From assembly GCA_002170775.2 (NCBI GenBank), contig NHIP02000009.1:89473-127472 (forward strand): DNA of 38,000 nt, in the 5' to 3' direction. Under the pieces are notes generated by a model that saw only the letters and a program-made list of their open reading frames with translations, made no database searches and was not told where the DNA came from. Origin of the DNA: Euryarchaeota archaeon TMED192 (GTDB taxonomy: Archaea > Thermoplasmatota > Poseidoniia > Poseidoniales > Thalassarchaeaceae). Within the stretch, counting starts at the first letter, position 1, and each line of letters starts with the position of its first letter. A program made the translations under genes and the position numbers. Of the stretch, positions 1 through 38,000 are shown one piece after another.

Positions 1-1861
1 CCTGCTTATTCAATCCAAAGCTGGTATTGCCCCCGGAGTATACTACATCGCCATTTTCGACCAATTGATAGTTAATAGCGCCTCGGAAATCTGTCCATTC
101 AATCCGATATTCGTCATCGTTGAACAGCTTGCCTTCTTCAGTTATGAATCTCGGTATTGAAGGAATATCATAGGCGGTTAGATCATAAATCACGCTATCA
201 GAGTGAGAGCCCGGCAATCTGTCGATTATCCTGACGTAATTTCTTACCGTTGAATTGTACCATAATTCCCATGAGACTATGCCGTCATCTGCATCAGTGA
301 TGGATATGTGTGTTGTATTGAAAGTTCCAGCACCGGTTACTATCTCAACATCATTATCGATGGTCACTACATTCATTGTATCGTCATATACATCCGGGTG
401 CCCCGGTACTGAAATGAAGTTAGTCCTGTTGAAGTGAAGGGATGTAGGCGGGTTTGTGGAAAATAATCCAGCTTCTATGCCGGATGCGGTGAAATTCCAC
501 CCAAGATACCCTTCTTGATAGTAAGAGGAAACTTCTGGCGCATCCGCCCAGTATGTCTTGATATCCAGTAGGTTGTTTGAGTCAACCCATCTGAATGCTT
601 TCTCCCCGACCCCATAGTCCCCATTAGAAATTCTGACAACATAAGTGTCACGCTCTCGGCCAAATGTATCTTCGATTGTCTCAGAACCTATGGCCGTAAA
701 GGTCATGTTTTGATGATCTTCTGGTGTTGACTGGACGTAGTAACTCCAACTCATTCCGGGAGACCATAGGCTGGGTGAGGATTGCTGAGGAAGTACGATT
801 ATCTGCAATTCTTTGGGATTAATGAAAGAACCATTTGAGTTAATAGACTCGATTTGAAATACTCGCGTTCCCAACTCCGATGGATCAAAAATGAAACTCA
901 TGGCGCCTCCTGTGTAGATCACCTCGTCATTTTCGTACAGTCTGAAGTAATCCGTATCTGCCCCGCCTTCCCAGTTTATCTCGACCGGGGAGCCTTGCGT
1001 GGTCGTAATTTGCGTTGTGAAATTAGCTGGCCCGGGAAAATTCGGCACTGAGGTCGAAGTCAAATTAAACCAACCTTGGCCAGAATCAATTTCAGTTACC
1101 ACGGGGCCTGCAATCTCAACACCTTCTTGATTGGCAGTAATCGTATATGTGGTGCCGATTTCTAAATTTTGAAGCAGAAAGAATCCATCTGAATTGGTGA
1201 TTGCATCTATGTCCCCTGCGGATACCATAGCCCCTTCTACAGGTGTTCCCAAGGAATTCTTGAGGTAACCGTACTTACTGTTGTGGCCATGTATGAAGTC
1301 GAAATCATTGGGCCACGGATCAGACGAAGATCCGGAACTCATCTTGAATCGGATATAATGGTCTGCCCCCTCTCCACTGCTAAAATGGGCGCGTATGGTG
1401 TAATATTGTCCGATCTCGTACGGTCCAAAAGTTCTCATTTCGTCTTGCACGTAGATACTCTCTGACTTCTCAACCAATTCAACTAAGGTCGTTGCCCCCC
1501 CATCTGTGTATTCTCCTTGTGTTCTAAAGGTGGCCCAATTCTTACCTTCGTGCCAGTCTAGAGACGTATCGGAATCGAAAAACATCTTCCTGTAGGCCAC
1601 AGTATGCCCATCGTTCATGAAGTAGGCCCTAACAGTATTCTCCCCGGGCGTGATTCCTTCAACTAAATACTCTCCACTGTTTGACCATGAAGACTGCATA
1701 GAGCCGACTTTTATCGACGTGGAGTTAGCAAGGGAACCTTCGAAGGTGAATACGCTCCCAGACAAGGAGAACTGAGACTCCTCTTCTTCCTCAGATTGGA
1801 CTGCTGGGGAGACCAGTAGAATTAGGAAGAGAGATGCAATAAGGGATGCTTTTATTTTCAT
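1..1861 (-). CDS. Large secreted/surface protein, N-terminal part (truncated by window start); signal peptide, carboxypeptidase-regulatory-like and FN3-like segments
   Basis: Reading the minus strand from ATG at 1861 gives an uninterrupted frame to position 1: MKIKASLIASLFLILLVSPAVQSEEEEESQFSLSGSVFTFEG...; contains 'GYLKNSLGTPVEGAMVSAGDIDAITNSDGFFLLQNLEIGTTYTI' (CarboxypepD_reg-like) and 'FPGPANFTTQITTTQGSPVEINWEGGADTDYFRLYEND' (FN3-like). Absent from ORF track because no stop lies in the window. Confidence 0.85.
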   Translation of the reverse strand, partial: MKIKASLIASLFLILLVSPAVQSEEEEESQFSLSGSVFTFEGSLANSTSIKVGSMQSSWSNSGEYLVEGITPGENTVRAYFMNDGHTVAYRKMFFDSDTSLDWHEGKNWATFRTQGEYTDGGATTLVELVEKSESIYVQDEMRTFGPYEIGQYYTIRAHFSSGEGADHYIRFKMSSGSSSDPWPNDFDFIHGHNSKYGYLKNSLGTPVEGAMVSAGDIDAITNSDGFFLLQNLEIGTTYTITANQEGVEIAGPVVTEIDSGQGWFNLTSTSVPNFPGPANFTTQITTTQGSPVEINWEGGADTDYFRLYENDEVIYTGGAMSFIFDPSELGTRVFQIESINSNGSFINPKELQIIVLPQQSSPSLWSPGMSWSYYVQSTPEDHQNMTFTAIGSETIEDTFGRERDTYVVRISNGDYGVGEKAFRWVDSNNLLDIKTYWADAPEVSSYYQEGYLGWNFTASGIEAGLFSTNPPTSLHFNRTNFISVPGHPDVYDDTMNVVTIDNDVEIVTGAGTFNTTHISITDADDGIVSWELWYNSTVRNYVRIIDRLPGSHSDSVIYDLTAYDIPSIPRFITEEGKLFNDDEYRIEWTDFRGAINYQLVENGDVVYSGGNTSFGLNKQ

Positions 1862-1998
1862 TCAACACCCCCTCTCTGCCCGTTGCCCGGTAGAAGAACG
1901 ATTGGTTGGGGTAGTTAGAATGTTGTTAAAAACAATTTTAATTTAAGAATTAAACATTCTTCAATTTATTTTAAAAGATTCTTGCCCGGGGTAGTATT

Positions 1999-2814
1999 AT
2001 GGCAAATACTGGTCGAAGAGGAACTGGGGAGGATGGCCCTGAGACCAAGTCAAGTCTGCCACTGATAGCATTTACAGCGGCATTATTGGTCATAGGCTGC
2101 ACTCTATCCTATGTCTTCTTCTGGGGGGAACTGTCCTCGCAAATGGAGACGGATGACTGGATGGAGGTCCAAGGGGCAATAATCTCTAGTGGGATAGAGT
2201 CGGATTATTCGTGCGACGGAGAAGAAGGAGGGTGCTCAACCACATATCAGCCATTTGCAGAATACCGATACGATGTCGATGGAGAATCTTACGAGGGATC
2301 AAGAATCACGTATACGTGGGAGAATACCTACATCGGATTCCGCTCTCTTGCTGAGAGCGTGATAGATGATTTCCAGGAGGGTAATGAAATCACTGTGTAT
2401 GTGGATCCGGACGATCATAGCGAATCTGTGTTAATACAGGGGTTGGAACTCAAGAGCATGTCTTTCCCCCTCGCGGTCCTTGTCCCTTTAGTACTCGCAA
2501 TACAGCCGATTCAGTTTACCTACATGGTGAAATTTGCTAGACGCTTCAATACCGCCGACGAATCCGACACTCTAGGCGAAGGTAACTGGGTCGGGCCAGA
2601 TGGGACAGAGAGTGGCCTAGGTGTCGCTGAGGATTGGTACTTGAGATATGATGGGCCTGCACCAGTCGTAGAGGATGTTTACGATGAGAACTATGCTGTA
2701 GACAGAGGAAATGGCGCCGTTCCGATCGATTTCTATATCGAAAAATGGGGGATTCCCGAAGGCTTCGGCAAAACTAGCAATGAGAAAAATACCACACGCA
2801 GATCACGCAAATAG
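1999..2814 (+). CDS. DUF3592-like membrane protein
   Basis: 271 aa ORF; N-terminal TM, 'YRYDVDGESYEGSRITYTW...GNEITVYVDPDDHSESVLIQG' typical of DUF3592, second TM. Confidence 0.75.
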   Translation: MANTGRRGTGEDGPETKSSLPLIAFTAALLVIGCTLSYVFFWGELSSQMETDDWMEVQGAIISSGIESDYSCDGEEGGCSTTYQPFAEYRYDVDGESYEGSRITYTWENTYIGFRSLAESVIDDFQEGNEITVYVDPDDHSESVLIQGLELKSMSFPLAVLVPLVLAIQPIQFTYMVKFARRFNTADESDTLGEGNWVGPDGTESGLGVAEDWYLRYDGPAPVVEDVYDENYAVDRGNGAVPIDFYIEKWGIPEGFGKTSNEKNTTRRSRK

Positions 2815-2861
2815 TCGATTCTGACGGTGAGGGTAATGAATAGCGAGGCGGAGCGTGTAGC

Positions 2862-3089
2862 ATGCCCCCTCCCGAGGAACCGTTGACGATTCGCAATGAC
2901 ATGCAGCTGCTCATGTTCATGAGGTTGTGGACCTCGCAGGGAAGCCTGGCACTCAGGGCTGCCTCCAGCTTAGTCGATCGAAGCGAGGGCCGCACAATCG
3001 AGATCCCAGAGAAGCAGGGCCGGGATATCAAGGCGGAGATCATCCAAATGCACAAGCACCTGGCCTCTCTTGTTGATCGAATCGTTTGA
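2862..3089 (+). CDS. Small hypothetical protein (75 aa)
   Basis: Short ORF with ordinary composition between two clear genes; an antisense ORF overlaps it; no family recognised. Confidence 0.4.
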   Translation: MPPPEEPLTIRNDMQLLMFMRLWTSQGSLALRAASSLVDRSEGRTIEIPEKQGRDIKAEIIQMHKHLASLVDRIV

Positions 3090-3159
3090 ACATGGGCGAT
3101 ATCGAAGTTCTAAATCCGACTCACAAGAGACAATCCCGAAGTCACAATTTTGGGATATT

Positions 3160-3292
3160 GAAAAATTGAAAAAAGAAAAATTTAATTATTTTAATCATTA
3201 AAACAATAAATATCAATAAAATTATACAATATAATACTTTTTTTAAAAAAAAGTGGTAAAATAAACTATAATAAGCCAAATTCATTTCGACT
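3160..3292 (+). promoter_or_regulatory. Very AT-rich upstream region of glutamine synthetase with TATA-like element 'ctataataag' near 3264
   Basis: Sharp AT-rich stretch; TATA-like element ~28 nt before the start codon, compatible with a leaderless transcript. Confidence 0.45.
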
Positions 3293-4309
3293 ATGCTCAT
3301 GGCAAGTAAGTCTAAACTGGAATACATTTGGCTAGATGGATATGAACCGACACAGAATATGAGAAGTAAGACATTGGTCAAAGAAAATTTTTCTGGCAAG
3401 GTGGAGGACTGCCCCATGTGGTCTTTTGACGGCTCTTCCACGAAACAAGCCGAGGGAGGGGACTCGGATTGCTTGCTAAAGCCCGTAGCCATTTTTCCAG
3501 ACCCTCAGAGAATAAACGGTTTTCTCGTCATGTGTGAAGTTATGAATGCAGACGGAACCCCCCATCAGAGTAATGGTAGGGCGACGATCGAAGAAGATGA
3601 TGACGATTTTTGGTTCGGATACGAACAAGAGTACTTCATCATGGATGTTGAAACACAACTTCCACTGGGATTCCCTGTCGGGGGATACCCTGGCCCCCAG
3701 GGGCTTTACTATTGTTCGGTGGGAGGCAAAAACACGCACGGCAGAGAGCTTGTCGAAGAGCATGCTGATGTATGCCTGGAAGCAGGAATCAACTTCGAAG
3801 GAATCAATCAAGAAGTTGCATGCGGCCAATGGGAATTCCAGATTTTCGCCAAGGGCGCTAAAAGGGCAGGAGACGAATTGTGGGTCGCACGATATCTCCT
3901 TGATAGGCTGACGGAGAAATATGGCCATTACATCGAATACCACCCCAAGCCCATAAAAGGCGATTGGAATGGTTCTGGAATGCATGTCAATTTCAGTGAT
4001 GGCAGAATGAGGGATGAAGGCGGGGAAGCGCTGTTCACCAAAATTTGTGAAGAGTTTGGAAGAAATATCGAAGCGCACATGTCAGTCTACGGAGCCCATA
4101 ATGAACAGAGGTTGACAGGCCTACACGAGACTCAGTCGATAGATCAGTTTTCTTACGGGGTTTCTGACCGTGGCGCATCCATCAGAATCCCAATTGGCAC
4201 AATAGAGGACGGTTGGAAAGGGCGTTTAGAGGATCGAAGGCCCGCTTCCAATGGCGACCCCTACAAGATTGGTGCAGTAGTGATTAGCACAACCAAGTCG
4301 TCTTATTGA
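3293..4309 (+). CDS. Glutamine synthetase, type II (GSII, eukaryote/rhizobial GlnII-like)
   Basis: 'KLEYIWLDGYEPTQNMRSKTL', 'MWSFDGSSTKQAEGGDSDCLLKPVAIFPDP', 'WFGYEQEYFIMD', 'NGSGMHVNFS', 'DRGASIRIP' are GSII signatures. Start could be ATG 3293 or 3299. Confidence 0.93.
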   Translation: MLMASKSKLEYIWLDGYEPTQNMRSKTLVKENFSGKVEDCPMWSFDGSSTKQAEGGDSDCLLKPVAIFPDPQRINGFLVMCEVMNADGTPHQSNGRATIEEDDDDFWFGYEQEYFIMDVETQLPLGFPVGGYPGPQGLYYCSVGGKNTHGRELVEEHADVCLEAGINFEGINQEVACGQWEFQIFAKGAKRAGDELWVARYLLDRLTEKYGHYIEYHPKPIKGDWNGSGMHVNFSDGRMRDEGGEALFTKICEEFGRNIEAHMSVYGAHNEQRLTGLHETQSIDQFSYGVSDRGASIRIPIGTIEDGWKGRLEDRRPASNGDPYKIGAVVISTTKSSY

Positions 4310-4368
4310 CGGTGCAGATGAGGTAGATTCTTCTTTTGTGTGGATCCTACTCCTCAATCGATTCGGAC

Positions 4369-5298
4369 CTAACGGCCCATCAACCGTGCGACTTCGCCAG
4401 CGCACCCCCATGAGAGGGTGACTCCAGCACCTCCATGGCCGTAATTGTGAACGATCACCTTGTCCCCAACATGCTCCTTTTCCAGTCGAACTTCTGTCCT
4501 CGAGGGTCTGAGCCCAACCGCTCTGCCGACGATATTGCTTCTATCTAGTTCGGGCCATAGCGACTCACATTTTTTTAGGATATATTCCTCGTCATCTTCG
4601 CGAATCTCCATTGTCCAATCGCCTTTCTGAGCAGTTCCCCCCAGTACGGTGACGTCTCTCCTTGGAATCGTGTAGATCAATGATTCAGGTCGCTGGTCGT
4701 ATCTCCCAAAACCGGGATCTTGCCTGATATACACCACCTGCCCCCTGACTGGAACCACTTCCTCGTCTTGGCAAATCTCTCTTGCACCCAAGCCACTACA
4801 ATTGACGATTAATTCGGATTCCAATTCATTGAAACTCGATAACTTACGGGTTTCAATGGTCCCCCCGAGCGATTTGAACCTTGATTTCAGCCAAGGCATG
4901 TAGTGCGCCATCTCAATTACTGGGGCCTCGATTTCCCATCCGAATGAATATCCGTCCACTACCTCATGCTCTTCTAGAATCCTGAAATGATCGATGGATT
5001 CACTCCAACCAGGAGATCTGCAGGGCTGCTTCAGATACTCACGCCCCATCCTCATGGTGATGAATTCAAGCCCCTCTTGTTCCATTAGTCGGATAAATTC
5101 CCTAAAGCTCTCGGAAGACCACCTGTTCGTCTTGATCAGTGGCTCAACTAGGAACGGGTACCACCATGCTGCAGCTGTATCGGATACAGTTTCCGGACTC
5201 ATTTTTTCAGCTACAAGGCGGACTTCAAGACCCCTCTCAAGAAGTCTTATTCCAGTGCTGAGGCCCGACACGCCTCCGCCCAATATTGTACAAAACAT
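4369..5298 (-). CDS. D-amino-acid oxidase-like FAD-dependent oxidoreductase
   Basis: 'MFCTILGGGVSGLSTGIRLLERGLEVRLVAE' dinucleotide-binding motif; 'PVRGQVVYI', 'GLRPSRTEVRLE', 'VIVHNYGHGGAGVTLSWGCAGEVARL' as in DAO family. The ORF track extends to 5352, but the start at 5298 fits the fold. Confidence 0.85.
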   Translation of the reverse strand: MFCTILGGGVSGLSTGIRLLERGLEVRLVAEKMSPETVSDTAAAWWYPFLVEPLIKTNRWSSESFREFIRLMEQEGLEFITMRMGREYLKQPCRSPGWSESIDHFRILEEHEVVDGYSFGWEIEAPVIEMAHYMPWLKSRFKSLGGTIETRKLSSFNELESELIVNCSGLGAREICQDEEVVPVRGQVVYIRQDPGFGRYDQRPESLIYTIPRRDVTVLGGTAQKGDWTMEIREDDEEYILKKCESLWPELDRSNIVGRAVGLRPSRTEVRLEKEHVGDKVIVHNYGHGGAGVTLSWGCAGEVARLMGR

Positions 5299-5374
5299 AC
5301 TCTTCCCATAGCACCCTGCTGCTGAGTAGGCAAGGCTCTTTCTATTGCCCAACCCTCGGCGGGACGAGTGTCAC

Positions 5375-5560
5375 ATGCCCAAGGTCAAGAAGCCGAAGAA
5401 GGGGTGGTTCATCCCCAGGAGGAGAAAAATTAGGAGAGGCCCTGCAGTCAAGCCCTCTGAGCGAGGGCTGCCCCCTTGCCCTTCGTGCGGTGAATGGTCC
5501 ATGCAGAAGGATGAAGCTAGGAATGAGATTTATTGTGGAGCCTGTGGAACTACCTCGTGA
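5375..5560 (+). CDS. Small basic zinc-ribbon protein
   Basis: 'MPKVKKPKKGWFIPRRRKIRRGPAVKPSERGLPPCPSCGEWSMQKDEARNEIYCGACGTTS': CPSC...CGAC zinc ribbon with basic N-terminus. Confidence 0.7.
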   Translation: MPKVKKPKKGWFIPRRRKIRRGPAVKPSERGLPPCPSCGEWSMQKDEARNEIYCGACGTTS

Positions 5561-5674
5561 ATCCGTCAATACCAAGTCAAAAGCCCTCTCTGCAAAGGTC
5601 GTCGCTGTGATGATGAACCAAGCCGGGCCGAAAGGGTACTGAGTGATGGGCGCTCTGAGCGACCGGGTGATAAT

Positions 5675-7141
5675 ATGAGGTGGACAGGTCCGGATGGAAG
5701 GGTGCATAGGCCAGCACCTTCAGCACAACTAACTCCTCCTAAGCACAGTCTACTAATCCCTTCCCAAAGAGCACCATGGAGGACATATGGACGTATGATG
5801 GCGACAGTTTTGCCAGCCTTTTTGTTGCTGTATGCAGCATTGATGCTGACGATAGGCGTGCTAGAATGGAAACCTCTCCTAATCATAGGTGGCGGTTTGT
5901 TTGCTATCCCCCTCGTACTTTTCGTCCTAAGACTCACAAGGCCTTCAGTGATACAGATTTGGAATGCCATACCGGACTCCAATGGCTCGACACTCCACAA
6001 TCGCACTGATTCGGCTTCAATCACAACGATGAATCCTACAAGGATGGAACGACACGTCCTACTTGACGGCACTCCGCTGGAGTTTCCTTCCTCTTGGAGC
6101 CCTTGGGCTCTATTTCTTGGATGTGTATTCGTAAGCATATTACTTTCAATAGCAACGACCTCAATGGGGATATCAGATGGTGCAATAGTCATTTTCATCT
6201 TGCTCGCTGTACCTCTTTGGTTACTCGGTTTTTCGATTCCCGTTCTCGCATGGTGGTCCGTTGCAAGTCGAAGATTGCGCCTACCGATAAGACGGGTGCA
6301 GGCCGAGGGTTGGTTGATCGCAGGAATGCTCAGCGCCTTTCCAGCATTTTTGGCGAATTCTCTGCTAACCCCTGGGATGATTCCTTCATCGTGGAATTCC
6401 ATCCAGACGGACTTGGCACTAATAGCAGTCGGGGCCCCCATAATCGAAGAAACCTGTAAGACACTAGCGATCCTCTTATTCATACCGACGCTACGTGGCC
6501 CAAGATCTGGTTTTATGGTGGGGTTCAGCATAGGGCTGGGATTCGCTCTGATTGAAAATGTTCAGTATGTCGCCGGCTCTCTTTTCGGCGGTCCTGCTAA
6601 TTTAGCAGCCACAACTCTGATCAGAGGCGTAGGCTCGATACCTGCACATGCTCTTTGGACCGCATTAGTCGGTTCTGCAATCGGAGGTTTTGTCAGCTCA
6701 AGGGGACTCAATATGAAACTCTCGTTAGCTATTGCGAGGACCCAAATCGGAGTAATAGATGCAGTAGAGAAAATGGGCGTTGATGTGGATGGCGACGGCC
6801 TAAGGGATGGGTTCACAGAGACATCAGAATTCTTGGAATCGGCTTTTTCCGACGGTATCTGGTCTGCACGCGGTTCAAAACATCTTACCGACGAGTTACA
6901 GGCCATGCCCGATGAATCAGGCAACACCTCAATTTCACGCCCTATTTCACTTGCTTTCTGCCTTGCAGTATTCGGCCATGCCTTGTGGAATGGGCTGTCT
7001 GTGGGATCGTATGCTGTGGCGGAAGAAGCCGGGTTTGGCGAGGGCGTATCGCTTCTGATGACTGTAACAGTTGTCCTCTGTATGGTCATATCCGTCATAT
7101 TACTAACTTTAAGAGAGTCGAGAAACCACTCTCCGGCCTAG
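5675..7141 (+). CDS. PrsW-like intramembrane metalloprotease
   Basis: 'APIIEETCKTLAILLFI' (EExxK), 'GFSIGLGFALIENVQYV' (ENxxY), 'PAHALWTALVGSAIG' and 'FGHALWNGLSV' motifs in multi-TM protein. Confidence 0.85.
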   Translation: MRWTGPDGRVHRPAPSAQLTPPKHSLLIPSQRAPWRTYGRMMATVLPAFLLLYAALMLTIGVLEWKPLLIIGGGLFAIPLVLFVLRLTRPSVIQIWNAIPDSNGSTLHNRTDSASITTMNPTRMERHVLLDGTPLEFPSSWSPWALFLGCVFVSILLSIATTSMGISDGAIVIFILLAVPLWLLGFSIPVLAWWSVASRRLRLPIRRVQAEGWLIAGMLSAFPAFLANSLLTPGMIPSSWNSIQTDLALIAVGAPIIEETCKTLAILLFIPTLRGPRSGFMVGFSIGLGFALIENVQYVAGSLFGGPANLAATTLIRGVGSIPAHALWTALVGSAIGGFVSSRGLNMKLSLAIARTQIGVIDAVEKMGVDVDGDGLRDGFTETSEFLESAFSDGIWSARGSKHLTDELQAMPDESGNTSISRPISLAFCLAVFGHALWNGLSVGSYAVAEEAGFGEGVSLLMTVTVVLCMVISVILLTLRESRNHSPA

Positions 7142-7206
7142 GAAGTGCCCATTAAGCCCTTTTCCTGTCGAATCCTTCTTCATCAATCAGTTCACGCACC
7201 CGACCG

Positions 7207-7938
7207 ATGGAGATTACAGATCAGACTATCCTCCTCGCATTAATCTTCGGGCTACTCGGGGTCTCCATTGCGACGAGGGCACTAGATGCCGGAGGCCTCG
7301 CAGCAGCTACCATCATAGGTTGCATAATAGGTTTCATGGGGCACTGGACATGGCTAGCACTCCTGATTTTCTTCCTACTATCTGCATCAATCGCGACCCG
7401 TTGGAAGTATGCTGAGAAGAATTCCATGGGCTTCGCCGAAGCGAACGAAGGATCGAGAGGATGGAGGAATGTACTAGCCAATGGCGGCGCTCCTGCGTTC
7501 GCCGTACTCATCCATGAAATCAGCGGTGCACCAGGTTGGGGGGCATTGGCAATCTCTTCGAGCGTAGCAGTGGCATTGTCTGACACGTTGGCATCAGAAA
7601 TAGGAGTCTTGGACAGCCGTACAAGAAGCATAATCACGCTCAAATCTGTTCCTACGGGATCTAACGGAGGAATGTCGCCTCTTGGCATGTTTGGGTCCGT
7701 TATGGGTGCAAGCATGGTTGCACTGGCCGCTATCGGGCTAATGGCGGAACATCTGCCATTAGACCTATTCGAAACGGCTGCGATAATCGCAACAATAGGC
7801 TGGATCGGATGCCAGATAGACTCTGTCTTGGGGGAACTCATGGAGAATCGTGGGTTACTAGGTAAACATTCAGTCAATTTTCTCGCTACGTCTTTCGGCG
7901 CCTGCGCAGGGTGGGCAGCCTACGTCTCGATATTCTGA
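7207..7938 (+). CDS. DUF92 (TIGR00297-like) integral membrane protein
   Basis: 'RALDAGGLAAATIIGCIIGFMG', 'ALSDTLASEIGVL', 'GSNGGMSPLGMFGSVMGA' typical of DUF92. Confidence 0.85.
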   Translation: MEITDQTILLALIFGLLGVSIATRALDAGGLAAATIIGCIIGFMGHWTWLALLIFFLLSASIATRWKYAEKNSMGFAEANEGSRGWRNVLANGGAPAFAVLIHEISGAPGWGALAISSSVAVALSDTLASEIGVLDSRTRSIITLKSVPTGSNGGMSPLGMFGSVMGASMVALAAIGLMAEHLPLDLFETAAIIATIGWIGCQIDSVLGELMENRGLLGKHSVNFLATSFGACAGWAAYVSIF

Positions 7939-10301
7939 TGCTTATGGACAGAGCATTCAACAGCACCTCGCCCAGCCAGTCGATTATGGGAGGGAGAGCC
8001 GGCTTGTGCCTTGGTGTAACTGCTCTGTTGCTGATTCTTTCTTCCGGACACGTGGCGGCTCAAAGTTCAGATGGCCCCGGCATCGATTGGGTCCTGCCCC
8101 AAGAACATCGGCTATTTCTGAACGGTGTACCCGGCGATGCGACAATCGATAGGGAATGGCCGATGGTAACTGGCATACCCGAGGGCGACATCGAGTTCGA
8201 CAAGACGTCGTCGATACTTCCTACCACGCTTTTCGATATATATTCTGAACCTCTGGAGGGCCCTGTTGGGTTGAGCGGGAATATCACTGTGGAGCTATTT
8301 GCATCCTTGTCCACCCAGTCAGATGCTTGCCGCCTATCCAACATTCTGCCTGGTTCGCCCCTCGGCTCAACAACTACTTTCTTTGTCTCTCTCGTGATGG
8401 GTTCATACGTCATTCTAGACCAAGCTTCTACCCAGACTCTGGTGATGGACGAGTCATTTGTGGCGCCACATCTCTTCACCGTGACCGCTCAAGACGTCAA
8501 TGTAAGTCTGGGCTCAGGAGATACAATCCGGCTGCAGGTTTCCGTCCAACACGAGTGCGCCCAGACCGGACACGTTTACTGGGGTACCTTTGATGCTCAT
8601 TCGGGAATAGTAATCGAGGGCGACGTGCTCAATCCTTCGATATTCAAGACAGTAGATTTGAATCGTATTGTGAGGATTGAATTAGACCCCTCATCCCCCT
8701 GGGGGGAATCCGACTATGCTACTCAAACAGTTGACATCGTGGGCCCGTACACCGAATGGTCGGAGATGGCCCACTCATTCTACGATGAAGATTTGCGAGT
8801 GGATCACTTTGAAGATCCCCATGGGTCATCTGTCGGGGAATCTAACGCATCCCTCAGAACTTGGAGTCTGTCCGAACCTCTGAGCCCAGGGAGGTACATG
8901 ATCGACGTTTGCATCCAACTTTCAGACAGACCATATGCGGAGAAATGCGAAGCATATGCCGTGCTAAGGTTCCAAGTGCTCCCGGATGAGGACCCTCTCA
9001 TGAACTCGTCAATTGCAGCAGCGCTCATTCCACTGATCATGCTTGGCAGTGTTATCGCCGGTATACGACACGCGGTACTTCCATCACCTGTTTACGGGAC
9101 GCTTTTGATTCTAGTAATCGCCACGACTGCTCCGGCGTATTCCCTGGGGCATATCGACCATAACCCGGTTAGAAGTGAAAGCCATCCTCCATCATTCACT
9201 TTGCTGTCACATTCGGGGGGCTCCCAATCTCTTGATTCGCTTCTTCAGGGACATGATGCTTTGGTGGTGGGAGTCTTCGCCCCAGGGTCCCCTAATGCAG
9301 CGACTCAATATGCAGATTTCTCCTTGGCGATGAATCTGGCTGAGAAAGACGTCGCATTCGTGCAGATAGCAACGTCCCCCGATCTACTAGCCATCGATGT
9401 GGATGAACACGCCGCTTACATCAACGAATCATGGCCCATACTCCTGGATACGGCTTCTCAAGATGCTGGAAGAAGCCTTCCTAGCGGGCCCTCAGATGCA
9501 GTCATCATCTTGGATGCGAATGGTTTTGTGAGTCATTGGAGCCCAAGGTCAATGTCAAGCACTGAGATCCTTGATTCTATATCCGATTCCGATAACGATG
9601 CGATAGGCAAAGCATTTGCTTTCGCTATATTGCCGTTTTCACTAATCTTCCTCCCGCTCCTGGTTCTTGCACTACCGCGTAGTTCGAGTATCCGAGATCC
9701 AGTCGAGGGCGAATTCCCCGGAACTGGGGCCCTATTGTCCGTATCATTCGCATCCTTGGGTTTCGCCCTCTGGTTCGCACCGCTGTGCCTTCTAATAGGC
9801 ATATTTGGTCAGAAAATATGGCTTCCCGCATCAATCGGTATGGGATTATCTGCTATGCTCATGGGGTATCGTATCCTATCCAAGGGAGTGGTAGAACCGA
9901 TGGATCGAGTCTCAAGAGCCATGTTTTCTAGGTTGCCGACATCTTCCAAATCATGGACGAGTCCTGAGGAAGCATCTGATGATGTCCACATGGGGGTGTG
10001 GGTTGCTCTTCTGGCCACAATCTCTGAACCGACTCTCGTAGCTCAGGGCGTCCTTTCTGCGACAAATATTGCGATAATAGGGCCCCTTCTGGCTCTCATG
10101 ACGTTAGTCGCTTTTTGTATCATGGGCGGCTTTATCGTAGTAGCATGCAGGCTCATCGTTGCGATGACCGGAAGATTGGCGCGAATCATTGGTCCGATGT
10201 CGATGAGGATAAGAATTCGAACTTGGGGATCGGGAATCATTGTAATCGGGCTCTGGTGGACCGTTCGAGATGTTCTTCTAATACTCTCAACAACGATGTG
10301 A
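7938..10301 (+). CDS. Large membrane protein with extracytoplasmic N-terminus, thioredoxin-like segment lacking CxxC, and C-terminal polytopic domain
   Basis: ORF overlapping DUF92 stop (TGATG at 7936-7940); signal/TM, extracellular domain, then 'HDALVVGVFAPGSPNAATQYADFSLAMNLAEKDVAFVQIATS...WPILLD...DAVIILDANGFVSHWSPRSM' (thioredoxin/peroxiredoxin-like), then ~6 TM. Confidence 0.8.
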   Translation: MLMDRAFNSTSPSQSIMGGRAGLCLGVTALLLILSSGHVAAQSSDGPGIDWVLPQEHRLFLNGVPGDATIDREWPMVTGIPEGDIEFDKTSSILPTTLFDIYSEPLEGPVGLSGNITVELFASLSTQSDACRLSNILPGSPLGSTTTFFVSLVMGSYVILDQASTQTLVMDESFVAPHLFTVTAQDVNVSLGSGDTIRLQVSVQHECAQTGHVYWGTFDAHSGIVIEGDVLNPSIFKTVDLNRIVRIELDPSSPWGESDYATQTVDIVGPYTEWSEMAHSFYDEDLRVDHFEDPHGSSVGESNASLRTWSLSEPLSPGRYMIDVCIQLSDRPYAEKCEAYAVLRFQVLPDEDPLMNSSIAAALIPLIMLGSVIAGIRHAVLPSPVYGTLLILVIATTAPAYSLGHIDHNPVRSESHPPSFTLLSHSGGSQSLDSLLQGHDALVVGVFAPGSPNAATQYADFSLAMNLAEKDVAFVQIATSPDLLAIDVDEHAAYINESWPILLDTASQDAGRSLPSGPSDAVIILDANGFVSHWSPRSMSSTEILDSISDSDNDAIGKAFAFAILPFSLIFLPLLVLALPRSSSIRDPVEGEFPGTGALLSVSFASLGFALWFAPLCLLIGIFGQKIWLPASIGMGLSAMLMGYRILSKGVVEPMDRVSRAMFSRLPTSSKSWTSPEEASDDVHMGVWVALLATISEPTLVAQGVLSATNIAIIGPLLALMTLVAFCIMGGFIVVACRLIVAMTGRLARIIGPMSMRIRIRTWGSGIIVIGLWWTVRDVLLILSTTM

Positions 10302-10351
10302 CTTGACCGAGACGATGATAAGCGTCTAACTTCGGGACCTAAATACCCAAT

Positions 10352-10540
10352 GGGGGTATAGTATAACCTGGTAGTATCGTGGGCTCCAGTTGCACGGGGA
10401 TGACGACGCGTAGGTTTCCTGATGGATATGATGACCAACTGGAGCACCGACCCGTCGCGACCCGAGAGTGCGCATCGCCCAGGTGCGTGCTGAGCGGAAG
10501 AAACCCGCTGGTCTGGGTTCAAATCCCAGTGCCCCCACCA
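10352..10540 (+). tRNA. tRNA-Trp(CCA), intron-containing, CCA encoded
   Basis: Acceptor GGGGGTA (10352-10358)/TGCCCCC (10530-10536), D stem GTAT/GTAT, anticodon stem GTGGG (10379-10383)/CCCGC (10504-10508), anticodon CCA 10386-10388, T arm CTGGG-TTCAAAT-CCCAG, discriminator A plus CCA (10538-10540). Intron after position 37, approx. 10390-10502. Confidence 0.93.
10394..10455 (+). ncRNA. Box C/D guide RNA within the tRNA-Trp intron
   Basis: Terminal stem ACGGG (10394-10398)/CCCGT (10451-10455); box C ATGACGA (10400-10406), D' CTGA (10419-10422), C' ATGATGA (10428-10434), D CCGA (10447-10450); both spacers exactly 12 nt; guides complementary to anticodon arm. Confidence 0.85.
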
Positions 10541-10610
10541 AATAACCCTATTAATGTAAATTCTATTTTCATGCGGTAGTTCATATCCCTAGGGCCGCCA
10601 CGCACGCCTC

Positions 10611-11765
10611 ATGGCTGGTTTCTCCGACAGGGCACGTGCCATCAAACCCACTGGAATCCGGAGGATGTTTGACATGGCTGGAGACGATGCAATCCAGTTT
10701 GGCTTGGGTGAACCGGATTTCCAACCTCCAACCGTAGCCATCGATGAATTTTACAACGCTATGTTGAATGGCCATAACAAATATACCTCGACTGGAGGCC
10801 TCCCGGAGTTAAGAAGAAAGATCGCTGATTCCTGGACCCACTTGGAACCCGGACTCAACGAGTCAAGTGTCTGCATGACCATGAGCGGTACAAATGCACT
10901 TCTGGATATATTCCTGGCAATTGTAAATCCCGACGATGAGGTTCTCATACCGGAGCCATATTTTCCCCTCTATCCCCCTGATGTCGCCATTTGCGGCGGG
11001 CGTGCAATTACCTACCCGTGCAGATTCGAGAATGCATTCGTGCCAGACGTTGAAGACTTGGAGATGCTGATTACGGAAAGGACGGTAGCCATTCTTTACA
11101 ACTTCCCAAGCAACCCCACAGGGGCAACCGTCAACACAGATCAGCGAGACAAGCTAGTATCATTTGCAGCAAAACACGATTTGTGGATAGTTACCGATGA
11201 AGTGTATGATAAGATTGTTTACGGCGGCGATCATGTCTCATTCCTTGGTGCTGGCTACGACCGAGTCATAATGCTGAATTCATTCTCGAAGACTTTCGCT
11301 ATGACTGGTTGGAGGATTGGCTATGTCCTATCGCCCAATTCCGAGGCGATGGAGCAGGTTACAAAGATGCAGTATTATGTCACTGCGTGCTCAAATGATG
11401 CGATGCAGTATGCAGTTCTCGCCGCCATTGAACAGGCCCCAGATTACCCTGGCAAAATGAGGGATGAATTTCAAACCAGAAGAGACCTAATATGCTCCCG
11501 TTTGAATGAGATGGAAGGGGTATCCTGCCATGTACCTGAGGGGGCTTTCTATGTCTTTCCAAAGATAGACGTCAATGGCATGACAAGTGAAGAATTGGCC
11601 ATGGAAATGCTCTCTGAGGGAGTTCTTTGTAGCCCGGGATCTGCATTCGGCGAAGCAGGCGAGGGCCATTTGAGATTCGCATACACCATCTCGAAACCAG
11701 ACATTGATCGGGGGATGGATAGGGTTGCTAAGGTCATTGAGCGGATATCCAGGAAAGGCGATTAA
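10611..11765 (+). CDS. Class I/II PLP aminotransferase (aspartate aminotransferase-like)
   Basis: 'FGLGEPDFQPP', 'NFPSNPTGATV', 'VTDEVYDKIVY', 'LNSFSKTFAMTGWRIGYV' PLP-lysine motif. Confidence 0.92.
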   Translation: MAGFSDRARAIKPTGIRRMFDMAGDDAIQFGLGEPDFQPPTVAIDEFYNAMLNGHNKYTSTGGLPELRRKIADSWTHLEPGLNESSVCMTMSGTNALLDIFLAIVNPDDEVLIPEPYFPLYPPDVAICGGRAITYPCRFENAFVPDVEDLEMLITERTVAILYNFPSNPTGATVNTDQRDKLVSFAAKHDLWIVTDEVYDKIVYGGDHVSFLGAGYDRVIMLNSFSKTFAMTGWRIGYVLSPNSEAMEQVTKMQYYVTACSNDAMQYAVLAAIEQAPDYPGKMRDEFQTRRDLICSRLNEMEGVSCHVPEGAFYVFPKIDVNGMTSEELAMEMLSEGVLCSPGSAFGEAGEGHLRFAYTISKPDIDRGMDRVAKVIERISRKGD

Positions 11766-11773
11766 GCCCGTTT

Positions 11774-12769
11774 TCACCGTTTACCATCCGTGAGGGCTTC
11801 GTCTCTCATATTTCCAACAAGCTTACTCGGGTCCATCCAGTCTGGAACTTCATACCCTCCAGCTAGGACTGAGATTGTAGTGAATGTGGCAATCGGAAGA
11901 ACGCCCATTGCAACGATTAAGTCGATCAGTGAAGTACTCTCCGAGGATTGCTCCACGGGCAATATTTCTTCAAGTATCAGTATGTCGAACTCAATCGTCT
12001 GGGCACTGAGGTCGATACTCATCAGAGACAGAAGAGAAACAAGTACAGTCCTAGCGATAAACCAGTACACTATCACAGGGAGAACCCACGACATTTGAGC
12101 AGTCCTTCCAAGGAATCGCCGAGCAAGGGTGGCAGGCACCACCAGTCTGTGGGAATAAGTAGCCTGCACCCTCATCCCAACCCATAATGAAACGAGATAT
12201 ACCACGCTAACCAACTCAAGGGTAGTCCCACTTCTGATGATTCCCTCCGGGAGATATTCTATTGCAAGAATAGGGAGGCCAATCAATACAGCCTGTATGG
12301 GGATGGCAAGCATCTGTAGCCCTCCGTGGATGAATATCAATTCGAACCTGTCACGTTGCCTTGATGTGAGCGTCGCCAATTTCCCATACGGACTTTTGGA
12401 CAGATCGGTAGATGCCCTGTCTATCCATCTGGGGTCCCTACTCCGCCCTCTTATGCCAAAAAATGCAAACCAACCGCCTCTGAGAGCAATCGTCGCGGGC
12501 ATCCAACCACTCATCAATACCGCAAGAACCAGAGACATCATGCCGTAGAAAATGCCTGTGGAGCATATCCAAGGTATCAGGTCCCACCTGAATAAGAGGA
12601 ATGGGCTACCGTTGCTCCAACCCGTTTCGATGAATCTGGTCAATCCGAAAATTACTATCGGTACGAAAGATACTTGCCCAAGTACAACCAACATTAGGAA
12701 GGCCCTATGTCGGCTATTCTTAGTCAGCATAACCCCGGTCCCGAGAAGCAAGACGCATAAGTCCTTCAT
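11774..12769 (-). CDS. Polytopic membrane protein, unknown function
   Basis: 331 aa minus-strand ORF with several hydrophobic segments, convergent with aminotransferase; no family recognised. Confidence 0.65.
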   Translation of the reverse strand: MKDLCVLLLGTGVMLTKNSRHRAFLMLVVLGQVSFVPIVIFGLTRFIETGWSNGSPFLLFRWDLIPWICSTGIFYGMMSLVLAVLMSGWMPATIALRGGWFAFFGIRGRSRDPRWIDRASTDLSKSPYGKLATLTSRQRDRFELIFIHGGLQMLAIPIQAVLIGLPILAIEYLPEGIIRSGTTLELVSVVYLVSLWVGMRVQATYSHRLVVPATLARRFLGRTAQMSWVLPVIVYWFIARTVLVSLLSLMSIDLSAQTIEFDILILEEILPVEQSSESTSLIDLIVAMGVLPIATFTTISVLAGGYEVPDWMDPSKLVGNMRDEALTDGKR

Positions 12770-12849
12770 CCAAGCAGCCGCTCAGGCCCCTTCTTGTAAC
12801 ACATTACACCCGTCGCCGTGAACCGCTCATAATGTGAGAACCTCTATGT

Positions 12850-15800
12850 GTGCTGTTAATGGCCGTCGCAGACATGGCTGGTCGCGTCGCAGCGTTATCC
12901 GTGCTATTCGCACTCATCATGGCATCGGCTTACCCGTTTGCCGTATACCCTCTCGATGACAGCGATAATCAATCAGAAGGGCCTCGGGCTGCAATCACTG
13001 ATTTCGAAGTATCTTCAATTGATTTTACGAGTATAGGGAAACAACTCCCTACATGGGAACAACCAGACGGTTCTTTTTCAGAGTACATTGTGAGGCATCA
13101 ATCTCTGACGATTGATGTCACAATCACTCAGATAGGGATTGGTGCACAGGGCCAGTATGCCGATTATTACGTGAATGTCACCCATCCAGTAGGAATCATA
13201 CTCGCCGAATTCACGTCTAATGCAACATTGACGGGTGGAGAGGCACAGGAGCAATCATTCACATACGTACCAAATTATTCGCACAGCGTTCTATCAGAAG
13301 AAGGCGAACTTTCAGGAGGTCTGCTTGTCTCGGTCGAGATATACTCGGGCGTCGGAATTGATGAAGATCCACTCAATGACTACTTGGGGAGAGAAATACC
13401 TGTCGCAGTCATAGACGACCCTCTTGATGATGGGTGGTGTTCAGATGTTGACGGCGATGGCGTACCCAATTGCCCAAACCCCCCTAATAACGGACTAATA
13501 TGGATGACTGCAGGATATGATTCTGATGGAACACTGTCAACAGACCCAGATGATGCAGGTCATTGGAGATTAGACTACTCGGAGAACTCATCTGCAGTTG
13601 GTTCGTCGCATTGGCGTGTTTCCGGTGACAGCGAGTTGGATTATGCTAGTGGTCGCATAGATAGACTCCACCTTGGCTTCAGGGCCTTGGACACTGCTTG
13701 TACAGATGTATTCTCGGATGGAACCATGCTCCACGGGATGGGGGACGGGTCCATGGACACTCAAATCAGTACCGTGCACGACACATTCATGTGCGGCGCG
13801 ATAGTAAGAGGCTACCAGTTCTATTCGATGCAATTGGTCACGAATGCAAGGGGCGAGATGGGCTTAGGGGATTCAGTATCTCTGCAGGCTGTTTCCGGGC
13901 TGAACACTGAACAACTCAATCTAACAAACATGACACTGCCAACAGATGGCTCGTGGGAACAACTGATTTGGGACATGTCTGATGTCCATCCTCGCGCAGA
14001 ATACAGGATGTCGTATCTTTTCGAGAGTGACGGCACGAACGCAACATCTGGCATAGAAGTGGATGGTTTCTTGATGTTCGCAATCGAGAAAATACCCCAA
14101 TATACTATCTCGGTGGATTGTGCCGGCGATTACAAGGAGGGCATAGAAGCACACCCAGTCATACCAGTAGGTGATCCCGTAGAACTTCAATGCGGCATCA
14201 CGAACAATGGTTACGTCGATATCACATTGAGAATATATAGCGAAGTTACTAACTCCTCGTGGCCAGATCAGATTAGGATAGACACTCCGGGAACCAATGA
14301 CAAAGATTCCTTCATCGTAACAAAGAATATCCAGGCGCAGAGCACTATGCCGGCATGGTTCAATCTCTCAATACCTGCAAGCGTATCTGTTGAATCTTTG
14401 GAATGGCACATACACATTAACGACGGCCTTACCAATGTCTCTAAACTCGATTTGGATAAGCCGATTGTTCAATATATTGACGTCCAACCATCTTACTCAG
14501 GATTTATTGATCTTGAGTATAACCCCTCTGGCGGAGATCCTCATCTGAAGATGTTCCCTGGAGATTCAGGAGCGGTGCCTTTGACATTCAGCAATACAGG
14601 CAATCAGATTGGCAGCTGGAATCTAGGTGGCGTTTACCTCGACGAACCAACGTGGGACCCTTCCCAATTGATTAGGTGGACGGACGAGAACGGAGGGGAT
14701 GTTGAGACAATATTCACATCCATAGGCCAAGAAGTGGATCTAATCGCTCACGTGACTGTGCCGGAAGATGCGGTACCGGGCGTTTATGATTTGAGAATCG
14801 ATGTCAATGGAAAGGCCCCAAACAACTTCCCTGCAGACCGACTCTTGAAGATACAAGTGCTGAATAAGTTAGAACTTGAAATCATACCTGAGTTCAATGA
14901 GGCAACCATACCTGCGGATAATGTCTCCAGAATCGTCGAGATAGTTCTAATCAACCATGGAAACTCAGAGGAAGCATTCGACCTGTTCGTCACCGCTGAC
15001 CTATCTATGAGAGCACAACTTAGCACACCCTCGACCCTGGGGATTGACCCTTTCGGGGGGGATACAGCAGCCCTGCTTCTTCTCCCTATGCCATATGGAG
15101 TTCAAAATGAGTCATACTTGCTCAGGATAACAGCAAGGAGCCAGTCAGATCCTAGCTATGAGGCCCAAGCCAGCATGCTGGTCACGGTCCCATCGACACA
15201 ATTAGTGGAGGTTGCTGATCTAGACATGTCTGAAGAGGTCTATCGAGGAGGCGACGAACCCAGAACTCTTCGTTGGGAAGTTTGGAACAGGGGCAATCAG
15301 GTCGATAGGTACAGGCTGTCGTTCGAACATCTGGATGATGTGAATGTTGATAGCGGTGAAGGTGGAGATTTGACCCCCTGGATTCAACCAGGGGCCTCCC
15401 ACAATGTCACTGCATCGTATAGTTTCGATTCCGGTACATTCGGCGAAAGAGTAGTTTCGATGCATGCCTCATCAGATGTAGCAGCACAGAGAAACGTGGT
15501 GGTGACCGACTCAGGTTCGGCAGTTTTCGATGTTGGCTCTGTCGGATGGCTTCAGATATTCCCCGAGCAATCGCGACTAACCATGTCAGAAGCAGGCTCC
15601 TACGAACTATCATTCTCCATCAGAAATTTACACCCCTCTTACGAGCAATTAGTGAGGGTAGATATCGACAGACAATCGGACTTGTTCTTCAACGTCTTCG
15701 ATGCAAGGGTAGAGACTAGTGACCGTGACTTTGTACTGGATACCGATGAATTGAGGGTCGTCACAGTCACAGTCGTGATAAACGAGCAGAATCTTCGAAA

Positions 15801-16185
15801 TTTAGAAGAAAATAATGTGGACTTCGAACTTACGCTACTAGTGGACACAGACATAGACAAGACCAGCAGCAGTACGCCTCTTACGATGGTCAAATCTAAT
15901 CCCATTGATGTAGGCCCTGATGTCGAAGAAATAGGGTTAACCTTAGGCAACTACATTTTCATCGCAGCCGGACTAGCCGGTGCTTTAGCCATCCTGCTTG
16001 CGGCATTCAGAATTTTCCGCGGCGCAAGCGGCCCCATGGAAGAATACACTAACTTCGATGACCAGGAGTTTGGTAATTACCTGCCATCGGATGATCAAGT
16101 TGCCAATTCTGCTCTCGGAGGCGCACAGTCAATCTTCCAGCAACCGCCCTCACCCCCTCCTGTGCCCCCGGATATGGATGATTAG
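12850..16185 (+). CDS. Large secreted/surface protein with CARDB/NEW3-like repeats, C-terminal TM anchor and Pro-rich/acidic cytoplasmic tail
   Basis: Signal sequence '[20 protein letters not shown]'; '[10 protein letters not shown]'; repeated beta-rich segments ('[14 protein letters not shown]', '[15 protein letters not shown]', '[15 protein letters not shown]'); TM '[22 protein letters not shown]'; tail '[13 protein letters not shown]'. Confidence 0.85.
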
Positions 16186-16253
16186 CATCTTTTTCGGAGT
16201 GGCAGGGCTTATGACGCCCCCTCTCTTGGATAGCATGCAAGCAAGGTGTACCT

Positions 16254-17864
16254 ATGACGAACGGACAGCAGCCCATATTCATACTCAAGGAAGGAACCAC
16301 GCGAACTAGCGGTAGAACCGCACAGAGCAACAACATAGCAGCTGCGAAGGCTGTTGCTGAGGCAGTGAGGTCAACTCTAGGGCCAAAAGGTATGGACAAG
16401 ATGCTCGTAGACAGTATGGGTGACGTAGTCATTACCAATGACGGCGCGACCATTCTCAAAGAGATGGATATAGAACATCCTGCTGCCAAGATGATCATCG
16501 AGATAGCAAAAACGCAAGAGCAGCATTGTTTCGACGGAACGACTACAGCAGTCGTTCTGGCGGGAGAACTCCTCAAGAGGTCTGAGGACTTAATTGAGCA
16601 GAATGTGCACCCAACCGTAATTTGCGAGGGTTTCCGGCTAGCAGCCGACAAGGCCATCGATTTGATTGATGATCATGCTATAGAGGTGAATGAAGAGACA
16701 CTTGCTGAAGTCGCTAAGACTGCACTTACAGGCAAGAGTGCTGGAGCTGTCAAGGAATTCCTCTCGGAAATTTGCGTCAAGGCCGTAATCGCTGTAGCCC
16801 AGGAGGATGATGGTGGAGTAATAGTCGACCTCGATGACGTCAAGGTCGAAAAGAAACAAGGAGGCTCGATCAAAGACAGCTCACTAGTCGATGGCATAAT
16901 TTTGGATAAGGAAAGAGTCCATTCTGGAATGCCTCGCTCTGTAGAGGGGGCAAAGGTTGCACTGGTCAACTCCGCCATTGAGGTCAAGAAGACCGAAGTC
17001 GATGCGAAAATCCAGATTACTGATCCAAGTATGCTTTCTCAATTTTTAGAAGAGGAAGAATCCTACATCAAGGGACTCGTAGACACCATATCCTCTTCCG
17101 GTGCGAATGTCTTAATCTGTCAGAAAGGAATCGATGATTTAGCGCAGCACCACATGGCCAAAGCCGGAATCTTTGCCATTAGGAGAGCAAAGAAGAGCGA
17201 TATGGAAGCGCTTTCCAAGGCCACTGGCGGCAGAATCGTGACCACATTGGACGATTTGTCGTCTGAAGACCTTGGCGATGCAGCGCGTGTGGATGAAAGG
17301 AAAATTGGAGACTCGGACATGGTATTCATTACAGGATGTGAGCAAGCGAAGGCAGTCTCAGTGCTTCTTCGCGGCGGCACAGAACATGTTGTAGATGAAA
17401 TCAGACGAGCCTTCGATGATGCCATAGGAGTAGTCTCCGTTGCTCACGAGGACGGGCAGGTTCTGACCGGTGGCGGCTCAGTATTGGCTGCAGTAAGCAG
17501 GGATCTCCGTTCATATGCCGAAGGCGTCGGGGGCAGGGAGCAGATGGCAATCGAGGCATTTGCTGGTGCTCTTGAGGTCATTCCCCGAACTCTAGCAGAG
17601 AACGCGGGCCTAGACCCCGTCAATACGATCATCGCTCTTAGGAAGGCACATTCTGAGGGAAAGAATCGTCATGGAGTCAATGTTTACGACGGTGGCGTCG
17701 TAGATATGCAAGCTGGGAAGGTGTATGAGCCGACCAGAGTCGTCGAGCAGGCCATACAATCTGCAAGCGAGACCGCAGTAATGATCCTCAGAATTGACGA
17801 CGTAATCTCCAGCAAAGGAGGGTCCCCCGCAATGGACGGGGACTTCGACGGATTGGATATGTGA
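16254..17864 (+). CDS. Thermosome (group II chaperonin) subunit
   Basis: '[45 protein letters not shown]', '[20 protein letters not shown]' are hallmark chaperonin motifs. Confidence 0.97.
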
Positions 17865-17929
17865 AGCACTGCAAATCCACATGTTCAATAATCGCTTATT
17901 TTTGGGACGTGACATAGGGGGCGCCAATC

Positions 17930-19903
17930 TTGACCATCTTTAGCGTATACATCGAAGAAGGTTGCATAACTTGTGATGCTTGTGAGGAAGCAGCACCTGA
18001 AGTATTCGAGGTCACCGACGATACCTGTTTCATCAAATCCGATGTTAGACTGGATGGAGGTTTCGATAGGAACGATTCCAAATCAGCCTTGAAAAAAGAG
18101 GCGATTCAAACTCTTTCCGATGATATTTTCGATGCGGCAGACGGTTGTCCAGTCGACGTCATCATAGTGGTGGAAGCCCAAGTTGATGAAGAGGAAAAAG
18201 AGGCAGAGGCCCCAGTCATAGAAGTAGAAGCTTCGGTAGACGTCGGGGTCGCTGAGGAACCTCTTGCGGTAGAAGGGTTAGACGCATTCCTCTCAACGGG
18301 AGATAGAACGCTGAATGTCTTCTTCGGCTCGCAGTCAGGTAACTCGGAAGAGTTTGCAGCCAAGTTGGCAAAGAATGCTAGTCAATATGGCATGGAAGGA
18401 GTAGTCCACGATATGGACGGCTTCGACATCAATTCAATGGCTTCTATGAAACGCGTCGCCATAGTTTGTTCCACGTGGGGCGAGGGTGAGATGCCCGACA
18501 ATGCCGAGGCTCTTTGGCAGGCAGCATCTTCAGACAGCGCACCGAAGATGGATGGAATGTCCTTCTCAGTCCTAGCACTGGGCGATACTTCCTACGAACT
18601 GTTCTGCCAGTCCGGTAAAGACTGGGACAAAAGATTGGAAGAGTTGGGTGCGAGTAGAGTAGTGAACCGAGTCGACTGTGATGTCGATTACGAGGCTCCA
18701 GCGGCTCTTTGGGCAGAAGAAGCACTCACAATGCTATCGGCAACTGACGATTCAGGAAATCTTCACGAAGAACTCATCGATGCAATTCGCGATTTAGTGA
18801 GCGGCGGGGTTTCGGGTGCGGAAGGAGAGGACGGATTCTCAATCCCGGACCTCTTAACTGGAGAATTAGAGGCCCAACTCAGTGTCTTCAGGTACGATCC
18901 CCATGAGAGAACAAGCGGAACTGACACGTGGATTTGCTCTCTGAACGGACACACAACCCTTCTAGACGCACTTCGATCAATCCAAAGAACCCATGACGGA
19001 AGTCTATGCTTCACTGACGGCTCCCCACATGATCCTTGTACGGCAATACTGGTCAATGGCCGCGTGACATTGCCGGGATCTACAAGGATAGATCGCCTTT
19101 CCAATGGGAGGCCCGGTCCGGTAATGTTGACCATAGAGCCACTTCCTGGATATGATGTACTGAGAGACTTGTGCGTTGATTTCGACGGATTACTAAAGAA
19201 GCGAGAAACCGCTTCGATCTGGCACGTTTCGAAAACTAGGGCGGCAGTAAAGTCGGAACAAGGGATAGCCATCGGCCCAATGGAGCCCTCTAAAGCAGCT
19301 GAATTGCATTCTATGGCCAATCACGCTGGCCCCCAAGTCATACACTCATGTTCCGACGCTGTGGCTTACGCCGACTCGTATCTCGGCCCCTCGGTGTGCC
19401 TAGATTTGTGGATTAGAAGATGTGATCCACGTACCTCGGATAGGAGGATAAGTGCGATTGATGCCATTCTTGGGGGTGCGGATACGATTTTGGCTGAGAC
19501 GGACATGGCACCATTCGGAAGGCAACCTCTCGCTGGGCGCGGTATTCAAGCAGCCCTATCAAGCGCTAGGACACGAGCTTTGGAGGTCAATGGCTTCAAT
19601 GGACGCCACGGAAAACACGTTTGGTGGTATGCATGGACTTTGAAGAGCAGCGGCAAAGTAAACGACACGGTACTTTACCGCCAAGTACTCGGCCCACTAG
19701 GACTTCTCTCTAACCTCTCATCCGGCGTCACTGCGAGAATGGTCACTGGATTCACAAGAACCGGTGGAAAGATGGTAAACGATATCCTGGCACTGGTTGC
19801 ACCTCCTGCAGGATTAGGAAAGATGCCGAGGCAATTCAATAAGAGAGTCGATAAGCACCACGAGGTAGTATCAATTTTCAATAGTCTTGATCGAAGATTC
19901 TGA
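17930..19903 (+). CDS. Multidomain electron-transfer-like protein: 4Fe-4S ferredoxin + flavodoxin + degenerate SdhB/FrdB-like region
   Basis: N-term 'CITCDACEEAAPEVFEV...DAADGCPVDVI' ferredoxin; 'NVFFGSQSGNSEEFAAKLAK...CSTWGEGEMPDNAEALW...LGDTSYELFCQSGKDWDKRL' flavodoxin; 'TTLLDALRSIQRTHDGSLCFTDGSPHDPCTAILVNGRVTLPGSTRI' and 'SYLGPSVCLDLWIRRCDPRTSDRR' resemble SdhB. Confidence 0.85.
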   Translation: MTIFSVYIEEGCITCDACEEAAPEVFEVTDDTCFIKSDVRLDGGFDRNDSKSALKKEAIQTLSDDIFDAADGCPVDVIIVVEAQVDEEEKEAEAPVIEVEASVDVGVAEEPLAVEGLDAFLSTGDRTLNVFFGSQSGNSEEFAAKLAKNASQYGMEGVVHDMDGFDINSMASMKRVAIVCSTWGEGEMPDNAEALWQAASSDSAPKMDGMSFSVLALGDTSYELFCQSGKDWDKRLEELGASRVVNRVDCDVDYEAPAALWAEEALTMLSATDDSGNLHEELIDAIRDLVSGGVSGAEGEDGFSIPDLLTGELEAQLSVFRYDPHERTSGTDTWICSLNGHTTLLDALRSIQRTHDGSLCFTDGSPHDPCTAILVNGRVTLPGSTRIDRLSNGRPGPVMLTIEPLPGYDVLRDLCVDFDGLLKKRETASIWHVSKTRAAVKSEQGIAIGPMEPSKAAELHSMANHAGPQVIHSCSDAVAYADSYLGPSVCLDLWIRRCDPRTSDRRISAIDAILGGADTILAETDMAPFGRQPLAGRGIQAALSSARTRALEVNGFNGRHGKHVWWYAWTLKSSGKVNDTVLYRQVLGPLGLLSNLSSGVTARMVTGFTRTGGKMVNDILALVAPPAGLGKMPRQFNKRVDKHHEVVSIFNSLDRRF

Positions 19904-19914
19904 GGTCACTGTAT

Positions 19915-20775
19915 ATGCCAATTCGATTTGCATACCACCCGGGAAATGTGGCCCACAGCAGTGCCCCGGAAGTTGATGAGACCATGCGTGCAGCTTGTCG
20001 ATCTCTCGGTATCGGACTCGTTGATTTACCTGGTGCAACCAGCTGCGGGGCAGGGATACTAGGACAGGCAAATCGGCCTCTCCAGGCAACCCTGAATGCC
20101 AGAACAATGTCAATGGCAGAAGACCTCGGCCTGGATATAATCACCCCCTGTGCCACTACTGCTGCAACGCTCTACGAAGATCTGAATATGATGAAATCCG
20201 ATCTGAACATGATGGGCATTGTTAATGCGACCCTAGAGAAGTCAACCGGGAGAACGTTAGAGGGTACTGTTCGAATACGACATCTACTCCAAGTTCTCGT
20301 TGAAGATATTGGATTGGAGACATTCTCAAATAAAGTCAAGAATCCAATCCGCTCCAAATTGGCTCCGTACTATGGGCCAAATCTCCAGCAAGAAGGGCTG
20401 ATAGGCGGAGATGATGTTTTTGATCCATGGTATCTAGAATCAATCATAGAATCTTCTGGAGGCACTGCTGTAAGATATCCCTCTCGAACCTCCTCAGCAG
20501 GTACCCCTGGATTGTTCTCAGAAGAACAGACAGTATTACGCCAATCAGCTACAATACTTTCAGAGGCCAAAGCCGGCGGAGCTAAGATGCTTATCAGCGC
20601 CTGCACCTTGTCCCATGGAGTTCTTGATATCTACCAGGGCAAGGCCTCTAGATCAACGGGATTGAACACGAATTTGCCTGTGGTGCATCTTTCCGAATAC
20701 ATTGCATTTGTCACCGGAAATTTCCCAAAAAGACTTGCGATGCTGAAAACCAGACTCGCTGTAATTGGTGATTGA
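19915..20775 (+). CDS. HdrB / SdhE (CCG-domain)-like protein with most cluster cysteines missing
   Basis: Overall HdrB-like pattern: 'SLGIGLVDLPGATSCGAGILGQ', 'AEDLGLDIITPCATTAATLYE', 'GTVRIRHLLQVLVEDIGL', 'AGGAKMLISACTLSHGVLDIYQ', 'LPVVHLSEYIAFVTG'. Confidence 0.8.
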   Translation: MPIRFAYHPGNVAHSSAPEVDETMRAACRSLGIGLVDLPGATSCGAGILGQANRPLQATLNARTMSMAEDLGLDIITPCATTAATLYEDLNMMKSDLNMMGIVNATLEKSTGRTLEGTVRIRHLLQVLVEDIGLETFSNKVKNPIRSKLAPYYGPNLQQEGLIGGDDVFDPWYLESIIESSGGTAVRYPSRTSSAGTPGLFSEEQTVLRQSATILSEAKAGGAKMLISACTLSHGVLDIYQGKASRSTGLNTNLPVVHLSEYIAFVTGNFPKRLAMLKTRLAVIGD

Positions 20776-20794
20776 ATCTTTATTAAAATCATCA

Positions 20795-22537
20795 TTAATT
20801 GAAGTCTTCTAGACCGAATTGACCCCTAGGTCGAAATGATGAGGAATCCGATAAAGATGAAACCTCTTCTTCTATGTCATCTATGACTGTGGCAGGCTTC
20901 CTCTCTTCCGATAGAATCGCAGCATATCTGCTTCTTTCTCTCGCGATGAAGAACTCAGCTTTCACATATTCAACACCCAGGTCCACCGTGAAAGAATCGA
21001 GTAGACTGTAATCTATGGGGCCACTAGTAAGTTCCCTTCTGACTGAGTGAATAGACCTCTTCATGGCCAACTCCCGGCGCAGTGAGGCCGAAACCGCACC
21101 CTCATCTCTAGTTCCCTCTGCTATGAGGACGACAACATCGCCTTGTCTTCTTCTTCCAGTTCGCCCTCTTCTCTGAATAGTCCTAGTTTCACTTCCGACC
21201 GGTTCGTAGAAAATCACAAGATCTGCAGATGGTATGTCTAGCCCCTCCTCTCCCACGGAAGTAGCAACTAGTATGTTGTAACGCCCCTCTCTGAATGAAT
21301 TGATAGTCTCAATTTGCTCTCCTGAACTAAGACCACTTTCCCCTCTGTTTGCCTGCCCGACGAATCTCACGGGATTTGCTCCGCTAATGTCTGAAAGGGC
21401 CTGGTGTATTGCTGAGACTGTATCTCGGTATGTAGCGAATATGATTATTTTTCCACTCTTGTTTCTACGTAGGCGTTCAGCCACAAGCCTTCTCAGAGAG
21501 CCTATCTTTGAATGCACTTCCTGCATGTCGCCTAGCTTTTCGATCAATGACCTTATTCTTCGATCTTTGAGCAGGTCTCTGCTGGATTTCTTTTTTGAAT
21601 CCGAGTCTACAGATTTTCTTCTTAGGAACTCTCGTGCAGCGGCAACTCCCTGGGATAGGAGATGATTAATCAGATGATTCAAGGTCATAGCCAGAGCGAT
21701 TCGAGAAACAGAAGCGTATCCAGTCCCATCGCCTCTTCTTATCGCAGATTGTGCACGTTCCATCGCACTTGAAAGACCTGCATAGCCAATTGCCCCATCA
21801 TGCACATATCTCCCCAGTCGCCGCTCCACGTCCACTATGCTTTGTTGCCACCCACGTATCGGGGCGGCCAACTCAAGCAATTCATCAGGGATGCCAACGC
21901 GGATTTCAACAATGTCCAAGTCAGAGAGATATTCCTTCATAATCGGATCATCAGACGATCTCAGATGTATTCTTTCTATCGAAAGCCTGTCGCATATTGA
22001 GCGAACATGATCTCTAGAAAATCCTGGGCTCGCTGTCATTGCGAGAATCTTTTTCCCGCCATTCTCCACGTGGAGATCTGCAGATAGCGCCATCGCATGA
22101 TTGCCGACAGCATGGTGAGCCTCATCGATAATCAGGAGGCCAATGTCCGAGGGCACAATCAATCCAGCCAGAACATCATTTCTGTAAATCTGAGGCGTAG
22201 TCACTACTATTTTGGAGACCTTCCACACACGTTCTCTTTTTGCAGGGGGCGTGGAACCCGTTAGAGAAACTGATTCAAAATCAGAAACCAACCATTCTGA
22301 AATAGTCCTTTGATGTTGATCGACCAATCCTACTGTGGGCGCTATAATCACTATCGCACCTTTTTCTCTGCGAAGAGTTTCAGCCATCGCCATGACCGCT
22401 ACTGCTGTTTTCCCTCCTGCAGTCGGATATACCAAAAGAGTCGATGACTGCAAGGATTCCGCAACTCCTTCAAGCTGATATGCGCGGGCCTCAAGAAACC
22501 CTTCTCTTAAATTCGGATGGGCCACTCTGGGACACAT
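20795..22537 (-). CDS. Hef-like (FANCM/Mph1 family) SF2 helicase without ERCC4 nuclease domain
   Basis: 'ARAYQLEGV', 'LLVYPTAGGKTAVAVMAMAE', 'LLIIDEAHHAVGNHA', 'MTASPG', 'VATSVGEEGLDIPSADLVIFYEPVGSETRTIQRRGRTGR'. Confidence 0.88.
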   Translation of the reverse strand: MCPRVAHPNLREGFLEARAYQLEGVAESLQSSTLLVYPTAGGKTAVAVMAMAETLRREKGAIVIIAPTVGLVDQHQRTISEWLVSDFESVSLTGSTPPAKRERVWKVSKIVVTTPQIYRNDVLAGLIVPSDIGLLIIDEAHHAVGNHAMALSADLHVENGGKKILAMTASPGFSRDHVRSICDRLSIERIHLRSSDDPIMKEYLSDLDIVEIRVGIPDELLELAAPIRGWQQSIVDVERRLGRYVHDGAIGYAGLSSAMERAQSAIRRGDGTGYASVSRIALAMTLNHLINHLLSQGVAAAREFLRRKSVDSDSKKKSSRDLLKDRRIRSLIEKLGDMQEVHSKIGSLRRLVAERLRRNKSGKIIIFATYRDTVSAIHQALSDISGANPVRFVGQANRGESGLSSGEQIETINSFREGRYNILVATSVGEEGLDIPSADLVIFYEPVGSETRTIQRRGRTGRRRQGDVVVLIAEGTRDEGAVSASLRRELAMKRSIHSVRRELTSGPIDYSLLDSFTVDLGVEYVKAEFFIARERSRYAAILSEERKPATVIDDIEEEVSSLSDSSSFRPRGQFGLEDFN

Positions 22538-22621
22538 ATTCGTAAGTCCTCTGAAACCACGGTTCTAAAGCATTCCAATCGATTGATGTCTAGCCTAATT
22601 GATATTGGTGCCGTCCGATTC

Positions 22622-22633
22622 TTTCATAAATGG
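22622..22633 (+). promoter_or_regulatory. Candidate TATA box for the ribosomal-protein operon
   Basis: 'tttcataaatgg' ~25 nt before the start of the structured leader; divergent Hef-like gene on the other side. Confidence 0.35.
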
Positions 22634-22647
22634 AAGGCAGGTCGCAA

Positions 22648-22763
22648 GCCCGCTCGTAACGAGGAGTACCAGACACCACAGGGCTCTGTGAACGCATCCC
22701 AAGGCCGTCGCCCCCGCTCGGGGTCGTATGCCGGTGTCACGGTCCTCTCCGTTCGCTACGGGC
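22648..22763 (+). ncRNA. Candidate structured 5' leader RNA upstream of rpl3
   Basis: Nested stems: GCCCG(22648-22652)/CGGGC(22759-22763); CG-t-AAC(22655-22660)/GTTCG(22751-22755); GAGGA-gta-CC-a-GACACC(22661-22677)/GGTGTC-ac-GG-TCCTC(22733-22747); inner hairpins ACAG-ggct-CTGT and CCCC-gctc-GGGG. Confidence 0.55.
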
Positions 22764-22819
22764 CCGGTGTAGGCCGTTTAGGCGGTTCTGCGGCGGTTAT
22801 GAAAAAAGGAGACCTGAAT

Positions 22820-23896
22820 ATGGCCGACAAGCACCGACCACGACGTGGCAGCATGGGCTTTAGCCCGCGCAAACGAGCCAATCGTCCATATGGAACTATT
22901 ACGGCGTGGCCCGATGTTTCTACAGACAGCATTCGTGTCCAAGGTTTTGCTGGTTGGAAAGCCGGCATGACACACGTTCTCCTTCAGAATACGAATCCAA
23001 CATCAACCAGTGCAGGTCAAGAAGTAAGAAGTGCGGTCACTGTAGTCGAAACCCCTCCAATGAAGGTTCTCGGCGTGCGTGGATACGTGATGGACCCATA
23101 CGGCCTGCGAACTGCTGGAGAGGTTTGGTGCGAACCAGATGACCTTCCAAGCGGAATTACCCCAAGACTAGCCAATGCAACTCGTGGAGAGAGAGATGCT
23201 TCTGAGGGTCGAAAGCCAGCTAAGCGAGCTGGTAGAATACCTAAGAGAATGGCAGGATTCAATCAGGCAGCTTATGACGCACTCCTTGCGAGCGAACTCA
23301 TCGAAGTTCGAATAATCGCTGCAACACAGCCACAATTGGTCAGCGGCACTTCGAGCAAAACAGCTGAGATCATGGAACTCAATCTTACTGGAGGAACAAC
23401 CTCCGAAAAATTAGGATGGGCTCGCGAAAGATTGGGTTCCGACATAACGATCGATGACGTCTGGGAAGACGGTCAGGAGATAGATGTAATAGGAATCACG
23501 AAAGGCAAGGGATTCCAAGGATCAGTCAAGCGATGGGGTGTAAAGTTACTCAGCCACAAGAACAGCAAGAGGCGCCGTCAGGCAGGTAACCTTGGTGACT
23601 TCGGAACGGGCTACGTACGTTCTACAGTTCCCCAGGCGGGCCAAGTCGGCTATCACCAAAGAACTGAACTGAATAAGCGTCTCCTGAGGATATCTGACCC
23701 TGAGAGCAATGAGATAACCCCTGCAGGAGGCTTCCTAAATTACGGGGAGGTTCGAAACTCGTATGTGCTCGTTCAGGGGAGCTTACCCGGCCCAGCAAAG
23801 CGCCTACTTCGTCTCCGTGACCCCATCCGCCCAAGGAAAAATAATCATCCTGTGAGTTTGGCTTATGTGAGTACGGCATCCAAGCAGGGAGTGTGA
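22820..23896 (+). CDS. rpl3: 50S ribosomal protein L3
   Basis: 'MADKHRPRRGSMGFSPRKRANR...GFAGWKAGMTHVLL', 'DVIGITKGKGFQGSVKRWG'. Start after 'aaaaggagacctgaat'; ORF track start 22517 is too far upstream. Confidence 0.95.
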   Translation: MADKHRPRRGSMGFSPRKRANRPYGTITAWPDVSTDSIRVQGFAGWKAGMTHVLLQNTNPTSTSAGQEVRSAVTVVETPPMKVLGVRGYVMDPYGLRTAGEVWCEPDDLPSGITPRLANATRGERDASEGRKPAKRAGRIPKRMAGFNQAAYDALLASELIEVRIIAATQPQLVSGTSSKTAEIMELNLTGGTTSEKLGWARERLGSDITIDDVWEDGQEIDVIGITKGKGFQGSVKRWGVKLLSHKNSKRRRQAGNLGDFGTGYVRSTVPQAGQVGYHQRTELNKRLLRISDPESNEITPAGGFLNYGEVRNSYVLVQGSLPGPAKRLLRLRDPIRPRKNNHPVSLAYVSTASKQGV

Positions 23897-23900
23897 TTGA

Positions 23901-24779
23901 ATGAAGGCAACCTCATACTCCCTAAATAATGAAATCTCACAAATAGAGGTTGATGCGGGCCTTCTTTCAGAGACATATGAGGTTTCAACAGAGAACGGGT
24001 CGAAAGTCGAACTACCTGAATCATTCTCATCTGATATCCGCGAAGATATGGTGAAGGATGCAGTCCACTCATCAAGAGCAAATAGGCGTCAGCCCTATGG
24101 GCACAGAACGCATGACGGCAAGAAGGCCCCACAAGCTGGAATGAAGCATTCCGTGGAATGGTGGGGCAAGGGCCGAGGCGTTTCCAGAATCATGAGAAAG
24201 ACGGGTCAGAGAACAGCGGCTCAAAACCCCCACACCAGAGGAGGGAGAAGAGCTCATGGCCCTCTCGTAGAGAAAGACTGGAGCATGAAATTCAATACCA
24301 AGCAGAAGAGAATCGCCAGAGACTCAGCTATCGCAGCAACCTGTAATGCTGAAATCGTCGCTTCAAGGGGCCATCGATTCGATGAATCCCTCAGATTCCC
24401 AATAATAATCGACAAGTACACCGAAGTCAAAGATGGCCAATCCGATGCCCATGATCCCGAGTCAATCCCCCTCTCGCACGCGACAAGAAAATTTGTCGCT
24501 ATGATGCAAGGTCTAGGCCTTGGTGACGATCTTGACAGGGCTAAGAACGGCCGCTCGATACGAGCTGGCAAGGGCAAGATGAGAGGCCGAAGAAGAAGGA
24601 CCCCAAAATCAGTCCTCTTGGTAGTATCCCAGACAGGAGCACTCTCCAAGGCGGCTCGAAACGTACCAGGGGTCGATGTCGTCGCCGCAAGAGATCTGTG
24701 CGCGGAAGACTTGGCACCGGGCGGAGACATTGGCCGTCTAACCGTTTGGACCAAGAAGGCAATAGAGGAGATGAGGTGA
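23901..24779 (+). CDS. rpl4: 50S ribosomal protein L4
   Basis: 'RQPYGHRTHDGKKAPQAGMKHSVEWWGKGRGVSRIMRKTGQRTAAQNPHTRGGRRAHGP'. Confidence 0.95.
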   Translation: MKATSYSLNNEISQIEVDAGLLSETYEVSTENGSKVELPESFSSDIREDMVKDAVHSSRANRRQPYGHRTHDGKKAPQAGMKHSVEWWGKGRGVSRIMRKTGQRTAAQNPHTRGGRRAHGPLVEKDWSMKFNTKQKRIARDSAIAATCNAEIVASRGHRFDESLRFPIIIDKYTEVKDGQSDAHDPESIPLSHATRKFVAMMQGLGLGDDLDRAKNGRSIRAGKGKMRGRRRRTPKSVLLVVSQTGALSKAARNVPGVDVVAARDLCAEDLAPGGDIGRLTVWTKKAIEEMR

Positions 24780-24784
24780 ATACG

Positions 24785-25075
24785 ATGGTCGACCCCTATG
24801 CAGTAATACAAATGCCTTGGATTACAGAGAAGACACTCGAAGCTAGGAGAATCGCCGACGGAGACGATCCACGCCAGCAGAATAACAACCGACTAGAGTT
24901 CATAGTAAGACGCGAGTCAACAAAGCCTCAGATCAAGGAAGCAGTAGAGACTCTTCTAGATGTAAAGGTCTCAAAAGTCAACACACGTATAACTAGAACA
25001 GGCAAGCATGCTAGCGTTCGTCTTGCAGATGGTTATGATGCAGAAGAAGCCGCATTGAAACTAGGAGCATTCTAA
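24785..25075 (+). CDS. rpl23: 50S ribosomal protein L23
   Basis: 'MVDPYAVIQMPWITEKT...NRLEFIVRRESTKPQIKEAVETLLDVKVSKVNT'; position in operon. Confidence 0.93.
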   Translation: MVDPYAVIQMPWITEKTLEARRIADGDDPRQQNNNRLEFIVRRESTKPQIKEAVETLLDVKVSKVNTRITRTGKHASVRLADGYDAEEAALKLGAF

Positions 25076-25087
25076 GGAGGGATAATC

Positions 25088-25804
25088 ATGGGCAAGAGGA
25101 CACGTTCACAGCGCAGGGGATCAAGCCCCAAGAATAGGGTCTCAAGTCACCGATTCCCGGCCGCTAACTCCCTACCAAGGGTATCCGAGCAGATGGCAGA
25201 GGTCGTCGATCTCGTACACAGCCCTGCCCACACGGCCCCTCTCGCAAAAATCCGCTTCGAAGATGGAAGCGTCGGCCACATGGGTGCCCCGGACGGGATA
25301 AGCGTCGGGCAGAAACTCGCCTTTTCTTCTAAGGTCAGCCTCAGGCCAGGCAACGTTACAATGCTGAACAAGATTCCTGAGGGAACTCCGGTCTGTAATG
25401 TCGAAGCACGTCCAGGCGACGGAGGAAAATTCGCCAGATCTGGCGGAAACTCAGCTTTTGTCGACACCCGCATGGGGAATAAGGTCAGAGTACGATTGCC
25501 AAGTGGCCGTCTGAAAGATCTACCAGCTTCTTGCAGAGCCACAATAGGAGTACTTGCAGGCCACGGCAGGAAGGAGAAACCATTCATGAAGGCCGGTGCA
25601 GCCCACAAGCGCGCCAAGGCTCGAGGGAAACTATACCCCACTGTAAGCGGAGTTGCAATGAATCCAGTAGACCACCCCCATGGGGGCGGTAACCACCAGG
25701 CAGTCCACGGGCCAAACTCTGTCCCCAGAACTGCTCCACCAGGACAGAAAGTAGGCCACATCGCGCCGAGTAGAACCGGTCGTGGAAGGGTAAGGAAGGA
25801 GTGA
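25088..25804 (+). CDS. rpl2: 50S ribosomal protein L2
   Basis: 'VSGVAMNPVDHPHGGGNHQ' L2 signature. Confidence 0.97.
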   Translation: MGKRTRSQRRGSSPKNRVSSHRFPAANSLPRVSEQMAEVVDLVHSPAHTAPLAKIRFEDGSVGHMGAPDGISVGQKLAFSSKVSLRPGNVTMLNKIPEGTPVCNVEARPGDGGKFARSGGNSAFVDTRMGNKVRVRLPSGRLKDLPASCRATIGVLAGHGRKEKPFMKAGAAHKRAKARGKLYPTVSGVAMNPVDHPHGGGNHQAVHGPNSVPRTAPPGQKVGHIAPSRTGRGRVRKE

Positions 25805-25813
25805 GGTATTGGC

Positions 25814-26305
25814 ATGGCACGAACAAAGAAGGTATTCCGATCACCGAAACTTGCCCGTAGGCAGGCGAGGAAGCGAAGATCCACTGTCGCCGAGCGCCGC
25901 AAGAAAGAATTCCTGTGGCGAGGATACACGATGGATGAGCTGAAAGAGGTCCCTCTCTATCCTCCAGAAAGCGATCCAGATGCTCTTAGCATTGTAGCAT
26001 TGCTGCCTGCCAGAGCAAGGAGGTCCTATGCAAGAGGTCTGTCTGAGGAATGCGAGAAGCTATTGCAGAAATTTCACTCAACAAATGGGCTGATTAGGAC
26101 ACATTGTAGGAGCATGTACATCGTGCCCTCCATGGTAGGTAGAACCGTTGGAGTGCATAACGGCAGACAATTCGTCAAGGTAGAGATTCAACCAGAGATG
26201 ATCGGGCACGCAATGGGGGAATACGCCCCCACCCGAAAGTCCGTGAAGCACACAGGACCTGGTGTGGGAGCAACAAGGTCCTCCAAGCATGTAGCATTGA
26301 AGTGA
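25814..26305 (+). CDS. rps19: 30S ribosomal protein S19
   Basis: 'IRTHCRSMYIVPSMVGRTVGVHNGRQFVKVEIQPEMIGHAMGEYAPTR'. Confidence 0.96.
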   Translation: MARTKKVFRSPKLARRQARKRRSTVAERRKKEFLWRGYTMDELKEVPLYPPESDPDALSIVALLPARARRSYARGLSEECEKLLQKFHSTNGLIRTHCRSMYIVPSMVGRTVGVHNGRQFVKVEIQPEMIGHAMGEYAPTRKSVKHTGPGVGATRSSKHVALK

Positions 26306-26306
26306 G

Positions 26307-26840
26307 GTGAAAATAGTGAGCAGAAACCAGGGACAACCTCAGAGCGGATACACCCAGCTGCTTGAGGGAGCATTCCTAGCAACCGCAAGGGCAGTGAATG
26401 TCGACGTACACCACAAGCACTGTTACCATATTGCCAAATTCCTACGAGGAAAGACCACTGTCCAGGCCATTGATTACTTGGAACGCGTAATGCGCAAGCA
26501 GGCTGCGATTCCATACACTCGACGTTCCAGAAAAGGCAAGGGTGGCAATACCATGGCGGGCCACAGAAAGGGCAAGATGGGACCAGGTGCCTACCCCTAC
26601 AAGGCCTCGAGAGAATTCATCCGTCTGATTACCAGCGCTATGGACAACGCTAGACAGAGGTATGATACCATTGAACCTGATGAGATGGTGATAACTCACG
26701 TGGCTGCTCACAGAGGGCAAATATCCCGTGGATTCCGCCCAAGGGCAAGGGGACGAGCAACCCCAAAGAACCACTATCAAGTAAATCTAGAAATTTTCAT
26801 TGAGCACTTTGGCGAAGAAGTTGAGGAAGACGAGTTCTGA
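26307..26840 (+). CDS. rpl22: 50S ribosomal protein L22
   Basis: GTG start; 'HIAKFLRGKTTVQAIDYLERVM', 'THVAAHRGQISRGFRPRARGRATPKN'. Confidence 0.95.
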   Translation: MKIVSRNQGQPQSGYTQLLEGAFLATARAVNVDVHHKHCYHIAKFLRGKTTVQAIDYLERVMRKQAAIPYTRRSRKGKGGNTMAGHRKGKMGPGAYPYKASREFIRLITSAMDNARQRYDTIEPDEMVITHVAAHRGQISRGFRPRARGRATPKNHYQVNLEIFIEHFGEEVEEDEF

Positions 26841-26849
26841 GGGATTACT

Positions 26850-27545
26850 ATGGCAAAGCAGAACACAATTCGTAAGACGATCCACAGAAATGTCGAGCGT
26901 CAGCTAGTCAAGGAATATCTGCTCAGAGAAACCGAGCGTGCAGGCTATGGGGGGCTCAAATTCAATAGGACACCCGAAGGAACTGAGGTGACCATTCAAG
27001 CTGAGATGGTCGGACGAGTGTATGGTAGAAGAGGGAAGACCATCCGTGAATTAAACGACCGACTTAGAAATGATTTCGATTTATTCCAACCCCAACTCCA
27101 AGTAGAGGAGATCGAAGAACCAAGGCTCAACCCACAAGTCATGGCTAGCCGCCTTGCTAGCTCACTGGAGCGAGGCTGGTTCTTCAGAAGAGCAGGGCAC
27201 GGTACTGTCCAGAACATTATGGAAGCCGGCGCAAGAGGATGCTTGGTCGTCTTGAGTGGCAAGATAACCGGTGCAAGACACAGAGTCCAGAAGTTCCAGA
27301 AGGGACACATCAAGTATTGCGGACAAGTAGCTCTAGACGTTATGGATAGCGGATTCGCAACTGCTGTCAAGAAGCTCGGAACAGTTGGTTGCACAGTACG
27401 AATAATGCGTCCAGGCACCCGACTTCCCCATGAAATCATCATCCGCGAGAGAGCCGAGGCCGGTTTGCCACCAGTTGTAGAGGACGTCGCATGGAACACA
27501 GAAGAGCAGGGCAACTCTACAAAATCCGCAGGGGAGGAGGAATGA
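26850..27545 (+). CDS. rps3: 30S ribosomal protein S3
   Basis: KH domain and 'EAGARGCLVVLSGKITGARHRVQKFQKGHIKYCG'. Confidence 0.96.
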   Translation: MAKQNTIRKTIHRNVERQLVKEYLLRETERAGYGGLKFNRTPEGTEVTIQAEMVGRVYGRRGKTIRELNDRLRNDFDLFQPQLQVEEIEEPRLNPQVMASRLASSLERGWFFRRAGHGTVQNIMEAGARGCLVVLSGKITGARHRVQKFQKGHIKYCGQVALDVMDSGFATAVKKLGTVGCTVRIMRPGTRLPHEIIIRERAEAGLPPVVEDVAWNTEEQGNSTKSAGEEE

Positions 27546-27546
27546 T

Positions 27547-27750
27547 ATGAGCCACCTTTCAATGCATGACATTGACCAGATGTCGTTGGAGCAGATGCTC
27601 AGGCGTCTTGAGGAGCTGCGTGAAGAACTCCTTCAGCTAAGGGCACAGCAAGCACTCGGCGGATCCTCTTCCAACCCAGGTGAATTCAAACAGACTCGCA
27701 GGAGCATCGCTAGACTTCTGACGAGCATAAACAGCGAGAAGAAGGAGTAG
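27547..27750 (+). CDS. rpl29: 50S ribosomal protein L29
   Basis: 'LEELREELLQLRAQQALGGSSSNPGEFKQTRRSIARLLT'. Confidence 0.93.
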   Translation: MSHLSMHDIDQMSLEQMLRRLEELREELLQLRAQQALGGSSSNPGEFKQTRRSIARLLTSINSEKKE

Positions 27751-27757
27751 AGCCCAA

Positions 27758-28057
27758 ATGGCAGGTATTTGCAATCTATGTGGGCTACCGGAAGAACTGT
27801 GTATTTGTCAGGAGATAGCGAAGGAACAACAAACAGCAGTAATTTCTACAGCAAGAAGGAGGTATGGAAAGATGGTCACTATCGTCGACGGAATTGAAGA
27901 TACGGCCATAGACATCAACCAACTTGCAAAGACTCTCAAGTCTGCATGCGCAAGTGGCGGCACCGTAAAAGGGCGAGTAATTGAACTTCAAGGCGAGCAC
28001 AAGAAGCGAGCTGCAAAGGTGCTAGAGCAGAACGGTTACAGGGTGGAGGTGCGGTAA
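27758..28057 (+). CDS. SUI1/eIF1-family translation factor
   Basis: 'ICNLCGLPEELCICQEIAKEQQ', 'LAKTLKSACASGGTVKGRVIELQGEHKKRAAKVLEQNGY'. Confidence 0.95.
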   Translation: MAGICNLCGLPEELCICQEIAKEQQTAVISTARRRYGKMVTIVDGIEDTAIDINQLAKTLKSACASGGTVKGRVIELQGEHKKRAAKVLEQNGYRVEVR

Positions 28058-28317
28058 TGGGCTTACTCAATCAACCATGGTTAGCAATGACCATCACAGT
28101 CATTGACTCCAAGGACAATGGGCTGATAGGGCTCCAGGGTATGATCGTCGATGAGACTAAGCACACTCTAAGGGTGAGATCATCGAAAGGGGTTCATGTG
28201 ATCCCAAAGGACGTAATCAGATTCACACTCGACAACGGAGATACGGTCATAGAGGGATCTAAAGTCACTCAAAGGCCAGAAGATCGAGTTAATCGAAGAT
28301 ACAGGAGGAATAGATGA
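28057..28317 (+). CDS. rnp1: RNase P protein component 1 (Rpp29/Pop4-like)
   Basis: 'GLIGLQGMIVDETKHTLRVRSSKGVHVIPKDVIRF' and conserved operon position. Confidence 0.92.
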   Translation: MGLLNQPWLAMTITVIDSKDNGLIGLQGMIVDETKHTLRVRSSKGVHVIPKDVIRFTLDNGDTVIEGSKVTQRPEDRVNRRYRRNR

Positions 28318-28661
28318 TGGCAGAGATAAGAGATATCGGAATCGATGTCAAGACTCCAGAGGGACAATGGGATGGAAATGAGAATTGTCCATTCTACGGC
28401 TCACTTAGGGTACGCGGTCAGATAATTGAAGGCAAGGTCGTCTCTGCCGTTGGAATGGACAGCTCAATTATCCTAGAACGCGAGACAACACGTTACATGC
28501 CCAAGTATGAGAGATATCAGAAAAGGACTCACCGATATTCCGCACATCTTCCGTCTTGCATAGGCGAGGTTTCCGTTGGAGAAAGGGTCCGGGTCATGGA
28601 ATGCCGACCGCTCTCCAAGACTGTCAAATTCTGCGTTATTGAGAAGGGGGACTTACAATGA
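28314..28661 (+). CDS. rps17: 30S ribosomal protein S17
   Basis: 'RYMPKYERYQKRTHRYSAHLPSCIGEVSVGERVRVMECRPLSKTVKFCVIEK'. Confidence 0.95.
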   Translation: MMAEIRDIGIDVKTPEGQWDGNENCPFYGSLRVRGQIIEGKVVSAVGMDSSIILERETTRYMPKYERYQKRTHRYSAHLPSCIGEVSVGERVRVMECRPLSKTVKFCVIEKGDLQ

Positions 28662-29056
28662 AGGGAATCTCGAGCTCTGTAACGAATGCCCTTCCCACTC
28701 AGGCTAAAATGGACTGCGTAGACAACACGGGTGCTAAGATTGTCCAACTCATGAACGTTCTCCGAAAGGGCGGAGTAGCGCGAAGATACCCCTCCGCAGG
28801 AGTTGGTGACTTGATTAGAGTAACCGTACGCCGTGGAACCCCTGAGATGCGCCGACAGATATTCACCGCAGTCATCGTCCGCCAGAGAAGACCATTCCGT
28901 CGAGTCGATGGTACATGGGTCTCATTCGAGGACAACGCATGCGTAATCACCAACGAGAAAGGCGAGCTTCGCGGATCGGACATTAAGGGCCCGATCAGTA
29001 GAGAAGCCGCTGAGCGTTGGCCCAGAATCGCAGCAACGGCAAAGCAAATTGTATGA
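28658..29056 (+). CDS. rpl14: 50S ribosomal protein L14
   Basis: 'MDCVDNTGAKIVQLMNV', 'VIVRQRRPFRRVDGTWVSFEDNACVI'. Confidence 0.96.
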   Translation: MKGISSSVTNALPTQAKMDCVDNTGAKIVQLMNVLRKGGVARRYPSAGVGDLIRVTVRRGTPEMRRQIFTAVIVRQRRPFRRVDGTWVSFEDNACVITNEKGELRGSDIKGPISREAAERWPRIAATAKQIV

Positions 29057-29069
29057 TGGAGGTGGATGT

Positions 29070-29507
29070 ATGTCAAGTAAGCAACCAGGTAAGCAGAGAA
29101 AGGCCCAGTTCAATGCACCTCTACACGTAAAGAGGAAGCGCATCAGGGCTAGACTCAGGACTGACGACCCAGATCTCGCAGCCATCAGGACAGTTACTGT
29201 CAGGGTAGGTGACGAGGTAGAGGTTCTCAGAGGCGATTTCGGAAGCCCAAACTCGGCGAAGGCCGATTCACGGGGCAAGAGACTCGGGCAGGCACGCGGT
29301 AAAAGCGGCGTTCGAGCCAAAATCGTAGCTGTCGATACTGGCGCCGGCACAGTCCAAGTTGACGGGGTATCAATCTCAACTGCAGATGGGAAAGAGGAGC
29401 CACTGCCCATCCATGCATCCAACATAGTGGTAGTCGCATTGGATGATACCGACCCGCTCCGAATCGGAAGAATACTCGAGCGTGCCAAGGGAGGGATAAC
29501 AGAATGA
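29070..29507 (+). CDS. rpl24: 50S ribosomal protein L24
   Basis: 'MSSKQPGKQRKAQFNAPLHVKRKRIRARL', KOW-like 'VRVGDEVEVLRGDFG'. Confidence 0.94.
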   Translation: MSSKQPGKQRKAQFNAPLHVKRKRIRARLRTDDPDLAAIRTVTVRVGDEVEVLRGDFGSPNSAKADSRGKRLGQARGKSGVRAKIVAVDTGAGTVQVDGVSISTADGKEEPLPIHASNIVVVALDDTDPLRIGRILERAKGGITE

Positions 29508-30202
29508 GCAGCAGCCACATGAAGCGACTTACAATGCCTAGAACATGGCCACTCACACGAAAGACGAATGTTTGGGTTCAGAAGCCCGATCCGTCAGGCC
29601 ACCCCCTCGAGATGTGCATGCCGATTGGCATAATCCTCAGAGACGTACTCGAACTTTCAAGAAGCCAGAGAGAGTCAAAGCGGATTTTAGCCACCAAGAA
29701 GGTAATGGTTGATGGCAGAGTTGTCGTGGACCATGGCCGCGCAGTCGGCCTGATGGACGTCCTAACTGTGGGCGATGACAACTACCGGTGCATCCTAGAC
29801 ACCAACGGCAAACTGAGATACAGGCCAATACCCAAGAAAGAAGCGGGTTCAAAGCTGTGCCGAATTATCAATAAGATTACGATCAAGGGAGGTAAAACTC
29901 AGTATACCCTCCATGACGGAAGGACATTCCTTTCCGAAGCCTCCGACGAATATTCCACAGGAGATACTCTGGCCGTATCACTACCCGATCAAGAAATATC
30001 GGCTCACCACCCATTCGAGGCGGGAGCAACGGCCTACATGACCGGCGGTTCGCACGTTGGCGAGACCTCGAAAATCAAGGAAATAGAGATCAAGCGATCG
30101 ACTAGGCCAAATGAGGTCGTATTCGATGAGTTCGGTACTATCTCAGCATATGCATTCGTCATACCGGATGACAAGGCAATTCCACTGGAGGCAAACTCAT
30201 GA
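29504..30202 (+). CDS. rps4e: 30S ribosomal protein S4e
   Basis: 'HMKRLTMPRTWPLTRKTNVWVQKPDPSGHPLEMCMPIGIILRDVLELS'. Confidence 0.96.
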   Translation: MSSSHMKRLTMPRTWPLTRKTNVWVQKPDPSGHPLEMCMPIGIILRDVLELSRSQRESKRILATKKVMVDGRVVVDHGRAVGLMDVLTVGDDNYRCILDTNGKLRYRPIPKKEAGSKLCRIINKITIKGGKTQYTLHDGRTFLSEASDEYSTGDTLAVSLPDQEISAHHPFEAGATAYMTGGSHVGETSKIKEIEIKRSTRPNEVVFDEFGTISAYAFVIPDDKAIPLEANS

Positions 30203-30726
30203 GCGCAGAGTCAAACCCCATGCTAACTCCTCGCATCACCAAAGTTACGGTGAATATTGGTGTGGGTGAAGGAGGAAACCGTCTGATGCTCGCAGAGCGA
30301 GTTCTCGAATCCCTTACTGGACAGAAACCGGTCAGGACGCTGTCGAAGAAGACCAACAGAGATCTTGGCACTAGAATCGGCGCGCCTATAGGCTGCAAGG
30401 TCACAATCAGAGACTCCGATAAAGCAAGCGAGTTCCTCAAGAACGCTCTCTGGGTAAGGGAAAATACAATTCACGGCTGGTCGTTTGACAATTCAGGTAA
30501 CCTGTCTTTTGGAATAGCAGATTACACAGATTTCCCTGAAATGAAGTACGATCCCGACATCGGTATATTCGGACTTGACGTCAATATAGTCCTTGAGCGA
30601 CCTGGACACAGAGTACAAAGACGCCGCCATGCATCTAGCAAACTACCAGGCCACCATCGAGTCTCAAGGGATGAATGCAAGGCATGGTTCAAAGATACAT
30701 TTGGAATTACAATCATGGAGGAGTGA
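30199..30726 (+). CDS. rpl5: 50S ribosomal protein L5
   Basis: '[43 protein letters not shown]'. Confidence 0.96.
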
Positions 30727-30731
30727 ATTCT

Positions 30732-30884
30732 ATGGCACGTGAGCATGGTGAAGAAATTGGACGCACAGTTGGTTGCCGCCGATGCGGTAGAAAGCGCGGT
30801 ATGATCCGCAGACACGGAATCAGACTTTGCCGTCAGTGTTTCCGGGACGTAGCTCCTGAGATAGGATTCAAGAAATTTAATTGA
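30732..30884 (+). CDS. rps14: 30S ribosomal protein S14 (zinc type)
   Basis: '[36 protein letters not shown]' with CxxC...CxxC. Confidence 0.95.
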
Positions 30885-30894
30885 GGTGATATGG

Positions 30895-31284
30895 ATGCAG
30901 TTCGACCCACTCTCTGACGCTTTCGTGCGGATATACAATGCTGAACAGGCAGGTCATTATGAGGTCTCCGTTAGCCCTGCTAGCAAATTGCTAGAACGGA
31001 TGCTATTGATAATGCAATCATCTGGATACGTGGGGGAATTCCAACGTGTATCCGATGGCCGCGGGGATGCCTTCCGTGTAGAGCTTATCGGGGCCATCAA
31101 CCGATGCGGCGTAATCAAGCCCAGATATTCGGTAAAAAGGACAGATTTCGATAAGTGGGAGTCTAGATTCCTGCCTGCGAGAGACTTCGGCCTGCTTATT
31201 GTATCTACAAATCAAGGAGTCATGAATCATCATGACGCTAAGAAGGAGCGTGTTGGAGGACGCCTTCTTGCTTACATTTTCTGA
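30895..31284 (+). CDS. rps8: 30S ribosomal protein S8
   Basis: 'LLIMQSSGYVGEFQRVSDGRGDAFRVELIGAINRCGVIKPRYSV', 'LLIVSTNQGVMNHHDA'. Confidence 0.95.
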   Translation: MQFDPLSDAFVRIYNAEQAGHYEVSVSPASKLLERMLLIMQSSGYVGEFQRVSDGRGDAFRVELIGAINRCGVIKPRYSVKRTDFDKWESRFLPARDFGLLIVSTNQGVMNHHDAKKERVGGRLLAYIF

Positions 31285-31296
31285 GAGGTGATAATC

Positions 31297-31854
31297 ATGC
31301 CATTACTTGACAGCATCACTCACAAAATCGACCTCCCAGAGGGCGTTTCAGCCAACATAGATGGTGATGAAGTCACCTTCTCCAAAGATGGCTCATCGAT
31401 ATCTAGAAGGTTTCGAAACTCAAGAATCAGCATAAACTCAGTTGATGGACAGATTCACGTTTTCTGCGATCTCCCTCGAAGGGCGCACAAAGCGTTGGCT
31501 GGAACATGGGCCGCACATCTGAGAAATATGGTCAAAGGAATAGACTCCGGCTTCGAGTACCGGCTCAAGGCAGTCTACTCCCACTTTCCAATGACTCTCA
31601 AGGTCGATGGCAATGTCATGACAATAACCAATCTATTCGGGGAGAAGGTCCCCCGCTCAGCAAATCTCCCATGGTCGCCTGGAGAGGTCCAAGTCCGTGT
31701 TGAAAACAAGGTGGACGTCATAGTAACCGGTGCTGATAGGGAAAAGGTCGGTCAAACGGCTGCTAACATAGAGCGCTCTTGCAAGATCAGGAAGAGGGAC
31801 CGGAGAGTGTTCCAAGACGGAATATACATTGTCTCCAAGGACGGAGAGAGGTGA
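31297..31854 (+). CDS. rpl6: 50S ribosomal protein L6
   Basis: 'AHLRNMVKGIDSGFEYRLKAVYSHFPMTLKV', 'RVFQDGIYIV'. Confidence 0.95.
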   Translation: MPLLDSITHKIDLPEGVSANIDGDEVTFSKDGSSISRRFRNSRISINSVDGQIHVFCDLPRRAHKALAGTWAAHLRNMVKGIDSGFEYRLKAVYSHFPMTLKVDGNVMTITNLFGEKVPRSANLPWSPGEVQVRVENKVDVIVTGADREKVGQTAANIERSCKIRKRDRRVFQDGIYIVSKDGER

Positions 31855-31858
31855 AAAT

Positions 31859-32539
31859 ATGGATTATGAATCAATGACCGTCGCTCAGCTGAAAGATCTC
31901 CTGAGGGAAAGAGGCCTCAAAGTCGGAGGGAAAAAGTCCGAACTCATCGAGCGACTCGCCGGCAGCGAGTCCTCCCCAGAACCTGTTTCAGAAGAGGCTC
32001 AAAATTCGAAAGAAGAAATCGAAAACGGAGATTCCGACATGACTGACGAGGAGGACTTCGAAGAGGAGTTCTTCGACGAGGAATGGGAAGAAGAAGATGG
32101 AGAGTACGTGACTCGTCAGAAACCCGTCTTGGATGATGAGACAAAGGCAGCCCTTCTAACAAGAAAATCCCAGCGATCCTCAATGCCCAAGTTCAGACGT
32201 CAGGAATGGTACCGCTATTTCAGATTGGCCAGAACTGGATGGAGGAAACCCAAGGGCTACCAATCAAAGCAGCGACTCAATATGAAGTACAGGACTCCTA
32301 TGGTACGAATTGGGCATAGAAAGATAGCATCAGTAAGAGGATTGCACCCCTCAGGTTTCGAGGAAGTCCTAGTTAACACCCTCTCAGAGCTAGATGGCCT
32401 TGATCCAGAGCGCCAGGCTGTTAGAATCGGCTCAAAGGTGGGTAACAGAAAGCGGTCGGTAATACACGACCGCGCAGACCAACTTGGCCTCAGGGTGCTC
32501 AATAGGCGTAGAATTCAGAGGAAGGGGGACATGAGATGA
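31859..32539 (+). CDS. rpl32e: 50S ribosomal protein L32e with N-terminal SAP motif and acidic linker
   Basis: 'MTVAQLKDLLRERGLKVGGKKSELIERLAG' (SAP) + acidic linker + 'MPKFRRQEWYRYFRLARTGWRKPKGYQSKQRLNMKYRTPMVRIGHRK...GLHPSGFEEVLV' (L32e). Confidence 0.94.
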   Translation: MDYESMTVAQLKDLLRERGLKVGGKKSELIERLAGSESSPEPVSEEAQNSKEEIENGDSDMTDEEDFEEEFFDEEWEEEDGEYVTRQKPVLDDETKAALLTRKSQRSSMPKFRRQEWYRYFRLARTGWRKPKGYQSKQRLNMKYRTPMVRIGHRKIASVRGLHPSGFEEVLVNTLSELDGLDPERQAVRIGSKVGNRKRSVIHDRADQLGLRVLNRRRIQRKGDMR

Positions 32540-33012
32540 TAATCTCCAACCAGAAGAGACTCGCCGCAGACATACTCTCCAGGAGAGAGGGTCGCACAGT
32601 AGGTATTCACAGGATTTGGATAAACCCTGACTACCTTGATGAGGTTACCAATGCAGTCCAGAAGGACGATATTCGCCAGCTCATAGAAGAGGGCGTCATA
32701 AAAGCCAAGCCATTAGTTGGAAACAGCAGGGGCCGAGCACGCAAGGCCGAACATCAGAAGGCCAAGGGGAGAAGGAAAGGCCACGGCTCAAGGAAGGGAA
32801 CTGCGAATGCAAGAAACCCGAGAAAGCATCGTTGGATGAAGACAATACGGGCCCAGCGCAGGACCTTGAAGGATCTGCGATCTGACAGCACCATTTCTCC
32901 AAGCCAGTATCGTTACTTCTACAGGAAGGCGAAAGGCGGGTCTTACAGGTCAGTAGCCCACCTAAAGACCAATATCGAACTCGAAGGAATCGAGATAGGG
33001 GGCGAGGCATGA
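32536..33012 (+). CDS. rpl19e: 50S ribosomal protein L19e
   Basis: 'NQKRLAADILSRREGRTVGIHRIWINPDYLDEVTNAVQKDDIRQLIEEGVI'. Confidence 0.96.
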   Translation: MIISNQKRLAADILSRREGRTVGIHRIWINPDYLDEVTNAVQKDDIRQLIEEGVIKAKPLVGNSRGRARKAEHQKAKGRRKGHGSRKGTANARNPRKHRWMKTIRAQRRTLKDLRSDSTISPSQYRYFYRKAKGGSYRSVAHLKTNIELEGIEIGGEA

Positions 33013-33527
33013 TGCCATCAGGAAAGAATCAGAGACTCCGCTACAAGCGACGTGAGAATGGCCTCACAGATTATAGGAGAAGACTTCGAATGCTCAGAGG
33101 AGGACTTCCAAGAGCTGTAGTCAGGGTGAGTAATACTCAAGTGACCTGTCAAGTAGTCGAATACGCTACTGAAGGAGACAGGGTATTGGTCGAAGTTAAG
33201 ACTTCCTCGCTCACAGAGAAACACGGTTGGCCTATCGACGCCTCTAGGAAGTCAATACCTGCAAGTTATCTAACAGGTTTTGCAGCTGGGAAGAAGGCAA
33301 TAACGGCGGGCTGCGATACTGCAATTCTAGACATAGGACTCGCAGCTTCTACCAAGGGCAATAGGGTCTATGCAGCTTTGAAGGGCATGATCGACGCTGG
33401 ACTGGAAATCCCCCACGGAGAAGATGTTCTTCCTCCTGAGGAGAGGATTATGGGTTCTCATATAGACGACTCACTGGCAACTTACGTTGAAACAACCAAG
33501 AAAAGCATCGAGGAGGCAAACGCATGA
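33009..33527 (+). CDS. rpl18: 50S ribosomal protein L18
   Basis: 'RYKRRENGLTDYRRRLRMLRGGLPRAVVRVSNTQVTCQVVEY'. Confidence 0.95.
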   Translation: MMPSGKNQRLRYKRRENGLTDYRRRLRMLRGGLPRAVVRVSNTQVTCQVVEYATEGDRVLVEVKTSSLTEKHGWPIDASRKSIPASYLTGFAAGKKAITAGCDTAILDIGLAASTKGNRVYAALKGMIDAGLEIPHGEDVLPPEERIMGSHIDDSLATYVETTKKSIEEANA

Positions 33528-34309
33528 GTGAAGAGGAAATCGAACAAACCGAGGAGGAAATACCCACTCTAGCATCAGGCCTCGCAATCGCATTCGGCTA
33601 CGCCGATGCGCCAGAGCCCGAATCAGGAACAAGACGGAGAGGTGGCCCAGACAGATTTGCCGATCTCAGGCAGTGGACTCCAAAGACGAGACTCGGAAGG
33701 ATGGTTCTTGATGGAGAAATAATGACCTATCAGCAGGCTCTAGCCACTGGCCTGCCAATACGGGAAGTTGAGATTATAGACGCATTGATCCCCAATCTCG
33801 AAGAGGACGTCCTCGCAGTGAATATGATACAGAGAATGACTGACTCGGGGAGAAGAGTCCGATTCAACGTACTTTGCGTAGTCGGGAATCACGATGGTTA
33901 CGTCGGTCTTGCTATATGCAAGGGAAAGGAAGTAGCCAGCACTATACAGAAGGCGATAACAAAGGCAAAACTCGACCTAATACCCGTCATGCGCGGAAAC
34001 GGCTCATGGGAGTCCGGCCAAGGTCCTGGAAAGAGCGTCCCAATCAAAGTTACAGGGAGATCGGGGTCGACACGCGTGACTCTAATGCCCGCACCTGCGG
34101 GTAAGGGGCTAGTCATAGGCGACACAGGGAGAAGAGTTCTGAACAAAGCAGGAGTTACAGACGTATGGTCGAGCACAGCAGGTCAGACCAGGACTACAAT
34201 CAACTTCGCTCAAGCCACATTCAATGCCCTCAAGCAACTCAACAGGACTCGAATAGGAGATCAGGACAAACTCAGATTGCACATAACCCGTGGGGAGGTG
34301 GGTGCATGA
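33524..34309 (+). CDS. rps5: 30S ribosomal protein S5
   Basis: 'RRVRFNVLCVVGNHDGYVGLAICKGKEV', 'LMPAPAGKGLVIGDTGRRVLNKAGVTDVWSSTAGQTRT'. Confidence 0.96.
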   Translation: MSEEEIEQTEEEIPTLASGLAIAFGYADAPEPESGTRRRGGPDRFADLRQWTPKTRLGRMVLDGEIMTYQQALATGLPIREVEIIDALIPNLEEDVLAVNMIQRMTDSGRRVRFNVLCVVGNHDGYVGLAICKGKEVASTIQKAITKAKLDLIPVMRGNGSWESGQGPGKSVPIKVTGRSGSTRVTLMPAPAGKGLVIGDTGRRVLNKAGVTDVWSSTAGQTRTTINFAQATFNALKQLNRTRIGDQDKLRLHITRGEVGA

Positions 34310-34776
34310 CCCATCTCGTGATACGAGCTAGAAGTGACAGGGGCGTAGAGCGATCCATACGGGAGACTATGTCGATGCTAAACTTGACAAAAGTAAACCA
34401 TGCAACGATAATTCCTGACAGGCCAACTTATGCAGGGATGCTCCAGAAGGCAAAAGACTTCGTTACATGGGGCGAAGTCGACGCTAAAACAATCTCCACA
34501 CTCCTCCGTGAGAGGGGCCGAATGTCTGGTGATAAGCCAGTAACTGACGATGCAATCTCGAGTGGCAGCGAATATGACTCCGTAGACTCCTTCGCATCCG
34601 CACTAGCCTCCGGCGATGCTACGATGAAATCCGTCGAGGGGCTAAAACCGGTTCTACGACTTCACCCCCCGAGGGGCGCAAAGGGCTGGGGCGGCATCAA
34701 GCGCGCCTACAGCACCGGAGGAGCCTTGGGTTTCAGAGGCGCTGCAATCGCAGATCTCGCTTCAAGGATGGTATGA
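34306..34776 (+). CDS. rpl30: 50S ribosomal protein L30
   Basis: 'MTHLVIRARSDRGVERSIRETMSMLNLTKVNHATIIPDRPTYAGMLQKAKDFVTWGEVD'; ATG overlaps S5 stop (ATGA). Confidence 0.94.
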   Translation: MTHLVIRARSDRGVERSIRETMSMLNLTKVNHATIIPDRPTYAGMLQKAKDFVTWGEVDAKTISTLLRERGRMSGDKPVTDDAISSGSEYDSVDSFASALASGDATMKSVEGLKPVLRLHPPRGAKGWGGIKRAYSTGGALGFRGAAIADLASRMV

Positions 34777-34777
34777 G

Positions 34778-35212
34778 GTGTCAAACATGGTTTCACGCAC
34801 AAACAAATTCAGAGGTCGATCAAGGTATCACGGCCGCGGAAAGAAAGCAGGAAGGGGCGCAGGAAAGAGAGGCGGCAGAGGAAATGCCGGAATAAACAAG
34901 CACAGGCTCATGACCCGATTGAAGTATATGCCAAATCACTGGGGGATGCACGGCTTCAACAGGGATCCGAGCCTCCGCAAAGTCCACAATAGCATCAACG
35001 TCTCCCAGGTAGATCAAATGATAGACGAGGGTGACAAAATCGACCTAACACCGATGGGATTTGACAAACTCCTTGGGTCAGGCAAGGTCAGCCGAGCGAT
35101 ACACATCACGGTAGAACATGCCTCGTCCAGGGCGATTGAGAAAATCGAGGCTGCAGGCGGCACAGTAAGCATCTCCGACGGAGACGAATTGGAAGAATCC
35201 GAAGAGGACTGA
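34778..35212 (+). CDS. rpl15: 50S ribosomal protein L15
   Basis: 'RTNKFRGRSRYHGRGKKAGRGAGKRGGRGNAGINKHRLM'; start GTG 34778 or ATG 34787. Confidence 0.94.
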   Translation: MSNMVSRTNKFRGRSRYHGRGKKAGRGAGKRGGRGNAGINKHRLMTRLKYMPNHWGMHGFNRDPSLRKVHNSINVSQVDQMIDEGDKIDLTPMGFDKLLGSGKVSRAIHITVEHASSRAIEKIEAAGGTVSISDGDELEESEED

Positions 35213-35231
35213 AAATCTTAGGTGATGCGTA

Positions 35232-37151
35232 ATGGAGGGCCGCCGACCGAATGTCTTAGGCCTAGTAATCGTGGCTGCGATTTACTGGGGTGCTTTGGTT
35301 TGGTGGCAACGAGACCTCCTCTTCGGCGATGATTCTGCAAATCAGACTTGGGCGCTCACGCTTCTCGCCGTCTCATTCCCTTACGTCGGATTCGTAATCT
35401 GGGGAGTAAGTTCAGATCTCCCTGAATCTCTAGCCGATTCCGCCTTAGGAAGGTGGCTAAAACCAGTGGTCTGGCTCGCTTCTGTAATTGGAATGGTGGT
35501 ATGGGGATGGGTCGATGAACAAGCTGTCGGATTCCTTTTGGTTGGAGTAGCATTACTCGGCCTCGCAGCCGGCCTAACTCTTTGTTGTTTGATGTACACC
35601 GGCCCAGAATCGAGTAGATTGTACGCGCTCAAGAGGATGGTCGATGTTTACCCTTCCATAGTCAAACCTGAGGGGCATGTCAGATTCAACCAGAAGCTCT
35701 GGACAACTGTACTCGTCCTCATCATCTACTTCATGATGACCAATGTCATGATCTGGGGATTATCCGATTCAACTCTCGACGTATTCTCATCTTTCAGAGC
35801 CATAATGGCCGGTGCTTCGGGTTCTATCATGCACCTTGGAATCGGCCCAATCGTTACAGCCTCCATCATCATGCAACTGTTCTCGGGTGCCAAGATCATC
35901 CAATTGGACCTGCAGGACTCTGCTGACAAGCAACTCTACCAGGGAATCCAGAAGATCCTCGTCCTGCTTATGATTCCCATCGAGTCGATACCCCAGGTAT
36001 ATGGGTTCCTAGATCCGCATGAGAGTCTGATTCTCGATTACGGCATTGGCTGGGCTAACACCATAATCGTAATCCAACTCTTTATCGGCTCATACCTCGT
36101 CTTCCTTCTCGACGAATTGGTTTCGAAATGGGGGATCGGGAGCGGTATCTCGCTTTTCATCGCCGCTGGCGTCGCACAGTCAACCTTCGTCGGCACATTG
36201 TCTCCTCTGCCTAGCGTCAGCGGAAGCCCCTTATCCTTCGAAAACCCGCCTGCAGGAACACTTCCGATGATATTCTATACACTCAGGAGCGCTACAAACT
36301 CGCAACTCGTATCTCAGAATGGATTCGAACAGATTCTCCTGAACCACTCCAATCCAATCGCTGCATTGGTATCCTCGATCGTCGTATTCCTCGTTGTGGC
36401 CTACGCCGAGTCATCCAAACTCGAACTCCCATTAGCACACGGGAAGGTAAGAGGCCATAGGGGCCAATACCCGATCAGACTCGTCTATGCAAGCAACATA
36501 CCTGTCATTCTAATGGCTGCCCTGCTTGCCAACGTAAACATGTTCACGCTTCTTTTCTGGAGTCACCCCGTACTTTCGACTGTCCCAATCCTCGGTAGGA
36601 ATGGTTGGGGTTCGAAGGCACATTGGTTCGGCAGTTACGAGCCAGGGGCCACAACACCCTCTGACGGCTTTGCATGGTACAGCTCAATGGTCAATGGTGT
36701 CGGCGATTGGCTAATTCCTCTATTGAATCAGACGGGAGACGCATACGGCCATAGCCTGGGCCAGGTGATGGTACATGTCTTGACATATGTCACGTTCATG
36801 ACCTTGGGAAGCATGGTATTCGCCAAGTTCTGGATTGAAACCACAAATATGGGTCCGAAGGATGTCGCCAAGCAGATTGAACGTACTGGCATGCAGATCC
36901 CTGGATTCAGGAACAACCCTCAGGTTGTAGAGCGCATACTGGAGAGGTATATACCACCTGTAACGCTCTTCTCCGGGGCCTTCGTAGGCCTTCTTGCCGC
37001 TGGGGCCGACCTTCTCGGGACAGTCGGCAATGCAACAGGCACCGGACTCCTCCTGGCCGTAGGCATAATTCTCCGGACATATGAGCAGATCCAGAAGGAA
37101 CAAGCAATGGAAATGCATCCGGTTTTACGAGAGTTCTTCGGCGCATCATGA
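35232..37151 (+). CDS. secY: Preprotein translocase subunit SecY with extra N-terminal membrane region
   Basis: 'LKRMVDVYPSIVKPEGHVRFNQKLWTTVLVLIIYFMM', 'GIGPIVTASIIMQLFSGAKIIQLDL', 'KWGIGSGISLFIAAGV', 'RYIPPVTLFSGAFVGLLAAGADLLG'. Confidence 0.95.
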   Translation: MEGRRPNVLGLVIVAAIYWGALVWWQRDLLFGDDSANQTWALTLLAVSFPYVGFVIWGVSSDLPESLADSALGRWLKPVVWLASVIGMVVWGWVDEQAVGFLLVGVALLGLAAGLTLCCLMYTGPESSRLYALKRMVDVYPSIVKPEGHVRFNQKLWTTVLVLIIYFMMTNVMIWGLSDSTLDVFSSFRAIMAGASGSIMHLGIGPIVTASIIMQLFSGAKIIQLDLQDSADKQLYQGIQKILVLLMIPIESIPQVYGFLDPHESLILDYGIGWANTIIVIQLFIGSYLVFLLDELVSKWGIGSGISLFIAAGVAQSTFVGTLSPLPSVSGSPLSFENPPAGTLPMIFYTLRSATNSQLVSQNGFEQILLNHSNPIAALVSSIVVFLVVAYAESSKLELPLAHGKVRGHRGQYPIRLVYASNIPVILMAALLANVNMFTLLFWSHPVLSTVPILGRNGWGSKAHWFGSYEPGATTPSDGFAWYSSMVNGVGDWLIPLLNQTGDAYGHSLGQVMVHVLTYVTFMTLGSMVFAKFWIETTNMGPKDVAKQIERTGMQIPGFRNNPQVVERILERYIPPVTLFSGAFVGLLAAGADLLGTVGNATGTGLLLAVGIILRTYEQIQKEQAMEMHPVLREFFGAS

Positions 37152-37224
37152 AGCCAAAGAATGAGGGTATGCGCCCCAATCCTATGGATGAGGCACACGT
37201 CACGTTGATATACGGACTGCAAGT

Positions 37225-37380
37225 CGCAGGCGCGCTGCGTCTGACGGGCGTTGGAGACTGAACCCCTCGGGGTCGTGATGTCATCTTTCACGTCAGTCGC
37301 TGCCGAGGAAGTGCGGTTCCGAACCGAGTTCGGAACTTAGATTGGTGATCCACGACGAAAATCCTCCTGTTTTCAGGAGG
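37225..37380 (+). other. Hairpin-rich intergenic region between secY and 16S rRNA
   Basis: Perfect inverted repeats: CGCAG/CTGCG (37225-37239), GACTGA/TCAGTC (37256-37261/37293-37298) enclosing CGTGA/TCACG, GTTCCGAAC-CGA-GTTCGGAAC (37316-37336), CCTCCTG-TTTT-CAGGAGG (37363-37380). Confidence 0.6.
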
Positions 37381-37409
37381 TGTGCAAGGTGCGAAAATAA
37401 CATTCCACC

Positions 37410-37425
37410 GCTAAGCACTTTATGT
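37410..37425 (+). promoter_or_regulatory. Candidate promoter element (TATA-like 'cactttatgttt') for 16S rRNA
   Basis: AT-rich TATA-like element ~65 nt upstream of mature 16S 5' end. Confidence 0.35.
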
Positions 37426-37483
37426 TTCAATAGTCAAACGACAACTCAAAACTCCAGCAAGGATCGTGATTACGCTCACGCGA

Positions 37484-38000
37484 AATCCGGTTGATCCTGC
37501 CGGAGGCTACCGCTATTGGAGTCCGATTAAGACATGCGAGTCGAGAGCTTTCGGAGCTCGGCATACTGCTCAGTAACACGTGGGTAACCTGCCCTATGCT
37601 GGGGGATAACCTCGGGAAACTGAGAACAATACCCCATAGTCCACTACGCCTGGAACGGTGAGTGGATGAAAGCCCCGGCGGCATAGGATGGGCCTGCGGC
37701 GTATCAGGTTGTAGGGGGTGTAATGTACCCTCTAGCCTTCGACGCGTACGGGTTGTGAGAGCAATAGCCCGGAGATGGATTCTGAGACAAGAATCCAGGT
37801 CCCACGGGACGCAGCAGTCGCGAAACCTTGACAATGCGGGAAACCGTGATCAGGGGACTCCAAGTGCCAGGAGTAAGATCCTGTGCTTTTCATCTCTCTT
37901 CAAAGGATTTGGAATAAGAGGTGGGTAAGGACGGTGCCAGCCGCCGCGGTAATACCGGCGCCTCAAGTGGTAGTCGATTTTATTGGGCCTAAAACGTCCG
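37484..38000 (+). rRNA. 16S ribosomal RNA, 5' part (truncated by window end)
   Basis: 'AATCCGGTTGATCCTGCCGGAGG' archaeal 5' end; 'GTGCCAGCCGCCGCGGTAATACCGG' 515-530 region; continues past 38000. Confidence 0.98.

Follow-up and report, generated by a model that had tools for sequence, protein, structure and literature searches.

Complex II is defined by an electron path that leads from a flavin to iron-sulfur clusters. Among its E-type forms is SdhABE, the 8-methylmenaquinol:fumarate reductase of Wolinella, which has archaeal relatives; in these enzymes an SdhB with a C-terminal extension is encoded ahead of SdhE, an HdrB-type subunit with a ten-cysteine motif (PMC2680327). HdrB itself, subunit B of the CoB-CoM heterodisulfide reductase (PDB 5odc, 8rvu), has a two-CCG-domain fold with ten ligands of two noncubane clusters, including the bridging cysteines Cys81 and Cys234 (PMC13083937), and TfrB, a subunit of thiol:fumarate reductase, combines SdhB-like and HdrB-like modules. 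CCG domains with altered ligands occur in an aerobe: mycobacterial EtfD, a membrane protein equipped with an electron wire of its own, still binds two CCG clusters and has enough cysteines for them, and its linear [3Fe-4S] cluster uses four of them (PMC13083937).

Here, we analyse a gene pair of the archaeal order Poseidoniales, encoded in a window of 38,000 nucleotides (the whole stretch of DNA analysed), in which the architecture of E-type complex II is retained while most of its cluster ligands are gone. We refer to the two proteins as pB (SdhB-like) and pE (SdhE/HdrB-like), and to an SdhA-like protein of the same genomes as pA. No description of this set was found in the open literature searched, and in a published metabolic survey of MGII, complexes I and II appear in canonical form only (PMC6336850). 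The pair is the mark of an order-wide function, in electron transfer or as a scaffold, that had stayed hidden. A version of complex II that keeps its subunits under strong selection after losing the flavin-to-cluster path would show that, perhaps where oxygen is present and iron is scarce, a respiratory scaffold can be reused, here by a group that ranks among the most abundant planktonic archaea.

Domain composition and ancestry of pB and pE

Both genes lie on the + strand, and an ORF check placed their frames at exactly 17930..19903 (pB, 657 aa, with a TTG start) and 19915..20775 (pE, 286 aa). pB, which has a homologue in 40/40 comparison loci, is a ferredoxin-flavodoxin-SdhB-like fusion. It begins with a single [4Fe-4S] ferredoxin domain (17954..18166, + strand) that shows the CxxCxxC...CP pattern as CITCDAC...CP and matches Fer4_13 (PF13370) over its cut-off at residues 9-79, followed by an FMN flavodoxin domain (18311..18745, + strand) with a phosphate loop and a match to Flavodoxin_1 (PF00258) over its cut-off (2.7e-33, residues 130-254). 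These linker-attached N-terminal ferredoxin and/or flavodoxin domains, which a sequence-only reading of the DNA had described as intact, are the only intact redox centres on pB. The flavodoxin is nearest to those of CysJ (PDB 1ykg, 2.6e-28) and cytochrome P450 reductase. In such diflavin reductases the flavodoxin serves as a tethered shuttle domain; in pB, however, no NADPH/FAD reductase domain follows it.

The SdhB-like region of pB (18869..19534, + strand) is recognised by Pfam (Fer2_3, residues 317-420, 6.3e-11, over cut-off), by the NCBIfam SdhB/FrdB models (best 2.6e-13, residues 315-502), by alignment to E-type SdhB and by a fold model of modest confidence (pLDDT 62) that matches SdhB/FrdB; behind it lies a C-terminal extension (19535..19900, + strand) homologous to that of E-type SdhB. 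pE matches the Pfam CCG domain (1e-7), the NCBIfam HdrB model TIGR03288 (4e-34) and SdhE (MFR anchor) model (2e-29) and, in a sequence search and over its full length, the HdrB chains in the PDB (3e-34), with which it shares the two-CCG-domain fold. The pE part of a model of a natural pB-pE fusion superposes on HdrB with a target TM-score of 0.86-0.89. The Pfam, NCBIfam and PDB matches agree with the proposed pairing of an SdhB-like with an HdrB/SdhE-like gene. The NCBIfam scores against HdrB, SdhE, SdhB and TfrB are significant yet fall far under the equivalog or subfamily cut-offs, as with pE against the HdrB equivalog (118 bits, cut-off 345) and with the score for the TfrB equivalog (24 bits, cut-off 385).

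Which complex II the pair descends from is seen more clearly in profile alignments. The sequence-only reading had likened pB to SdhB or TfrB; the likeness to SdhB stands and can be narrowed to the E-type, since the alignment of pB with E-type SdhB spans 312 columns at 1.7e-32 and takes in the C-terminal extension, versus 223 columns at 1.7e-11 for canonical SdhB. For pE the values are 2.8e-63 against E-type SdhE and 2.7e-44 against HdrB. Intact sdhA, sdhB and sdhE adjoin one another in family f6 and in other members of the phylum, with all residues complete. Full-length homology, the SdhB extension and the B-E gene order are E-type features present in pB-pE, and an SdhA-like protein is likewise found in the same Poseidoniales genomes; a derivation of pB and pE from E-type SdhB-SdhE is well supported by these alignments. 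Unlike E-type SdhABE, pB lacks all SdhB ligands and carries fused ferredoxin or flavodoxin domains, pE lacks most SdhE ligands, and pA lacks catalytic residues and is encoded elsewhere. Judged by its sequences, the pair is thus E-type complex II by descent, but classing it as a functional member would be unwarranted, since it lacks the features that define the family. The joint SdhB-like and HdrB-like modules are common to TfrB, but the Fe-S ligands of TfrB are lost in pB-pE, and an N-terminal ferredoxin or flavodoxin is not known as a feature of TfrB.

In one genome a single frame of 997 aa covers both pB and pE (L066:1868-4858), a TfrB-like layout. In the alignment made with this natural fusion, rows with an in-frame stop between pB and pE were read through, the stop being taken as Gly for that purpose alone. 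An uncharacterised Helicobacter pylori protein, 3kwl, aligns structurally with both the pB and the pE part of the fusion model over 631 columns (E 1.5e-12); it was not found by sequence profile, and its domains are arranged differently (rmsd 16).

Loss of cluster ligands and conservation of the pair

We defined ligand columns by aligning pB and pE to E-type SdhB and SdhE of the same phylum with full cysteine sets, using 41 loci (the window and 40 Poseidoniales comparison loci) and, for pE, a wider set of 104 distinct sequences. All 12 SdhB cluster ligands of pB are replaced in 41/41 loci, apart from single stray cysteines, extending across these loci what had been read from the window alone, and two of the positions are invariably Ser and Glu in all 41. 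In the pE of the window, where the sequence-only reading counted about three of ten ligands as remaining, exactly three are kept: Cys44, Cys79 and Cys230. Former ligand positions can be followed along the gene (all + strand). Asn11 (19945..19947) replaces a ligand of the proximal cluster and is Cys in 6/104 sequences, while Ser43-Cys44 (20041..20046), once a CC pair, reads Ser/Gly-Asp in most of family f2. The former CxxC at 20149..20160 retains Cys79 and has Thr82 at the position of the HdrB bridging Cys81, and the former CxxCH at 20602..20616 retains Cys230 and His234 and has Ser233 at the position of bridging Cys234 (PMC13083937); across the 104 sequences the first bridging site reads Thr/Ser/Ala/Cys and the second Ser/Ala. 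Cys79, Cys230, Ser194 and His234 are invariant throughout this set.

Could the cluster cysteines simply have moved? The SdhB-like half of pB has no invariant cysteine among the 41 loci, the best conserved being Cys336 (36/41), outside the ligand columns, and the only invariant cysteines of pE are 79 and 230; on these grounds we rejected shifted ligands, for which the alignment to E-type SdhB/SdhE gives no support. Most pE proteins have no more than two cysteines around the proximal site and a single one at the distal site, where four of five ligands are lost in 41/41 loci. A full proximal set of five occurs in only 6/104 distinct sequences, the best case retaining 6/10 ligands. These six come from genera g5, g16 and g17, spread over both families, and look like an intermediate stage in which the distal site was lost and the proximal site kept. 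The proximal pE cluster may have been lost once or twice: on the pE tree all degenerate proteins form one clade (97/98 without ligand columns) and a family f1 clade is weakly rejected (p-AU 0.036), while the pA tree separates the two families and the topology for pB differs again.

Clusters might still be bound through unusual ligands (Asp, Asn, Ser, His or Glu), at a modified CCG site like that of the EtfD linear [3Fe-4S] cluster. Several former ligand sites are indeed held to one such residue (Asn11, Ser194, Ser233, Asp44 in family f2, and the Ser and Glu of pB in 41/41 loci), the six five-cysteine genomes could bind one proximal noncubane cluster, and EtfD shows that altered CCG clusters occur in an aerobe (PMC13083937). 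The linear cluster of EtfD, however, uses four cysteines, more than the two or fewer proximal cysteines and one distal cysteine of most pE; the window's pE has too few for a linear [3Fe-4S] or noncubane cluster of the EtfD type, and pB has no cysteine at its conserved ligand sites. We consider bound clusters of this kind quite improbable. A second alternative turns on the invariant residues of pE: Cys79 and Cys230, one in each CCG half and each the first cysteine of a former CxxC, could make up, with His234, a redox-active dithiol/disulfide site that is reduced by electrons from the fused flavodoxin or ferredoxin. All three residues persist in 104 distinct sequences in which most other ligand sites vary. 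Since both cysteines are also conserved in the cluster-bearing ancestors, though, their conservation may be structural, and in the six five-cysteine genomes the proximal set could bind a cluster instead; thiol chemistry is in our estimate improbable.

Loss of ligands could also reflect local decay, pseudogenes or sequencing error, for which the loss itself is the one argument. The pair is far too well conserved for this. pE is present in 57/60 relatives, with all three misses in one genus of fragmented assemblies (one of which has a pB fragment cut off by the end of its contig), and a wider draw of the order showed it in nearly all genomes. As far as each stretch reaches, 40/40 loci share the gene order thermosome-pB-pE-helicase (opposite strand)-L3/L4, and dN/dS is 0.02-0.06 for pB and 0.01-0.05 for pE. 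Because the pair is order-wide and syntenic, with 104 distinct pE sequences and dN/dS of 0.01-0.06, we rejected decay and error, whose probability is negligible. The surmise that the scaffold is conserved rather than decaying holds across Poseidoniales, where the gene pair is kept in 40/40 loci and the pattern of cysteine loss recurs in 104 distinct pE sequences. Outside the order, neither the sampled sister group nor the rest of the phylum yielded the pair, family f3 of the same class yielded weak partial matches to other proteins, and the phage records searched contained no pE relative. Given their ancestry, ligand loss and purifying selection, pB and pE are with high probability ancestral E-type complex II subunits kept as a folded platform after their ligands were lost.

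A dispersed SdhA-like protein and exchangeable carrier domains

The source genome also holds a separate, intact canonical SDH, which answers whether a bona fide SdhB exists elsewhere in it; we accordingly rejected pB-pE as a substitute for normal SDH. The SdhA-like protein pA is encoded outside the window (L143; G000:C1:23606-25006), is conserved across the order with strong matches (E < 1e-40) in 57/60 relatives, and did not adjoin pB-pE in any locus read. Among 47 aligned pA sequences six of seven succinate/fumarate catalytic sites are lost: the equivalents of the covalent-FAD His, Thr254, Glu255, Arg286, His354 and Arg399 are gone in 47/47, save for a lone Thr at the Thr254 site in one, and His242 survives in part of family f1. 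Positions of the FAD fold are kept (Gly10, Ala19, Gly307-Gly308, Ala331-Ala332 and Asn349), and pA possibly binds FAD. Its dN/dS is 0.035-0.077. pA forms one clade (100/100) that the tree does not put inside E-type SdhA, although such a placement is not rejected (p-AU 0.079).

After removal of the rates of thermosome and L4, evolutionary rates of pA covary with those of pB (partial r 0.80) and pE (0.34). Directly upstream of pA lies a gene for a membrane protein of ~480-530 aa with three hydrophobic segments (L143:2958-4400, L191:4521-6062, L190:4508-6088); the two members scanned matched no Pfam family over its cut-off. This protein covaries at 0.91 with pA and 0.86 with pB, and because its tie to pA is stronger than that of pB, we take the pA-pB value as only a weak hint. 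Together with co-occurrence and the shared type of ancestry, this covariation makes pA a probable flavoprotein partner of pB-pE.

The carrier module varies between loci, as judged from stop-to-stop frames with putative start codons. It is ferredoxin-flavodoxin in 27 of the 41 loci, flavodoxin-flavodoxin in 9, a lone flavodoxin in 3, a lone ferredoxin in 1 and cut by a contig end in 1. A larger set comprises 41 flavodoxin-flavodoxin, 38 ferredoxin-flavodoxin, 12 flavodoxin, 7 ferredoxin-ferredoxin-flavodoxin (perhaps one ferredoxin matched twice), 1 ferredoxin and 5 cut modules. The sequence-only reading's ferredoxin is thus present in the window but is not a fixed part of pB; in many lineages it gives way to a second flavodoxin or is missing. 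Ferredoxin presence changes about 10 times on the pB tree, and the window and a near relative (L054) differ in carrier module while their pE proteins are 97% identical. Exchange of ferredoxin for flavodoxin is a familiar iron-saving device. Every pB of the 41-locus set has at least one ferredoxin or flavodoxin domain; that the two are exchanged for each other, not simply lost, suggests that electron carriage matters.

This pattern bears directly on a non-redox reading, in which pB-pE, with or without pA, would serve as a factor for assembly, regulation or docking, for example of canonical SDH or another respiratory complex, with ferredoxin or flavodoxin delivered to the platform and not through it. 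In its favour, fold and sequence persist although the ligands and catalytic residues have disappeared, and the genome has a separate, intact SDH. A retained redox carrier on every pB of that set, exchanged rather than lost, is harder to reconcile with it, and we regard a purely non-redox scaffold as rather unlikely.

A proposed platform with tethered carriers

We propose instead that the tethered ferredoxin and flavodoxin domains, possibly with FAD on pA, stand in for the Fe-S chain on the retained E-type scaffold. The carriers would exchange electrons with the ferredoxin/flavodoxin pool of the cell on one side and, on the other, with a flavin or partner that docks on pB-pE, in a reaction that is probably not the ancestral succinate/fumarate or heterodisulfide chemistry. 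We infer from the sequences that pA, pB and pE may join in one complex, that pA may hold FAD and that the carriers may replace the Fe-S chain. The mechanism as a whole, with platform, tethered carriers and flavoprotein partner, is tentative, and we put it somewhat short of an even chance. Its fullest form, a Poseidoniales three-subunit complex II-like machine that has abandoned the Fe-S chain and in which exchangeable tethered ferredoxin/flavodoxin domains carry electrons between the ferredoxin/flavodoxin pool and a repurposed flavin site on pA, strikes us as unlikely, though worth stating. NuoF had no match in the source genome or in 9/10 other order genomes checked, so feeding the respiratory chain from the ferredoxin/flavodoxin pool would be an attractive role for the unit.

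The sole NuoF-type match of ten order genomes (L301; G014:C20:103143-103625) belongs to genus g5, in which the proximal set of five pE cysteines persists as well. A search of the source genome for DUF5644, run without a positive control, gave no match. At contig C14, a second FAD_binding_2 protein was set aside, being the L-aspartate oxidase NadB, and a third Fer2_3 match belongs to a short [2Fe-2S] protein encoded next to a molybdenum-hydroxylase-like ORF. The sole other CCG proteins found in the source genome are larger and HdrD-like; the same 786-aa HdrD-like protein occurs twice with identical scores (G000:C7:29820-30446 and G000:C14:160944-161570), perhaps through duplicated contig sequence. 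In one genome a further SdhA paralogue of ~600 aa lies outside the canonical SDH (L290; G013:C24:36551-38173).
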